A DNA stretch of 64,000 nucleotides from NCBI RefSeq assembly GCF_002287065.1, contig NZ_NSJZ01000005.1, forward strand, positions 1 to 64,000. Direction: 5' to 3'. The notes beneath the pieces are model-generated. The model saw nothing but the letters and a program-made list of their open reading frames with translations, made no database searches and had not been told where the DNA came from. Origin of the DNA: Paracoccus salipaludis (GTDB lineage Bacteria; Pseudomonadota; Alphaproteobacteria; Rhodobacterales; Rhodobacteraceae). Shown in pieces: positions 1 to 64,000 of the stretch (position 1 is the stretch's first letter; each line of letters opens with the position of its first letter). Position numbers and translations under genes: made by a program.

Positions 1-412
1 GTCGTCCGTCCCGAATTTCCAGTCGCCCCGTCGCCGAGGCAGGAACCCTATCTAGCGATCCCGCAGCCCACCGTCAAGAACCTTCTCGACAATCTTCCGC
101 GGCGCCACCCAGGACCCCCCGGTTCCGCCTCCCGGCTTCCCCGTCCCTCCCAGCGTCCCCGCCGTTCGGTGAAGCGGTATCTAGGGGGAACAATCAGACA
201 GGGCAAGCATAAAAAATCACCCAAACCACAAGTTCAATGCAAGTGGTTGAAAGACTATGATTTCTTGGTTCCGCCAAGGCGGACCGAAGGCTCGCGGCAA
301 GGATTGCGCCCGCTCCCGAGCCCGAATCTCTCACCGTTACGCAACGCGTGGATGACGGAATCGGTTGCCCGCGTGATTCAGCTCATCCGCGACCCGGCGG
401 GACGGACGCAGC
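1..412. other. Left-edge region with no supported gene
   Basis: I see no convincing coding region or RNA gene here. The segment from about 185 to 290 is noticeably more AT-rich than the rest of the window. It contains a weak plus-strand promoter-like pair (TTCAAT near 224 and TATGAT near 257) and a small hairpin made of CCGCC and GGCGG arms near 272-283. The heptamer TATCTAG occurs at 49-55 and again at 178-184. The plus-strand reading frames are low-complexity GC-rich frames with no recognisable domain. It may hold the upstream region of a gene left of the window. Confidence 0.4.
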
Positions 413-446
413 GCAAAAGAAAAAGGGCGCGGCTGATGCCGCGCCC
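413..446 (-). terminator. Rho-independent terminator of rplM-rpsI
   Basis: Read on the minus strand, a perfect 9-bp GC stem (GGGCGCGGC and its complement, 425-433 and 438-446) with a 4-nt loop is followed by a U-rich tail (positions 424 down to 413). It lies 25 nt after the rpsI stop codon. Confidence 0.9.
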
Positions 447-470
447 CTGGACTTGCTCGATTCGAAACGA

Positions 471-992
471 TCAGCGCTTCGAGAACTGGAACGACCGGCG
501 GGCCTTCGCCTTGCCGTACTTCTTCCGCTCGACCACGCGCGGGTCGCGGGTCAGGAAGCCGGCGGCCTTCAGCGCGGCGCGCAGGCTGGGCTCGTGCAGT
601 TGCAGCGCCTTCGAGATGCCGTGCTTCACGGCACCGGCCTGGCCGGAGAGACCACCACCGGCAACGGTCGCATAAACGTCGTACTGGTTGGCGACGCCTG
701 CGATGTCGAAGGGCTGGCGCAGGATCATCTGCAGCACGGGACGGGCGAAGTACTCTGCCATGTCCTTGCCGTTGACGGTGACCTTGCCCGAGCCGGGCTT
801 CACCCAGACGCGGGCGACCGCGTCCTTGCGCTTGCCGGTGGCATAAGCGCGGCCCTGCGCGTCGCGCTGGGGCTCACGCGCGACGGCGGCCTGCAGGCTG
901 CGCGCTTCTTCCGAGGTCGAGCCCTGGACGGCACCGGCGCTGGCCGTGACCGCGTCCCTCAGCTGGTCCAGCGATTTGATGTCTTGGGCCAT
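471..992 (-). CDS. rpsI: 30S ribosomal protein S9
   Basis: This is small-subunit ribosomal protein S9 (173 aa), whose basic C-terminal tail reaches into the P site of the ribosome. The protein starts [11 protein letters not shown]. It has an alphaproteobacterial N-terminal extension of about 45 residues before the conserved core ([18 protein letters not shown]). It ends in the family's characteristic basic tail, RRSFQFSKR. The ATG at 992 is chosen because it lies 2 nt after the rplM stop codon, giving the usual rplM-rpsI operon order. Continuing the frame upstream only reads rplM in the wrong frame. A strong terminator follows. Confidence 0.97.
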
Positions 993-994
993 GA

Positions 995-1459
995 TCAGGC
1001 GCTCCGGGTGTTCTTGGGGTTCATCGCTTTGACGTCCAGCACTTCGGGCTGCTGGGCCTCGTGCGGGTGCTGGTCGCCGGCATAGACGCGCAGGTTGGTC
1101 ATCTGCTGCTTGCCCAGCTTGTTGCGGCTGATCATGCGCTCGACGGCCTTGATCACCACGCGCTCGGGATGCGCGCCTTCCAGCACCTGGCGGGCGGTGC
1201 GGTGCTTGATCCCGCCCGGGTGGCCGGTGTGCCAGTAGTATTTCTTGTCGTCGCGCTTGTCGCCGGTCATCTGCACCTTGTCGGCGTTGATGATGATCAC
1301 GTTGTCGCCCATGTCCATGTGCGGCGTGTAGGTCGGCTTGTGCTTGCCGCGCAGGCGGCTGGCGACGATCGTGGCGAGGCGGCCCAGAACGACGCCCTCG
1401 GCGTCGATCAGGATCCACTTCTTCTCGATCTCCGCCGGTTTCGCGGTGTAGGTCTTCAT
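995..1459 (-). CDS. rplM: 50S ribosomal protein L13
   Basis: This is large-subunit ribosomal protein L13 (154 aa), an early assembly protein that binds 23S rRNA. The start [15 protein letters not shown] and the motifs [24 protein letters not shown] and [14 protein letters not shown] are typical of the family. It is the first gene of the rplM-rpsI operon. A GAAAGGGACG ribosome-binding region precedes the ATG. The protein has full family length with no anomaly. Confidence 0.97.
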
Positions 1460-1497
1460 CGGTCGTCCCTTTCGGGGGGTGTGAATTCGGATAGGGG

Positions 1498-1527
1498 TCT
1501 ATGCACCAAAGCGTCCCCGAAGGTCAA
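1498..1527 (-). promoter_or_regulatory. Probable sigma-70 promoter of rplM-rpsI
   Basis: On the minus strand a TTGACC -35 element (1522-1527) is followed after 18 bp by CATAGA (1498-1503). The predicted start lies about 30 nt upstream of the rplM ATG. The -35 matches well and the -10 poorly (3 of 6), so this is a sequence-based proposal. Confidence 0.45.
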
Positions 1528-1601
1528 CGCGCGAGCGCCCTGTAAAATCCACTCTTTTCAACATGCTGTAACATTGGTAATATGATACCCGGCGTTAGCG
1601 T

Positions 1602-2021
1602 CTAGTTCCCGCGCGATTTCGGCGGAATCGAATAGGTCAGCGCGGCCCGCGCGACAGGCTCGGCCGCCCCCTCGCTGCGGATCAGCACGTCGCCGACCGC
1701 CAGCACGCTGCCCAGCTTCAGCAGACGGCACTCGGCCAGCAGGTCGCGCCCCGCCGCGGGCTTGCGCATGAAGTCGATGTTGGCGCCCGTGGTGACCGTC
1801 AGCGCCACCGGCCCGATCCGCGACAGCACGGCCGCATACATCGCCAGGTCCGCCAGTTCGAACATCGTCGGCCCCGAGACCGTCCCGCCAGGCCGCAGGT
1901 GCCGGTCCTGGACCGCCAGCTTCATCTCCACCCCCTGCCCGTCCACGCGCATCACGCTGTATCCGCTGACCTGCGGAAACTCGCGATCCAGGAAGGCCTC
2001 GATCTCCTGCGGCTGCATCAT
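1602..2021 (-). CDS. PaaI-family hotdog-fold thioesterase
   Basis: This is a hotdog-fold acyl-CoA thioesterase of the PaaI family (139 aa from the ATG at 2021). The segment HLRPGGTVSGPTMFELADLA matches the family's helix with its catalytic Asp/Glu region, and TTGANIDFMRKPAAG follows as expected. These enzymes hydrolyse acyl- or aryl-CoA thioesters in the cytoplasm; the substrate cannot be told from sequence. An upstream GTG at 2030 and a second ATG at 2018 are alternative starts. GGTGGA spaces best for the two ATGs. The gene is divergent from an enoyl-CoA hydratase, which fits a role in CoA-ester metabolism. Confidence 0.85.
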   Translation of the reverse strand: MMQPQEIEAFLDREFPQVSGYSVMRVDGQGVEMKLAVQDRHLRPGGTVSGPTMFELADLAMYAAVLSRIGPVALTVTTGANIDFMRKPAAGRDLLAECRLLKLGSVLAVGDVLIRSEGAAEPVARAALTYSIPPKSRGN

Positions 2022-2078
2022 GCTTTCCACCCTTTCCTTCGCCGCCTAGACTTTGGCGCGAGCGAGAGGGGAGAGACA

Positions 2079-2918
2079 ATGGCGAACACCGGCGAACTGA
2101 TCCGGCGAGAGGACCACGGCGCGGTCGCGCGCCTGGTGATGACCAGCGGGGCCAATTTCAACGCGCTGTCGAACGAGATGCTGGCCGCGCTGGCCGGGGA
2201 ACTGGAACGGATCGCCGCCGACGATACGGTGCGCGCCGTGATCCTCGCGGCCGAGGGCAAGGCCTTCTCGGCGGGCCACGACCTCAGGCAGATGCAGGCG
2301 GCGCGCGCGGATGCGGATGGCGGCGAGGCGGCCTATCAGGCGCTGTTCGGGGACTGCGCCCGCGTCATGCAGGCCATCGGCGCCCTGCCCCAGCCGGTCA
2401 TCGCCGAGGTGCAGGGGATCGCCACAGCAGCCGGCTGCCAGCTTGTCGCCAGCTGCGACATGGCGGTGGCGGCCGAAGGCGTCCGGTTCGGCGTCAACGG
2501 CATCAACATCGGGCTTTTCTGCGCGACGCCGATGGTGGCGCTGACCCGCGCGATCCCGCCCCGCGCCGCCTTCGAGATGCTGGTGACGGGCGAGTTCATC
2601 GACGCCCACCGCGCCCGCGAACTGGGGCTGGTGAACCGCGTCGTCCCGCCCGAACGGCTGGCCGGGGAAACCATGGCGCTGGCGCAGCTTGTCGCGACCA
2701 AGCTGCCGGCGGCCGTGCGCCTGGGCAAGCGGGCCTTTCGCGATCAGCTTGGCCTCGGCCTCGCAGACGCCTACCAGCAGACCGGCGCCGTCATGTGCGA
2801 GAACCTGATGCTGCCCGATACGGACGAGGGGCTGAACGCCTTCCTCCAAAAGCGCCAGCCCGCCTGGGCGGTTCAGCCGATGGCGGCCAGCGCCGGGAAG
2901 GTTTCCAGCAGCCAGTAG
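2079..2918 (+). CDS. Enoyl-CoA hydratase/isomerase family protein
   Basis: This is a crotonase-superfamily protein (279 aa) expected to act on an acyl-CoA thioester in the cytoplasm. Visible features are the first oxyanion-hole segment AFSAGHDLRQM near residues 63-73 and the second, EVQGIATAAGCQLVASCDMA, near 110-130. Ahead of the ATG, GGGGAGAG is a good ribosome-binding site. The second catalytic loop lacks the usual Glu pair of E. coli-type hydratases, so the exact reaction (hydratase, isomerase or hydrolase) is uncertain. Its last 46 nt overlap the 3' end of the convergent CcdA-type gene. Confidence 0.85.
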   Translation: MANTGELIRREDHGAVARLVMTSGANFNALSNEMLAALAGELERIAADDTVRAVILAAEGKAFSAGHDLRQMQAARADADGGEAAYQALFGDCARVMQAIGALPQPVIAEVQGIATAAGCQLVASCDMAVAAEGVRFGVNGINIGLFCATPMVALTRAIPPRAAFEMLVTGEFIDAHRARELGLVNRVVPPERLAGETMALAQLVATKLPAAVRLGKRAFRDQLGLGLADAYQQTGAVMCENLMLPDTDEGLNAFLQKRQPAWAVQPMAASAGKVSSSQ

Positions 2919-3610
2919 CTGATCACCCCCAGCCAGCCGGTCAGCAGCAGCACGCCCACCGCGATCAGCAGCACGCCCGAGGCGCGCTCGATCAGCCCCA
3001 TGTGCCGCTTCAGGCGGTTCATCAGCCCGATGGACCGCTCGATGAAGATCGCGGACAGCAGGAAGGGAATGCCAAGCCCCAGCGCATAGATCCCCAGCAG
3101 GGTCGTGCCGCGGCCGGGCTCGGTCGCGGCCAGCGTCAGGATCATGGAAAGCTGGGGCCCGATGCAGGGGGTCCACCCGAAGGCGAAGGCGAGGCCCAGC
3201 AGATAGGCCCCCAGCGCGGTGCCGCCCTTGTCCCCGGCCTCGATCCGCGCCTCGCGGTCCAGCAGGGGAATGCGGAAGACATGCAGGAAATGCAGCCCCA
3301 GCAGGATGACGAAGATGCCCGAAACCGTCACCAGCATCGGCTGATACTGCAGAAAGGCCCGCCCGAAGGCCGAGGCCGCATAGCCCATCAGCAGAAAGAC
3401 GGTGGACAGCCCGAGGACGAAGAACAGCGCCGGCAGCACCGCGCTGCGCTGGCGTTCGCGCAGCGCCGAGACCTTCACCCCGGTCATGTAGGCCAGGTAG
3501 GGCGGCACGATCGGCAGGACACAGGGGGACAGGAAGGACAGGAGTCCCGCGACCACCGCAACAAGGGCGGCCGGCAGGATGGCCGCATCGGCGAGTTCGA
3601 TCCCAAACAT
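2873..3610 (-). CDS. Cytochrome c biogenesis protein CcdA family (DsbD-type transmembrane)
   Basis: This is a 245-aa inner-membrane protein with six predicted membrane segments. It carries the family motif LSFLSPCVLPIVPPYL near the N-terminus and GWTPCIGPQLS in the second half. The two membrane-embedded cysteines carry electrons from thioredoxin to periplasmic thiol proteins such as those of cytochrome c maturation. The ATG at 3610 is preferred over the GTG at 3619 because AAGG lies 8 nt before it. It follows rne on the same strand but is separated from it by a terminator. Its end overlaps the convergent enoyl-CoA hydratase gene. Confidence 0.9.
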   Translation of the reverse strand: MFGIELADAAILPAALVAVVAGLLSFLSPCVLPIVPPYLAYMTGVKVSALRERQRSAVLPALFFVLGLSTVFLLMGYAASAFGRAFLQYQPMLVTVSGIFVILLGLHFLHVFRIPLLDREARIEAGDKGGTALGAYLLGLAFAFGWTPCIGPQLSMILTLAATEPGRGTTLLGIYALGLGIPFLLSAIFIERSIGLMNRLKRHMGLIERASGVLLIAVGVLLLTGWLGVISYWLLETFPALAAIG

Positions 3611-3621
3611 GGGCCGCACCT

Positions 3622-3657
3622 TGGCGAAAAGAACGAGGCCGGGGAAGCCCCGGCCTC
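3622..3657 (-). terminator. Rho-independent terminator after rne
   Basis: A 10-bp perfect stem (GAGGCCGGGG at 3635-3644 with its complement at 3648-3657) and a 3-nt loop are followed on the minus strand by GTTCTTTTC. It lies 27 nt after the rne stop and just before the ccdA-type gene. Confidence 0.8.
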
Positions 3658-3684
3658 ACGTCAGAACGTCACGGCTGCGTCAGG

Positions 3685-6663
3685 TCAGCCCTTGGACCAC
3701 CAGCCCCGGCGCCGGGGGCGCGCGGACTGCGGCTCGGCGGCAGGCTCGGGCGCCTCGAGGACGGCGACATCGGCCTGCGGCTCGGCGACTGTCCCTTCGG
3801 CAGCGGCAGGACTGCTTTCGGACGATGCAGCCGCGGTCTCCTCGTCGCCAGCCACCCGGTCGCCCGCCGTAGCCGCGGCACCCTCGGCCTCATCGGCCGC
3901 ATCGACCGTTGCGCCTTCATCCGACACGGGCGCCTCGAACGACGGCTCGGCCTCTGCCGCGTTCCCGCTGTCGCCAGCGCCCGCATCGTCCGCCTGCGCG
4001 CCATCGGACAGGTCCGGGGTCACCTCCGGCGCCGCCGAAACGTCATCGACCCCGGCAGGCATCATGGCGCCTTCATCACTGTCCCGGAAATGGGCGTGAT
4101 CCGCCGCAGCCTCGGGCATGTCCGTTGCAGCGGCGTCGGGCGCGTCGTCCTGCGGACCCTCGGCCGCGTCGTCCAGCCCGTCCGCGTTCGCCGGGATGCC
4201 GCCGGTTTCCACCGGCGCGCCCTCGCCCGCCGGGACGTCGCGGCTTTCGTCAATGACACCCTGCGCCTGCTCGGCCTCGGCCCGGGCCGCCTCGCGGTCC
4301 TCGCCGCGGCGGCGCGAGCGCGAACGCGAGCGGCGGGCGCGGCCCGAGGGCTTGTCCTCCTCGGCGGCTTCACCCTCGGCTTCGGCCTCTGCCTGCACGG
4401 GCTCGGCCTCGGACTCCGGCTCGATGGCGTCGTCCGAAAGGGAATGCTCGCTCCCGCTCGCCTCATCGCCATTGCGCCCGCTCCGACGCCGGCGCCGGCG
4501 GCGGCGGCGCGAGCCGCTGCCGTTCTCGTCGTCGGTGCCGGCGGTGGCAGGCGCCGCCTCCTCGACCTCGATCTCGACCTCGATCTCTTCCTCGGCCAGA
4601 TCCTCGCTCTCGTCGATCTCGGCCATCAGGCGCGCATCCACCGACAGCGCGGCCGTGGCGGGCTCGGGCACGACGCGGGTCGCGGTCTTGAACTTCTCCA
4701 GCGCGTAGTCGGGCGAGATCAGCGCCGGATCGGCCTCGACCCGCACCGACAGGCCATAGCGCGCCTCGATGGTGCCGATATGCTCGCGCTTCTGGTTCAT
4801 CAGATAGTTCGCGACGGCGACCGGCGCCCTGACCAGAACCTCGCGGGACCGCTTGCGGGTGCCCTCTTCCTCGATCGCGCGCAGGATCGTCAGCGCCATC
4901 GAATCGTCCGACCGGATCAGCCCGGTGCCGTGGCAGTGCGGGCAGGGCTGCGTGGTCGATTCCAGCATCCCCGGCCGCAGGCGCTGGCGGCTCATCTCCA
5001 GCAGGCCGAAGCCCGAGATGCGGCCCACCTGGATGCGGGCGCGGTCGTTCTTCAGCGCCTCCTTGAAGCGCTTCTCGACGGCGGCGTTGTTCTTGCGCTC
5101 GTCCATGTCGATGAAGTCGATGACGATCAGGCCTGCCAGATCCCGCAGGCGCAGCTGGCGGGCGATCTCGTCGGCGGCCTCGCAGTTCGTCTTGAAGGCC
5201 GTTTCCTCGATCGAGCCTTCCTTGGTGGCCCGCCCCGAGTTCACGTCGATGGCGACCAGCGCCTCGGTGATGCCGATGACGATGTACCCGCCCGACTTCA
5301 GCTGCACGACCGGGCTGAACATGCCCGACAGGTAGCTTTCGACCTGGTAGCGCGCGAACAGCGGCGTCGGGTCGGTATAGTGCTTCACGGCGCGGACCTG
5401 CGTCGGCATGATCATCGCCATGAAGTCGCGGGCGGTGCGGAAGCCGCGCTCGCCCTCGACCAGCACTTCCTCGATGTCCTTGCTGTAAAGGTCGCGGATC
5501 GAGCGCTTGATGAGATCGCCTTCCTCGTAGATCGGCGCGGGCGCGACCGACTTGAAGGTCAGTTCGCGGATCTGCTCCCACAGGCGCATGAGGTATTCGT
5601 AGTCGCGCTTGATCTCGGTGCGCGTCCGCTGGCTGCCGGCGGTGCGGATGATCAGCCCCGCGCCCTGCGGGACTTCCAGCTCGGCCGCGATCTCTTTCAG
5701 CTTCTTGCGGTCGGCGACATTGGTGATCTTGCGGGAAATCCCGCCGCCGCGCGCCGTGTTGGGCATCAGCACGCAATAGCGCCCGGCAAGCGACAGATAG
5801 GTGGTCAGCGCCGCGCCCTTGTTGCCGCGCTCTTCCTTGACGACCTGGACCAGCATGATCTGCCGGACCTTGATGACTTCCTGGATCTTGTAACGGCGCG
5901 CGCGCGGCTTGCGGGCCGGGCGGATCTCCTCGGCCACGTCCTCCTCGGCGACGGACTCGATCTCGTCGTCGTGGTCGCCGGCGCGGTCCTCGGCCTTGTC
6001 CTCATCCGAGGCGTCCTCGGGCGCATCCCCGGACCGGGCGTCCTCGCCCGCCTCCGCTTCTTCGTCGGCATGCGCAGGCTCGTGGGCGGGCTCGTGGACG
6101 GGCGCGGGCTCGAGCGCATCGGCGTTCCCGCCCTGCCCCTCGACCGAGGTGTCCACGACATCGCCACCCGCGGCGGCGAAGCCCGACTCGACCGCGGCGT
6201 CATCGGCATGGTCGTCCGTGTCCGCGCCGATGACCTCCATCCCCGGCACATGCTCGGAGCGGGTCACGGCGTCACCGCCGGTCGCGCGTTCGGCGCGTTC
6301 GTCGCGGCCCCGGCCACGGTTGCGGCTGTTGCGCGGCCGGCGCTCGGAGGCGCCCTCCTCGGCCTCGGCCTCCTCGGCGGCGCGGTCCTCCTCGATCAGC
6401 GCGCGGCGGTCGGCCGCGGGGATCTGGTAGTAATCCGGGTGGATCTCGGCGAAGGCCAGGAAGCCGTGACGGTTCCCGCCGTAATCCACGAAGGCCGCCT
6501 GCAGCGAGGGCTCGACCCGCGTGACCTTGGCCAGGTAAATGTTTCCGGCGAGCTGCCGCTTGTTCAGTGTCTCGAAATCAAAGTCTTCGACCTTGGTTCC
6601 GTCCGCCACGACGACCCGAGTTTCCTCGGGATGCGTGGCGTCGATCAGCATTTTCTTTGCCAT
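3685..6663 (-). CDS. rne: Ribonuclease E/G family protein (RNase E)
   Basis: This is the endoribonuclease (992 aa) that initiates mRNA decay and processes rRNA and tRNA precursors as the core of the degradosome. The ATG at 6663 gives MAKKMLIDATHPEETRVVV. The S1 domain is split: about residues 36-80 and 256-300 flank a highly acidic insertion. The catalytic domain shows AIDVNSGR (Asp473) and IVIDFIDM (Asp516), the two magnesium-binding aspartates, and the Zn-link CPHCHGTG (Cys574 and Cys577). The C-terminal third is acidic and basic low complexity, as expected for the degradosome scaffold, and ends PRRRGWWSKG. An unusually long leader precedes it. Confidence 0.96.
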   Translation of the reverse strand: MAKKMLIDATHPEETRVVVADGTKVEDFDFETLNKRQLAGNIYLAKVTRVEPSLQAAFVDYGGNRHGFLAFAEIHPDYYQIPAADRRALIEEDRAAEEAEAEEGASERRPRNSRNRGRGRDERAERATGGDAVTRSEHVPGMEVIGADTDDHADDAAVESGFAAAGGDVVDTSVEGQGGNADALEPAPVHEPAHEPAHADEEAEAGEDARSGDAPEDASDEDKAEDRAGDHDDEIESVAEEDVAEEIRPARKPRARRYKIQEVIKVRQIMLVQVVKEERGNKGAALTTYLSLAGRYCVLMPNTARGGGISRKITNVADRKKLKEIAAELEVPQGAGLIIRTAGSQRTRTEIKRDYEYLMRLWEQIRELTFKSVAPAPIYEEGDLIKRSIRDLYSKDIEEVLVEGERGFRTARDFMAMIMPTQVRAVKHYTDPTPLFARYQVESYLSGMFSPVVQLKSGGYIVIGITEALVAIDVNSGRATKEGSIEETAFKTNCEAADEIARQLRLRDLAGLIVIDFIDMDERKNNAAVEKRFKEALKNDRARIQVGRISGFGLLEMSRQRLRPGMLESTTQPCPHCHGTGLIRSDDSMALTILRAIEEEGTRKRSREVLVRAPVAVANYLMNQKREHIGTIEARYGLSVRVEADPALISPDYALEKFKTATRVVPEPATAALSVDARLMAEIDESEDLAEEEIEVEIEVEEAAPATAGTDDENGSGSRRRRRRRRRSGRNGDEASGSEHSLSDDAIEPESEAEPVQAEAEAEGEAAEEDKPSGRARRSRSRSRRRGEDREAARAEAEQAQGVIDESRDVPAGEGAPVETGGIPANADGLDDAAEGPQDDAPDAAATDMPEAAADHAHFRDSDEGAMMPAGVDDVSAAPEVTPDLSDGAQADDAGAGDSGNAAEAEPSFEAPVSDEGATVDAADEAEGAAATAGDRVAGDEETAAASSESSPAAAEGTVAEPQADVAVLEAPEPAAEPQSARPRRRGWWSKG

Positions 6664-7163
6664 GAATCGTTCTTTCGCGCAGCCCGGGCCGTCCGCGCGA
6701 AGGCGGGCCGGACATGGGGGTGCGGCTTGATGAGGACGCGCGGAGGGCGCCGGACGGGACTGCGGGGCCGGCGACCACATGGCCCGCGGGGCTCATGCCC
6801 CGCCGGCTCCGTGCGTCGTCATCCATCGCGCGATCCATCGCGTCTCTTTTTCCTGTGCCCTCGAACCGCGTCACGCGGGCAAGGGCGGCGAATGTTTCGG
6901 CGGGCCGCACGTCCCCAGGGACGGGCCGGTCCGCCGGCTTTTTCCCACGCAGCAGGCCGCCGGAAGAAACCGACAGAACCGCCACGTTGCGAAACCGGGT
7001 GCCGGGCAAGCGCGGCCGATGAATGGCCGCAGCCCGCGCATGGGTCCAACATAGGGGGTGAAGCCAAGGAATGACAATGCGAAAGCGTCGCCGCCGCCTT
7101 CAGCCCTTGGTTGCATCACCGCCGATGCACGATCCATGCACAGGCAATGCACATTCCCTGTGC
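6664..7163 (-). other. 500-nt intergenic region containing the putative rne leader
   Basis: No coding gene is supported between rne and dctD. A promoter candidate at 7049-7077 would give an rne leader of roughly 380 nt. The region holds a perfect 7-bp GC hairpin (6786-6803, GCGGGGC, loop TCAT) and further GC-rich inverted repeats. Just after the dctD stop lie a GCACAGG-N12-CCTGTGC inverted repeat (7138-7163) and three ATGCAC units spaced 11 bp apart. Confidence 0.5.
7049..7077 (-). promoter_or_regulatory. Candidate rne promoter
   Basis: On the minus strand TTGTCA (7072-7077) and TATGTT (7049-7054) are separated by 17 bp. They match sigma-70 consensus at five and four of six positions. Transcription would start near 7042. 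Confidence 0.4.
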
Positions 7164-8492
7164 CTAAAGATAGTCGCTGCGGCTGAGGCCGTATTTCGCC
7201 ATCTTCTCGTTCAGGGTCCGGCGCGGCAGGCACAATTCGTCCATGACCGCGCTGATCGAGCCCTTGTGGCGCCGCATGGTGTTGTCGATCAGCATCTTCT
7301 CGAAGCTTTCGACATATTCCTTGAGCGGCTTGCCTTCCGTCGTGGTGGCGGCGGTCTGCGCTTCCTCACCGTCGCCCATCAGCAGCGAGGTGATCGACCC
7401 CGAGCCGCGCCGGTTCTGCAGCACCGCCCGTTCCGCCACGTTGATGAGCTGGCGGATGTTGCCCGGCCAGGGCGCCTGCAAAAGCTGCGCGGCCTCCTGC
7501 GCGGTGATCTGGGGCGGCTCGCAGCCGTATTCGTCGGCGAACTGCTCGGTCATGCGGGTGAACAGCGCAAGGATGTCCTCGCCCCGCTGGCGCAGGGGCG
7601 GCAGGGTGATCTTCAGCGCCGACAGCCGGTAGAAGAGGTCCGGGCGCAGGCTGTCCTCGGCCCGGCGGCCCTCGCCGCGGGCATTCGAGATGGCGATGAT
7701 CCGGGTCTCGGCGGGCGCGCCCTGCCCCGCGATGAAGGCCAGGAGCCGGGCCTGCAAGGGCTCGGACAGCGCCTCGATGTCCTCAAGGCAGAGCGTGCCG
7801 CCCCGCGCCTCCTCGACTGCCGGCAGCCCGTCCTCGACCGGGCCGAACAGCCGCGTGGCCAGCGCCTCCTCGTTGTAGGCGGCGCAGGAGATGGGGACGA
7901 ACTTGCGGGACGCGCGCGGCCCGACCGCGTGCAGGGCGTGGGCCACCAGCGTCTTGCCGGTCCCCGTCTCGCCGTCGATCAGGACATGGCCGTCGGCCTG
8001 CCCGAGGTCCAGGATGTCCTCGCGCAGGCGTTCCATCGCCGGGCTGGAGCCGACCAGCTTGGACATGACCTGCTGGCCTTCGGACAGGTCGCGCCGCAGG
8101 GCGCGGTTGTCCAGCGTGATGCGGCGGGCTTGCGTCGCCTTCTTGGCCAACTCCGTCATGCGGTCGGGATTGAAGGGCTTTTCCATGAAGTCCATGGCCC
8201 CGAGCCGCATCGCCTCGACCGCCATGGGCACGTCGCCATGGCCGGTGATCATGATCACGGGCAGGCCCGAGTCCTGCCCCATCAGGCGCTTGAGAAAGGC
8301 CATGCCGTCCATGCCCGGCATGCGGATGTCGGAAATCACCACCCCCGGCCAGTCCGGGCCGATGGCCTTCAGCGCCTCTTCCGCGCTGGCGAAGCTTTCG
8401 GTGCGGAAGCCCGACAGGGTCAGCCACTGGCTGATCGATTCGCGCATGTCGGGTTCGTCGTCGACGATCGCCACGGTCATCGTCTGCGTCAT
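7164..8492 (-). CDS. dctD: C4-dicarboxylate response regulator DctD-type, GAFTGA motif missing
   Basis: This is the response regulator of the dctBD pair (442 aa). It has a receiver domain with Asp55 in VVISDIRMPG, an AAA+ domain with Walker A DGETGTGKT, the conserved RPDLFYRL segment, and a C-terminal Fis-type helix-turn-helix. The ATG at 8492 has AAGGAC 8 nt upstream and lies 16 nt after the dctB stop. The loop that should contain GAFTGA, the element that contacts sigma-54, is absent: the sequence runs ATRLFGPVEDGLPAVEEARG. Walker B is also altered (LCLEDIEAL). It is therefore unlikely to act as a normal sigma-54 activator. Confidence 0.85.
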   Translation of the reverse strand: MTQTMTVAIVDDEPDMRESISQWLTLSGFRTESFASAEEALKAIGPDWPGVVISDIRMPGMDGMAFLKRLMGQDSGLPVIMITGHGDVPMAVEAMRLGAMDFMEKPFNPDRMTELAKKATQARRITLDNRALRRDLSEGQQVMSKLVGSSPAMERLREDILDLGQADGHVLIDGETGTGKTLVAHALHAVGPRASRKFVPISCAAYNEEALATRLFGPVEDGLPAVEEARGGTLCLEDIEALSEPLQARLLAFIAGQGAPAETRIIAISNARGEGRRAEDSLRPDLFYRLSALKITLPPLRQRGEDILALFTRMTEQFADEYGCEPPQITAQEAAQLLQAPWPGNIRQLINVAERAVLQNRRGSGSITSLLMGDGEEAQTAATTTEGKPLKEYVESFEKMLIDNTMRRHKGSISAVMDELCLPRRTLNEKMAKYGLSRSDYL

Positions 8493-8508
8493 CTGCCAAG
8501 TCCTTTCG

Positions 8509-10314
8509 TCATTCCGCGGCCAGCGGCGTGGCGCCGCGCCGGGCGGGTTCATACAGCGGCAGTTCGAGATCGAACACCGCGCCGCCGGTTTCGCGGTTGT
8601 GGGCGGTCAGGCGGCCGCCGAAATCGGCCACGATCCCGGACGAGATCGCGAGCCCGAGGCCGGTGCCCTCGCCGGGGCTTTTCGTGGTCCAGAAGGGCTC
8701 GAACAGCTTTTCCAGGTCGGCCACGCCGGGGCCGTTGTCGCGCACCGACAGCCGCGCGTGCGAGAACCTGTCCAACACCAGCTCGATCGAGGGGTCGCGG
8801 ACCTCGCGCGTGGCGTCCATGGCGTTGCGCAAAAGGTTGATGATGACCTGTTCCAGCCGGATGCGGTCGCAGAAGACCATCACCGGCTCGCGCGGGAGGC
8901 TGCGCTGCAGGCGGACGCGGCGGTTGCGCAACTGCGGCTCCATCATGGTCAGCGCGCCCGACAGGGCCACGCGCAGGTCCACCGGCTCGAAGGCCTCGCC
9001 GCCCTTGCGGGCATAGGACTTGAGCTGGCGGGTGATCGTGCCCATGCGGTCCAGCAGGTCGTCGATGCGCTGGAACGAGGTCAGCGCCTCGTCCCCCCGC
9101 CCGCGTTCCAGCAGCAGCCGCGCGCCCGCGAGATAGGTCTTCATGGCGGCAAGCGGCTGGTTCAGCTCGTGGCTGACGCCGGCCGACATCTCGCCCAGGG
9201 CGGCCAGCTTGGACGCCTGCTGGACCGTCTGCTCGGCCACGCGCAGCTCGCGCTGCATCCGCTCGCGTTCCGCGATCTCGCGGGTCAGGCGCGCGTTCAG
9301 GGCGCGCAGGTCGGCCGATTCCCGGCGATAGCGGGCGGACTTGACGCTGGCGCGGCGCGACAGGACATAGAAGCCCAGCGCCATCAGCAGGGCAAAGCCC
9401 ATGATTTCCAGCGCAAGAAAGGCATTCACCCGGTCGCGCACGGATTCGAAGGTGGTGAACAGGGTCATCCGCCAGCCCCGGAAGGGAATGCGCGTTTCCG
9501 TCTGCATGACCGCGCGGCCGCCCACATAGGCATCGGCGGGGCGGCTGGACCAGTCGGTCGTGACCTGGAAGGCGCGCTCGATCGCCGAAGGGGCGGAACG
9601 CACCGCCAGCGCGTCGGCCAGGGTGTGGCTGCGCCAGCGCGGTTCGGTGGACAGGATGATCTGTCCCGAACTGTCGGTGACGACCACCGCGTCCGAGATC
9701 CCCGACCACGACCGTTCCAGCCGGGACAGGTCGGCGCCCACGACGATCACGCCCAGCGCGCGCCCGTCGCTGACCACCGCGCGGGAATAGGTGAAGTCGA
9801 AGCCCCCCGTGCTGCCGGGCGAGACGGTGAAGACCGTGTCGTTCGTCCGCAGCGCCTCGACATAGAAGGGCGACAGTACGTAGTTCGCGCCCAGGAGCTT
9901 GCGGTCCGTGGCCCCGACCGTCCGGCCCGAGTTGTCCAGAAGCCGGATCGAGGCCGCGCCGATGTCCTTCTGCGCCGCGATCAGCCGGGCCGAGACGGTG
10001 GCGTAGTCCTTGGTGCTGAGCGCCCCGATCAGCGCGGGGTCGCGCGCCAGCAGCAGCGGCACGACCGAGGTGCGCTGCAGTTCCGACAGCAGGTTCCCGG
10101 TATAAAGCGCCGAGCGCAGTTCGGCCCGCACGCGCGTGTTTTCCGAAAAGCGTTCGGTCAGCCAGACGTTGGTCCACCAGATCGCGCCGACGGCGGCGGC
10201 CAGCAGCAGGACGATGCCCAGCCGGTTGACCAGCCGGGCACGGGCGGCCAGCCGGGCACGCAGCGCGGCTGGATGGGTCGGGTCGTCCTCGATCTCTTGG
10301 CCGCGATCTGCCAT
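8509..10314 (-). CDS. dctB: C4-dicarboxylate sensor histidine kinase DctB-type
   Basis: This is a membrane sensor kinase (601 aa). It has one transmembrane helix at about residues 31-48, a periplasmic double-Cache-like sensor region (about 55-295), a second helix at about 300-318 and a coiled-coil linker. The histidine phosphorylation site is His382 in AGVSHELNQPLAAM, followed by an HATPase domain (NLLRNAMDA, DNGPGV, GTGLGLAI). In rhizobia DctB senses C4-dicarboxylates and phosphorylates DctD. The ATG at 10314 is the first Met of the natural N-terminus. It is followed by dctD in the same operon. The transport genes it would control are not in the window. Confidence 0.88.
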   Translation of the reverse strand: MADRGQEIEDDPTHPAALRARLAARARLVNRLGIVLLLAAAVGAIWWTNVWLTERFSENTRVRAELRSALYTGNLLSELQRTSVVPLLLARDPALIGALSTKDYATVSARLIAAQKDIGAASIRLLDNSGRTVGATDRKLLGANYVLSPFYVEALRTNDTVFTVSPGSTGGFDFTYSRAVVSDGRALGVIVVGADLSRLERSWSGISDAVVVTDSSGQIILSTEPRWRSHTLADALAVRSAPSAIERAFQVTTDWSSRPADAYVGGRAVMQTETRIPFRGWRMTLFTTFESVRDRVNAFLALEIMGFALLMALGFYVLSRRASVKSARYRRESADLRALNARLTREIAERERMQRELRVAEQTVQQASKLAALGEMSAGVSHELNQPLAAMKTYLAGARLLLERGRGDEALTSFQRIDDLLDRMGTITRQLKSYARKGGEAFEPVDLRVALSGALTMMEPQLRNRRVRLQRSLPREPVMVFCDRIRLEQVIINLLRNAMDATREVRDPSIELVLDRFSHARLSVRDNGPGVADLEKLFEPFWTTKSPGEGTGLGLAISSGIVADFGGRLTAHNRETGGAVFDLELPLYEPARRGATPLAAE

Positions 10315-10373
10315 GCCGGCCAATCTAGGAAAAGGCGGCCTTCCGCTCAAGCACCTGCTTCCGATCGGCCGTT

Positions 10374-11042
10374 TTACGCCGCGACGGTCGAATCGATCAG
10401 GCCGTGGAACAGCCGCGCGCCGTCCGAGCCGCCATGCGCCGCCTCGGCCGCCCGTTCGGGGTGGGGCATCATCCCCAACACCCGGCGGTTTTCCGACAGC
10501 ACACCTGCGATGTCCGCGACCGAGCCGTTCAGGCCGCCGCGATAGCTCAGCGCGATGCGCCCCTCGGCCCTGAGACGGGCCAGGCCCTCGGTGTCGATCT
10601 GGTAGTTGCCGTCGTGGTGGGCGACGGGAAGGGTGATGTCCTCGTTCTCGGCAAAGGCCGACAGGAAGGCGTTGTCGCGCGCCTCGACGCGCAGGGAGGC
10701 GTCCTTGCAGATGAAGGTCAGGCCCGCGTTGCGCATCAGGGCGCCGGGCAGCAGGCCCAGTTCCGTCAGCACCTGGAAGCCGTTGCAGACGCCCAGGACG
10801 TAGCCGCCGCGCCCGGCATGGTCGCGGATGGCGCGGGCGACGGGCGAGCGCGCGGCGATGGCCCCGCAGCGCAGGTAGTCGCCGAAGGAGAAGCCGCCCG
10901 GCACGGCGACGAGGTCGGTACCCGGAGGCAGCGCGTCGTCCTTGTGCCAGACGCGGGCGACATCCGCGCCTGCGGCCTTCAGCGCGACGGCGAGGTCGCG
11001 GTCGCAGTTGGACCCGGGGAAGGTGATGACGGCGGCTTTCAT
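10374..11042 (-). CDS. purQ: Phosphoribosylformylglycinamidine synthase subunit PurQ
   Basis: This is the glutaminase subunit (222 aa) of FGAM synthase in purine biosynthesis; it supplies ammonia to PurL together with PurS. The class I amidotransferase triad is visible as Cys86 (VLGVCNGFQ) and His194/Glu196 (MMPHPERA). The conserved N-terminus is [16 protein letters not shown]. The purS and purL partners are not adjacent on the window side visible. It lies 59 nt upstream of dctB on the same strand and is divergent from a metallo-hydrolase gene. Confidence 0.96.
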
Positions 11043-11173
11043 CGGCAGGGGCTCCGAGGCTGGGATGGGGTGCAGATAGCGTGCCGGGGCCGATTGGAAA
11101 AGGGCGGCAGGGGCGGGAACCGCGGGCGGTGCGCAGGACTTGATCGTCGTCCCTCATTCTTCGGAGACATGCG

Positions 11174-11962
11174 ATGCGCCTCAACCGACGCCAGACCCTC
11201 GCCGCTGCCCTGGCCGCGGGGGCCGCGGCCGGCCTGCCCGCCATGCTGCGGGCGCAGGCCGCCGCCCCCTCCCCCTCCGCCGCGCCCGCGTTCCTGACGC
11301 CCTTCGGGCACGCGAGCCTGATGCTGACGCTGGGCGGACAGAAGATCCTGGTGGACCCCGTGGGCGGGGCCGATCGCTACGCCTCGGCCGAGACGCCCGC
11401 CGCCGTGCTGGTCACGCATGAGCATGGCGACCACTTCGACCCCGAGGTGCTGGCCGCCGTCGTGACCGAAGGCGTAGCGCTGATCGTGAACCCGGCGGTG
11501 GCGGAAAAGCTGCCCGAGGCGCTGCGGTCCCGCGCGACCGTGATGGCCAACGGCGACACGGGCGAGGTCGCGGGGATGCCCATCGAGGCGGTGCCCGCCT
11601 ACAACCTCACGCCCGAGCGGACGCAGTATCATCCCAAGGGGCGCGACAACGGCTATGTGCTGACGACGCCCGACCACGGCCGCATCTACATCGCGGGCGA
11701 CACCGAGGCCACGCCCGAGTTCCGCGCCCAGAAGGACATCGCCGTGGCCTTCGTGCCGATGAACCTGCCCTACACGATGGAGGTGGACCAGGCGGTGGAA
11801 GGCGTCGCCGAGATGGCGCCGAAGGTGGTCATCCCCTATCACCACCGCGGCAACGACCCGGCCGAGTTCGCCGAAAAGCTGCGCGCCACCGGCGCCGCGA
11901 CCGCCGTCGCCATCGTGGACTGGTATCCCGAAACCGACGACCCCAAGGGACCGTCGAGCTGA
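11174..11962 (+). CDS. Tat-exported MBL-fold metallo-hydrolase
   Basis: This is a 262-aa metallo-beta-lactamase-fold protein. Its N-terminus has a twin-arginine type signal (NRRQTLAAALAAG, then a hydrophobic stretch), suggesting folded export to the periplasm. Metal-binding motifs are THEHGDHFD (HxHxDH) and IAGDTEATPE, with a late YHHRG. The overall pattern resembles UlaG-like hydrolases; the substrate is unknown. GGAG 7 nt before the ATG supports the start. It ends in a palindromic terminator shared with the convergent icd gene. Confidence 0.85.
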   Translation: MRLNRRQTLAAALAAGAAAGLPAMLRAQAAAPSPSAAPAFLTPFGHASLMLTLGGQKILVDPVGGADRYASAETPAAVLVTHEHGDHFDPEVLAAVVTEGVALIVNPAVAEKLPEALRSRATVMANGDTGEVAGMPIEAVPAYNLTPERTQYHPKGRDNGYVLTTPDHGRIYIAGDTEATPEFRAQKDIAVAFVPMNLPYTMEVDQAVEGVAEMAPKVVIPYHHRGNDPAEFAEKLRATGAATAVAIVDWYPETDDPKGPSS

Positions 11963-11968
11963 CACGAG

Positions 11969-11994
11969 AACGGCCGGGCGATCGCCCGGCCGTT
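11969..11994. terminator. Bidirectional terminator between the MBL hydrolase and icd
   Basis: A perfect 26-nt palindrome with GATC at its centre lies between two convergent genes. On the plus strand it runs into TTTCCGTTT. The minus side has only a short TTCTCG run. Confidence 0.75.
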
Positions 11995-12019
11995 TCCGTT
12001 TCCCGCAAGGGGGCGGCGA

Positions 12020-13234
12020 TCAGCCCGCCAGCGCCTTGTTGAGGTATTCGTCCACCTTTTCCAGGTAGCCCATGGTGGACAGCCACTTCTGGTCGGGGCC
12101 GACCAGCAGAGCGAGGTCCTTGGTCATGAAGCCGTCCTCGACCGCCTGCACCGTCACGCGCTCGAGCGTTTCGGCAAAGCGCATCAGCTGCTCGTTGTTG
12201 TCCAGCTTGGCGCGGTGCTTCAGGCCGCCCGTCCAGGCGTAGATCGAGGCGATGGAGTTGGTCGAGGTCTCCTTGCCCTTCTGGTGCTCGCGGTAGTGGC
12301 GGGTCACGGTGCCGTGGGCGGCCTCAGCCTCGACGGTCTTCCCGTCGGGCGTCATCAGCACCGAGGTCATCAGGCCGAGCGAGCCGAAGCCCTGCGCCAC
12401 GATGTCGGATTCCACGTCGCCGTCATAGTTCTTGCAGGCCCAGACATAGCCGCCCGACCACTTCAGCGCGGAGGCCACCATGTCGTCGATCAGCCGGTGC
12501 TCGTAGGTGATGCCCTTGGCCTTGAACTGGTCGGCGAACTCGGCGTCGAACACCTCCTGGAAGATGTCCTTGAAGCGGCCGTCATAGGCCTTGAGGATCG
12601 TGTTCTTGGTCGAAAGATAGACCGGATAGCCGCGCTGCAGGCCATAGTTCAGGCTGGCGCGGGCAAAGTCGCGGATCGAGTCGTCGAGGTTGTACATCCC
12701 CATCGCCACCCCGGCGCCGGGCGAGCGGAAGACCTCGTGCTCGATCGTCTCGCCATCCTCGCCGACGAACTTGATCGACAGCGTGCCCTTGCCGGGGAAG
12801 CGGAAGTCGGTGGCCTTGTACTGGTCGCCGAAGGCATGGCGGCCGACGACGATGGGCTGGGTCCAGTGGGGCACCAGGCGCGGCACGTTCTGGCAGATGA
12901 TCGGCTCGCGGAAGATCACGCCGCCCAGGATGTTGCGGATGGTGCCGTTCGGCGACTTCCACATCTTCTTGAGGCCGAACTCCTCGACCCGCGCCTCGTC
13001 GGGCGTGATGGTCGCGCATTTGACGCCGACGCCGTACTGCTTGATCGCGTTGGCCGCGTCGATCGTGATCTGGTCCTCGGTGCGGTCGCGCTCCTCGATG
13101 CCCAGGTCATAGTATTTCAGGTCGATGTCCAGATAGGGCAGGATCAGCTTCTGCTTGATGAAGTCCCAGATGATCCGGGTCATCTCGTCGCCGTCCAGCT
13201 CGACGACGGGGTTGTCTACCTTGATCTTGGTCAT
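12020..13234 (-). CDS. icd: NADP-dependent isocitrate dehydrogenase
   Basis: This is NADP-dependent isocitrate dehydrogenase (404 aa), the TCA enzyme converting isocitrate to 2-oxoglutarate. It is of the homodimeric type common to eukaryotes and alphaproteobacteria rather than the E. coli type. Diagnostic segments are [14 protein letters not shown] at the N-terminus, [27 protein letters not shown] and [12 protein letters not shown]. The ATG at 13234 lies just downstream of a GGGG-rich leader. Longer starts add only a non-conserved stretch. Confidence 0.97.
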
Positions 13235-13483
13235 GGGGGTCCCCCCTTGGCGTTGGTGTCGCGCGCTCATAGCGCCAATCCCCCCGGATGGGAAGACGGT
13301 ATGCGATGGTATGCCGCAGGAACGGAAGGCGGCCGGACACCGCCAATTGCCGTTACGTCAACTTCGGAATCCGTCCAAATAGCGGCTTTTTCTAATAAAA
13401 CTGTCCGGAAAGACAAGTTCATCCAAAGGCGCCAGGGAAGCTAGAGGGAAACTGTTACCAGTTTTCCTGTCAGGATGTTTCCA

Positions 13484-14620
13484 GTGGCTACGGTCAATTT
13501 GCTTTGGTTCGGCAATCAGCCGCAATTCAACTCCACCCCCAATTCCACGGCAACGCAGAGCGAGGCCGGCAAGCTGGCCGGCTACGACGCCTTCGGCCCG
13601 TCCGAGATCAAGGCGGTCGCGATCAGCGGCAAGGATTACAACGTCGGCAGCTGGGGAAACGCGGAATGCGGCTTCTCGGCCAGCTACAACCTGCTTCCGG
13701 CGTCGAAGATGACCTACGTGTCGCCGCACACGGGAACCAGGGCCACCACCCAGATCACCGGATTCTTCGAGGTGGACTACAGGCTGACCCTGCCGGACGG
13801 GTCCACCGTCAATGAATGCGGCGTGCTGATCCAGATGGGCAACGGCGACATGTTCTTCCGCCCCTCGGTCGACACGCTGAAGGACTGGACCTGCATCGAC
13901 GGGCTGCGCGGCGTCACGATCCTGAAGGCCAAGCCGCTGCCGGCGAACATCTATCCCTCGTCGCGCATTTCCTTCGCCCCCGAGATCTTCGAGCTTCCCA
14001 TCGTTCCCTGCTTTGCCGCCGGCACCATGATCCGCACCGCGGAAGGCGAGCGCCCGGTCGAGGGCATCGCCGTCGGCGACCTCGTCTGGACCCGCGACAA
14101 CGGGCTGCAGCCCGTCCGCTGGGCCGGCCGCCGGACGCTGCGCCCGGTTGAGCTTGACGCCCAGCCGAACCTGCGTCCGATCCGCATCAAGGCGGGGGCG
14201 CTGGGCGCAGGGCAGCCTGCGCGGGATCTGGTCGTCTCGCCCCAGCACCGCGTGCTGGTGCGGTCGTCCATCGCGGTGCGCATGTTCGGCGCGTCCGAGG
14301 TGCTGGTCGCGGCCAAGCAGCTTCTGTCCCTGCCCGGCATCGAGATCGACGCCGAGGCGCGCGACGTCACCTACCTGCACCTGATGTTCGACCACCACGA
14401 GGTGCTGGTTTCCAACGGCGCCGAGACCGAGTCGCTTTATCCCGGCCCGATGGCGCTTGCCGCGCTGGGCGAGGCCGCGGCCGCAGAGATCCACGCGCTT
14501 TTCCCCGAGTTGCGCGACGAGAACGCCGCCTTCGCCCCGGCCCGCACGCTTGTGCCCGGCCGCCTGGCCCGCAAGCTGGCCGAGCGCCACGGCAAGAACG
14601 GGGTCGCGCTGGCGGGCTGA
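13484..14620 (+). CDS. Hint (Hedgehog/intein-type) domain-containing protein
   Basis: This protein (378 aa from a GTG at 13484) has an N-terminal region of about 170 residues with no domain I recognise. It is followed by a Hint domain beginning at Cys176 in PCFAAGTMIRTAEG and continuing through VGDLVWTRDNGLQPVRW and DLVVSPQHRVLVRSS, with DHHEVLVSNGAETESL near the end. Hint domains cleave the chain N-terminal to that Cys. The ATG at 13475 overlaps its own AGGA ribosome-binding sequence, whereas the GTG has it at 8 nt, hence my choice. No secretion signal is obvious. Proteins of this layout are common in Rhodobacteraceae; their role is unknown. Confidence 0.8.
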   Translation: MATVNLLWFGNQPQFNSTPNSTATQSEAGKLAGYDAFGPSEIKAVAISGKDYNVGSWGNAECGFSASYNLLPASKMTYVSPHTGTRATTQITGFFEVDYRLTLPDGSTVNECGVLIQMGNGDMFFRPSVDTLKDWTCIDGLRGVTILKAKPLPANIYPSSRISFAPEIFELPIVPCFAAGTMIRTAEGERPVEGIAVGDLVWTRDNGLQPVRWAGRRTLRPVELDAQPNLRPIRIKAGALGAGQPARDLVVSPQHRVLVRSSIAVRMFGASEVLVAAKQLLSLPGIEIDAEARDVTYLHLMFDHHEVLVSNGAETESLYPGPMALAALGEAAAAEIHALFPELRDENAAFAPARTLVPGRLARKLAERHGKNGVALAG

Positions 14621-14691
14621 GCCCGGCGCCGCGGCAGGCCCCGGCTCCGCAGGCGCCCGATCACCGCTTGCGGCAGGCGGCGGCTCGCAGC

Positions 14692-15411
14692 TCAGCCGCC
14701 GACCACCGTCCCGACCAGATAGGCCACGACCGCGCAGATGAGGCCGACGGCCAGCGTCTCGCCCATCGCCTGGCGGAAGCGTTCCCCGGTCGCCCGCCAG
14801 CGCAGCAGCCCCAGCAGCACAAGGGCCGCGGCGGTCGCGGCGACCGAGGCCCCGAAGGTCGTGGTTGAAGGCTCGGACAGGATGAAGGGCAGGATCGGGA
14901 TGGACCCGAGCGCGAGAAAGGACAGAAAGGTGACAAGGGCGCGCCCGACCGGGCTGCCGCCGCCGGGATCGCTGACGCCGAGGCCGTAGTGCAGCACCAT
15001 GTCCGCCATCAGGCGCGGGTTGCGCGCAAGGATGGCGGTCATTTCCTGCGCGTCGGCCCCGGTGACGCCCTGCCGGGACAGCAGGTCCCGCATGGCGGCT
15101 TCGGCGGCCTGCGGCTCGCGCTCGATCCGGGACATGGCCGCCTGGCGCTGGCGGAAAAAGACCTCGCGCTGGGAACGGTCCGAAAGATAGGCGCCCAGGC
15201 CCATCGCCACCGCGTCGGCGCACAGGTTGGCAAGCCCGAACAACAGGACCGCGAGGGCGCCCACGCGGGCCGCGCCATCCGCCCCCGCCCCCGCCCCCGC
15301 GAAGCCCGACACGATGGCGAAGGTCGTCACGATGCCGTCGTTGCCGCCGTAGACGATCTGGCCCAGGTATTCGCGCAGCGGGTCGCGGCGGGAGGCACCC
15401 GCCGCGCTCAC
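14692..15411 (-). CDS. VIT1/CCC1-type transporter family protein
   Basis: This is a 239-aa membrane protein of the VIT1/CCC1 family, which moves ferrous iron or manganese across membranes. The signature is [20 protein letters not shown] near the N-terminus with [20 protein letters not shown] after it. A hydrophilic middle section (about 85-150) carries metal-binding Glu residues in the family. Three further membrane segments follow. The GTG start overlaps the stop of the upstream alpha/beta hydrolase (GTGA), indicating translational coupling. Confidence 0.85.
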
Positions 15412-16067
15412 CGGGTGGACTCGGTCAGCCGCTTGCGGACGTAGGACTGCACGTTGTCGATCATCGGCTTCATGTGCAGCTCGTCGTCGCGGAAGAAGTG
15501 GTCCGCGCCCTCGATTTCCTCGTGGGTGATGGTGATGCCCTTCTGCTCGCGCAGCTTTCCGACCAGGGCATTGGTGTCCTTGGGCGGCGCCACGCGGTCG
15601 GCCGTGCCGTTGATGATGAGGCCCGAGGACGGGCACGGCGCGAGGAAGCTGAAGTCATACATGTTCGCGGGGGGCGAGACGCTGACGAAGCCCGTGATCT
15701 CGGGCCGGCGCATCAGAAGCTGCATCCCGATCCAGGCGCCGAAGCTGAAGCCCGCGACCCAGCAGTGCTTGGAGTTCGGGTTCATGGCCTGCAGGTAGTC
15801 CAGCGCCGCGGCGGCGTCCGACAGCTCGCCCACGCCCTGGTCGAACTCGCCCTGGCTGCGGCCCACGCCCCGGAAGTTGAAGCGCAGCACCGTGAAGCCC
15901 ATGCGGTGAAAGGCATAGTGCAGGTTGTAGACAACCCGGTTGTTCATGGTTCCGCCATATTGCGGATGGGGATGCAGCACGATGGCAATGGGGGCATCGG
16001 GCTTGGGCTGGGGGTGATAGCGCCCTTCGAGGCGGCCTTCGGGTCCGGGGAAGATAAGCTCGGGCAT
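15408..16067 (-). CDS. Alpha/beta hydrolase (COG2945-like)
   Basis: This is a 219-aa cytoplasmic serine hydrolase with the nucleophile elbow GFSFGA, an oxyanion segment [12 protein letters not shown] and a late DHFFRDDEL. The substrate is not known. AGGAG 5 nt before the ATG supports the start. It is translationally coupled to the VIT1-type transporter downstream and divergent from the IscR-type regulator. Confidence 0.85.
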
Positions 16068-16275
16068 GATACTCCTGTTCGGCTGACCGCTGCGGCCCCG
16101 CGCGGAGCTCGGCCCCTGGCGGGTTCCTTGACGCAGCGGATGGCAGACCTTAGACGGACATCTGGGACGCGCGGCCTGTTTCTGCAAGAAACGGCAGGGC
16201 GGGCTTAGCGCAGGGCGCGAGACGGCGTCAATCTGTCTGGCCCGTCGGGACCGCCCGTCAGGACAGGGGCCGCAG

Positions 16276-16752
16276 ATGAAGCTTTCCACCAAGGGCCGCT
16301 ATGCGATGGTCGCGCTGGTCGATCTGGCGATCAGCCCCGGACGGTTGACGACCCTGGCGGCGATCTCGAAGCGGCAGAACATCTCGCTGCCCTACCTGGA
16401 ACAGCTGTTCGTGCGGCTGCGCCGCGCGGGGCTGGTCGAAAGCGTGCGGGGCCCCGGCGGCGGCTACAAGCTGGCGCGGGCCCCCGAGGCCATCCGCGTG
16501 GCCGACATCCTGGGCGCCGTGGACGAGACGGTCAGCGCGCTGCATGTCGGCGCCGGCGCATCCGGCGGGCAGAGCGGTACGCGGGCGCAGTCGATGACCA
16601 ACCGGCTGTGGGAAGGGCTTTCGGCCCATGTCTATGTCTTCCTGCACAACACGACCCTGGGGGACGTGGCGACGAACGGGCTTCTGCCCTGCCCCGCCGT
16701 GCCCGCCATCCTGTCGGTCGAGGACGACGAGAGCGAGACGACCCAGGTCTGA
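16276..16752 (+). CDS. Rrf2-family transcriptional regulator, IscR-type with a single cysteine
   Basis: This is a 158-aa winged-helix regulator that starts MKLSTKGRYAMVALVDLA, as IscR does, and keeps the recognition region ISLPYLEQLFVRLRRAGLV and RGPGGGYKLAR. Classical IscR binds a [2Fe-2S] cluster through three cysteines near residues 92-104. Here that region (LHVGAGASGGQSGTRAQS) has none and the only cysteine is Cys139. A cysteine-poor IscR with an unusual Fe-S ligation is known from Rhodobacter sphaeroides. It probably controls iron-sulfur genes, but no suf or isc genes follow it here. Confidence 0.85.
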   Translation: MKLSTKGRYAMVALVDLAISPGRLTTLAAISKRQNISLPYLEQLFVRLRRAGLVESVRGPGGGYKLARAPEAIRVADILGAVDETVSALHVGAGASGGQSGTRAQSMTNRLWEGLSAHVYVFLHNTTLGDVATNGLLPCPAVPAILSVEDDESETTQV

Positions 16753-16864
16753 CACGGCAGGGATGCAACGCCTGCCGAGGCATCGTGGCGCCACACGCAT
16801 TCTTGGGTTTGAAGGCCCGAATCCGGTCCGGTAATCGGGCGCAAACCCTTGAACGGACCCGATC

Positions 16865-17377
16865 ATGACCAAGCTGACCCTTGCCGCCGTCCTGGCCCTG
16901 ATGACCCTGTCGGCCTGTGCCGTCCGGCCGGTCCCCCAGATCGGGCCCGACGGGCAGCCGATCCCCGTGGCCTACCGCATCACCCCGCGCGAGGAGGCCG
17001 AGATCCCGACCCGCGTGCTGACCCAGATCAACCTGCTGCGGACCCAGCAGGGGATGCAGCCGCTGGTGCTGAGCCCGCAGCTGGCCGCCGCCGCCATGGC
17101 CCATTCGCGCGACATGTCGGCCCAGAACCGGGCCTGGCACTTCGGCTCGGACGGGTCCTCGCCGCTGGAGCGGGTGCGGCGGCAGGGCTATGCCGGGCGG
17201 CTTCTGGGCGAGGACATCTCGGAAACCTACGAGAACGAGATCGCCACGCTGGGCGCGTGGATGCAGACCCGCGACACCCGCGACATCCTGATGGACCCGG
17301 CCGCGCGCGAGCTTGGCATGGGCTGGTTCCAGGAGCAGACCAACAAGATCTGGTGGACGGTGCTGGTCGGGGGCTGA
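16865..17377 (+). CDS. CAP-domain lipoprotein
   Basis: This is a 170-aa secreted protein with a lipoprotein signal (lipobox LSAC, Cys18) followed by a CAP (SCP/PR1) domain. Visible CAP motifs are INLLRTQQGMQPLVLSPQL and AAAMAHSRDMSAQN. The pair GEDISETYENE and LGMGWFQEQTNKIWWT marks the cavity region. The bacterial role of these proteins is poorly defined. The family His and Glu residues appear at least partly kept (AHSRDM, GEDI). A GC hairpin followed by the CCCGGGATATTT repeat lies after the stop. Confidence 0.85.
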   Translation: MTKLTLAAVLALMTLSACAVRPVPQIGPDGQPIPVAYRITPREEAEIPTRVLTQINLLRTQQGMQPLVLSPQLAAAAMAHSRDMSAQNRAWHFGSDGSSPLERVRRQGYAGRLLGEDISETYENEIATLGAWMQTRDTRDILMDPAARELGMGWFQEQTNKIWWTVLVGG

Positions 17378-17399
17378 TCTTCCGATTGCGCGGCCGGAC

Positions 17400-17443
17400 C
17401 GGGGCGCTGCCCCGGACCCCGGGATATTTGAACAAAGAAGAAC
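17400..17443 (+). repeat. Dispersed intergenic repeat, copy 1
   Basis: A GC stem-loop (GGGGC-GCT-GCCCC) precedes the conserved block CCCGGGATATTT, six variable bases, then AGAAGAAC. A second copy with the same block occurs at 51521-51578. It lies between the convergent CAP and SDR genes. Confidence 0.6.
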
Positions 17444-17481
17444 TGCAGGGCCGCGCCGCAAGACGGCGGCCCTGACGCCCG

Positions 17482-18264
17482 TCAGACGGTGACGTTCATG
17501 GCGCCGCCGTCCAGGACGAGGTTCTGGCCCACGATGAAGCGCGCCTGCTGCGAGCAGAGGAAGGCGCAGGCGGCGCCGAAATCCTCGGCCCGGCCGTAGT
17601 TCCGCGTCGGGATGGTGGCCTCGCGCCGGCGGCGGGCCTCGTCGGGGCTGATCCCCTGGGCCTTCGACACGCCCTGGTCCAGCGAGGTGGCGCGGTCGGT
17701 GTCGTGGATGCCGGGCAGCAGGTTGTTCACGCAGACGCCCTTTTCCGCCACCTGCCGCGACATGCCCGCGACAAAGCCGGTCAGGCCGTTGCGCGCCGTG
17801 TTCGACAGGCCGAGTTGGGGGATGGGCGAACGCACCGCGGCCGAGGTGATGTTGACGACCCGGCCCCAGCCGCGTTCCATCATGCCGGGCACCAGCGCCT
17901 GCATCAGCGCGATGGCCGACAGCATGTTGCCGTCGATGGCGCGGATGAAGTCGTCGCGGCTCCAGTCCGTCCACATGCCCGGCGGCGGTCCGCCCGCGTT
18001 GGTCACCAAGATGTCGGCCTGCCCGCCCAGCGCGTCCAGCACGCGGGCCCGGCCTTCGGCGGTGGTGATGTCGGCCGCGACCGGCGTGACGGTGACACCG
18101 TACGCTTCCGAAAGCTCGCGGGCCGTGCGTTCAAGCGCCTCGGCCCCACGCGCATTGATCACCAGTTCCACGCCCTCGGCGGCCAGCGCCTCGGCGCAGC
18201 CGCGCCCCAGCCCCTTGGAGGCCGCGCAGACCAGCCCCTTCCTGCCCCTGATGCCCAGATCCAT
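17482..18264 (-). CDS. SDR-family protein lacking the canonical catalytic Tyr-Lys pair
   Basis: This is a 260-aa Rossmann-fold protein of the short-chain dehydrogenase family. The cofactor loop ASKGLGRG, NAG motif (LVTNAGGPPPG) and serine (NITSAA) are present. The segment that normally reads YxxxK is instead LGLSNTARNGL, so both the tyrosine and lysine are replaced. A subgroup of SDRs with this change is known (3-oxoacyl-ACP-reductase-like proteins with incomplete tetrads). It may bind a nucleotide without classical reductase chemistry. The ATG at 18264 fits the conserved N-terminus MDLGIRGRKGLV. Confidence 0.8.
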   Translation of the reverse strand: MDLGIRGRKGLVCAASKGLGRGCAEALAAEGVELVINARGAEALERTARELSEAYGVTVTPVAADITTAEGRARVLDALGGQADILVTNAGGPPPGMWTDWSRDDFIRAIDGNMLSAIALMQALVPGMMERGWGRVVNITSAAVRSPIPQLGLSNTARNGLTGFVAGMSRQVAEKGVCVNNLLPGIHDTDRATSLDQGVSKAQGISPDEARRRREATIPTRNYGRAEDFGAACAFLCSQQARFIVGQNLVLDGGAMNVTV

Positions 18265-18331
18265 GTTCGCCCCCGGTTGGATGTCCGGGCAGACCGAACC
18301 CTTCCGGGCGGCCGAGGTCAAGGGCGGGCGA

Positions 18332-18664
18332 TCAGAAGCAGAGGATCTCGGCCTCGGCCTCGGCGCGGCGCAGGTCGGCCACCATCGCCTCCATCATCCC
18401 GCCGCCCCGGAACATCCCCGAGCGGTCGCCCGTGGTCTGGCGCATCCGCAACACCGTTTCGGCCTCGACGTAATCCTGGTAGGGCAGCACGCCCGCGATG
18501 GCGTCGATGGCGCAGGAACAGCGCTGCAGCGCGTCCGCCGACTCGCCGTTGGTGGCCATGCAGGCGACCGCGTATTCCACCCGCGCCTCGGTCGGGTAGT
18601 CGTTGACCTGCTGCGCGGCCGCGGGCGCGGCCAGAAGCCCCAGCAGGACCAGGGCGCGTTTCAC
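18332..18664 (-). CDS. Small exported protein of unknown function
   Basis: This 110-aa protein has a clear signal peptide ([18 protein letters not shown]) and a cysteine-containing mature part (YAVACMATNGESADALQRCSC) ending EAEILCF, giving four cysteines in the mature chain that could form disulfides. I do not recognise a family. It starts with GTG overlapping the stop of the upstream exported protein (GTGA), so the two are almost certainly co-translated. Location downstream of a sensor kinase operon suggests a shared regulon. Confidence 0.75.
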   Translation of the reverse strand: MKRALVLLGLLAAPAAAQQVNDYPTEARVEYAVACMATNGESADALQRCSCAIDAIAGVLPYQDYVEAETVLRMRQTTGDRSGMFRGGGMMEAMVADLRRAEAEAEILCF

Positions 18665-19344
18665 TGCAGCACCATGGCGTGGCGATAGGGCGCGGGCGCG
18701 ATGACCTGCCCCGCCATCTCGCGCGGGACGGCGGGCGACACGGGGCCGGCGGTTTCGGCGACCATCTCGCGGATGGGGGCCGCAGGGTCGTCGCCCAGGA
18801 CGAAGCGCAGTTGCAGCGTCTCGAAGCCGCCCATGCGGGCGCGGTTCGGGTCGCTTTCGAAGGGGCGGGCGACCACGGTGGTGACGCCGCCCTCGCGCGC
18901 GACCGAGCCCCCGCGGAACACCGCGTCCTTGATCCGGTTGCGGATATAGTCGGGACTGCCGCCCGTCAGGGTCGCCATGTCGCGGGTGGTGCTTTCCAGG
19001 AAGAACACCACGCTGGGATCGCCGCCCGACAGGGGGAAGCGCCCGATCTTGCGGTCGCGCCCCTTGGCCTTCTGTTCCAGTTGCAGCACGGGCTTGCCGT
19101 CCGAAGGGTCCGTCACCTCGGACATCGTGATCCGCCCGTCCATGACCTGGACGAAGGCGGGCGAGGCCGGGCCCTCGTGGACCAGCGACCAGGTCAGCGT
19201 CCGGTCCCCCAGGGCCCAGGGGCCGCGCTCTGCAAAGATGAGATCGCCCGCCTCGCCGGCCGCCAACATCGCGGGCGCGCCCGCCAGGCATCCCGCCAGC
19301 ATCGCCGCGGCCAGAAGGCCGCGCAGGCTCTTGTGCTGTCGCAT
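18661..19344 (-). CDS. Exported protein of unknown function
   Basis: This 227-aa protein has an N-terminal signal peptide (MRQHKSLRGLLAAAMLAG, cleavage probably before GEAGDL) and a soluble beta-rich mature part. A GGAGG 7 nt before the ATG supports the start. No catalytic motif is recognisable. It is coupled to the small exported protein downstream and follows the hybrid kinase gene after 64 nt on the same strand. The pair may form a periplasmic unit connected to the FIST/kinase system, which is an inference from position only. Confidence 0.75.
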   Translation of the reverse strand: MRQHKSLRGLLAAAMLAGCLAGAPAMLAAGEAGDLIFAERGPWALGDRTLTWSLVHEGPASPAFVQVMDGRITMSEVTDPSDGKPVLQLEQKAKGRDRKIGRFPLSGGDPSVVFFLESTTRDMATLTGGSPDYIRNRIKDAVFRGGSVAREGGVTTVVARPFESDPNRARMGGFETLQLRFVLGDDPAAPIREMVAETAGPVSPAVPREMAGQVIAPAPYRHAMVLQ

Positions 19345-19408
19345 CGTCAGTCCTCCCTCGCGCGCCACGATGTCGCGGCGCGGTCGGCTTGCCAAGCCCC
19401 CAGTGCCC

Positions 19409-20743
19409 TCACGCGCGCGTCCGTGACAGGGTGCGCGACAGGACCGCGCCCAGCTCCTCGGGACAGACCGGCTTTTCCACGAGCACCGCCCCGATGGCGG
19501 CGCAGTCACGGGCGATCTGGGGGTTGCGCTGGGCCGTCACCATTACCGCCGGGATGGGCTGGCCCGCTGCCGCGCGCAGCGCCTGGATGGCGGCGATGCC
19601 TGTGTCGCCGCCATCCAGGTTGAAGTCGGCCAGGATCACGTCGGGGGGGTCGTCCTGCCCCATCGCGGCCAGGGCCTCGGCCGTGCCGCCGGTCGCGCGG
19701 GCGACCATGCCGAAGCGCCCGGCCAGCATCAGCTCGTAGCCCCGCCGCATGGCCGCGTCGTTTTCCACGATCAGCGCCACCCGCGCCCGCAGCCCGTGCG
19801 GCGCGGCGCCGTTGCCCTCGCCCAGGGCCGTGCCCGGCTGCACCGGGGGCAGGCCCACCCGGAAGACGGTGCCCCGGCCGGGCTGACTTTCGACCTCGAT
19901 CGGGTGGCCCAGCTTGCCGCAGGCGCGGCGGACGATCGAAAGGCCGAGCCCCATCCCCTGGGGGCCGCCCTCGCGGACGGCGCGCTGGAACTCGTCGAAG
20001 ATGCGCGCGCGGTCGGCTTCGGAGATGCCCACGCCGCTGTCGCGCACCTCGAGCCAGACAAAGCCCGCGCGTCGCCGGACGCCCACGACCACGCCGCCCG
20101 TCTCGGTATACTTGATCGCGTTGGATACGAGGTTCTGCGCGATGCGGCGCAGGAAGGTCGGATCGCTGTCCACCACAGCCGAGGTGGGCACGAAGCTGAG
20201 CCGCAGGCCGCCCGCCTCGGCCATGGGGGCGTATTCGACGGCCAGGCGGCGGAACAGGGCGTCCAGCTCGACCGGCTTGCGGTGGAACTCGATCCGCTGG
20301 CTGTCGAGCCGGCTGATGTCGAGAACGGCGTGCATTAGTTCCTCGACCGATTCGAAGGCCCCGGCCAGGCGTCCGGCCAGTTCCTGCTGCAGCGGGTCGA
20401 GGTCCGTGTCGCTGAGCGCCGACAGGAACAGCCGGGCCGCGGCCAGCGGTTGCAGCAGGTCGTGGCTGGCCGCGCGCAGGAAACGGGTCTTGGACCGGTT
20501 CGCTTCTTCGGCCGCCGCGCGGGCCACGGCGAGGTCGCGGTTCTTTTCCGACAGGTCGGCCAGCGCCCGTTCCAGATCACGGGTGCGGGCCAGGGCTTCC
20601 TGTTCCAGCGCAACGGCGGCCTGGAACATGGACCAGGCCGAGCCGCGCGTTTCCTCAAGCCGGTCGACGCGGTCGATCAGCACTTGGGCGATGCGCTCGA
20701 ACTTGGCCGCGCGGCGTTCGGCATCGTCGGTGTCAGGCAGCAT
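19409..20743 (-). CDS. Hybrid sensor histidine kinase/response regulator (NahK/ErcS'-like)
   Basis: This is a 444-aa soluble hybrid kinase. It has an N-terminal coiled coil (about 10-85), the phosphorylated His94 in RAASHDLLQPLAAARL, an HATPase domain (NLVSNAIKYT, DSGVGIS, GMGLGLSI) and a C-terminal receiver domain with Asp373 (ILADFNLDGG). There is no transmembrane segment, so the signal is likely cytoplasmic, plausibly through the FIST protein encoded upstream with an 11-nt overlap. Related kinases (FlhS in Paracoccus, ErcS' in Pseudomonas) control PQQ-dependent alcohol and formaldehyde oxidation. That specific role is inferred. Confidence 0.82.
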   Translation of the reverse strand: MLPDTDDAERRAAKFERIAQVLIDRVDRLEETRGSAWSMFQAAVALEQEALARTRDLERALADLSEKNRDLAVARAAAEEANRSKTRFLRAASHDLLQPLAAARLFLSALSDTDLDPLQQELAGRLAGAFESVEELMHAVLDISRLDSQRIEFHRKPVELDALFRRLAVEYAPMAEAGGLRLSFVPTSAVVDSDPTFLRRIAQNLVSNAIKYTETGGVVVGVRRRAGFVWLEVRDSGVGISEADRARIFDEFQRAVREGGPQGMGLGLSIVRRACGKLGHPIEVESQPGRGTVFRVGLPPVQPGTALGEGNGAAPHGLRARVALIVENDAAMRRGYELMLAGRFGMVARATGGTAEALAAMGQDDPPDVILADFNLDGGDTGIAAIQALRAAAGQPIPAVMVTAQRNPQIARDCAAIGAVLVEKPVCPEELGAVLSRTLSRTRA

Positions 20744-21875
20744 CGGGGGCGCCCGCTTCCGGCTCCATCAGCGCCAGGCCCACAAAGGTCTGGTTGACGT
20801 GCATGCCGCTGATCTGCTCGCCATAGGTGTTGAAGCCGCAGACGCGGTAGCGGCCGAAGAGGTCGGTCATCACGTCGGTCATGCCCGCCTGTTCCACGGC
20901 GAGGCGGCGCAGGATGCAGTCGAAGCCCAGCACCATCAGCGGCGGGCGCGGCAGGGCGTCCAGCGCCGCGGCGAAGCCCGCCGTCACGTCACCCGCCTGC
21001 CCCAGCGTCAGCACGGTGCCCGGCTCGATGGCCGAGAGAAGCCGCAAGCCGCCATCCTCGCCCAGGCCGCGGATCGCGCGGACATGGTGCCGCCGCCCGG
21101 TCTTGAGCAGCAGGGGATGGCGCGCGAAATCGGCGCGTTCGAGCCGGTCGGGGTCCAGCCCGGCCAGGCGCGCGTATTCCTGCGCGGCGGGCTCGGCGTT
21201 CAGTTCCTGGATCTCGCGGCGGGCGGGGTCGGCGCGGGTGACGACGGCGCGGCGGGCGGTGGGGGTGAAATGGGCAAAGCTCACCTCGGCCACCGCAAGC
21301 GCCGTTTCCACCAGCACGAAGACGGCAGCGCCCGGCACCACCGCGCCGCCGAGGATCTGCGAGCTTTCCTCGAAGGCGAGCCCGTCGCCGGCCGATCCTC
21401 CTACGACGGGAAGGCCGGGAAGGGCCGCGTCGATGGCGGACACCAGCACATCCTCGTGGCAGGCGGTGCCATCGGCCAGCAGCACGCCGAACTGCGACCA
21501 GCCGGGGGTCGGGGGAAAGGCGTCGCGCAGCTGGCGCAGTTCCGACAGCCAGGCCGAAACGGGGATTGCCCCCTGGTCCCGCAGGGCGACGGTGCGGGCA
21601 TGGAAGGCGCGGCGGGGAAAGCCGATGGCGACCACGGTGCCGCGCTGGTAGCCCTGCGGCCCGATCTCTCCGGCCGACGAGCAGCCGGCGATGCAGGTTT
21701 CCGGCAGGGCGGCGGCCAGTTGCCGCGCCAGCGGGTCCAGCGCCGTGCGGGGCGAGCCGAACAGCAGCACCAGGGCCGGGTCGCAGGCGTCCAGCCCGCG
21801 CGCAAGCGTCGCGGCCCCCTGCGGGTCGGCCGCCTCGACGCTCAGCGTCACCGGAGAAAGCCCGGCCGCCTCCAT
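20733..21875 (-). CDS. FIST domain-containing sensory protein
   Basis: This 380-aa cytoplasmic protein has FIST_N (about residues 30-215) and FIST_C (about 225-360) domains, a sensory module thought to bind small ligands such as amino acids. Diagnostic pieces are CIAGCSSAGEIGPQGY, GLPVVGGSAGDG and CGFNTYGEQISGMHVNQTF. There is no membrane segment. The gene overlaps the hybrid kinase start by 11 nt and lies 3 nt after the response regulator stop. FIST protein, kinase and regulator are therefore one transcription unit. Confidence 0.88.
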   Translation of the reverse strand: MEAAGLSPVTLSVEAADPQGAATLARGLDACDPALVLLFGSPRTALDPLARQLAAALPETCIAGCSSAGEIGPQGYQRGTVVAIGFPRRAFHARTVALRDQGAIPVSAWLSELRQLRDAFPPTPGWSQFGVLLADGTACHEDVLVSAIDAALPGLPVVGGSAGDGLAFEESSQILGGAVVPGAAVFVLVETALAVAEVSFAHFTPTARRAVVTRADPARREIQELNAEPAAQEYARLAGLDPDRLERADFARHPLLLKTGRRHHVRAIRGLGEDGGLRLLSAIEPGTVLTLGQAGDVTAGFAAALDALPRPPLMVLGFDCILRRLAVEQAGMTDVMTDLFGRYRVCGFNTYGEQISGMHVNQTFVGLALMEPEAGAPDAA

Positions 21876-21878
21876 GGC

Positions 21879-22613
21879 TCAGCCCGGATCGAACAGCCGG
21901 GCGCTGTTGGCCAGCAGCACGGCCTGGGTGCGGCGGCGGGCGTTGATCTTGGACATGATCGCGGTGATATGCGTCTTGACCGTCGCCTCGGCGATCGACA
22001 GCTCGTAGCTGATTTCCTTGTTCGCCTTGCCCTGGCAGATCAGCCGCAGGATCTTCATCTGCTGGGGCGTCAGCGTGGCGAAGCGGCGGGCGAGTTCCGC
22101 CCGGGCGTCGTCCTCGGACCCTCCCGCCTCGGGCTCGTAGCCCTCGGGCGTGACGCGCTCACCTTCCCACATGCGGCGCAGGCTGTCGACCAGCGCCTCG
22201 CGGCCCAGCGACTTGGCGATATAGCCCTGCGCCCCCGCCGCCATCGCGGCCGAGATCATGGCGTTTTCCAGGTCGGCCGAGATCATGGTGATCGGCACGT
22301 CCGGCAGTTGCCGGCGCAGGGTGACGATGCCTTCCGCCCCCCGCGCGTCGGGCAGGTTCAGGTCCAGGATCACCGCGTCGGGCGCGCCATGGGTGCGGAT
22401 CTGGTCCACCGCCGCGGCCAGGCTGCGGGCGGTGCGGACGGTCTTGCGGCCGAAGCTGATCTTCAGCGTCAGCGCGAGCGCGTCGCACATCAGCGGATGG
22501 TCATCGACGATCAGGATGTCCTTGACGCGGTCGGCGGACAATCGTGGCTGCGCGGACGCGACTCCGCTGCCGGAGCCCTGTTCGGGCGCGGCGTTCTGGC
22601 TGGCTGTCGTCAT
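21879..22613 (-). CDS. NarL/LuxR-family response regulator
   Basis: This 244-aa response regulator has a receiver domain with phosphoacceptor Asp84 (AVILDLNLPDARG) and a C-terminal LuxR-type helix-turn-helix (LTPQQMKILRLICQGKANKE, then SIAEATVKTHI). It is the first gene of the regulator-FIST-kinase operon and is divergent from an ABC transporter operon. A 13-bp palindrome 44 nt before its ATG is a candidate for its own binding site. By neighbourhood it is most like FlhR or ErdR regulators of methanol or ethanol oxidation; this is inferred. Confidence 0.87.
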   Translation of the reverse strand: MTTASQNAAPEQGSGSGVASAQPRLSADRVKDILIVDDHPLMCDALALTLKISFGRKTVRTARSLAAAVDQIRTHGAPDAVILDLNLPDARGAEGIVTLRRQLPDVPITMISADLENAMISAAMAAGAQGYIAKSLGREALVDSLRRMWEGERVTPEGYEPEAGGSEDDARAELARRFATLTPQQMKILRLICQGKANKEISYELSIAEATVKTHITAIMSKINARRRTQAVLLANSARLFDPG

Positions 22614-22656
22614 GGTCTTCCTCCCCCACGGGGCCGGCCGCTGCCGACAGGCCCGA

Positions 22657-22669
22657 CCTTAGTCTAAGG
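22657..22669. promoter_or_regulatory. Perfect palindromic operator candidate
   Basis: CCTTAG-T-CTAAGG forms a perfect 6-bp inverted repeat in the divergent intergenic region between the response regulator and the ABC transporter operon. Size and symmetry suit a LuxR/NarL-family dimer. Confidence 0.5.
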
Positions 22670-22775
22670 CGGCGGGTTCCGGGCGCAAGACCGTCCATCC
22701 GGCGATTGATCGGCGCGCCCGCCCATGCCAGCCTGCCGCTGTCCCGCCGCCCCCCGGATCATGCGAGTCCCGCCC

Positions 22776-23750
22776 ATGTCGTTCCTTCACCGCATCGCCG
22801 CCACCGCCGCCCTCGCGCTGGCGCTGGCCGCGCCCGCCAAGGCCCAGACCTTGCCCGAGATCACCGTGGGCACGCTGGAAAACGGCACCGTCACATGGGA
22901 ACTGGAGACGATCCGCGACCGGGGCCTCGACACCGCCAACGGCTTCACCCTGAAGATGCTGCCCCTGGCCGGGAACCCCGCCACGCAGGTTGCCATGCAG
23001 GGGGGCGAGGTGGACACGATCGTGTCGGACCTGCTGTGGGTGGCGCAGCAGCGCGCGGCGGGGGCGGATTTCGTCTTCCTGCCCTATTCGACCTCGGTGG
23101 GCGGCATGATGGTGCGCGGCGACAGCCCGGCGCAGTCGCTGGCTGACCTGAAGGGCAAGAAGATCGGCATCGCGGGCGGCCCGGTGGACAAGAGCTGGCT
23201 GATCCTGCGCGCCTGGTCGCGGCGCGACGGGGGCGAGGACATCGCCGCCACGACCGAGCAGGTCTTCGGCGCGCCCCCCATCATCATGAACGCGCTGGAC
23301 GCGGGCGAGGTCGATGCCGCGATCAACTTCTGGCATTTCCAGGCCAAGATGGAGGCCGGGGGCGCGCGCGAGATCATCGACGTGGGCAGCGCCGCCCGCG
23401 ACCTCGGGCTCGACCCCGAAACGCCGCTGCTGGGCTATGTCCTGCGCGAAAGCTGGATCGCCGAGAACCCCGCGCTGGCGAAGGGCCTCGCCGCGGCATC
23501 GCGGGAGGCCAAGCAGATCCTCGCCACCGACGAGGCCCAATGGGACAAGCTGCGGCCGATCATGAACGCCGCCGACGACGCCGAGTTCGCGGCGCTGCGC
23601 GAGGGCTGGCGCGCGGGCATCCCCCGGACGCACGATGTGGACCCGGCGGCGGCGCAGCGGATGTTCTCGGTCATGGCGGAACTCGGCGGGGACGAGCTGA
23701 CCGGCGGGCTGACGGAACTGCCTGCGGGACTGTTCTGGACCGTTGAATAA
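22776..23750 (+). CDS. ABC transporter substrate-binding protein, NitT/TauT-like
   Basis: This 324-aa periplasmic binding protein has a signal peptide (MSFLHRIAATAALALALAAPAKA) and a type II binding fold related to nitrate, sulfonate and thiamine-precursor binding proteins. QVAMQGGEVDTIVSDLLWVA and KGKKIGIAGGPVDKS are typical segments. The ligand is not predictable. An upstream in-frame ATG at 22761 is a possible alternative start. It begins an operon with the permease and ATPase (8- and 11-nt overlaps). Its divergence from the FIST/kinase/regulator operon suggests that system controls it. Confidence 0.85.
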   Translation: MSFLHRIAATAALALALAAPAKAQTLPEITVGTLENGTVTWELETIRDRGLDTANGFTLKMLPLAGNPATQVAMQGGEVDTIVSDLLWVAQQRAAGADFVFLPYSTSVGGMMVRGDSPAQSLADLKGKKIGIAGGPVDKSWLILRAWSRRDGGEDIAATTEQVFGAPPIIMNALDAGEVDAAINFWHFQAKMEAGGAREIIDVGSAARDLGLDPETPLLGYVLRESWIAENPALAKGLAAASREAKQILATDEAQWDKLRPIMNAADDAEFAALREGWRAGIPRTHDVDPAAAQRMFSVMAELGGDELTGGLTELPAGLFWTVE

Positions 23751-24537
23751 GAAGGCCCTCACAGGCAAGGGCCGCCGCCCCGCACGCGGCGGGCCGTTCC
23801 CCGGCATCGTCTCGGTCGCCGCGCTGATCGTCCTGTGGGCGGTGGTCGCGGCCATCAGCGACGACCCGCGCCGCCTGCCCTCGCCCCTGCTGGTCCTGCA
23901 GCGGCTGGCCGAGATCGCGGCCACGGGCGAGTTGTGGTTCCATGCCGGCATGACGCTGATGCGCGTGGCCATCGCCTTTGTCGCCGCCATGCTGGTCGGG
24001 GGCGCGCTGGGGCTGTGGATGGGCCGGGCGGGCGCGGCGGACCGCTGGCTGAACCCCTTGCTGGTGATCCTGCTGAACATCCCCGCGCTGGTGGTGATCG
24101 TCCTTTGCTACATCTGGATCGGGCTGAACGAGACGGCCGCGATCCTGGCCGTGGCGCTGAACAAGATCCCGACCGTCGCCGTGATCCTGCGCGAAGCGGC
24201 GCGTGCGCTGTCGCCCGCGCTGGACGACATGGCGCGCGTCTTCCGCATGGGGCCGGTCGCGCGGCTGCGCCACGTGATCCTGCCGCAGTTGGCCCCCGCC
24301 ATCGCGGCGGCGGCGCGGTCGGGCATCGCGCTGATCTGGAAGATCGTGCTGGTGGTCGAGTTCCTGGGCCGCTCGAACGGTGTGGGCTTCAAGATCCACC
24401 TGCTGTTCTCAAGCTTCGACGTGGCCCGCGTGCTGGCCTGGGCCCTGGCCTTCGTGGCGATCATGATGCTGATCGACCTCGGGCTGCTGCGCCCCTGGCA
24501 GGCCCGCGCGAACCGCTGGAGGCAGGATGCGCCTTGA
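23743..24537 (+). CDS. ABC transporter permease, NitT/TauT-like
   Basis: This is a 264-aa inner-membrane permease with about six membrane helices and the cytoplasmic EAA loop (EAARALSPALDDMARVFRMG) that contacts the ATPase. The most likely start is a TTG at 23743, overlapping the end of the binding-protein gene; no better in-frame start occurs before the first helix. It works with the flanking binding protein and ATPase. Confidence 0.87.
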   Translation: MNKKALTGKGRRPARGGPFPGIVSVAALIVLWAVVAAISDDPRRLPSPLLVLQRLAEIAATGELWFHAGMTLMRVAIAFVAAMLVGGALGLWMGRAGAADRWLNPLLVILLNIPALVVIVLCYIWIGLNETAAILAVALNKIPTVAVILREAARALSPALDDMARVFRMGPVARLRHVILPQLAPAIAAAARSGIALIWKIVLVVEFLGRSNGVGFKIHLLFSSFDVARVLAWALAFVAIMMLIDLGLLRPWQARANRWRQDAP

Positions 24538-25111
24538 CCTGCGGTCCAGGTCCTTCGGGACCCGCCCCGTGCTGGGCGCGCTGGTGCTGGAGGTGGCGGC
24601 GGGCGAGCGGGTCGCCCTGCTGGGGCCCTCCGGCATCGGCAAGACCACGCTGGCCCGCATCGTCGCGGGTCTGGACCGCGACTTCGACGGGACGCTGGAA
24701 GTGCCCGAGCGGCTGGCGATGGTCTTCCAGGAACCGACGCTGCTGCCCTGGCGCACGGCGCTGCTGAACGTCACCCTGCCCACGGGCGCGGACCGTGAGA
24801 CCGCACGGCGGCTGATGGCCGAGGTGGGCCTTGCGGGCCGCGAGGAGGCCTATCCGCGCCAGTTGTCGCTGGGCCAGCAGCGGCGGCTGGGGCTGGCGCG
24901 CGCCTTTGCCGCGCAGCCGCAGATCCTGCTGATGGACGAGCCCTTCGCCTCGCTGGACGCAACCACGGCAGGCCGGATGCTGGACCTGACCGCGCGGCTG
25001 CTGGACGACAGCGGGGCGGGGCTGATCCTGGTGACACATGACCCGACCGAGGCCGCGCGGCTGGGTGCCCGCCCGCTGATGCTGACGGGCAGCCCGGCAC
25101 GGCTTGGCTGA
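24527..25111 (+). CDS. ABC transporter ATP-binding protein
   Basis: This is a 194-aa ATPase with Walker A (LGPSGIGKTTLA), Q-loop (VFQEPTLLPWR), signature LSLGQQRRLGLARA, Walker B (ILLMDEPFASLD) and switch His (LVTHDPTEA). It is shorter than the usual 240-260 residues: it ends soon after the switch histidine, without the C-terminal extension of NitT-type ATPases. The start overlaps the permease by 11 nt. It energises the neighbouring importer. Confidence 0.88.
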   Translation: MRLDLRSRSFGTRPVLGALVLEVAAGERVALLGPSGIGKTTLARIVAGLDRDFDGTLEVPERLAMVFQEPTLLPWRTALLNVTLPTGADRETARRLMAEVGLAGREEAYPRQLSLGQQRRLGLARAFAAQPQILLMDEPFASLDATTAGRMLDLTARLLDDSGAGLILVTHDPTEAARLGARPLMLTGSPARLG

Positions 25112-25113
25112 GC

Positions 25114-25362
25114 CTACCAGTGCCAGTCGCTCAGCGTGCGATCGATCACCCCCTGGCTGACAAAGGTCCGCCCGCCATTCTGGAACCCGGACAGCGGCAG
25201 CCCGCTGTCCAGCCCGATGTCCTTGCGCAGGTATTCGGGCATCGTTTCCAACCGGGCGACCTCTGCCCGATGCTGCGCCCGCATCCGCCGCCCGGCCCAG
25301 AAGCCGCGCAGCCGCCATCCCCGCGTGGCCGGCGCCACGCCGCATTCAGTCGTCGTTGCCAT
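25114..25362 (-). CDS. DUF1127-like small protein
   Basis: This is an 82-aa basic protein whose central part (RRMRAQHRAEVARLETMPEY, then LRKDIGL) fits the arginine-rich DUF1127 pattern ending in a (L)RDIGL-type motif. DUF1127 proteins in alphaproteobacteria bind RNA or affect phosphate and stress metabolism. The tail after DIGL is longer than usual. It is divergent from the LysR gene and convergent with the ABC operon, ending 2 nt past it. Confidence 0.65.
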   Translation of the reverse strand: MATTTECGVAPATRGWRLRGFWAGRRMRAQHRAEVARLETMPEYLRKDIGLDSGLPLSGFQNGGRTFVSQGVIDRTLSDWHW

Positions 25363-25384
25363 GTCGCTGATCCTTCACGTCCGG

Positions 25385-25403
25385 CTTGATGCCTGACCTC
25401 AAG
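25385..25403. promoter_or_regulatory. LysR-type operator candidate
   Basis: A perfect inverted repeat, CTTGA-N9-TCAAG, lies between the divergent DUF1127-like and LysR genes, 60 bp before the regulator ATG. LysR regulators usually bind such dyads near their own promoter. Confidence 0.4.
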
Positions 25404-25463
25404 ATGCTAGCTCTGACGCGACTTCGCCAATCATGGCTCGGCATGGGGGCATAAGCCTGACTG

Positions 25464-26360
25464 ATGGACAACCTGCCTTCCCTTGCGGCGCTGCGGGTCT
25501 TCGAGTCGGTGGCCCGGCAGCTGTCCTTCACCGCCGCGGCGCGCGACCTCGGCATGACCCAGGCCGGCGTCAGCTACCAGATCCGGCTGCTGGAGGAACG
25601 CCTCGGCGGCGCCCTGTTCCTGCGCAAGCCGCGCGGGATCGAACTGACCGCGCTGGGCGGACGCCTCGCCGGGCCGACGCGCGAGGCCTTTGACCTGCTG
25701 CGCGCCGCCTATGCGCCGCAGGCGGAAGCCGACTCGCTTTCGATCTCGACCCTGCCCACGATGGCAGGGAACTGGCTTTCACAGCGGCTGGGCCGCTTCC
25801 AGGCGGACAATCCCAACCTGTCCGTGCGGATGGAAGCCTCGGACCACCTGGTCGATTTCGCGCGCGAGGACATCGACGTGGCGATCCGCCTGGGCGAGGG
25901 CGACTGGCCGGGGCTGACGGCGCAGAAGCTGTTCACCGTCGATTTCACGCCCATGCTGTCGCCCGCGCTGATCGCGCAGCACGGCCCGCTGAGCGATCCG
26001 GCGCAGATCGTGCCCCTTCCATGGATCGCGTCGAACGATCCCGGCTGGAACCTCTGGCTTGCAGCGGCCGGGGTCAGCCGCGAATGCTCCTGCCCGCCCC
26101 GGCCGGCCCTGCTGCTGGGCACGCAGATCCACGAGGCCCGGCTGGCCATGGCGGGCAACGGGGTCGCGCTGCTGACCCCGCGGTTCTTCCGCTTCGAACT
26201 GGCGACCGGGGCGCTGGTCCAGCCGTTCCAGACCACCGCGATGGATGGCAAGGCCTATTGGCTGGTCCATCCGCCTGCCCGCCGCAACCGCCCGGCGATC
26301 CGCGCCTTCCGGCGCTTTCTGCTGTCGGAAGTCGCGGCCGACGGCGAGGCGGGCGCCTAG
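25464..26360 (+). CDS. LysR-family transcriptional regulator (GcvA-like)
   Basis: This 298-aa regulator has an N-terminal winged helix-turn-helix (SFTAAARDLGMTQAGVSYQI, then RLLEERLG) and a C-terminal substrate-binding domain beginning about residue 92 (SISTLPTMAGNWLSQRL). The pattern around VDFAREDIDVAIRLGEGDWP is typical of the GcvA subgroup. The effector and targets are unknown. Its TAG stop shares bases with the stop of the convergent bdhA gene. Confidence 0.88.
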   Translation: MDNLPSLAALRVFESVARQLSFTAAARDLGMTQAGVSYQIRLLEERLGGALFLRKPRGIELTALGGRLAGPTREAFDLLRAAYAPQAEADSLSISTLPTMAGNWLSQRLGRFQADNPNLSVRMEASDHLVDFAREDIDVAIRLGEGDWPGLTAQKLFTVDFTPMLSPALIAQHGPLSDPAQIVPLPWIASNDPGWNLWLAAAGVSRECSCPPRPALLLGTQIHEARLAMAGNGVALLTPRFFRFELATGALVQPFQTTAMDGKAYWLVHPPARRNRPAIRAFRRFLLSEVAADGEAGA

Positions 26361-27139
26361 AGCGCCGTCCAGCCCCCGTCGACCGAGATCGTGGTCCCGG
26401 TGATCTGCGCCGCCGCGTCCGAGCACAGGAACACCGTCGTGGCCCCGATCTGGTCCACCGTGGCGAACTGCCCCGAGGGCTGGCGCGCCAGCATGACCTT
26501 GGCGATCACGTCCTCGCGGCTCATGTTATGGGTCTTCATCTGGTCGGGGATCTGCTTTTCCACGATCGGGGTCAGGACGTAGCCCGGGCAGATGGCGTTG
26601 CAGGTGATGTCCTCGGCGGCGGTTTCCAGCGCCGTGACCTTGGTCAGCCCGACGATCCCGTGCTTGGCCGCCACATAGGCCGACTTGAAGGGCGAGGCCG
26701 TCAGCCCGTGCGCCGAGGCGATGTTGACGATCCGGCCCCAGCCCGCCGCCTGCATCATCGGCAGCGCCGCGGCGGTGGTGTGGAAGGCGCTGGACAGGTT
26801 GATCGCGATGATCGCGTCCCATTTTTCCGCCGGGAACTCGGGGATGGGGGCGACATGCTGGATGCCCGCGTTGTTCACGAGGATGTCGCAGTGGCCGGCC
26901 TTCTCGACCAGCGCGCGGCAGTCGGCGGGCTTGCTCATGTCGGCGGGGATGTAACGCACGGCGACGCCATGGTCGCGGGCCAGCCGCTCGGCCAGGGCGT
27001 GATCCTCGGGCGTGTCGGTGAAGCTGTTGATGACCACGTCCGCGCCCGCCGCCGCCAGCGCCTCGGCCACCCCGAGGCCGATCCCGCTGTTCGAGCCGGT
27101 GACCACGGCCCTCCTGCCCGCCAAAGCCCTGTCCGCCAT
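26357..27139 (-). CDS. bdhA: 3-hydroxybutyrate dehydrogenase
   Basis: This 260-aa SDR enzyme interconverts 3-hydroxybutyrate and acetoacetate with NAD, a step in polyhydroxybutyrate use. It has the cofactor motif TGSNSGIGLGVAEAL, NNAGIQHVAPIPEFP, catalytic serine in NIASAHGLTASPFKSAY and YVAAKHG (Tyr-x3-Lys). The sequence AICPGYVLTPIVEKQIPDQ is characteristic of this enzyme. GGAGGAAGG lies upstream of the ATG. It is convergent with the LysR gene; the two stop codons share CTAG. Confidence 0.93.
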   Translation of the reverse strand: MADRALAGRRAVVTGSNSGIGLGVAEALAAAGADVVINSFTDTPEDHALAERLARDHGVAVRYIPADMSKPADCRALVEKAGHCDILVNNAGIQHVAPIPEFPAEKWDAIIAINLSSAFHTTAAALPMMQAAGWGRIVNIASAHGLTASPFKSAYVAAKHGIVGLTKVTALETAAEDITCNAICPGYVLTPIVEKQIPDQMKTHNMSREDVIAKVMLARQPSGQFATVDQIGATTVFLCSDAAAQITGTTISVDGGWTAL

Positions 27140-27270
27140 GTCCTGCCTTCCTCCGCCGGTTCGCCCGCGAGCTTAGCGCCGGGCAAACCCCGTCCGCCAG
27201 TGCCTTCCTGCGGGCCGGCGACGCGACGCCCCGCCCGCGGGGCAGATGGCGCCTTCAGGTCCGCGGCGAC

Positions 27271-27346
27271 AAAAAAAGACGCCCGCATGAAGCGGGCGCC
27301 AAGTCATGAGGCAGGTTTCATACAGGCAAGAAACCTATCGAGCAGT
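27271..27346 (-). ncRNA. Candidate small regulatory RNA
   Basis: On the minus strand a predicted transcript of about 76 nt starts near 27346. It forms a first hairpin with a perfect 7-bp stem, AGGTTTC/GAAACCT (27313-27336, 10-nt loop), and ends in an ideal terminator (CGCCCGC/GCGGGCG stem, 27280-27298, then seven U residues at 27271-27277). It is divergent from the plus-strand gene and upstream of bdhA, so no annotated gene explains this terminator. The loop of the first hairpin (minus-strand UUGCCUGUAU) could be the pairing region. No family is recognised. Confidence 0.6.
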
Positions 27347-27352
27347 GATTTC

Positions 27353-27381
27353 GATATACGCCCAACACCCTGCCACGCCAA
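27353..27381 (-). promoter_or_regulatory. Promoter of the candidate small RNA
   Basis: TTGGCG (27376-27381) and TATATC (27353-27358) on the minus strand are separated by exactly 17 bp. The same -10 hexamer, TATATC, is found in the proposed gyrB promoter. Confidence 0.45.
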
Positions 27382-27466
27382 GGGCCGAGTTTGCCTCGAA
27401 CCGGGCAGAGGGTTAATCATCCCCGCAGAACCGGCATCAAAGCCGCGCGAGGCAGGACAGGCGCCC

Positions 27467-29371
27467 ATGAAAATCACTCGATTTCCTGATGTTTTTTGCG
27501 GGTTTCGCGTTATGCGTGTGCTTGCCCTGGGGCTGGCGACTGTTGCAGCCATGCCGCTGCCAAGCCGTGCCGAGCCCTCTCATGCCCTTGCAATGTTTGG
27601 AAAACCTGTTCTTGCTGACAATGCTGCCTTTCTGCCATATGCGAACCCCGAGGCGCCCAAGGGCGGAACGATTCGCTTTGCCGAGCCGGGCAGCTTCGAT
27701 TCCCTCAAGCCCTGGGTCCTGAAAGGCAGTCCGGCCTGGTCCGTGGGCGTCCATGTCGCCGAGCCGCTGATGCTGCGGTCGCTGGACGAGCCTTTCACGC
27801 TGTATTGTCTTTTGTGCGAAACGGTGGAAACGAATCACCAGCGGAGCTGGGTGGCCTTCACCCTGCGGCCCGAGGCGCGGTTTTCCGACGGCTCTCCGGT
27901 CACGGTCGAGGACGTGATCTGGTCCTTCCGGACGCTGGGGACCGAGGGCCATCCCCGCTATGCCGGGGCCTGGGCCAAGGTTTCCTCCATCACCCGGACC
28001 GGGGAACGCTCGCTGCGGATCGAGTTCTCGGAACCCGACCGGGAACTGCCGCTGCTGATGGGGCTGCGGCCCGTGCTGAAGAAGGCGCAATGGCAGGGCA
28101 AGGACTTCGCCGCCTCGTCGCTGGAGGTGCCGGTCGGCTCGGGTCCCTATGTCGTGGACCGGGTGGACCCCGGCCGGTCGATCAGCTACCGCCGCAATCC
28201 CGACTACTGGGGCCGCGACCTGCCCCTGACGCGGGGCATGTATAACTTCGACGGGATCCGCTACGACTATTTCGCCGACAGCAACGCCATGTTCGAGGCC
28301 TTCAAGGCGGGCGCCGTCGATGTCTGGCGCGAGTTGGGCGCAGTCAAATGGGCCACGGAATACAGCTTCCCGGCCGTGACCAGCGGCCGCGTCGTCAAGT
28401 CCGAGATCCCGCACCGCCGCCCTTCGGGCATCATGGGGCTGGCGATGAACACGCGATCCCCCCTGTTCGCCGACTGGCGGGTGCGGCAGGCGATGATCCT
28501 GGCCTTCAACCACCGCTTCATCAACCAGACCCTGACCGGCGGCATCGACCCCCGGATTTCCAGCTATTTCGCCAACTCCGAGCTTGCCATGCGCCCCGGC
28601 CCGCCCGACCCGGCCGAGGCCGCGCTGCTGGCCCCCTTTGCGGCCGAGGTCCCGCCCGGCACCTTCGAGGGCTATGCCCTGCCCGAGGGCTCGGACCGGC
28701 TGCTCGACCGCGCATCCCTGCGCGAGGCGGTGCGACTGCTGGCCGAGGCCGGCTGGACCGTGCAGGAAGGCGTGCTGAAGAACGCCGAGGGCGCCCCCTT
28801 CGCCCCCGAGATCGTCCTGAACCAGTCGGGCAGCGCCATGCGCGCGGGGTCCGAGGTCCAGCAGATCGTGGACATCTATGTCGAGGCGCTGCGGCCCTTG
28901 GGCATCCAGCCGCGCGTCACGGTGCTGGACAGCGCCCAATACGTGGAACGCACCAACCGCTTCGCCTTCGACATGGCCTGGTACGAACGCGGCCTGTCGC
29001 TGTCGCCCGGCAACGAGCAGGCGCTGTACTGGGGATCGGCCAGCGCGGACCAGCAGGGCTCGCGCAACTGGATGGGGGTCCGGTCTGCCGCGGTGGACGC
29101 GATGATCGGGCGGGCGGTGAATGCCGAAACCGAGGCCGAGCATGTCGCCGCCATCCGCGCGCTGGACCGGCTGCTGACGACAGGGCGCTACGTGATCCCG
29201 GTCAGCTATTCGCCGGTCAGCCGGATCGCCCATGCGGCCTGGCTGCGCTATCCGGCGCAGCCCACGGCTTATGGCGACTGGCCCGGCTTCCTGCCGGACC
29301 TGTGGTGGTCCGAGCAGGCGGGGACGCAGGACCCGGCTCAGCGGCCGTCGTCGTCGCCGTCGTCGGGGTAA
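27467..29371 (+). CDS. Extracellular solute-binding protein, YejA-like (family 5)
   Basis: This is a 634-aa periplasmic peptide-binding protein. A signal peptide is visible (VMRVLALGLATVAAMPLPSRA), then the family 5 motif near VHVAEPLMLRS and RPEARFSDGSPVTVEDVIWS. The length and the segment PVGSGPYVVDRVDPGRSISY fit YejA-type oligopeptide-binding proteins. No permease or ATPase genes follow, so it is an orphan here. An internal ATG at 27512 is an alternative start. The last 34 nt overlap the convergent CsbD-like gene and encode a serine-rich tail. Confidence 0.85.
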   Translation: MKITRFPDVFCGFRVMRVLALGLATVAAMPLPSRAEPSHALAMFGKPVLADNAAFLPYANPEAPKGGTIRFAEPGSFDSLKPWVLKGSPAWSVGVHVAEPLMLRSLDEPFTLYCLLCETVETNHQRSWVAFTLRPEARFSDGSPVTVEDVIWSFRTLGTEGHPRYAGAWAKVSSITRTGERSLRIEFSEPDRELPLLMGLRPVLKKAQWQGKDFAASSLEVPVGSGPYVVDRVDPGRSISYRRNPDYWGRDLPLTRGMYNFDGIRYDYFADSNAMFEAFKAGAVDVWRELGAVKWATEYSFPAVTSGRVVKSEIPHRRPSGIMGLAMNTRSPLFADWRVRQAMILAFNHRFINQTLTGGIDPRISSYFANSELAMRPGPPDPAEAALLAPFAAEVPPGTFEGYALPEGSDRLLDRASLREAVRLLAEAGWTVQEGVLKNAEGAPFAPEIVLNQSGSAMRAGSEVQQIVDIYVEALRPLGIQPRVTVLDSAQYVERTNRFAFDMAWYERGLSLSPGNEQALYWGSASADQQGSRNWMGVRSAAVDAMIGRAVNAETEAEHVAAIRALDRLLTTGRYVIPVSYSPVSRIAHAAWLRYPAQPTAYGDWPGFLPDLWWSEQAGTQDPAQRPSSSPSSG

Positions 29372-29688
29372 TCGTCGTCGTCGCCGAAGCGGGCGTCGTC
29401 GGCATATTCGTCCTCGCCCTCGGCCACATACTTGCCCGACAGGGCGATCGAGTGGTTGTCGTGCAGCGGGTCCATCACGATGTCGGACGGGATTTCCCCC
29501 GCCAGCCACTGCTTGATCTCGTCGCGCGCTTCTTCGGGCTCCTGTTCGGTGATCTCGGCGATGTAGCGGACAAAGGCGCGCTGGTCGCCGTCGATCTCGT
29601 CCAGCATCGATTCGTCCGCATCCTCCCATTTTTCGAGGATGGCCTCGTAGAACGCGGGCCAGTTCGCCTGCACATGGGTCCATTTCAT
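29338..29688 (-). CDS. CsbD-like protein with an acidic C-terminal tail
   Basis: This 116-aa cytoplasmic protein starts MKWTHVQANWPAFYEAILEK, resembling the CsbD stress-protein opening (MNW..I.GNW.....). It continues with an acidic helical region and ends in a run of Asp/Glu (FGDDDDYPDDGDDDGR). The net charge is strongly negative. CsbD proteins are abundant under general stress in many bacteria, with unknown function. The assignment is from pattern only. The 3' end overlaps the convergent binding-protein gene. Confidence 0.6.
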   Translation of the reverse strand: MKWTHVQANWPAFYEAILEKWEDADESMLDEIDGDQRAFVRYIAEITEQEPEEARDEIKQWLAGEIPSDIVMDPLHDNHSIALSGKYVAEGEDEYADDARFGDDDDYPDDGDDDGR

Positions 29689-29768
29689 CGCGCAATCTCC
29701 ATCCGTTCGGGGGCAAGCCGCCTTGTCTGCCCCAAACCGCAGGGACGGCGCGCGGTTCCCCGATGCGG

Positions 29769-30104
29769 TCAGACGGGGCGGATCAGCTTGCGTTCCAGCA
29801 CGCGCAGGACGGTGGGCAGGTCATGGCCGCGCCGCAGGATCTGCCCGTCCATGCCGACCACGGCATACATGCCCTGGGCATTGCGCAGCTTGGGCCGCTT
29901 CTCGATGCGGTACAGCGGGTTTTCCGCCGCGCGGCGGAAGACGGAAAAGACCGCCATCTCGCGCAGGAAGGACATGCCGTAGTCGCGCCATTCCCCGGCC
30001 GCGACCATGCGGCCGTAAAGGGACAGGATCACCCCCAGTTCCTGCCGGTCGAAGGACACGACCTCGGGCGCGGGACTGGGCGGGATCAGGGGCTGGACCG
30101 TCAT
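29769..30104 (-). CDS. DUF2794 domain-containing protein
   Basis: This 111-aa protein matches the alphaproteobacterial DUF2794 family: VSFDRQELGVILSLYGRMVA near the start and a conserved WRDYGMSFLREMAVFSVFRR core, ending with the positively charged VLERKLIRPV. No function is known. The ATG at 30104 gives the natural length. It lies 75 nt from tctA on the same strand. Confidence 0.8.
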   Translation of the reverse strand: MTVQPLIPPSPAPEVVSFDRQELGVILSLYGRMVAAGEWRDYGMSFLREMAVFSVFRRAAENPLYRIEKRPKLRNAQGMYAVVGMDGQILRRGHDLPTVLRVLERKLIRPV

Positions 30105-30179
30105 GCCCCCAAGGTGGCACCCCGCCCCCGTCCGATCAACGGGCAAATCGCGCAGGTCATGCGGACGTGAGGGCGCGCC

Positions 30180-31697
30180 TCAGTCCTCGTCGGCGGCGAC
30201 CGCCTGCAGCACCTCGCCCTTGCCCAGGGCGCGCAGGACCAGCGGCACGATCAGCCCCAGGGCGGCCAGCGTCAGCAGGACGGCGGCGACGGGGGACTGG
30301 ACCAGCACGCTCCAGTCGCCCTGGCTGATGGACAGCGCGCGGCGAAGCTGCTGTTCGGCCATCGGTCCCAGGATCAGGCCCACGACGATGGGCGCCACGG
30401 GATAATGGAACATCCGCATCAGGTAGCCGATCAGGCCGAAGCCCATCAGCATTCCCAGTTCGAAGCTGGACGGGTTGGTGCCGATGGTGCCGAGCGTGGC
30501 GAACATCAGGATGCCCGCGTAAAGCCAGGGCTTGGGGATGGTCAGCAGTTTCACCCACAGCCCGATCAGCGGCAGGTTCAGCACGACCAGCATCAGGTTG
30601 GCGATCAGCAGCGAGGCGATCAGGCTCCACACCAGCGTCGGGTTGGTGGCGAACAGCAGCGGCCCCGGCTGCAGGCCGAACTGCTGGAAGCCCGCCAGCA
30701 TGATCGCGGCGGTGGCCGTGGTCGGCAGGCCCAGCGTCAGCAGCGGCACCAGCGTGCCTGCGGCCGAGGCGTTGTTGGCGGCCTCGGGGCCCGCGACGCC
30801 CTCGATCGCGCCGTTGCCGAATTCCTCGGGGTGCTTGGTCAGCCGCTTTTCGGCGGAATAGGACAGGAAGGTCCCGATCTCGGCCCCGCCCGCGGGCATG
30901 GCGCCGATGGGGAAGCCGATGGCGGTGCCGCGCAGCCAAGGCTTCCAGGACCGCGCCCAGTCGCGGCGGCTCATCCAGATGGACCCCTTCACCGGCAGCA
31001 CCTGGTCGCGGTCGAGCGCATGCTGCCCCGCGACGAACAGCGCCTCGCCCACGGCGAACATGCCGACGGCCAGCGTGGTCACGTCCACCCCGTCCAGCAG
31101 GTCGGGCAGCCCGAAGGACAGCCGCGCCTGCCCCGTCAGCTGGTCGATGCCGATGCAGCCGAGCGCGAGCCCCAGGAACAGCGAGGTCAGCCCCCGCAGG
31201 GTCGAATCCCCGAAGGCCGACGAGACGGTGACAAAGGCCAGCACCATCAGCGCGAAATATTCGCGCGGGCCGAAGACCAGCGCCAGCCGCACGATATGGG
31301 GCGCAAGAAAGGCCAGCAGCAGCGTGGCGATCAGGCCGGCGATGAAGGAGCCGATGGCGGCGGTGGCCAGCGCCGGGCCTCCGCGCCCGTTCCGGGCCAT
31401 CTTGTTGCCTTCCAGCGCCGTGATGATCGAGGCGCTTTCACCCGGCGTGTTCAGCAGGATCGAGGTGGTCGAACCGCCGTACATCCCGCCGTAATAGATG
31501 CCCGCGAACATGATCAGCGAGCCTGCGGGGTCCAGCCCGTAGGTCACGGGCAGCAGCAGCGCCACCGTCAGCGCGGGCCCGATCCCCGGCAGGACGCCCA
31601 CCATCGTGCCCAGCAGAACGCCGATGAAGGCGTAAAGCAGCAGCATCGGCTGGGCGGCGGCGGCCAGCCCCTGCAGCAGGAAATCGAAGGAGTTCAT
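30180..31697 (-). CDS. tctA: Tripartite tricarboxylate transporter permease TctA
   Basis: This is the large membrane subunit (505 aa) of a tripartite tricarboxylate transporter, with about 12 membrane helices. Family motifs include [38 protein letters not shown] and [20 protein letters not shown]. It imports carboxylates such as citrate using the ion gradient, receiving substrate from TctC. Its ATG overlaps the tctB stop (ATGA). It is the last gene of the tctC-tctB-tctA operon. Confidence 0.94.
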
Positions 31698-32230
31698 GGC
31701 GTGGTCCCGAAGAACAGCCGCTCGAGCGGCCCGGCCGGAAGGTTCAGCATCAGCACCTGCGAGAAGACGGCCCAGATGACGAAGGCCATGGCGATGCCAA
31801 GCGGAATCGTGACGGCGAGGTTGCGCTTGCCGAAGCCGCGCGCGGTCAGGGCGAACAGCAGGCCCGTGGCGATGGAGAAGCCCGCCACCTTCAGCAGCAG
31901 GAGCTGGGCCGTCAGGCCGGCCAGCACCCACAGGATCGGCCCCTTGGCCGAAGGATGCGGGTCGGGAAAGTCACGGCGCAGCGTCGAGATGGCGGTCCAG
32001 ACCGCCAGCCCGATCAGCACGCCCCCGATGATGCGGGGGAACATCGCCGGGCCGACGTTGGAATAGCCCGCCGCCCCGCTGAGCCGGGCCGAATCCCACA
32101 GCATGACCGCGCCGATGACCGCAAGTCCCGCCGCCACCGCGAACAGCGAGGGATGGACGACATGCGGCTCGGGCGGGCGCTCGGCGGGACCGGGGACCGG
32201 ATCGGTGTGGGGCGGCAGGCGGTCGCTCAT
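31694..32230 (-). CDS. tctB: Tripartite tricarboxylate transporter small subunit TctB
   Basis: This is the small membrane subunit (178 aa) with four predicted helices; [20 protein letters not shown] near residues 55-75 is a family hallmark. It begins 1 nt after the tctC stop and overlaps tctA by 4 nt. A Pro-rich cytoplasmic N-terminus of about 25 residues precedes the first helix. Confidence 0.92.
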
Positions 32231-32231
32231 C

Positions 32232-33176
32232 TTACTTCACCAGGCCGATGGACTTCAGCACCTGTTCGGTCGCGGCGGTGTCCTTGGCCAGCTGCGCGTC
32301 GAAGTCGGCGCCTGCCATCCAGGTGTCGGACCAGCCCTTGGCGGCCAGCTGTTCCTGCCAGCCTGCCGACTTGGCCATCTTCTCGATGTCGGCGGTGATG
32401 GCGGCCTTCTGTTCGGCGGTGATGCCGGGGGCCGCGGCGACCATGCGCCAGTTCTGAAGCTCGACGTCCAGGCCCGCTTCCTTCAGCGTGGGCGCGTCCA
32501 CGCCCTCGATCCGCTCGGGCGCGCTGACGGCCAGCAGACGCATGGTGCCCGCCTCGATCTGGCTCTGGAACTCGCCCAGCGAGGACACGCCCGCGGTGAC
32601 CTGGTTGCCCAGGATCGCGGCCAGGGCCTCGCCGCCGCCGGAATAGGCGATGTAGTTGATCTTGGTCGGGTCCACGCCCGCCGCCTGGGCGATCAGGCCC
32701 ACGGCGATGTGGTCCGTGCCGCCGGCCGAGCCGCCGGCCCAGCTGACCGCGCCCGGGTCGGCCTTGAGCGCCGCGACCAGGTCCGCCATCGTCTGGTGGG
32801 GGGAGGCGGCGGGAACCACGACCGCCTCGTATTCGCCGGTCAGGCGCGCGATGGGGGTCACGTCGGCCAGGCTGACGGGCGAGTTGTTGGTCAGGACGGC
32901 GCCGACCATGACATAGCCGCCGATGATCAGCGCGTTCGGGTCACCCTTGTGCTGCTCAGCGAACTGCGCGAGCCCGATGGTGCCGCCGGCGCCGGGGACG
33001 TTCTGCACCTGGACGGATCTCGAGATGCCTTCCTTCTGCAGCACGTCCTGCATGGTGCGCGCGGTCTGGTCCCAGCCGCCGCCCGGATTGGCGGGCGCGA
33101 TGATGGAATAGTCCGCCGCCAGCGCGGGCACCGCCAGAACGGCCGCGAAAAGCGCGCCGAGGGTGAAATGTCGCAT
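32232..33176 (-). CDS. tctC: Tripartite tricarboxylate transporter substrate-binding protein TctC
   Basis: This is the periplasmic binding protein (314 aa) of the TctCBA system. It has the signal peptide [20 protein letters not shown], then the family motif [20 protein letters not shown] and [20 protein letters not shown]. It captures carboxylates and delivers them to TctAB. GGAGG lies close before the ATG at 33176. The ligand cannot be read from sequence. No tctDE-type regulator is adjacent. Confidence 0.93.
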
Positions 33177-33279
33177 GTGTTCCTCCGTTGCCGCGCCGAC
33201 CGTCTGTCGCGGCGGGTCGCATCCCGGAATCCAATAGCGCACAGGAGCTTTCCAAGGAAGTGGCCGCGAGGACGGCGAT

Positions 33280-33308
33280 GAAGAAAGGGCGGACCCGCAG
33301 GTCCGCCC
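33280..33308 (-). terminator. Rho-independent terminator after the I78-like genes
   Basis: A 9-bp perfect stem (GGGCGGACC at 33287-33295 with its complement at 33300-33308) is followed on the minus strand by TTTCTTC. It separates the I78-like lipoprotein genes from tctC. Confidence 0.8.
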
Positions 33309-33333
33309 CTTGTTCGCCCCGAACGCCGCGGGG

Positions 33334-33606
33334 TCAGTAGCAGGCGATCTTCTCGATGCGCCCGTTTGCGCCGATCTCGACGTTCATGCGGTCGGCCCGG
33401 AAGTCCATCGTGACCGCATCGCCGGGGTTGATGACCCGCGTGCCCGCGCGCAGCATCATGTCCTGCAGCACCGAGGCGGGTTGGCCCACCAGCCCCTGCA
33501 TCGAGGCGGCGTTGCACAGGTCGGGGGCGGGCTCGGGCTCGGCCGGAGGGGTCGGTTCGACGCAGGCGGCCAGCGCCAGCAGTGGAAGAAGCGCAAGGGT
33601 GCGCAT
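33334..33606 (-). CDS. I78-family peptidase inhibitor lipoprotein
   Basis: This 90-aa lipoprotein has a signal peptide with lipobox LAAC (Cys15) and a Pro/Glu-rich linker. The inhibitor I78-type domain is seen in LVGQPASVLQDMM, then RVINPGDAVTMDFRADRMNV and IEKIACY. I78 proteins inhibit serine peptidases and have a fold like the potato inhibitor family. It lies 17 nt after a second gene of the same type. Confidence 0.8.
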   Translation of the reverse strand: MRTLALLPLLALAACVEPTPPAEPEPAPDLCNAASMQGLVGQPASVLQDMMLRAGTRVINPGDAVTMDFRADRMNVEIGANGRIEKIACY

Positions 33607-33623
33607 GGCGGTTTCCTTTCCCA

Positions 33624-33962
33624 TCAGCCGCAATCGACGGCCTGGATGTTGCCCGCGGCGTCCAGCCGGAACACGATCCGCAGCGGATCGTATTCCTGCG
33701 GCTCGATGCCACGGTATTCGACGATGCGATACTGCCGGGTGACGCCCAGGGTCGGGATCACCGAGCCGGGCTGGCCTATCGACGAACGATAGGTCGCGGC
33801 CTTGCAGCCATCGGGTTCGCGCGACTGCAGGCCCGCGACGCCGGTGACGGGCGGCGGCGCCACGACGACCGGGGCGGGGTCCACAACGACCGCGGGCGGC
33901 GGAGGGGCCACCACGCAGCCGGCCAGCAGCGCGGAAAGGGCAAGGGCAGTCAGTCTTTTCAT
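33624..33962 (-). CDS. I78-like inhibitor lipoprotein, divergent paralogue
   Basis: This 112-aa lipoprotein has lipobox LAGC (Cys16), a Pro/Val repeat linker, and a domain that keeps the I78 pattern in altered form: SSIGQPGSVIPTLGV, YDPLRIVFRLDAAGN and IQAVDCG. The middle segment differs from the downstream gene (EYRGIEPQEYDP instead of NPGDAVTMDF), so the inhibitor loop may have changed specificity. It is tandem with the downstream paralogue, sharing one terminator. Confidence 0.65.
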   Translation of the reverse strand: MKRLTALALSALLAGCVVAPPPPAVVVDPAPVVVAPPPVTGVAGLQSREPDGCKAATYRSSIGQPGSVIPTLGVTRQYRIVEYRGIEPQEYDPLRIVFRLDAAGNIQAVDCG

Positions 33963-34104
33963 CGGGTGAGCCGTTTCTGGGTCCTGTTGGTCGGGCAGCC
34001 GTTGTCCCGGCGCCTCGGGTCGGGACACTATAGGGTTGAGCCGGAAGGCCGGAAAGCGGCGGCGCAGCGGCGGCACCGCCCCTGTCACCGCCGCGCATCA
34101 GTGG

Positions 34105-35346
34105 TCAGGCGGGGAAACCCGAGATCGCCCCCCACACGCGGTCCATCTGGTCGCCCGTGATGCAGTAAGGCGGCATGACATAGACCGTGTTCCCCAGCGG
34201 CCGCAGCAGGACGCCCCGCTCCAGCGCATGGGCGCGCAACCGCTGCCCCACGGCGGCAAGGTAGCCCGCCGCCTCGACCTTCAGGTCGATCGCCGCGATA
34301 GTGCCGGTCTGGCGCGCATCCGCGAAGCGGTCGTCACGCGCCAGCGCGGCCAGCCGTTCCGACTGCATCGCCGCGACCGCCTTCAGCCGCGCCTGCATTC
34401 CGCCCGCGGCCCAGATGCGGGCGTTCGCCAGGCCAGCGGCGCAGGCCAGGGGGTTGGCGGTGTAGCTGGACGAATGGAAGAAGGTGCGGCTGCGGTCCTC
34501 GGACCAGTGGGCCTGGAAGATCTCCTCGGTCGCCAGCGTCGCGGCCAGCGGGATCGCGCCCCCGGTCAGGCCCTTGGAGGTGCAGAGGATGTCCGGCGCG
34601 ATCCCCGCATGGTCGCAGGCCCACATTTCGCCGGTCCGGCCCCAGCCGGTCATCACCTCGTCGGCGATCATCAGGACGCCGTGGCGGTCGCAGATGCGGC
34701 GGATGCCCTCGAGCACCTGCGGCCCGTACATCCGCATTCCGCCCGAGCCGAGGATCAGCGGCTCCAGGATGATCGCCGCCATGTCGCCGCCCGCGGCCAG
34801 CGCCTCGAAGGCGGAAAGCATTTCCGTGCCGCCTTCCGCGGGGAAGGGCAGCCGGTCCACGGCGAACATCAGGGGCTCGTAGGCCACGTTGAAGACGCCG
34901 CGCTCGCCCACGCTCATGGTGCCGATGGTGTCGCCGTGATAGCCGCCCTCGATCACGGCGATGCGGTGGCGCGCGCGGCCCGTGTTGCGCCAGAAGCCCA
35001 GCGCCATCTTCAGCGCGACCTCGACGCTGGTGGACCCGCTGTCGGAATAGAAGACGCGGGTCAGTCCCCTGGGCGCCAGCGCCACCAGTTCGCGGGCCAG
35101 GGATTCCGCGGGCTCATGGGTCAGCCCGGCGAAGATCACCTGGTCCAGCCGCTCCGAAGCCTCGCGGATCGCGGCCATGATCGGCGGGTGGCTGTGGCCG
35201 TGGGTGATGACCCACCAACTGGAGATCGCGTCGATCAGGGGGCCGCGGTCGGTCTCGATCACCGCGCCATGGGTCCGCCGCGCGACCGGAGGCTCTGCTT
35301 CCGTCGCGTGCTGGGTGAAGGGGCGCCAGACGGGCGAAGGGGTCAT
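34105..35346 (-). CDS. bioA: Adenosylmethionine-8-amino-7-oxononanoate aminotransferase
   Basis: This 413-aa PLP enzyme transfers an amino group from SAM to KAPA, giving DAPA in biotin synthesis. The N-terminus WRPFTQHATEAEPP, WWVITHGHSHPPI, the PLP-binding lysine in DILCTSKGLTGGA and GSTSVEVALKMALGFW are diagnostic. The ATG at 35346 overlaps the bioD stop (ATGA). It is the last gene of the bioB-bioF-bioD-bioA operon. Confidence 0.95.
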   Translation of the reverse strand: MTPSPVWRPFTQHATEAEPPVARRTHGAVIETDRGPLIDAISSWWVITHGHSHPPIMAAIREASERLDQVIFAGLTHEPAESLARELVALAPRGLTRVFYSDSGSTSVEVALKMALGFWRNTGRARHRIAVIEGGYHGDTIGTMSVGERGVFNVAYEPLMFAVDRLPFPAEGGTEMLSAFEALAAGGDMAAIILEPLILGSGGMRMYGPQVLEGIRRICDRHGVLMIADEVMTGWGRTGEMWACDHAGIAPDILCTSKGLTGGAIPLAATLATEEIFQAHWSEDRSRTFFHSSSYTANPLACAAGLANARIWAAGGMQARLKAVAAMQSERLAALARDDRFADARQTGTIAAIDLKVEAAGYLAAVGQRLRAHALERGVLLRPLGNTVYVMPPYCITGDQMDRVWGAISGFPA

Positions 35347-35972
35347 GCGAAGTCCCGGGGGTCGAAGGCGGCCCGCATCGCGGCCCGCAGGGCATCGGGC
35401 GTCAGCGGGTCGAGGCGCGGCAGGCGGCCCAGCACCCGCGCGCCGGTCAGTTCCGCGATGGTGGCGATGTTGTCGGGGTTGTCCTCGCCCACAAAGGCGA
35501 TGCCGTGCAGGATCACGCCCCGCCCGCGCAGGGATTCGACAGCCGTGGCGGTGTGGCTGATCGTGCCCAGGCCCGTCGCGGCCACCAGCACCACGGGGAT
35601 GCCCCAGCGCGCGAACAGGTCGGCCGACAGGATCTTCCGGGTCATGGGCACCAGCACGCCCCCTGCCCCCTCGATCACCAGCGGGTCGGCCTGGGGGATG
35701 GTCCAGGTCTCCGGCTCCAGCGTCACGCCCGCGAGTTCCGCCGCACGGTGGGGCGACAGCGGCTCGGGCAGGACGGCAAGCGAGTCGTGGATGCGCGCGC
35801 CGGTCATCGCGCGGACAAAGGCCGCGTCGCTGCCCTGGGGCGCGGGGCCATCGCCCGTCACGCCGGTCTGGACCGGCTTCCAGTAGTCCGCGCCGATCAG
35901 GCCGGTCAGCCCGGCGGCAAAGACCGTCTTGCCGATGTCGGTCCCGGTGCCCGTGATCACGAATTGGGCCAT
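35343..35972 (-). CDS. bioD: Dethiobiotin synthase
   Basis: This 209-aa ATP-dependent enzyme makes dethiobiotin from DAPA and CO2. It shows the P-loop GTGTDIGKT, YWKPVQTG and EGAGGVLVPMTR. The gene overlaps bioF by 16 nt and bioA by 4 nt, consistent with a single transcript. Confidence 0.95.
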   Translation of the reverse strand: MAQFVITGTGTDIGKTVFAAGLTGLIGADYWKPVQTGVTGDGPAPQGSDAAFVRAMTGARIHDSLAVLPEPLSPHRAAELAGVTLEPETWTIPQADPLVIEGAGGVLVPMTRKILSADLFARWGIPVVLVAATGLGTISHTATAVESLRGRGVILHGIAFVGEDNPDNIATIAELTGARVLGRLPRLDPLTPDALRAAMRAAFDPRDFA

Positions 35973-37105
35973 GCGTCCTCCAGCACCTCGGCCAGCCGCG
36001 TGACGTCGGCTGGCGAGGCATTCAGCGTCAGGGAAACCCGCAGGCGGCAGGTGCCGGCGGGAACGGTGGGGGGGCGGATGCCGCGCACGTCCAGCCCCTC
36101 GGCCTGAAGGCGGGCGGCAAGGCGCATCGTCGGCGCCTCGGCCCCGACGATCAGCGGCACGATCTGGCTGCCCGAGGGCGGCAGATGCGGCAGGCGCCGT
36201 GCCAGTTCCGCCGCGAACAGGTCGATCAGGTCCTGCAGGCGGTCGCGCCGCTCGGGTTCGTCCTTCAGGATGGCCAGCGCCTCGGTGGCGGCCACGGCCA
36301 TCAAGGGCGAGGGGGCGGTCGCGAAGATGAAGGGCCGCCCGCGGTTCACGATGAAGTCGCGCAGCACCTGCGGCAGCGTCAGCACCGCGCCCGAGCCACC
36401 CAGCGCCTTGCCCAGCGTGTGCAGGGTGACGACGTTCCCGCGGCCTTCCAGCGCGTAGGACAGCCCGCGTCCGTCAGGGCCCCAGACGCCGGTCGCGTGA
36501 GCCTCGTCCACCACGAGGAAGCCCTCGCGGTCCGCCAGGGGCGCAAGGTCGTCCAGCGGCGCGCGGTCGCCGTCCATGCTGTAAAGGCTTTCGACGCAGA
36601 TCCAGACGGCGCCCCTGCCGCCCCCGGCGCGCCAGCCGCGGATCACGTCCCCAGCGTGCCCGGCGTCGTTGTGGCGGAACTCGGCCACCTCGGCGCGGGT
36701 CAGGCGCGCGCCTTCGCGGGTCGAGGCATGGGACAGGTCGTCCATCAGCAGCAGGTCGCCGCGCTGGGGCAGCGTCGCCAGCACGGCGACGTTCGCCTGG
36801 TAGCCGCCGCCCAGCATCAGCGCGGATTCCGCGCCGAAGAAACGCGCGGCCGCCTCCTCGAAGCCCTCGTGCCACTCGGTATTGCCGCGCAGCAGGCGCG
36901 AGCCGGCGGCGCCCACCGGCACCCCTTCCTCGAGCGCGCGGCGCACGGCATTGGCCAGCCGCAGCGAGCCCGCGAGGCCGATGTAGTCGTTCGAGGCGAA
37001 ATCCACCCCCGCGCGGGGGATCAGCCGCCGCGTCCGCCCGCCCGCCGCGATGGCGTCGAGGTCCGCGCGGAAGGGCGCGAGACGGTCCTTCGAAGGCACG
37101 CTCAC
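35957..37105 (-). CDS. bioF: 8-amino-7-oxononanoate synthase
   Basis: This 382-aa PLP enzyme condenses pimeloyl-thioester and L-alanine to KAPA. Features are [47 protein letters not shown] and the PLP lysine in [14 protein letters not shown]. The start is a GTG that overlaps the bioB stop (GTGA); the reading frame upstream of it is bioB in the wrong frame. It overlaps bioD by 16 nt. Confidence 0.95.
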
Positions 37106-38145
37106 CGCAGGATCGGCACCGGCATCTCGTCGCGCGAAAGGGCGCGCGGCTCGGCGTCCTCGGGCGCGTGCTCCCAGGCGACCATCGGCTGCATCCCGAG
37201 CTTGGCCAGCAGCCTCATGTCGTGGTCGTCGCCCGGATTCGCCGCCGTCAGCAGCGTGTCGCCCATGAAGATCGAGTTCGCGCCCGCGAAGAAGCACAGC
37301 GCCTGCATCTCGTCCGACATCTCGGTCCGGCCCGCAGACAGGCGGACATGGCTTTCCGGCATCATGATCCGCGCCAGCGCGACCGCGCGGACGAAGTCGA
37401 TCGGATCGACGGGGGCCGCGTTTTCCATCGGCGTGCCAGGAATGGCGATCAGCAGGTTGATCGGCACCGAATCCGGCGGCTCGGGCAGGTTCGCCAGCGT
37501 CACCAGCATCTCGACGCGGTCGCCCTGCCCCTCGCCCAGGCCCAGGATGCCCCCCGAGCAGACCTTGATGCCGCTGTCGCGCACCACCGCCAGCGTTTCC
37601 AGCCGGTCGGCATAGGTGCGGGTCGTCACCACGTTGGCATAGTGCGACTCGGACGTGTCCACGTTGTGGTTGTAGTAATCCAGCCCCGCGTCCTTCAGGC
37701 GGCGGGCCTGGCCCGCGTCCAGCATCCCCAGCGTCATGCAGGTTTCCATGCCCAGGGCCTTCACGCCTTCCACCATGGCGACGACCTGCGCCATGTCGCG
37801 TTCCTTGGGGCTGCGCCAGGCCGCCCCCATGCAATAGCGCGTGGCGCCCGCGGCTTTCGCTTTCTTCGCCTCGGCGATGACGCGCTGGACCTCCAGCAGC
37901 TTCGAGGCGGTCAGCTCGGACCCGTGGCGCGCGGACTGGCTGCAATAGCCGCAATCCTCGGGGCAGCCGCCGGTCTTGATCGACAGAAGGCGGCTCAGCT
38001 GGATGCGGTTGGGGTCGAAATGCTGCCGGTGGACGGTCTGGGCCTGGAACAGCAGGTCCATGAAGGGCTGGTCGATGATCGCCCGCGCTTCGGCCGCAGT
38101 CCAGTGCTTGCGTCCGGTGACGGGGGCAACAGTGGGAGCGTTCAT
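37102..38145 (-). CDS. bioB: Biotin synthase
   Basis: This 347-aa radical-SAM enzyme inserts sulfur into dethiobiotin. The [4Fe-4S] motif is [13 protein letters not shown] (Cys61, Cys65, Cys68). The segments [20 protein letters not shown] and [10 protein letters not shown] are diagnostic. GAGAGG precedes the ATG at 38145. It is the first gene of the biotin operon. No BioR box (TTATCTATAA-type) is visible in the 150-nt divergent upstream region. Pimeloyl-ACP genes (bioC/bioH/bioG/bioZ) are not in this cluster. Confidence 0.96.
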
Positions 38146-38180
38146 GGCGGCCTCTCGGCAGGTGCATCGATTGGCACGGG

Positions 38181-38209
38181 GGTTAACAGCATTGCCGGCG
38201 GCTGTCCAA
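38181..38209 (-). promoter_or_regulatory. Weak bioB promoter candidate
   Basis: TTGGAC (38204-38209) and TTAACC (38181-38186) lie 17 bp apart on the minus strand, 36 bp upstream of the bioB ATG. The -10 match is poor. Confidence 0.22.
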
Positions 38210-38239
38210 CGGACGCTGCGCCCATTGCCGCGTTTCCGA

Positions 38240-38268
38240 TTGACGCCGCACGGGGGTTTTCCTGTAAT
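38240..38268 (+). promoter_or_regulatory. Sigma-70 promoter of the BMP transporter operon
   Basis: TTGACG (38240-38245), a 17-bp spacer and TGTAAT (38263-38268) match consensus at five of six positions each. The start would be near 38275, about 20 nt before the ATG. Confidence 0.6.
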
Positions 38269-38295
38269 CCGCCCGAACCCAACGGGAGAGCCGAG

Positions 38296-39285
38296 ATGAC
38301 CCTGACCTTCCGCCTTGCCGCGAGCGTGGTCGCGCTGGCGCTGTCCACCGCCGCAGCCCTGGCCGAGCCCGCGCTGGTCTTCGACCTGGGCGGCAAGTTC
38401 GACAAGTCCTTCAACGAGGCCGCCTATACGGGCGCCGAGCGCTGGAAGGCCGAGACGGGCGGCACCTACAAGGAACTCGAGATGCAGTCCGAGGCCCAGC
38501 GCGAGCAGGCGCTGCGCCGGCTGGCCGAATCCGGGCTGAACCCCATCGTGACCACGGGCTTCGCCTTCGGCGAGGTGCTGAACAAGGTCGCCCCCGACTA
38601 TCCCGACACCCGCTTCGTCATCATCGACACGGTGGTCGATCAGCCGAACGTCCAGTCCAACGTTTATGCCGAGCCCGAGGGGTCCTATCTTGCGGGCGTG
38701 CTGGCGGGCATGGCGTCCAAGACCGGCACCGTGGGCTTCATCGGCGGCATGGACATCCCGCTGATCCACAAGTTCCGCTGCGGCTATGCCGAGGGCTTCA
38801 AGGCCGCGCGACCCGACGGCAAGGTCATCACCAACTTCACCGGGACGACGCCTGCGGCCTGGAACGACCCCGTCAAGGGGGGCGAGCTGGCCCGCGCGCA
38901 GAAGGCGCAAGGGGCGGACGTGATCTATGCCGCGGCGGGCGGCACCGGGATCGGCGTCCTTCAGGCGGCGGCCGACGAGGGCATCCTGTCGATCGGCGTC
39001 GATTCGAACCAGAACCACCTGCATCCGGGCAAGGTGCTGACCTCGATGGTCAAGCGCGTGGACAACTCGGTCTACGAGGCCTTCAAGGCGGGCGAGGCGG
39101 TCGAGCCGGGCATCAAGCTGATGGACCTCAAGGCCGAGGGCGTGGGGCTGGCGATGGATGAACACAACGCGCCCCTGATCACGCCCGAGATGACCGCGGC
39201 CGTGGATCAGGCGAAGGCCAAGATCATCGCGGGCGAGATCGTGCCCCACGACTACATGTCCGACAACTCCTGCCCGGCGGACTGA
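38296..39285 (+). CDS. BMP-family ABC transporter substrate-binding protein
   Basis: This 329-aa periplasmic binding protein has a signal peptide ([23 protein letters not shown]) and the BMP/PnrA-type fold: [40 protein letters not shown] and [13 protein letters not shown]. Such proteins bind purine nucleosides. Unlike many relatives there is no lipobox, so it should be a free periplasmic protein. It begins a four-gene operon with the ATPase and two permeases. Confidence 0.93.
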
Positions 39286-39291
39286 CGGCAG

Positions 39292-40901
39292 ATGGCCCTG
39301 CCCGGCACCCGAGGCGACGCCGCGCCGCCCGCGATCGAGCTGCGCGGCATTTCCAAGGCCTTCGGGCCGGTGCAGGCCAACCGCGACATCAGCCTGGTCG
39401 TGCCCCCGGGCACGATCCACGGCATCGTGGGGGAAAACGGCGCGGGCAAGTCCACGCTCATGTCGATCCTCTACGGCTTCTACCGGCCGGACGCGGGGCA
39501 GATCCTCGTGGGCGGGCGCGACGCCGGGATCACCGACAGCCAGTCGGCGATCCGCGCGGGCATCGGCATGGTCTTCCAGCATTTCAAGCTGGTGCCGAAC
39601 TTCACGGTGGTCGAGAACGTCATCCTCGGGGCCGAGGACGGCGCGCTGCTGGCGCCCTCGGTGTCGCGCGCGCGCAAGGAACTGCGGCGGCTCGCGGCCG
39701 AATACCAGCTCGAGGTGAACCCCGACGCGGTGGTGGAAACGCTGTCGGTCGGCCACCAGCAGCGGGTCGAGATCCTCAAGGCGCTGTACCGCCAAGCCGA
39801 CATCCTGATCCTGGACGAGCCCACGGGCGTGCTGACCCCGGCCGAGGCGGACCACCTGTTCCGCATCCTCAAGGGCCTGCGCGAGCGGGGCAAGACGGTG
39901 ATCCTGATCACCCACAAGCTGCGCGAGATCATGGAGATCACCGACAACGTCAGCGTCATGCGGCGCGGCGAGATGGTGGCCACCGTGCCCACGCGCGAAA
40001 CCTCTCCCGAGGCGCTGGCCGAGCTGATGGTCGGCCGCAAGGTCCTGCTCCGGGTGGACAAGGCGCAGGCCGCGCCGGGCGCCCCGGTGCTGGAACTGGC
40101 GGGCGTGAGGATGGTGGACCGCGCGGGCGTGGAACGGCTGCGCGGCATCGACCTGGCGGTGCGCGGAGGCGAGATCCTGGGGATCGCGGGTGTCAGCGGC
40201 AACGGGCAGACGCAGCTTCTGGACATCCTCGGCGGCTACCCCGAGGCGGGCGCGCAGGTCAGCGGGACCGCGCGGCTGGCGGGGCGGCCCCTGCCGCTGG
40301 ACGGCACGGACGCGCGGGCACGCAGACAGGCGGGCGTCGGCAACATCCCCGAGGACCGGCAGGCCGAGGGGCTGGTGATGGACTTCTCGGCCTGGGAGAA
40401 CACGGTCCTCGGCCGCCACCGGGACGCGGGCGGCGCGCTGATGGACCACGACGCGATCCGCCGCGAGGCCGCCGCCAAGATGGAGCGTTTCGACGTCCGC
40501 CCCCGCGACCCCGAGCTTGCGGCCAAGAACTTTTCCGGCGGCAACCAGCAGAAGATCGTCGTCGCGCGGGAAATCGAAAGCCGACCCGTGCTGCTGCTGG
40601 TGGGCCAGCCCACGCGGGGCGTGGACATCGGCGCCATCGAGTTCATCCACCGCCGCCTGATCGAGCTGCGCGACGCGGGCGCCGCGATCCTGCTGGTGTC
40701 GGTCGAACTGGACGAGATCATGGCGCTGTCGGACCGCATCGCCGTCATGTTCGACGGCCGCATCATGGGCGAAAGGCTGTCGGGGGAAACCTCGGCCGCC
40801 GAACTGGGGTTGCTGATGGCGGGGGCCTCGCCCTCGGGCATCCCGCCCGAGCAGGGCCAGCCCGACACGCCGGACCACGAACCCAGCAAAGGGGTGATCT
40901 G

Positions 40902-40902
<1 letters not shown>
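39292..40902 (+). CDS. ABC transporter ATP-binding protein, two ABC domains (nucleoside type)
   Basis: This is a 536-aa fused ATPase. Domain 1 has Walker [10 protein letters not shown], signature [11 protein letters not shown] and Walker [16 protein letters not shown]. Domain 2 has a modified Walker A region ([10 protein letters not shown]), signature NFSGGNQQK and [13 protein letters not shown] in place of a standard Walker B, as usual in the sugar/nucleoside subgroup. Only the first site is likely fully active. It starts 6 nt after the binding-protein stop. Confidence 0.93.
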
Positions 40903-41980
<1,078 letters not shown>

Positions 41981-41981
<1 letters not shown>

Positions 41982-42946
41982 TGGATTACGCGACGATCCT
42001 GCAGATCCTCGACAGCGCGGTGCGGCTGATGACGCCCTTGCTGCTGGCCTGCCTCGCGGGGCTTTACTCGGAACGCGCGGGCGTCTTCGACATTGGGCTG
42101 GAAGGCAAGATGCTGATGGCGGCCTTCTCGGCGGCGGCCACGGCGGCAGTCACCGGCAGCGTGTGGCTGGGGCTTGTGGCCGGGGTTCTTTCTGCCGTGG
42201 CCATGTCGCTGATCCACGGGCTGGCCGCGATCACCTTCCGCGGCAACCAGCTGATCTCGGGCGTGGCGATCAACTTCCTCGCCTCGGGCCTGACGATGCT
42301 GCTGGGGCAGAGCTGGTTCGGCCTCGGCGGCCGCACGCCCTCATTGGAGGGCGCGGCGCGCTTTTCCCCCGTCACCCTGCCGGGGACCGAGGCGCTGAGC
42401 GGCATCCCCGTGCTGGGCCCCTTCTATGCCGAGGTCGTGTCGGGCCATACGGCGCTGGTTTATGTGGCCGCGCTGCTGGTGCCCGGGACCTGGTGGCTGC
42501 TCTACCGCACCCGCTTCGGGCTGCGGCTGCGGGCGGTGGGGGAAAACCCCGCCTCGGTCGATACGGCGGGCGTGTCGGTGCCGCGCCTGCGCTGGGCGGC
42601 GGTGGCGATCTGCGGGGTGCTGACGGGACTGGCGGGGGCTTACCTCGCCACGGGCCTCTCGGCGGGCTTCGTCAAGGAAATGACGGCGGGCCGGGGCTAT
42701 ATCGCGCTCGCCGCGCTGATCTTCGCCAACTGGCGGCCCTGGCGGGCGCTGGGCGCGACCTTCCTTTTCGGCCTGATGGAGGCGGTGGCGAACCGCTATC
42801 CCGAACTGGACCTGGGCTTCGTCACGATCCCCTCGATGGTCATGAGCGCCCTTCCCTACCTGCTGACGGTGATCATCCTTGCGGGCTTCATCGGCCGCGC
42901 CACCCCGCCCCGCGCGGGGGGCGAGCCCTATGTCAAGGAACGCTGA
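41981..42946 (+). CDS. Nucleoside-type ABC transporter permease 2
   Basis: This 321-aa permease is homologous to but shorter than permease 1. Diagnostic regions are LAGLYSERAGVFDIGLEGKM, GNQLISGVAINFLASGLT and TAGRGYIALAALIFANWRP. It starts in a TGATG overlap with permease 1 and ends the operon. gyrB follows on the same strand with its own promoter. Confidence 0.94.
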
Positions 42947-45505
<2,559 letters not shown>

Positions 45506-45806
45506 CAATTCTGCAACGCGCAGGACCGGCCGCCTGCGCGTCACGTCACACCGGGAAGGCGGCAGATTCTTCCGGGGCTATCCGCGACCAACTTTCTGTT
45601 CTGTCAGGGCAAAGTTCGTCGCGGAGCTTGTCAGACGCGACCTTTCCACCTCGGGTTGAAGAGGGTGGCAGGACCGCATCATTCCGGCAGAAAATCTGGA
45701 AATTGGCGGGTTCCCCCTTGGGAACAGCCGCCCTTCATGCCAGTTATCATTTCAGCAAGAGCCGCGATGGGATCGTGGCCGTCATCTCTACTGCTTGAGG
45801 TTCAAG
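45506..45806 (+). other. 301-nt region between gyrB and an outer-membrane protein gene, with hairpins
   Basis: No coding gene is supported. Just after gyrB lies a 9-bp GC hairpin (45516-45541) without a U tail. Further hairpins are at 45584-45622 (GCGAC and AACTTT arms with one mismatch), 45682-45702 (small) and 45705-45732 (GGCGG-GTTCCC against GGGAAC-CCGCC). The later ones probably belong to the leader of the outer-membrane gene. Confidence 0.5.
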
Positions 45807-46502
45807 GTGCGCAACAACCTGATCGCCGCGTCCGTCGCAGCCCTGCTTTCGGTTTCCGCCGCTCATGCCGGCGGCTTCACCGCGCCAGTCGTGGAAATCG
45901 AGCCCCCGCTGGTCGTCACGCCCGCCCCCTCCGACTGGCAGGGCGCCTATGCCGGCATCACGCTGGGCTATGCCTTCGGCGGCGACGACGACATCGGCGT
46001 GCGTCCGCCGGGCGTGGACATCGGCAGCGCCGAGCTGTCGGGCTGGAACGCCGGGCTGCGCCTGGGCTATCGCTGGCAGCGCGACCGCTGGGTGGTCGGC
46101 CCCGAGATCGCCTATGTCGGCGGCGACATCAGCGACGACTTCGAGTTCGACTCGGCCCCCCTCGGGCTCGCTGACTCCGAGTTCGAGTCCGAAGTGGACA
46201 GTCTGCTCGGCATCCGCCTGAAGACCGGCTACCTGGTCCGCCCCGACACGCTGGTCTACGGCATCGCCGGCTGGCAGCAGGGCGATTTCACCTACAGCGT
46301 CGATGGCGAGGAAGAAGGCTATGACGCCGACGGCTATGTCCTTGGCCTGGGCGTCGAACGGAAGCTGACCGACCGGATGTCCGTGACCGGCGAATACGAA
46401 TACGCCAACTTCGGCTCGACGGATATCGAATACCTGGGCCGCACCACGGTCGCCACGCCCGAGCATTCGAACGTCAAGCTGGGCCTGAACTTCAGCTTCT
46501 GA
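45807..46502 (+). CDS. Outer-membrane beta-barrel protein
   Basis: This 231-aa protein (GTG start; GAGG 6 nt upstream) has a signal peptide MRNNLIAASVAALLSVSAAHAG. An OmpA/porin-like eight-stranded barrel follows: WQGAYAGITLGYAFGGDDD, GWNAGLRLGYRWQRDRW, LGIRLKTGYLV, and terminal LGLNFSF ending in Phe, the outer-membrane insertion signal. It resembles the Omp25/Ropb1-like porin family of alphaproteobacteria. A long hairpin-rich leader and a strong terminator flank it. Confidence 0.87.
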   Translation: MRNNLIAASVAALLSVSAAHAGGFTAPVVEIEPPLVVTPAPSDWQGAYAGITLGYAFGGDDDIGVRPPGVDIGSAELSGWNAGLRLGYRWQRDRWVVGPEIAYVGGDISDDFEFDSAPLGLADSEFESEVDSLLGIRLKTGYLVRPDTLVYGIAGWQQGDFTYSVDGEEEGYDADGYVLGLGVERKLTDRMSVTGEYEYANFGSTDIEYLGRTTVATPEHSNVKLGLNFSF

Positions 46503-46525
46503 GCTGCGGGTTCAATAGGAATGCG

Positions 46526-46553
46526 GGCCGCCGGTTCTTCCGGCGGCCTTTTT
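46526..46553 (+). terminator. Rho-independent terminator of the outer-membrane protein gene
   Basis: A 9-bp perfect stem (GGCCGCCGG and its complement, loop TTCTT, 46526-46548) is followed by TTTTT. Confidence 0.92.
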
Positions 46554-46673
46554 GCATGAAGGCGCCCGTTCCCCTCGCCTTCCGGTTCAAGGGCAGCCCT
46601 GCCGCAGGGTCGCGATTCAAGGGCCGGGGCGCAGCCCGATCCGGGAGGACGCCCGGCCCTGCGCCGCCCTTGT

Positions 46674-47306
46674 TCAGGCCGCCGGCAGCGGCACCGGCAA
46701 GGCCTTATGCAGGCAGGCGACGGCGAGTCCGTGGGGCACCCAGCGCGTGATGGCCTCGGCCCCCGCGTCCAGCCCGCCCGTGTAATGACCGAAGGCCGGC
46801 AGGATCATGTGCGAGGGCCCGATCAGCAGGGCCCTTCGCCGCGCGCCCGCCAGCCGCACGACCGGATGGAAATGCCCGCTGATGTCCGGCCCCTCGCCGT
46901 CCGGCTGGTGGCGCAAAATCACAGGGCCCATCCGCAGCGTCGTCTCTCCGCCCGCCTGCGAATCGTGGTTGCCCGCGATCCATCGAAGCTCGTGCGCAGC
47001 GCCCAGACAGGTCAGCGCCTCGGCCACCTGGGGGTCCAGCGCCTCGGCCGCCGCATCGTCGTCAAAGCCGTCGCCCAGACTGACGATCACGGCCGGGTCC
47101 AGCGCCTCGGCCTCGGTCTGAAGGCGGCGCAGGGTCTCAATTCCCTCGTAGGGTGGCAGCAGGGCGCCGCCGCGCCGGGCCATGCGCTCGGACTTGCCCA
47201 GGTGCAGGTCGGCCACGATCAGCCAGCGTTCCGCGGGCCACCACAGGGCACCGGAACAGCGCGCCTCGAGCCTGAGCCCATGCCAGGTGAAGGCAAAGCC
47301 CGTCAT
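46674..47306 (-). CDS. pdeM: Ligase-associated DNA damage response endonuclease PdeM
   Basis: This 210-aa calcineurin-like phosphoesterase is the fourth component of the ligase-associated DNA repair set. Metal-binding motifs are VADLHLGK, SLGDGFDDD, IAGNHDSQ, LRHQP and SGHFHPVVR. It starts in an ATGA overlap with the helicase stop. Its gene neighbourhood (helicase, ATP-dependent ligase, exonuclease) is the basis for the name; the biochemical substrate is not established. Confidence 0.9.
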   Translation of the reverse strand: MTGFAFTWHGLRLEARCSGALWWPAERWLIVADLHLGKSERMARRGGALLPPYEGIETLRRLQTEAEALDPAVIVSLGDGFDDDAAAEALDPQVAEALTCLGAAHELRWIAGNHDSQAGGETTLRMGPVILRHQPDGEGPDISGHFHPVVRLAGARRRALLIGPSHMILPAFGHYTGGLDAGAEAITRWVPHGLAVACLHKALPVPLPAA

Positions 47307-49789
47307 CGGGCCGGGCCGGCCTTGCGCCGGCGGGGCGGCTCGGCCGGAACAACAGGCGCGGGGGCGTCGAAGCCCGTGGGATCGTCGGTCAGTTGCAATC
47401 CAGCCGCCTGCATCATCGCTTCCGCCTCCTGCTCGGCCAGGCGCATCCGGCCCTGCCCCTCGATCCTGACGCGGCCCATTTCCAGCATGAGGGGCGCGGC
47501 CAAGGGCGATACGCGGTCCAGTTGCCGGTGGTCAAGAACGGAGGATCGGTCCAGCATCTCCTCGATGCGGCCGAAATCGACAAGGCCGCGCCCCGCCTCG
47601 GCGGCCGTGATCCGCATCAGCAGGTGGTCCGGGTCGTGGCGGCGCAGCGTGTCGTAAAGGATGTCGGTGGAAAAGGTCGCCTGCTTCCCCGTCCGCCGTC
47701 CCCCCGGCATGTTGCGGTGGATCAGGCCCGAGATGATGGCGACGTTCTTGAAGGTCCGCTTCATCACCGCGTTGCCCGCAAGCCAGTCCCCCAGTCCCGC
47801 CCGCAGCTTGTCGCGGTCCAGAAGCGGGGCGAGGTCCGTCACCGGGTCCAGCGACCAGATGAGCAGGGCGTAATCGGTCGAGGAAAAGCCTAGGGGGCCC
47901 AGCCCCGCCTCCTCCATTGCCCGCGTCAGCAGCAGGCCCAGCGTCTGCATCGCGTTGTGCCCGGCAAAGCCGTAGACGGCGAGGTGCCAGCGGCCCATGT
48001 GCGGGAAGGTTTCCGCCAGCAGGGTGCCGGGCCGGGGCACGGCCGAGACCTCGGCCTGCAGGGACAGCCAGTCGCGGGTGGGCTGGGGCAGCACCTCCCA
48101 CCGCGAAGGATCGCCGATCAGGGACAGGACGCGGTGGCTGAGTTCGGCCGACATGGGCATCCGCACGCCCGAGAAGACGGCGATCTTCGGTTCCTTGCGG
48201 GGGCTGGGGCTGACCTCGACCACCAGTTCGCGGAGGGCTTCGTAGCGCACGATCTGGCCGCCGGTCAGGAAGGTGTCGCCCGGCACGAGGCTGGCTGCAA
48301 AGGATTCCTCGACCTCGCCCAGCAGCCCGCCGCCGCGCTTCCAGCGGACCTTGGTCATCTCGGCCTCGACGATGGTGCCGACGTTCATCCGCAGGTCGCG
48401 GGCGGCGCGGGGGTCGCGCAATCCCCAGAGGCCCCCACGCTGCATCAGCCGCTGCCAGCGGTCATAGGCCCGCAGGGCATAGCCGCCCGTCGCCGTGAAG
48501 TTCAGGCAGTCGTCGAAATCGGCGCGCGACAGGTCGCGGTAGGGGCCGGCGGTGCGGATCTCGGCATAAAGCGCATCCGCGTCGAAGGGCCCGGCGCAGG
48601 CGGTCAGCAGGATGTGCTGGCAGAGGACATCCAGCGGCCCCGGCCCCCGCGCATCGCCGTCAAGGTCACGTTCGCGCACGGCTTCCAGCGCGGCGATGCA
48701 TTCGATCACCTCGAAGCGGTTGGCGGGGACAATGCGGGCGCGCGAGGGTGCGTTGTAGCGGTGGTTCGCCCGCCCGATCCGCTGGACCAGCCGTTTGACG
48801 TTCTTGGGCGCGCCCACCTGGATCACCAGGTCCACGTTGCCCCAGTCGATCCCGAGGTCGAGCGACCCCGTTGCCACCACCGCCCGCAGCTCGCCCGCGG
48901 CCATCGCCGCCTCGACCCGCGCGCGGGCCTCTCGCGCGAGGCTGCCGTGGTGCAGGCCGATGGGCAGGTTTGCGTCGTTCTCGGCCCACAGCGCCTGGAA
49001 GAACAGCTCGGCCTGGGCGCGGGTGTTGATGAAGATGATGGTCGTGCGCGCCTCGGCCACGGCCTTCAGCACGTCGCGGACGGCATAGCGCCCCCCTGCC
49101 CCCGCCCAGGGCGGCGGGCGGCTGGTCGGCAGCATGGCGATGTCCGGCTCGGGGCCGGGGTCGGCATGGACGACCTGCGCGCCACCCATGAAACCCGCCA
49201 GCGCCTGCGGGTCCTCGACCGTGGCCGACAGGCCCGTGGCGATCAGGCCGGGCGCAAGGCTGCGCAGCCGCGCGAGCCCCAGCATCAACTGGTCGCCGCG
49301 CTTGGATTCCGCCAGCGCGTGCAGTTCGTCCAGCACCACGCGGCGCAGGCTGCTGAAGATCTTCGGGGCTTCGGGGTAGGACAGCATCAGCGCAAGGCTT
49401 TCGGGCGTTGTCAGCAGGATCTGCGGTGGATCGGTGCGCTGGCGCTGGCGGGCGCTGGTCTTCGTGTCGCCGGTGCGGTCCTCGACCCGGATCGGCAGCT
49501 CCAAGTCGGCCACGGGCCGGGCGAGGTTGCGGCTTATGTCCGCCGTCAGCGCCTTCAGCGGCGAGACATAGAGCGTGTGCAACCCCTTCCAGCCGTCGGC
49601 CAGTTCCACCAGCGATGGCAGGAACCCGGCCAGCGTCTTGCCGCCCCCCGTGGGCGCGATCAGCAGGCTGTCGCCCTGCGCCCCCAGCAGCGCAAGCTGG
49701 TGCGGGTGCGGGGTCCATCCCTGCCGCGCGAACCAGTCGGCGAAGGCGGGCGGCAAGGTGGCGCGGGACAGGGGGGAACCTTCGTTCAT
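47303..49789 (-). CDS. Ligase-associated DNA damage response DEXH-box helicase (Lhr-like)
   Basis: This 828-aa superfamily 2 helicase has Walker A APTGGGKTLAGFLP, DELHALAESKRGDQ, SATVEDPQA and GSLDLGIDWGNVD. Motif VI is QRIGRANHRYNAPSRA. The C-terminal half contains the Lhr-type winged-helix and DUF4175-like regions. It unwinds nucleic acid using ATP. An upstream GTG at 49825 with GGGAG is an alternative start; the ATG at 49789 is used because the N-terminal residues match the family better. It is translationally coupled to pdeM. Confidence 0.92.
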   Translation of the reverse strand: MNEGSPLSRATLPPAFADWFARQGWTPHPHQLALLGAQGDSLLIAPTGGGKTLAGFLPSLVELADGWKGLHTLYVSPLKALTADISRNLARPVADLELPIRVEDRTGDTKTSARQRQRTDPPQILLTTPESLALMLSYPEAPKIFSSLRRVVLDELHALAESKRGDQLMLGLARLRSLAPGLIATGLSATVEDPQALAGFMGGAQVVHADPGPEPDIAMLPTSRPPPWAGAGGRYAVRDVLKAVAEARTTIIFINTRAQAELFFQALWAENDANLPIGLHHGSLAREARARVEAAMAAGELRAVVATGSLDLGIDWGNVDLVIQVGAPKNVKRLVQRIGRANHRYNAPSRARIVPANRFEVIECIAALEAVRERDLDGDARGPGPLDVLCQHILLTACAGPFDADALYAEIRTAGPYRDLSRADFDDCLNFTATGGYALRAYDRWQRLMQRGGLWGLRDPRAARDLRMNVGTIVEAEMTKVRWKRGGGLLGEVEESFAASLVPGDTFLTGGQIVRYEALRELVVEVSPSPRKEPKIAVFSGVRMPMSAELSHRVLSLIGDPSRWEVLPQPTRDWLSLQAEVSAVPRPGTLLAETFPHMGRWHLAVYGFAGHNAMQTLGLLLTRAMEEAGLGPLGFSSTDYALLIWSLDPVTDLAPLLDRDKLRAGLGDWLAGNAVMKRTFKNVAIISGLIHRNMPGGRRTGKQATFSTDILYDTLRRHDPDHLLMRITAAEAGRGLVDFGRIEEMLDRSSVLDHRQLDRVSPLAAPLMLEMGRVRIEGQGRMRLAEQEAEAMMQAAGLQLTDDPTGFDAPAPVVPAEPPRRRKAGPAR

Positions 49790-49828
49790 GGCCTGCAGGT
49801 AGGGTGCGTGGTCCCCACGCGCCACCCC

Positions 49829-51448
49829 TCACTCCCGCCGCTTGGTGCGTCCATGCCGCACGCCGGCCCGCGCGGCCTCGGCGTCGAAGACATTGGGCGC
49901 GTCGATCATCGCCTCCAGCGTGTCCAGCCGGTCGGCCTCGACCGCCGGCTTGTCCCAGCGGATGCGGCTGATGCGGGGAAAGCGCAGTGCCACGCCGGAG
50001 CGGTGGCGGGCGGATCGGTTCACGCCCTCGAAGGCGACCTCGACCACCAGCTTGGGCGCGACGGCGCGGACGGGACCGAAGCGTTCGGTCGTGTTGTTCC
50101 TCACGAAGCGGTCAAGCTCGCGCAGCTCCTCGTCGGTGAAGCCGAAATAGGCCTTGCCGACGGGGACCAGCGTGTCGCCCGACCAGAGGCCGAAGGTGAA
50201 GTCCGAGTAGTAGCCCGAGCGTTTCCCGTGCCCGCGCTGGGCATACATCAGCACCGCATCCACCACGCGGGGATCGCGCTTCCACTTGAACCAGGGGCCG
50301 CGCGGGCGGCCGCCGGTGTAAGGCGCATCGCGGCGCTTGATCATCACGCCCTCGATCACCGGGTCGGGCGGATCGGCGCGCAAGGCAGCGAGGTCGTCCC
50401 ACGTGCTGAATGACAGGAGGGGCGAGATGTCGATGCGGTCCGACCGAAAATCCGCGGCCTCCAGCACGGCGCGGCGGTCCATCAGGGGTCGCGGGCGCAG
50501 GTCCTCGCCGTTCCAGATCAGCAGGTCATAGACCCGCAGGCCCGCCGGGTGGCTTTGCAGCAGGGCGCGGCTGACCGTCTTGCGGTTCAGGCGTTGCTGG
50601 AGGTCGTTGAAACTGGCGACGCCTCCTTCGCTGCGGACCAGAAGCTCGCCATCGACCGCGCCCTCCCAGGTGATCTCGGCGATCAGGTCGGGAAAGGCGC
50701 CCGAGATGTCCTCTCCGGTCCGGGAATACAGGCGGCGCACGCCCCCTTCGCTGACGGCCTGCACGCGGATGCCGTCCCATTTCCATTCGGCGACATGGTC
50801 GGCGGGGTCCAGCGCGCGCAGCTCGTCAAGGTCGATGGGGGTGGACAGCATTACCGGCCGGAAGGGCGCCAGCGCGGCGCGGTCGGGGCGCGGGCCGCCC
50901 TCGACCCAGGCGAAGACCTCGGGGTACGGGGGCTTGAGGCCGTGCCAGACCTCCTCGATCTCGTCGAGCGTCGGCGCCCCCATCTGCGCCAGCGCCGTGC
51001 GGGCGAGCCGCGCCGACAGGCCGATCCGCAGGTTGCCGGTGGCAAGCTTGAGGAAGGCCAGACGTTCGGACGGGCCCAGCCGGTCCAGCACGCCCGCGAT
51101 GGCGGCCGGCAGGCCCGCCTTGCCGGTGGTTTCCAGCAGGTGGACGGCCTCGGTGATGGACAGCTCGCCCTGCGGCTCGCCCTCCCAGATCAGCGCAATG
51201 GTTTCGGCGAGGTCGCCCACGAAGTCGTAGCTGAGCGCGAACAGCACCTCGTCGAAGCGCTCGACGGCAAGGCCGCGCAGCAGGCCGGGCGTGACCGTGC
51301 GCAGCTTGAGGTCGCCCGTCAGCGCGGCAAAGGCATAGCCCCGGTCGGGATCGGGCGTGCGTTCCAGGTAGTGCTGCAGGATCTGCAGCTTGGCATTGCG
51401 GGCGGGCGTGAAGGCCAGCCGTTCCAGAAGGGCGGCAAAGGCTTTCAT
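49829..51448 (-). CDS. Cisplatin-damage-response-type ATP-dependent DNA ligase
   Basis: This 539-aa ligase seals nicks using ATP. The N-terminal DNA-binding domain (about 1-200) is followed by the adenylation domain. Adenylation Lys223 lies in HVAEWKWDGIRVQ, then DGELLVRSEG, EGVMIKRRDAPYTGG and WFKWKRDP. It is distinct from the NAD-dependent LigA. It sits between exonuclease and helicase in the module. Confidence 0.93.
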   Translation of the reverse strand: MKAFAALLERLAFTPARNAKLQILQHYLERTPDPDRGYAFAALTGDLKLRTVTPGLLRGLAVERFDEVLFALSYDFVGDLAETIALIWEGEPQGELSITEAVHLLETTGKAGLPAAIAGVLDRLGPSERLAFLKLATGNLRIGLSARLARTALAQMGAPTLDEIEEVWHGLKPPYPEVFAWVEGGPRPDRAALAPFRPVMLSTPIDLDELRALDPADHVAEWKWDGIRVQAVSEGGVRRLYSRTGEDISGAFPDLIAEITWEGAVDGELLVRSEGGVASFNDLQQRLNRKTVSRALLQSHPAGLRVYDLLIWNGEDLRPRPLMDRRAVLEAADFRSDRIDISPLLSFSTWDDLAALRADPPDPVIEGVMIKRRDAPYTGGRPRGPWFKWKRDPRVVDAVLMYAQRGHGKRSGYYSDFTFGLWSGDTLVPVGKAYFGFTDEELRELDRFVRNNTTERFGPVRAVAPKLVVEVAFEGVNRSARHRSGVALRFPRISRIRWDKPAVEADRLDTLEAMIDAPNVFDAEAARAGVRHGRTKRRE

Positions 51449-51520
51449 GGGCGACCCTCGCACGGGGGGCTGCCCGCCCCCCGGTTCGGGGCTGCCGCCC
51501 CCTGCCTCGCTGACAACAGT

Positions 51521-51578
51521 CCCCCGGGCTGCTGTCCGGGCGCCCGGCAGCCCGGGGGATATTTCGGCGAAGAAGAAC
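51521..51578 (+). repeat. Dispersed intergenic repeat, copy 2
   Basis: A 12-bp perfect stem (CCCCCGGGCTGC at 51521-51532 with its complement at 51547-51558) with a GC-rich loop precedes CCCGGGGGATATTT, six variable bases, and AGAAGAAC. The last block matches the copy at 17417-17443. It lies between the exonuclease and ligase genes. Confidence 0.6.
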
Positions 51579-51581
51579 GGG

Positions 51582-52577
51582 TCATTCTTCCTCGTCCTCG
51601 TAGCCGACCAGCCGCAGGGGACGGGCGCGAAGCTGGTTCAGTTCGCACCAGCGGACCAGCGCCTCCTCGGCGCCATGCGTGACCCAGACTTCCTGCGGGC
51701 GCAGTTCGGACAGCGTCTGCGTCAGTTGCGGCCAGTCCACGTGGTCGCTGATGATCAGGGGCAGTTCGACGCCCCTCTGGCGGGCGCGGGCGCGGACGGC
51801 CATCCAGCCCGAGGCGAAAGAGATCACCGGATCGCGGAAGCGCTGGACCCAGGGGCTGGCGAAGGCCGAGGGGGGCGCGATGACCACCTGCCCCTCGATC
51901 TGCTTGGGCGTGGTCGCGGGGCGCAGGTCGCCCAGGGGGATGCCCTCGGCCAGGTGATAGTCGCTGAGCCGCTGCGCGCTGCCGTGCAGGTGGATCGGCG
52001 CGTCGTAGCCTGCCTGCCGCAGCAGCGCGATCACCCGCTGCGCCTTGCCCAGCGCGTAGGCGCCCACAAGGTGCGGGCGGCCGGGAAACTCGGCCATGCT
52101 GGCCAGCAGCTTCCGCGTTTCCGCCGCAGGATCGGGGTGCTTGAAGACGGGCAGGCCAAAGGTCGCCTCGGTCACGAAGATGTCGCAGGGCACCGGCTCC
52201 CACGGAGCGCAGACGGGGTTGGGGGTGCGGCAATAGTCGCCCGAAACGGTGATCACCGGGCCGCCCTGGCAGGCCAGCCGGATCTGGGCCGAGCCGAGGA
52301 TATGGCCGGCCGGGTGGAAGCTGACGGCAACGCCGCCCACCCGCACCGGCCCGTCGGCCACCTGGCGCGCAGCGGTGAAGTCCTCGCCGTAGCGGATCGC
52401 CATGATGTCCAGCGTCTCGCGCGTGGCCATGACCGCGCCATGGCCGGCGCGGGCATGGTCGCCGTGGCCGTGGGTGATCAGCGCGCGGGGCACGGGGCGC
52501 ACAGGGTCGATGAAGAAATCGCCCGGTGGGCAGTAAAGCCCCGCATCGGTCGGATAAAGGAAGTCGTCGGCGCGCAT
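51582..52577 (-). CDS. Ligase-associated DNA exonuclease
   Basis: This 331-aa metallo-beta-lactamase/beta-CASP-type nuclease has ITHGHGDHARAG (HxHxDH), FHPAGHILGSAQ, VSGDYCRTPNP and late ISDHVDWPQL. It is predicted to be an exonuclease in the ligase-associated repair module. It is separated from the ligase by 133 nt that include the dispersed repeat. Confidence 0.93.
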   Translation of the reverse strand: MRADDFLYPTDAGLYCPPGDFFIDPVRPVPRALITHGHGDHARAGHGAVMATRETLDIMAIRYGEDFTAARQVADGPVRVGGVAVSFHPAGHILGSAQIRLACQGGPVITVSGDYCRTPNPVCAPWEPVPCDIFVTEATFGLPVFKHPDPAAETRKLLASMAEFPGRPHLVGAYALGKAQRVIALLRQAGYDAPIHLHGSAQRLSDYHLAEGIPLGDLRPATTPKQIEGQVVIAPPSAFASPWVQRFRDPVISFASGWMAVRARARQRGVELPLIISDHVDWPQLTQTLSELRPQEVWVTHGAEEALVRWCELNQLRARPLRLVGYEDEEE

Positions 52578-52600
52578 CGCCGCTCAACCTCGGCGGGGGG

Positions 52601-53506
52601 TCAAGCGTTCCGCGGCTCTGCCACCAGCGACGGCGTGGCGGGCGCCACGCGGGCCAGTTGCACCATCAGGATGCCGATGGCGACAACGATGGACCCGATC
52701 ACGTCCGACCAGCCGAAGCTTTCGCCCAGCCAGAGCGCCGCGATGGCGACGCCCAGGGGGGGTGACAGGAAGTGGAAGGCCGCTGCCCTGACCGCGCCGA
52801 TGCGGGTGACCAGCCGGAACCAGATGAATGTCGCAAGGATGCCCGGCACGAGGATCGAATAGGCCAGCGCACCGACCAGCCGCCCGCTCCACTCGAAGGG
52901 GCGGCCCCATTCGAGGACCGCCGAGGGCAGCACCAGCGCCACCGCGCCCACCGCCATCTGCAACCCGACGATCATCATGACGTTCGGACCGCCCCCTGCC
53001 CCCCGCACGGCCAGCGTGGCCACGGTCAGCGCCACCACGGCGGCAAGGCACAGGCCGAGTCCCAGCAGGTTCATCCCCTGCGACAGCCGCACGCTCATGA
53101 TGATGACCACGCCGACGATGCCCACGACCAGCCCCGCGACGGCCTGCGGGCGCAGCGGCTGGCGCAGGAAGGCCCAGCCCGCGAAGGCCACCAGCAGCGG
53201 CATCATCGAGGCGATGATCGAGGCGGCGGACGCCTCGACCCACTGCATCCCGACCCAGTTCAGGCCAAGGTAAAGCGCGTTCTGGCAAAGGCCGAAGACG
53301 ATCACCGTGCGCCATTCGGCCCGGCTGAGCCGCATCGACTGGCCCATGGCCCAGGCCAGCCCGATGGCGATCACGGCCGAGATGCCGAAACGGATCACCA
53401 GCGCCAGCAGCGGCGGCATTTCGACCACCGCGATGCGCGTCGAGGTGAAGGCCGAGGCCCAGATCGCCGCGAAGCTCAGGCCCATGAGGACGGATTTCAG
53501 GTCCAT
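52601..53506 (-). CDS. EamA/DMT-family transporter
   Basis: This 301-aa inner-membrane protein has ten predicted helices and two EamA repeats; LSFAAIWASAFTSTRIAV opens the first and AAFHFLSPPLGVAIAALWLG lies in the second. It is likely an exporter of small metabolites; the substrate is unknown. The gene overlaps the mobA end by 10 nt and lies 23 nt from the exonuclease gene. Confidence 0.9.
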   Translation of the reverse strand: MDLKSVLMGLSFAAIWASAFTSTRIAVVEMPPLLALVIRFGISAVIAIGLAWAMGQSMRLSRAEWRTVIVFGLCQNALYLGLNWVGMQWVEASAASIIASMMPLLVAFAGWAFLRQPLRPQAVAGLVVGIVGVVIIMSVRLSQGMNLLGLGLCLAAVVALTVATLAVRGAGGGPNVMMIVGLQMAVGAVALVLPSAVLEWGRPFEWSGRLVGALAYSILVPGILATFIWFRLVTRIGAVRAAAFHFLSPPLGVAIAALWLGESFGWSDVIGSIVVAIGILMVQLARVAPATPSLVAEPRNA

Positions 53507-54084
53507 TGCGGTCCTTCGGCAAGCCTGCGCCGGGCTGCATCCAGATCGGCGGGCGTGTTGATGTTGAAAAAGGGGTCCTCGCCGGGGATCTCGACCCGCA
53601 GGGCGCCCCGCGCGTCCATCCAGTTGCGCATCCGGCGCGTGCCGGAATGCAGCGCCGCCCTCAGGTCGTCGCGCAGCGCAACGTCCCACATGGCGAAGGC
53701 CGGATGATCGCCGCCGCCGGTGGCCATGACCACGGGCGCCTTGGCCGCCGCAAGCCGCGTGCCAAGGTCGCGGGGGAAGAAGGGCGTGTCGGCGGCGGCG
53801 GTGAGGATGCGGGCGATGCCCTGCCCCGCCGCCCAGTCCATCCCCGCCAGCACGCCCGCCAGCGGCCCCGGCCAGTCCGGCACGCTGTCGGGCAGCACCG
53901 GCAGTCCGAAGCGGGCGAAGCGCGCCGGATCGCCGTTGGCGCTGATGGCGCGGGCGCAGCCCAGGCGCTCGATCACATGGGCGATGACGGGACGGCCGCC
54001 GAGGTCCAGCAGCCCCTTGTCGCCGCCGCCCATGCGACGCGACTGCCCCCCGGCCAGCACGATTCCCGCGATCTCTCCGCCCAT
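53497..54084 (-). CDS. mobA: Molybdenum cofactor guanylyltransferase
   Basis: This 195-aa enzyme attaches GMP to molybdopterin, forming the MGD cofactor of DMSO-reductase-family enzymes. It has the nucleotide motif GIVLAGGQSRRMGGGDKGLL and the active-site region FFNINTPADLDAARRRL. The ATG at 54084 gives the natural length. It is co-transcribed with EamA and divergent from DUF2478. Confidence 0.95.
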   Translation of the reverse strand: MGGEIAGIVLAGGQSRRMGGGDKGLLDLGGRPVIAHVIERLGCARAISANGDPARFARFGLPVLPDSVPDWPGPLAGVLAGMDWAAGQGIARILTAAADTPFFPRDLGTRLAAAKAPVVMATGGGDHPAFAMWDVALRDDLRAALHSGTRRMRNWMDARGALRVEIPGEDPFFNINTPADLDAARRRLAEGPQWT

Positions 54085-54182
54085 CGGGCGGCACTCTGCG
54101 CCGCCGCCACCGGACCCGCAACCCGGCACGCGCGACAGCCTGTCGCTTGCGGCTGCCCCGGCCTGTCCCTAGGATCGCGGCC

Positions 54183-54683
54183 ATGCTGGCCTACGTGATC
54201 CATGACAAGGACGACGGCAACGGCCGAATGGCCGCGCTTGCCCGCAGGCTGGCGGCGCAGGGGCTGCGGCTGGCGGGCGCGGTGCAGACCAACCTGAACC
54301 GCAGCGCCGACTGCGCCTGCGACATGGAGCTGACGGTGCTGGGCACGGACGCCGCCCCGATCCGCATCTCGCAATCCCTGGGCGAGGGCTCGCAGGGCTG
54401 CCGGCTGGACGCGGACGGGCTTGAGCGGGCGGCGGCGCTGGCGGCATCGGGTCTGGACGGCGCGGACATCGCGCTGGTCAACAAGTTCGGCAAGCAGGAG
54501 GCCGCGGGCCGGGGCTTCCGCGATTTCATCGCCGCAGCCATGGCCGAGGAGATCCCCGTCCTGATCGCCGTCGCGCCCGAACTGGTTGCCGCCTTCACCG
54601 CTTTCGCGGGCGATTACGCCACGCCCCTGACCTGGGCCGAGGCGGAAGCCTGGTGCCGGGCCACCCGCCGCGTCCCCGCATGA
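54183..54683 (+). CDS. DUF2478 domain-containing protein
   Basis: This 166-aa protein fits DUF2478: a P-loop-like N-terminus is weak, followed by GLRLAGAVQTNLN and ALVNKFGKQEAAGRGFRDFI near residues 95-115. DUF2478 members are often near molybdate or molybdenum cofactor genes, and mobA is divergent from this gene. The function is unknown. The stop overlaps the TusA-like start (ATGA). Confidence 0.75.
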   Translation: MLAYVIHDKDDGNGRMAALARRLAAQGLRLAGAVQTNLNRSADCACDMELTVLGTDAAPIRISQSLGEGSQGCRLDADGLERAAALAASGLDGADIALVNKFGKQEAAGRGFRDFIAAAMAEEIPVLIAVAPELVAAFTAFAGDYATPLTWAEAEAWCRATRRVPA

Positions 54684-54910
54684 CCGCCACGCCAGAGATC
54701 GACGCGCGGCATCTCCTCTGTCCCCTGCCGGTCCTGAGGCTGCGCCGGGTGCTGGCGTCCCTGCCGCAAGGCGCAACCGTCGCGCTGGTCGCGACGGACC
54801 CGGCCGCCGTCCTCGACGTTCCGCATTTCTGTGCCGAGGGCGGGCACGAGCTGCTGTCCTCGGAGCCCCTGCCCGACGGCGCGCGCCGCTACCTGGTCCG
54901 GCGCGGCTGA
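54680..54910 (+). CDS. TusA-like sulfur carrier protein
   Basis: This 76-aa protein has the TusA/SirA motif HLLCPLPVLRLRR with the active cysteine in CPxP. The rest, ALVATDPAAVLDVPHFCAEG, matches the family's second half. TusA-type proteins pass sulfur to tRNA thiolation or molybdenum cofactor pathways. The overlap with DUF2478 and nearby mobA suggest a molybdenum-related sulfur role; this is inferred. Confidence 0.85.
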   Translation: MTATPEIDARHLLCPLPVLRLRRVLASLPQGATVALVATDPAAVLDVPHFCAEGGHELLSSEPLPDGARRYLVRRG

Positions 54911-54974
54911 CCTTGCGTCCCGCGCGCGGTGATGCTTCTGTCCTGCCCGGAAGGCGGTCGAGGGAGGAACGCCC

Positions 54975-55901
54975 GTGCTGGCGATCTTTCTCAAGACGCT
55001 GCCGTTCTTTGCGCTGATCGGGACCGGCTGGCTGGCCGGACGGCTGCGGCTTTTCTCGGCCGAGGCGACGGCGGCGCTGACGAAGTTCGTCTTCTACTTC
55101 GCGCTGTCGGCGATGCTGTTCGGCTTCGCCGCCGCGCTGGACATCCGGCAGCTCTTCGACCCGCGCTTTGCGCTGGCCTATGTGGCAGGCTCGGCCGCCC
55201 TGTGGCTGCTGGTCGCGGCCGTGGCGCGCGGCCGCGGCGCATCCCCCAGCGAGGCGGCGATGCTGGCCCACACCTCGATCATCGGGAACACGGGCTTTCT
55301 CGGGGTGCCGATGCTGGTCGTGCTGCTGGGGCAGGCCGCGGTCGGGCCGGTGCTGATGGTGCTGACCATCGACATGGTCGTGTTTTCCACCCTCATCACG
55401 CTGATCGTCGCGGCCGGGCGGCATGGCCGCATCGGCCTGGGCACGCTGCTGCCGGTCCTGCGCGGCCTGATCGGCAACCCGATGATCGTGGCGATGCTGG
55501 CGGGCCTGGGCTGGTCGGCCCTGCGCCTGCCGCTGCCTCCGCCCGCGACCGAGTTCCTGACGCTGCTGGGCGGGGCCGCGACTCCGGGCGCGCTTTTCGC
55601 CATCGGCGCGTCGCTGGCCTTGCAGCCCGCGCGGCTGCCGGCGACCGCCGCGACGCTCAGCCTCGTCAAGTTGGTCCTGCACCCGGCCGCGGTGGCCCTG
55701 GCCGCCTGGGCGCTGGCGGTCGAGCCGACCGCCGCCGGGGTCATGGTCGCCGCCGCAGCCCTGCCTGTCGCGGGCAATGTCTATATCCTCGCCCATCATT
55801 TCCGGCTGGCCGAGGAACAGGTCTCGGCGGCGATCCTGCTGTCCACGGCGGCCAGCATCCTGACGCTGCCCATCGTCATCCATCTCATCACGAAAGGCTG
55901 A
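54975..55901 (+). CDS. AEC-family (auxin efflux carrier-like) transporter
   Basis: This 308-aa membrane protein has about ten helices of the AEC/BART type; [20 protein letters not shown] is the typical mid-membrane crossover. It starts with GTG, with AGGGAGGAAC closely upstream. AEC members export organic acids or unknown solutes. It is followed 5 nt later by the crotonase gene. Confidence 0.88.
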
Positions 55902-55906
55902 ACCTC

Positions 55907-56704
55907 ATGCGGACGATCTCGGACCTGTCGCTCGACAACCTGCGCCTGGACGTTGACGACGACGGCATCGCGACCGTGACGCTGAACCGCCCCGCCAAGC
56001 GCAACGCGCTGGACGCGGCCACGGTCGAGGAACTGGTCGACGTGTTCTCGCTTCTTCCGCGTTCGGATGTCCGCGCCTGCGTGCTGCGCGGCGAGGGCAC
56101 GCATTTCAGCGCGGGCCTCGACCTGGTGGAACATTACCACGCGGACCGCAGCGCCTCGGACTTCATGCATGTCTGCCTGCGCTGGCACGAGGCGTTCAAC
56201 AAGATGGAATACGGCGGTGTCCCGGTCATCGCCGCGCTGAAGGGCGCGGTCGTGGGCGGCGGGCTGGAACTCGCCTCGGCCGCCCATATCCGGGTCGCGG
56301 ACCATTCCACCTATTTCGGGCTGCCCGAGGGGCAGCGGGGCCTGTTCACCGGGGGCGGCGCGACGATCCGGGTCGCGGACCTGATCGGCAAGGCGCGGAT
56401 GATCGACATGATGCTGTCGGGCCGCCTGTACCGCGGGCAGGAGGCCGTGGACGTGGGCCTTGCCCAGTATCTGGTCGATGACTCCGAGGCCAAGGCCTAC
56501 GAGATCGCCCGCGCCGCGGCCCAGAACCCGCCCTTGTCGAACTTCGCCATCTGCTCGGCCATCAGCCACATGCAGAACATGAGCGCGCTGGACGCGGCCT
56601 ATGCCGAGGCGGTCGTGGCGGGCGTCGTGAACACGCAGGAGGCCGCCAAGGCGCGGCTGGAGGCCTTTGCCAGGGGCACGGCTGCCAAGGTGAAGCCGCA
56701 GTGA
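55907..56704 (+). CDS. Enoyl-CoA hydratase/isomerase (crotonase) family protein
   Basis: This 265-aa crotonase family member has [29 protein letters not shown] (oxyanion hole 1), [18 protein letters not shown] (oxyanion hole 2) and [14 protein letters not shown]. The second catalytic Glu position (LPEGQRG) is kept. The substrate is unknown. Its stop overlaps the hydrolase start (GTGA), so the two probably act on related compounds. Confidence 0.87.
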
Positions 56705-57498
56705 CCGTGCCGGGCATCACGGACTGGGACGACGCTTATGCCAACATCGTCCACATCCCCGGCGGGGCCGAGTTCCCCGACCGCTGGCTGCGTGACGCCG
56801 CCGCCTTCCGCGCCACCCGGGCGCCCGAGGCGGTGGGTGGAGGCGAGTTCCATCTTCCCGAAGGCGCGCCCCGGGGTCTGATGGTCTTCATCCACGGCGG
56901 CTACTGGATGAAGTTCGGGCCCGCGTGGTTTTCCCATCTCGCGCAGGGTGCGCTGGCGCGGGGCTGGGCGGTGCTGCTGCCGGGCTATCCGCTGGCGCCC
57001 ACGGGCACGCTGTCCGGGATGCGGGATGCCGTGGCCGCCCAGGTCGCCGCGGCGGCTGAGCGGGTCGCGGGGCCGATCGCCCTGACCGGACATTCCGCCG
57101 GCGGTCACCTCGCCGCGCGGCTGATCTGCGACGACAGCCCCCTGCCCGCGCCGGTGCTGGCGCGCATCCGGCGCTGCCTGCCGATCTCGGGTCTCTTCGA
57201 CCTGCGGCCGCTGCAGCAGACGGCCATGCGCGGCGACCTTGGCCTGACGGACGAGGTCGCGCGGCGGGAAAGCCCGCTGTTCCACCTGCCCGCCCGCGAC
57301 CTGGACCTGCACATCTGGGTCGGGGCCGATGAGCGGGCGGTCTTTGTCCAGCAGTCGCGCCTGATCCACGCGGCCTGGGCGGGTTGGCCCGACCGCACCG
57401 ACCTGACAGTTGAGCCCGGCCGGCACCACCTCGACGTCATCGACGGGCTGGCCGATCCCGCACATCCGCTGACCGAGGCGCTTCTGGGCGGTTTCTGA
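56701..57498 (+). CDS. Alpha/beta hydrolase (arylformamidase-like)
   Basis: This 265-aa hydrolase has [11 protein letters not shown] (HGGYW motif) and the nucleophile elbow [13 protein letters not shown], as in kynurenine formamidase and related carboxylesterases. The C-terminal His lies in RHHLDVIDG. The GTG start overlaps the crotonase stop. It may act on a product of the crotonase, but nothing in sequence proves this. Confidence 0.82.
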
Positions 57499-57505
57499 AC
57501 GCGAA

Positions 57506-57530
57506 GGCGGGCGGCCATCGGCCGCCCGCC
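57506..57530. terminator. Bidirectional hairpin terminator
   Basis: An 11-bp perfect GC stem (GGCGGGCGGCC and its complement) with an ATC loop lies between the convergent hydrolase and BON protein genes. U tails are poor on both sides, so it may be only partly Rho-independent. Confidence 0.55.
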
Positions 57531-57551
57531 CGTGTCATCCCTGCCGTCCGA

Positions 57552-58976
57552 TCAGCTGCGGCCCGACGAGCCCGAACCGCCCGAGGTGCCGCCGGACGAG
57601 CCCGAGGTCGGACCCGCCGAGCCCGCGCCGCTGGCGCCCGTCGTGGACGAGGCCCCGCTCATGCTGCCCGAGGACGAGCTGGCCGACCCGCTGCCGGTCC
57701 CGGTCCCGGCGCCGCCCGAGCCGCCGGAACCCGAGCTGCCCGAGCCCGAGCCGCCCGAGCCGGACCCGCCGGAACCCGAACCGGAGCCGCCGCTGCCGGA
57801 ACTGCCGGAGGACGCCCCGCCCGAGCTGCCGGAGCCCGAGGACTGGTCCGACGATCCGCTGGACATGCTGCCGCCATAGCCGCTGGACGAGCCGCCGCGC
57901 CCCTTGATGCGCAGGTTGTTCTGGACATGGCTCACGCCCATCACGCGCTCGGCGACGTCCTCGGCGCGGCGCTTGTCCTCGCGGCTGTCCACATGGCCGG
58001 TCAGCGTGACCTCGCCGCCCTTGACCTCGATCTCGATGTCCGAGGCGTCGATCATGTGGTCGTCCGACAGCCGGTCCGAGACATCCTCGCGGATGCGTTC
58101 GTCCGAACGGGAATAGCCCTTGGGACCCCGCCCGCGATGGGACATCCCCTGGCCCTGGCCGCCGCCATAGGCGCCGCGGAACGATCCGTCCTCGCTCCAG
58201 GTGTCCACGCCGCGGCCGTAGCCCGCGCCCGCCGCGCCCATGCCGGAGCCCATTCCGCCCCCCATGCCGCTGCCGCGCCGCGCGCCCATGCCGCCGCCGT
58301 AGCCCGAGCCGTGTTCGCCCGAATAGGCCGAGCCATAGCCGCCCGAGCCGCCCGAATAGCCGGACGAGCCGAAGTCCGAGCCGCGCCACTGATCGCCGCG
58401 CTGGCCGCCACCCTGGCCGCCGCCACCGGCGCCGCGGCCCTGGTCGCCGCCCCCGTAGCCGCCGCCATAGCCCGCGCCGGACCCGCCGGAGGAGCCGCCG
58501 CTCAGGTTGCGGCCGGCATAGTCATGGCTGGTGGACGTGCCCCGGCCCGACTGACCGTAGCCGCCTCCACCGCCGTAGCCGCCACCGCTGCCATAGCCGC
58601 CCCCGCCGCTGCCGTAGCCGCCGCCATAGGCGCCACGGCCCTGGTCGCCGCCGGAGTCGCGTCCCGAAAAGCCGCGGTTCCCGTAATCGTCGCGGTCGCC
58701 CCCGCGGAACCCGCCGCCGCTGCTCTCGCCGCCACGATATCCGCCGCCGCCGTAATCGCCGCTGCGGCCATAGCCGCCGCCGTAATCGCCGCCGCGCGAG
58801 CTGCGACCCTGGTCATGGCGGCTATATTCCGAAGGGCCGGCCCAGTCGCGGTCGCTGATCATGCCCGGATGGTCGGGGTCGCCATAGCGGCGGCTGGCCC
58901 GCAGCTCGTCATCGCGGTCGTTCCGGCCCGGCTCGCGGCGCCGATAGCCCTGGTCGTAGCGATTGTCGTCTTGCAT
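57552..58976 (-). CDS. Glycine/serine-rich protein with a BON domain
   Basis: This 474-aa protein has an N-terminal charged region (MQDDNRYDQGYRRREPGRND), then a long Gly/Tyr/Ser/Arg-rich region (about 60-270) with repeated GGYG and GGYGSG units. A BON domain (about 300-375: SRSDERIREDVSDRLSDD, IEIEVKGGEVTLTGHVDSRE) follows, then a Ser/Gly tail of about 100 residues. BON domains bind membranes or phospholipids in stress proteins. The ATG at 58976 has GGAGG at 9 nt; the upstream ATG at 58985 abuts it. It has no signal peptide. Confidence 0.8.
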   Translation of the reverse strand: MQDDNRYDQGYRRREPGRNDRDDELRASRRYGDPDHPGMISDRDWAGPSEYSRHDQGRSSRGGDYGGGYGRSGDYGGGGYRGGESSGGGFRGGDRDDYGNRGFSGRDSGGDQGRGAYGGGYGSGGGGYGSGGGYGGGGGYGQSGRGTSTSHDYAGRNLSGGSSGGSGAGYGGGYGGGDQGRGAGGGGQGGGQRGDQWRGSDFGSSGYSGGSGGYGSAYSGEHGSGYGGGMGARRGSGMGGGMGSGMGAAGAGYGRGVDTWSEDGSFRGAYGGGQGQGMSHRGRGPKGYSRSDERIREDVSDRLSDDHMIDASDIEIEVKGGEVTLTGHVDSREDKRRAEDVAERVMGVSHVQNNLRIKGRGGSSSGYGGSMSSGSSDQSSGSGSSGGASSGSSGSGGSGSGSGGSGSGGSGSGSSGSGGSGGAGTGTGSGSASSSSGSMSGASSTTGASGAGSAGPTSGSSGGTSGGSGSSGRS

Positions 58977-59064
58977 TGGGAACATCCTCCTTTTGCAGCG
59001 CCGCTGTGGCAGCGCCGACACGAGGACAATGTTTTTGCAGCCTGCTTGGTTTGCGGGCAGGACG

Positions 59065-59100
59065 AAAAAAAGGATGACGGCCCCTCTGCGGCCGTCATCC
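59065..59100 (-). terminator. Rho-independent terminator of gabT
   Basis: An 11-bp perfect stem (GGATGACGGCC at 59072-59082 with its complement at 59090-59100) is followed by seven U residues on the minus strand, 17 nt after the gabT stop. Confidence 0.93.
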
Positions 59101-59116
59101 TCAAGGGCAAGGCCGC

Positions 59117-60442
59117 TCAGGCCTCCTGCTTGCCGGGCGCGAGGTTCCCGTCCTTCTGCACGTCCTTGCGCGAGGATACGCGGGCCGCGCGGATCGCGTC
59201 CTCGAGGATGTCCAGCGCTTCCTCGAAGACCGCATCGGGGACGGTCAACGGCGGCAGGAAGCGGATCACGTTGCCGTGAACCCCGCAGGTCAGCAGGATG
59301 AGGCTGCGGCTCAGCGCTTCTTCTCGCACCCGGTTGGTGAACTCGGGACTGGGCTTGTCGGTGCCTGCCACGTTGAACTCCACCGCGTTCATCAGGCCGG
59401 GACCGCGGATGTCCACGATCTCGGGCACGTCGTCGCGCAGTGAGGCAAGGCGCTGCTTGAGCCGCTGGCCCAGCCGCTCGGCGCGCTCGGCCAGGTCTTC
59501 CTCCTCGATCACGTCCAGCACGGCATGGGCGGCGGCAACGCCCAGCGGGTTGCCGGCATAGGTGCCGCCAAGGCCACCGGGGTTCGGCGCGTCCATGACC
59601 TCGGCCCGGCCCGTGACGGCGGAGATCGGCAGGCCGCCGCCCAGGCCCTTGGCCATGGTGGTGATGTCGGCGGCGACCCCGTGATGCTCCATCGCGAACA
59701 GCTTGCCGGTGCGCGCAAAGCCGGTCTGCACCTCGTCGGCGATCAGCAGCATCCCGTGATCGTCGCAAAGCTGGCGCAGCTTCTGCATGAAGCCCGAGGG
59801 GACGGGATAGAAGCCCCCCTCGCCCTGCACGGGCTCGACGATGATCGCAGCCACGCGGGCGGGATCGACATCGGCCTTGAACAGCTTGTCCAGCGCCGCC
59901 AGCGCGTCATCCTGCGACACGCCGTGCAGTTCGTTCGGGAAGGGCAGGTGCCAGACATCGGGCATCATGGCGCCGAAGCCCGCCTTGTAGGGCTGGACCT
60001 TGCCGGTCAGCGTCATCCCCATGAAGGTCCGGCCGTGGAACGCGCCGGTGAAGGCCACGATGGCGCTGCGGCCGGTGGCGAAGCGGGCGATCTTGATGGC
60101 GTTCTCGACCGCCTCGGCGCCGGTGGTGGCGAAGATCGTCTTCTTCGGGAAGTCGCCGGGGACCAGCCGGTTCAGCCGCTCGGCCAGGGCCACGTAGTTC
60201 TCGTAGGGAACGACCTGGTGGCAGGTATGGGTGAAGCGGTCGAGCTGGTCCTTCACGGCCTGCACGACCTTGGGATGCCTGTGGCCGGTGTTCACCACCG
60301 CGATGCCGGCGGCGAAGTCGATGTAGCGATTGCCGTCCTTGTCCCAGATCTCGGCATTCTCGGCGCGCTCGGCATAGATCTGCGTGGTCATTCCCACGCC
60401 GCGCGAGATGGCGGCGTTCTTGCGGTCGGTCATCGTGGTCAT
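59117..60442 (-). CDS. gabT: 4-aminobutyrate-2-oxoglutarate aminotransferase
   Basis: This 441-aa class III PLP aminotransferase moves the amino group of GABA to 2-oxoglutarate. It has ATTGAEAVENAIKIARFATG, FHGRTFMGMTLTGK, ADEVQTGFARTGKLFAMEHH and the PLP lysine in TTMAKGLGGGLPISAV. GGGAG lies 6 nt before the ATG at 60442, which decides the start over the ATG 9 nt later. The substrate assignment could extend to other omega-amino acids. Confidence 0.9.
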   Translation of the reverse strand: MTTMTDRKNAAISRGVGMTTQIYAERAENAEIWDKDGNRYIDFAAGIAVVNTGHRHPKVVQAVKDQLDRFTHTCHQVVPYENYVALAERLNRLVPGDFPKKTIFATTGAEAVENAIKIARFATGRSAIVAFTGAFHGRTFMGMTLTGKVQPYKAGFGAMMPDVWHLPFPNELHGVSQDDALAALDKLFKADVDPARVAAIIVEPVQGEGGFYPVPSGFMQKLRQLCDDHGMLLIADEVQTGFARTGKLFAMEHHGVAADITTMAKGLGGGLPISAVTGRAEVMDAPNPGGLGGTYAGNPLGVAAAHAVLDVIEEEDLAERAERLGQRLKQRLASLRDDVPEIVDIRGPGLMNAVEFNVAGTDKPSPEFTNRVREEALSRSLILLTCGVHGNVIRFLPPLTVPDAVFEEALDILEDAIRAARVSSRKDVQKDGNLAPGKQEA

Positions 60443-60584
60443 CGGTCGCTCCCTCGGCATCCGGCGGCGCTTCCCGGCGCCGGCCGGCCTCATCTGTAAC
60501 CTGTGAACCGTCTTGCACAATGGGGTGTTTGCTTGGTCAAGGCCCGCACAGCCGGCCCCATTTCCGACAGCCCGAAGGCAGGCC

Positions 60585-61310
60585 ATGTTCCCGATCCGAG
60601 ACCACAACCCTTCCACGGGCACGCCCCATGTGACCCGCGCCCTGATCCTGCTGAACGTCATGCTGTTCCTGCTGACGGCGCCCTGGGCGGGCGGCATGGT
60701 GGGCCTGTGGGAAGGGCTGGCGCTTTATCCGGTCGCGGTGGTGCATGGCGAGCTGCTGTGGGGCTGGTTCACCCACATGTTCCTGCACGCGGGCCTGCTG
60801 CACCTGGGCGGCAACATGCTGTTCCTGTGGATCTTCGGCGACAACCTGGAAGACCAGATGGGTCATCTCGGCTTTCTGCTGTTCTACCTGGGATGCGGGC
60901 TGGTGGCCGCGGCCGCGCAGGTTCTGGCCGAGCCCTCCCTCGGCGTGCCGATGGTCGGCGCCTCGGGGGCCATCGCGGGGGTGATGGGGGGCTACCTGCT
61001 GATGTTCCCGCGCGCCAAGGTGGACGTGGTGGCCATCATCATCATCTTCATCAAGATGTTCACCATCCCCGCCTGGGTGATGCTGGCCGTGTGGTTCGGG
61101 GTCCAGCTCGTGTCGGGCTACGCGATGATCGGAGGCGAGTCGGGCGTGGCCTACTGGGCCCATGCGGGGGGCTTCGTCGCCGGGGTGGTGCTTGCCATCC
61201 CCCTGTTCCTGCGGCGCGGCGGACCTGCCTTCTGGCGCATCACCCAAGGCCATCCGCCGCATCCGGCGGTGGAATATGCGCCCAGCCGCATCCCGCAGGT
61301 GCGCCGCTAG
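60585..61310 (+). CDS. Rhomboid-family intramembrane serine protease
   Basis: This 241-aa membrane protein has six helices. The catalytic Ser127 lies in GASGAIAGVMGG and His193 in AYWAHAGGFVAG. The upstream loop HMFLHAGLLHLGGNMLFLWI is also conserved. It cleaves substrates within the membrane. Its TAG stop shares CTAG with the convergent mnmD stop. It is divergent from gabT. Confidence 0.93.
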   Translation: MFPIRDHNPSTGTPHVTRALILLNVMLFLLTAPWAGGMVGLWEGLALYPVAVVHGELLWGWFTHMFLHAGLLHLGGNMLFLWIFGDNLEDQMGHLGFLLFYLGCGLVAAAAQVLAEPSLGVPMVGASGAIAGVMGGYLLMFPRAKVDVVAIIIIFIKMFTIPAWVMLAVWFGVQLVSGYAMIGGESGVAYWAHAGGFVAGVVLAIPLFLRRGGPAFWRITQGHPPHPAVEYAPSRIPQVRR

Positions 61311-61957
61311 GGCCTGACCCCCCGGCTCATGTGGCGCTTGCCGGCAAAGCCGGGGGCACGCTCGACGGTGAAGCCTGCCGCCGCCAGCGCCCGGCGGACA
61401 TGGCCTGCGGCGGTATAGGTGGCGAAACTGCCGCCCGGCGCGGTGTGGCGGCCGATCTCGGCCATCAGCGCATCCGACCAGAGTTCCGGGTTCTTGGCGG
61501 GCGAGAAGCCGTCCAGGAACCAGGCATCCGCCGCCCCCTGCCAGGCGGGCAGCGTTTCCCGGGCGTCGCCCTGGATGACCTCGACCGTGACCTGCCCCAC
61601 GCGGAAGCCTGCCCTGCCCCAGCCTGCACGCAACTCGGCCGACAGCGCGGCCAGTTCGGGGAAGGCCTCATGGGCGCGGGCAAGGTCCCCCGGCGTCATC
61701 GGGAAGGCCTCGAAGCTGGTGAAGCGCATGGGCACGGTCGCGACCCGGGCCAGCGCCAGAAGGTTCAGGCCGGTGCCAAAGCCCGTCTCGGCCACGTGAA
61801 AGCCGGGGCGCAGCCGCCGGGGAAGGTCATTCCCCGCCAGAAAGACATGTCGCGTCTCCTCCAGCCCGCCGGCGAGGCTGAAGTAGGGGTCGTCGAAGCG
61901 CCGCGAGACGGGGATCGCGCCGCGCCAGTCCAGGCCGCTCTGGTCGTCGTGGGTCAT
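61307..61957 (-). CDS. mnmD: tRNA (5-methylaminomethyl-2-thiouridine)(34)-methyltransferase MnmD
   Basis: This 216-aa SAM-dependent methyltransferase corresponds to the N-terminal half of bifunctional MnmC. It finishes mnm5s2U at the wobble position of tRNAs for Lys, Glu and Gln. Motifs are HVFLAGNDLPRRL, VAETGFGTGLNLLALA (SAM binding) and DAWFLDGFSPAKNPELWS. AAGGAG 9 nt before the ATG supports the start. The oxidase half is encoded divergently by the next gene. Confidence 0.92.
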   Translation of the reverse strand: MTHDDQSGLDWRGAIPVSRRFDDPYFSLAGGLEETRHVFLAGNDLPRRLRPGFHVAETGFGTGLNLLALARVATVPMRFTSFEAFPMTPGDLARAHEAFPELAALSAELRAGWGRAGFRVGQVTVEVIQGDARETLPAWQGAADAWFLDGFSPAKNPELWSDALMAEIGRHTAPGGSFATYTAAGHVRRALAAAGFTVERAPGFAGKRHMSRGVRP

Positions 61958-62003
61958 CGGCGCTAACTCCTTGCCGCGCGGCTCATGCGGAAAGGATAGG
62001 GCG

Positions 62004-63044
62004 ATGGCAAGCACGGTGACGGTGATGGGCGCCGGGATCTTTGGCCTGTCCTGCGCCTGGGAATGCCTGAAGCGCGGCGCGCGGGTCCGGGTGATCGAGG
62101 CCGCCCGCGTCGGCGCGGGTTCCAGCGGCGGCACGGTGGGGGCGCTGGCGCCGCACGCGCCGGAAAACTGGAACGCCAAGAAGCAGATGCAGCTTAACGC
62201 GCTGGTCGCGGCCGAAGGCTGGTGGGCCGCGATCGCGCAGGCGGGCGGCACCGACCCCGGCTACGCCCGGACCGGGCGGGTCCAGCCCGCCGATCCCGCC
62301 ACGCTGGACCGCCTGCGCGCCCGCATCGCGGCGGCAGCCGAGGTCTGGCCCGCCCCCTTCCGCATGGAACTGACCGACGCGCCGCAGGCCGCGCTGCTGC
62401 CGGTCAGCGAAAGCGGGCTTTATCTCACCGATACCCTGACCGCCCGCCTGTCCCCCCGCCGCGCAGGAGCCGCACTGGCAGCGGCGATCCGCGCCAAGGG
62501 TGGCGTCATCGAGGAAAACGCGGGGCCGCAGTCGCCGGATGATAGGGACGGCCCGGTGATCTGGGCCACCGGAGCCGCAGGTCTTGCCGCCCTGTCCGTT
62601 GACCTGGGACGCAGCATCGGCACCGGGGTCAAGGGCCAGTCCGCCCTGCTGGCCTACCCGGCCCCGGACGCGCCGCAGGTCTTTGCCGTCGGCCTGCACA
62701 TCGTTCCGCACGCAGATGGCACCGTGGCGATCGGCTCGACGTCCGAGCGCGACTTCGACGATCCCGCCGGCACCGACGCCCAACTCGACGCGCTGGTCGA
62801 GCGCGCCCGCGTCCTCTGCCCCGTGCTGAGGAATGCCCCCGTGATCGACCGCTGGGCCGGTGTCCGCCCCCGCGCGGCCAGCCGCGCGCCGCTGCTGGGC
62901 CATTGGCCGGGTCGCCCCGGCCATTTCGTCGCGAACGGAGGCTTCAAGATCGGATTCGGCATGGCCCCCGCCATCGCCGCCCTGATGGCCGAGCTGGTCC
63001 TTCTCGACCGCGACCGCATCCCTGACGCGTTCCGCCTGACCTGA
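62004..63044 (+). CDS. FAD-dependent oxidoreductase (MnmC C-terminal-domain-like)
   Basis: This 346-aa DAO-family flavoprotein has the FAD-binding motif VTVMGAGIFGLSCAWECLKRG, SSGGTVGALAPHAPENWNAK, IWATGAAG and a late NGGFKIGFGMAPA. It resembles the MnmC oxidase domain that removes the carboxymethyl group from cmnm5s2U34. Together with the divergent mnmD (46 nt apart) it would replace bifunctional MnmC. AAGGA precedes the ATG. A different amine or amino-acid oxidase activity cannot be excluded. Confidence 0.8.
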   Translation: MASTVTVMGAGIFGLSCAWECLKRGARVRVIEAARVGAGSSGGTVGALAPHAPENWNAKKQMQLNALVAAEGWWAAIAQAGGTDPGYARTGRVQPADPATLDRLRARIAAAAEVWPAPFRMELTDAPQAALLPVSESGLYLTDTLTARLSPRRAGAALAAAIRAKGGVIEENAGPQSPDDRDGPVIWATGAAGLAALSVDLGRSIGTGVKGQSALLAYPAPDAPQVFAVGLHIVPHADGTVAIGSTSERDFDDPAGTDAQLDALVERARVLCPVLRNAPVIDRWAGVRPRAASRAPLLGHWPGRPGHFVANGGFKIGFGMAPAIAALMAELVLLDRDRIPDAFRLT

Positions 63045-63145
63045 GATGGCTGCCTGCCCTGCCGCCGCCCCGCATCCGGGCAGTGGATCATGCAGCCTGC
63101 CTCGACCGCGCAACCCTTCCCGGGGCGGCCGCCTTCCGCCCGGTG

Positions 63146-63472
63146 CTAGTCGCGGGTAAAGCGCCGCCGCGCGTCGGCATGGATGTTGCGCTTCAGTTCC
63201 AGCAGGGCGATCTGCCGTTGCAGCCGCTTGCGCTCGACCTCGTCCTCGACCTGGTCCAGCACGGCGCGCTTGGCCTCGATGTCCTTGGCGAACTGCACCT
63301 CGGGCGGCAGGAAGCCGCCGTCCGCCATCATCCGGTGCAGCACGTCGTCGGCCGTCTCGCGCAGGCGGACAGGGTCGAGCGGCTTGCCCTCGCCTGCCAG
63401 CCCCTGAAGCTCGCCATTGGCCGCCGCCTCGTCGATGCGGCGCTGTGCGATCAGATCGAACCAGTGCGTCAA
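63146..63472 (-). CDS. DUF1992 (DnaJ-related conserved domain) protein
   Basis: This 108-aa protein matches DUF1992: HWFDLIAQRRIDEAAANGEL, LAGEGKPLDP and the C-terminal LELKRNIHADARRRF. It begins with TTG overlapping the valS stop codon (TTGA), the only start that gives the conserved N-terminus. The function is unknown. Confidence 0.85.
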   Translation of the reverse strand: MTHWFDLIAQRRIDEAAANGELQGLAGEGKPLDPVRLRETADDVLHRMMADGGFLPPEVQFAKDIEAKRAVLDQVEDEVERKRLQRQIALLELKRNIHADARRRFTRD

Positions 63473-64000
63473 AAAGTCCTCAGCTGCTCCAGCGCGGCGC
63501 GGGTGCGGGCGATGTCCTCGTCCAGATCGGCCAGCTTGCCGCGCGTTTCCTCAATGACCTCGGGATCGGCGTTCTGGGCAAACTTGGGGTTCGACAGCCG
63601 GCCCCGCAAGCCCGAGGCGTCCTTTTCCGTCTTCGCCAGTGCCTTCTCGAGCCGTGCCGTCTCGGCGCCCGCGTCGATGACATCCCCGATGGGCAGCGCG
63701 AAGGAGGCACCGGGCGCCGCGACCGCGATCATCCCCCGGCCCGCCGTGCCATCGGCGGGCGCGTTCACCCGCGCCAGCCGCTCGAGCAGCGGCGCGTTGG
63801 CGGCCAGCGCCGCGCGGGCGGCCGCGTCGGCCTCGGTCACGACCAGGTCGAGCTTCGCGCCCGCAGGCACCCCCATCTGGGCGCGGGCGGAACGGATGCC
63901 CTCGATCAGCCCGATCACCCAGTTCATCTCGCGGTCGGCCTGCGCGTCGATCAGCTCGGGCCCGTAGTCCGGCCAGTCGCCATGCACCAGCATGGTCGAG
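63469..64000 (-). CDS. valS: Valyl-tRNA synthetase, C-terminal part (5' end outside the window)
   Basis: The last about 176 residues of ValRS are visible. They contain STMLVHGDWPDYG at the end of the anticodon-binding domain and then the C-terminal coiled coil (about 110 residues, rich in Ala, Glu, Arg) that contacts tRNA. The gene runs beyond position 64000. The stop overlaps the start of the DUF1992 gene. Confidence 0.92.
   Translation of the reverse strand, partial: STMLVHGDWPDYGPELIDAQADREMNWVIGLIEGIRSARAQMGVPAGAKLDLVVTEADAAARAALAANAPLLERLARVNAPADGTAGRGMIAVAAPGASFALPIGDVIDAGAETARLEKALAKTEKDASGLRGRLSNPKFAQNADPEVIEETRGKLADLDEDIARTRAALEQLRTF

Follow-up and report, generated by a model that had tools for sequence, protein, structure and literature searches.

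We describe a predicted small RNA (sRNA) whose loop region is complementary to the 5′ leader of the cell-division operon dcw (the dcw leader), upstream of mraZ, in many genomes of the Rhodobacteraceae. The gene lies on the minus strand of a 64,000-nt window, the whole stretch of DNA analysed, from Paracoccus salipaludis (contig NZ_NSJZ01000005.1, positions 1 to 64,000). An earlier note had proposed an independent sRNA gene at this place. Sequence conservation, location and compensatory changes give strong support to such a predicted gene at 27271–27347; we are close to certain that a real sRNA gene is present. A conserved complementary relation between the sRNA and the dcw leader is, given the sites compared, highly likely. 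It is likely, at a slightly lower level, that the sRNA is a family-wide trans-acting RNA that pairs with the UpsM/dcw leader and acts much as StsR does, although it is a different RNA. Regulation of UpsM/dcw is probably its main role. Transcription, pairing in the cell and use of Hfq are predictions, as is any direction of the effect.

So far StsR alone has been named as an RNA that acts upon the dcw leader. If a second sRNA targets it through a conserved complementary site, the leader would have a general, family-wide RNA regulator, which may help to control the timing of division in Rhodobacteraceae. The finding also adds a small-RNA family without a gathering-score entry in Rfam release 15.

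A predicted sRNA gene and its neighbours

The segment consists, in order, of a short 5′ tail, a hairpin (AGGTTTC, 10 nt, GAAACCT), a linker and a terminator that is rich in G+C and ends in seven T (Table 1). The 76-nt stretch folds with an energy of -28.4 kcal/mol (z = -4.4), which none of 200 shuffles equalled. The terminator detected by our scan has nine pairs, eight of them G-C, around a 5-nt loop, and is followed directly by TTTTTTT. Of the five terminator-like sites in the 3 kb scanned, for which shuffles gave 1.6 +/- 1.5 sites, it ranks first both in number of pairs and in length of the T run. The earlier note had described a 7-bp stem followed by seven U; the seven T are present, but the stem has 8–9 bp. 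The second hairpin, with a perfect 7-bp stem and a 10-nt loop, is as the note claimed, and its predicted length of about 76 nt agrees with the conserved segment, which starts at 27347 (C) or 27346 (A) and thus spans 76–77 nt.

Table 1. Features of the predicted sRNA locus and its neighbours, with positions in the window
Feature	Position	Strand	Basis
Predicted sRNA gene, 77 nt	27271..27347	-	Start from conserved edge and -10 box; end from end of T run
-35-like box TTGGCG (family consensus CTTGGAC)	27376..27381	-	Sequence reading; similar boxes in relatives
-10-like box TATATC (family consensus TATAaa), 17-nt spacer	27353..27358	-	Sequence reading; similar boxes in relatives
5′ hairpin, 7-bp stem (sRNA nt 12-18 with 29-35), 10-nt loop (nt 19-28)	27313..27336	-	Folding and alignment
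Terminator stem-loop	27278..27300	-	Terminator scan and covariation
Seven-T terminal run	27271..27277	-	Sequence reading and terminator scan
sRNA nt 20-39, complementary (19/20) to own-genome dcw leader site	27309..27328	-	Sequence comparison
sRNA nt 3-9 (CUGCUCG), complement of second leader block CGAGCAG, found in 31/37 leaders	27339..27345	-	
Divergent extracellular solute-binding protein (SBP) gene, family 5, 634 aa	27467..29371	+	PF00496; conserved neighbour, unsupported target
bdhA-like gene (3-hydroxybutyrate dehydrogenase), downstream on same strand	26357..27139	-	TIGR01963 above cut-off; conserved neighbour, unsupported target

The boxes TTGGCG and TATATC, which the note had placed 17 nt apart, are both there, and boxes near CTTGGAC ... 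TATA occur at the same place and distance in most near relatives; several of the most diverged loci (e.g. L078, L086 and L087; genomes, contigs and loci carry G, C and L numbers) have other boxes. However, a σ70 promoter scan of the sRNA region found 0 promoters, and the boxes alone are therefore weak. As sequence features, a promoter and a Rho-independent terminator of its own mark the sRNA as a stand-alone unit that is predicted to be transcribed separately. No tRNA was detected in the window by ARAGORN. A mini-ORF within the hairpin (MKPAS*) was considered and rejected, because the linker that follows shifts by single bases between relatives, as judged by eye.

The neighbouring genes are well conserved. 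Among 58 oriented loci (up to 3 kb each, from the best matches), the SBP gene is divergent and upstream in 57, bdhA is downstream on the same strand in 51, and both arrangements hold in 50. In 21 further, mostly diverged loci (19 from few-contig or weak-match genomes and two plasmid records), the SBP gene was found in 19 and bdhA in 11; since the sRNA stays where bdhA is missing, it does not need bdhA. The earlier note had suggested these two neighbours as targets, a proposal that did not hold up. Duplexes of the sRNA 5′ domain with the start regions were no better than dinucleotide shuffles, with a median z of -0.89 for the SBP gene (57 loci) and -0.49 for bdhA (51 loci), and z fell below -3 in only 6 of the 57 SBP and 2 of the 51 bdhA regions. 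Both genes were rejected as targets on these grounds.

Distribution and structural conservation

Matches to the sRNA are present in 120 of 121 genomes of the genus with a DNA query, and in 124 of 125 in a larger genus search, where the sole miss (G017) is a genome that is 71% complete. At the family level, 289 of 295 genomes have a match (288 of 294 genera; 258 of 260 good genomes). A draw from the order gave matches in 61 of 61 cases, all of them within the same family. We also ran a covariance model of the sRNA over 385 genomes of the class, with stricter filters than in the other searches, and obtained matches at E 0.01 or better in 22. Five of these are genomes of the sRNA's own family, with 98–107 bits; the 17 others scored 30.7 bits or less, and the conserved core is absent from all 18 places matched in them. 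Given this class sample and these filters, the sRNA looks confined to the family Rhodobacteraceae.

The promoter and 5′ tail were recovered in eight named records, including Paracoccus denitrificans DSM 413, P. versutus DSM 582, P. kondratievae (chromosome 2), P. thiocyanatus and P. lutimaris, and the whole sRNA was read in P. denitrificans DSM 413 (L133). In a plasmid collection, four records of large Paracoccus plasmids carry the sRNA (P. pantotrophus, P. versutus twice and P. ferrooxidans); a search of phages gave no match. In several Paracoccus species (L102, L103, L155 and the plasmid records) the sRNA is carried by a large plasmid or second chromosome of 1.46–2.24 Mb and not by the main chromosome.

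Structural conservation was assessed in an alignment of 33 of 68 distinct sequences, 15 of them taken among the best matches in the genus and the family, the other 18 among genomes chosen for few contigs or for weak matches. The first ~41 nt of the sRNA are nearly identical letter for letter. In the 5′ helix, 99.6% of cells are paired and six of the seven pairs are invariant. The terminator helix has 98.1% of cells paired, with changes on both sides in seven of eight pairs and 38 compensatory cells; its covariation score was reached by none of 500 shuffles and by no slid version. The earlier note had looked to compensatory change in both stems. This is what the terminator stem shows; in the 5′ hairpin, variation is too scarce for a compensation test. 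One locus, L089 (G346:C18, about 1017-1095, minus), was excluded from the alignment on account of an insertion in its 5′ tail: ~30 extra bases apparently separate the conserved tail from the hairpin. The hairpin, the terminator and both neighbours are kept there despite the insertion.

Complementarity to the dcw leader

The lead to a target came from recurring minor matches to sRNA nt 20-38 in the genome searches. Eight such places were read out. Six of them (in Rhodobacter sphaeroides, L091, L092, L094, L097 and L101) are antisense to the sRNA and lie upstream of mraZ or its neighbour; the other two (L093 and L096) do not. The P. salipaludis genome has the site AGGCAGGCTTCATACAGGCA at G000:C24, about 16252-16274, where complementarity to sRNA nt 20-39 is broken by a single A-C mismatch. 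The gene behind this site passes the NCBIfam cut-off for MraZ, as does the R. sphaeroides gene. This complementarity also fits the suggestion of the earlier note that the 10-nt loop could be a seed region.

We searched the family genomes with the pattern CAGGTTTCATACAGGCNCCC, which is the site plus the following CCC, with no more than 2 mismatches allowed; the usual sRNA gene, at 3 differences, falls outside this limit. The pattern is present in 198 of 295 genomes and a reversed-pattern control in 1 of 295, as read from the tables. In all 37 leader loci inspected, among the matches listed, similarity to MraZ starts 178–250 nt downstream in the right direction. These 37 loci comprise 30 fetched with the pattern (again among the matches listed), the six earlier places and R. 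sphaeroides. Since 30 of the 37 are thus a selected set, the island of conservation around the site is partly a product of selection by the pattern. Most leaders (L091, L094 and L291-L320) have a strongly conserved block, GATCCGGCGCGCG...GCGAGCAGACATCCCCCCAGGTGG..., downstream of the site, which is perhaps the R2 hairpin of UpsM.

Thirty of the 97 genomes without the pattern were examined, chosen non-randomly: 12 came from an earlier sample and mostly have weak sRNA matches. We located mraZ in 29 of the 30, and in two it was too near a contig edge, leaving 27 to be judged. In seven of these (G150, G156, G159, G166, G181, G185 and G188) a site with <=2 mismatches lies 201–223 nt before mraZ, three (G149, G153 and G173) have a partial site before mraZ, and in 17, including G148 with its diverged sRNA, the site was not found at this stringency. 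The leader site is therefore widespread, not universal. The sRNA gene itself is exact in the site-pairing segment in 27 of the 30 genomes, the exceptions being G137, G148 and G178. Six family genomes had no sRNA match. Three of them (G252, G285 and G355; 71–90% complete) hold the leader site, and the three others (G152, G266 and G274) have no match to the site pattern; lacking both sRNA and pattern, these last three are uninformative for or against pairing. Covariation between sRNA and target is not visible, because the core is nearly invariant. The diverged loci L088 (G137) and L090 (G148) have changes within sRNA nt 19-28, and mraZ of G137 lies at a contig edge. The predicted trans-acting sRNA has, then, a conserved complementary site in a distant transcript.

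Pairing energies are consistent with this. Duplexes of the sRNA 5′ domain with the 37 leaders have a median energy of -45.6 kcal/mol and a median z of -4.7 relative to dinucleotide shuffles; with 60 shuffles per leader, one shuffle in one leader was equally good. When internal folding is counted in a cofold, the median gain is -20.2 kcal/mol across the 37 leaders, and in 35 of them the real sRNA lies below all 8 shuffled cores. The cofold did not beat its controls in R. sphaeroides (-11.9, best control -20.7) and L091 (-16.6 and -20.0). A second block, CGAGCAG, sits ~35 nt beyond the first site, in a region of the leader that is conserved anyway; its expected frequency is 0.021 per leader, against the 31 of 37 leaders that have it.

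The complementary region in R. sphaeroides corresponds to a known RNA. UpsM (RSs0682) is reported to be a 206-nt RNA derived from the 268-nt 5′ UTR of mraZ, to be cut by RNase E to a 130-nt fragment, and to exceed all other sRNAs of R. sphaeroides in abundance (PMC5089854); according to the literature, only Rhodobacteraceae have the long, terminator-bearing dcw leader (PMC5089854, PMC8307010). UpsM is described from the same family only, and is the predicted partner of our sRNA; it differs in being a product of the mraZ 5′ UTR, whereas the present sRNA has an independent gene. With an inferred transcript start and a chosen mraZ start, the first site corresponds to UpsM nt 54-71 and the second block to nt 107-113. 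Subtraction of the published lengths places the RNase E cut near UpsM 76/77.

StsR (RSs0827) of R. sphaeroides is a 72-nt trans-acting sRNA that is reported to bind UpsM and the dcw leader, and to promote RNase E cutting by giving the enzyme access through refolding of UpsM (PMC8307010, PMC11354728). The sRNA predicted here resembles it in being short, trans-acting and complementary to the UpsM/dcw leader; this StsR-like complementarity is present in the 37 leaders inspected, and is weaker in R. sphaeroides when internal folding is counted. Gene and sequence are different. The R. sphaeroides copy of our sRNA lies at 1,443,996-1,444,072 (minus) of G170:C4, taken as chromosome 1, beside bdhA and the SBP gene. 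The StsR probe published in PMC11354728 matches a separate locus, near 858,073 of the same contig, and the sRNA is therefore not StsR. The complement of this probe fits leader nt 14-23, in contrast to nt 54-71 for the present sRNA.

Possible roles and relation to known RNAs

How might the sRNA act? We propose that the Rhodobacteraceae sRNA would be transcribed as a unit of its own, between the promoter and the terminator described above, and act in trans. Its loop region, nt 20-39, would pair with the dcw leader site upstream of mraZ, and a further contact may form between its 5′ tail (nt 3-9) and the second leader block. The two pairing sites would flank the RNase E cut that turns the 206-nt UpsM into the 130-nt fragment, and pairing would refold part of the leader. 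This would alter how RNase E cuts there, how much UpsM is present or how often transcription reads through into mraZ. We infer that the sRNA would grip the same structural unit of UpsM as StsR, from the other side. It may either promote or block UpsM cutting, or may itself be held by UpsM. The two pairing sites leave most of sRNA nt 10-19 unexplained.

A broader reading is that the sRNA is the ancestral, family-wide partner of the dcw leader, two-handed across the RNase E site, and balances UpsM, its cleavage and the whole division operon, with StsR acting beside it under stress. We put this forward tentatively, as something that is possible and on balance doubtful. If true, it would explain why the sRNA sequence is nearly frozen, and why both the sRNA and the long dcw leader appear to be restricted to Rhodobacteraceae.

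A wider search in R. sphaeroides provides some context for other targets. For windows at the starts of 1625 genes, roughly called by a GC-frame method in 2.0 Mb, energies for three segments of the sRNA were within the shuffled spread. Exact complements in the same windows were near the shuffle mean for 8- to 10-mers, numbered 3 for 11-mers (0.5 +/- 0.9 in shuffles) and 0 for 12-mers. An exact 10-base complement of the sRNA loop lies just before R. sphaeroides prrB/regB, upstream of L166:5905. As a target it was rejected, since none of 28 other relatives keeps such a run (with R. sphaeroides, 29 of the 30 loci fetched were inspected; the longest run was 7); L279 reaches a similar prrB/regB energy through other pairs. 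Two further complements were observed, both upstream of genes named by eye. A 12-nt exact complement of sRNA nt 18-29 lies ~140 nt before a carA-like gene (G170:C4, about 473,943, minus; L184) and is a possible second target, and a 12-mer complement lies upstream of an acyl-CoA-dehydrogenase-like gene in R. sphaeroides.

An alternative explanation for the conserved complementarity is that the direction is reversed: UpsM would be a sponge that holds the sRNA, whose true targets would be other mRNAs bound through the same loop. UpsM is reported to make up ~60% of the Hfq-bound sRNA in R. sphaeroides (PMC5089854). A sponge would also accommodate the other 12-nt complements, such as that upstream of the carA-like gene, and an sRNA 5′ domain conserved beyond the need of the UpsM site alone. 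Nonetheless, we consider it unlikely, since no second conserved target emerged among the few tested, the prrB/regB site being confined to R. sphaeroides among the relatives inspected, and since the start-codon windows in 2.0 Mb have no clear excess of complementarity. It is more improbable still that the main targets are elsewhere, or that the sRNA binds a protein, and that the dcw complementarity reflects one DNA or RNA element, such as a binding site for a protein, that both places share and read in opposite directions. The near-invariance of the 5′ hairpin is as expected for protein binding or for several partners, and pairing of sRNA and leader in the cell is a prediction. However, the match is antisense, covers the sRNA loop and is positioned about 180–250 nt before mraZ; moreover, the R. 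sphaeroides site falls inside the transcribed leader, and the two blocks are in antiparallel order.

The remaining alternatives deny that there is a separate RNA. The frequent position of bdhA downstream on the same strand would suit a cis-acting bdhA leader or attenuator, but a strong terminator separates the sRNA from bdhA, the sRNA stays in diverged loci where bdhA was not found, and there is no pairing with bdhA starts; we give this explanation very little credence. That there is no gene at all, and that a chance terminator has met chance boxes, is scarcely credible: the promoter boxes alone are indeed poor σ70 matches, yet sequence, terminator structure, boxes and gene order are all conserved in relatives. 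We therefore favour a trans-acting sRNA that would pair with the UpsM/dcw leader.

Could the sRNA belong to a known family? No match reached an Rfam gathering score in the window with cmscan, nor in five loci. The best sub-threshold match by bits is RF00519 (suhB; 26.4 against a gathering score of 41). Members of this family, alpha-r8/MmgR/SisA, resemble our sRNA as alphaproteobacterial sRNAs of ~77 nt with a 5′ hairpin and a terminator, and MmgR is reported to be tied to PHB (PMC7143759), which may be set beside the bdhA neighbour of the present sRNA. In contrast, the alpha-r8 core, described as the single-stranded 10-mer UUUCCUCCCU (PMC12559287), occurs in none of the 33 aligned sRNA sequences. 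The neighbours here are the SBP gene and bdhA; a place next to an N-formylglutamate amidohydrolase gene counts among the traits of alpha-r8/MmgR. Membership was rejected given the score below gathering and the lack of the UUUCCUCCCU core. RSs2778/UdsE, considered for its expected position on chromosome 1, was also rejected: by its number it belongs beside katE (RSP_2779), and the 20 kb around the R. sphaeroides copy contain bdhA, SBP, tsf-like and RND-pump-like genes, with no catalase gene by eye.

In the main text of the papers searched, the core words of the sRNA are not printed, and no name for it was found in R. sphaeroides surveys. Within the passages on StsR and UpsM that we compared, pairing of UpsM with an sRNA of this sequence is undescribed. 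Earlier surveys may already list the sRNA as a numbered transcript, for instance in P. denitrificans, where Intergenic 60 and Intergenic 134 (PMC5107571) are both candidates for it.
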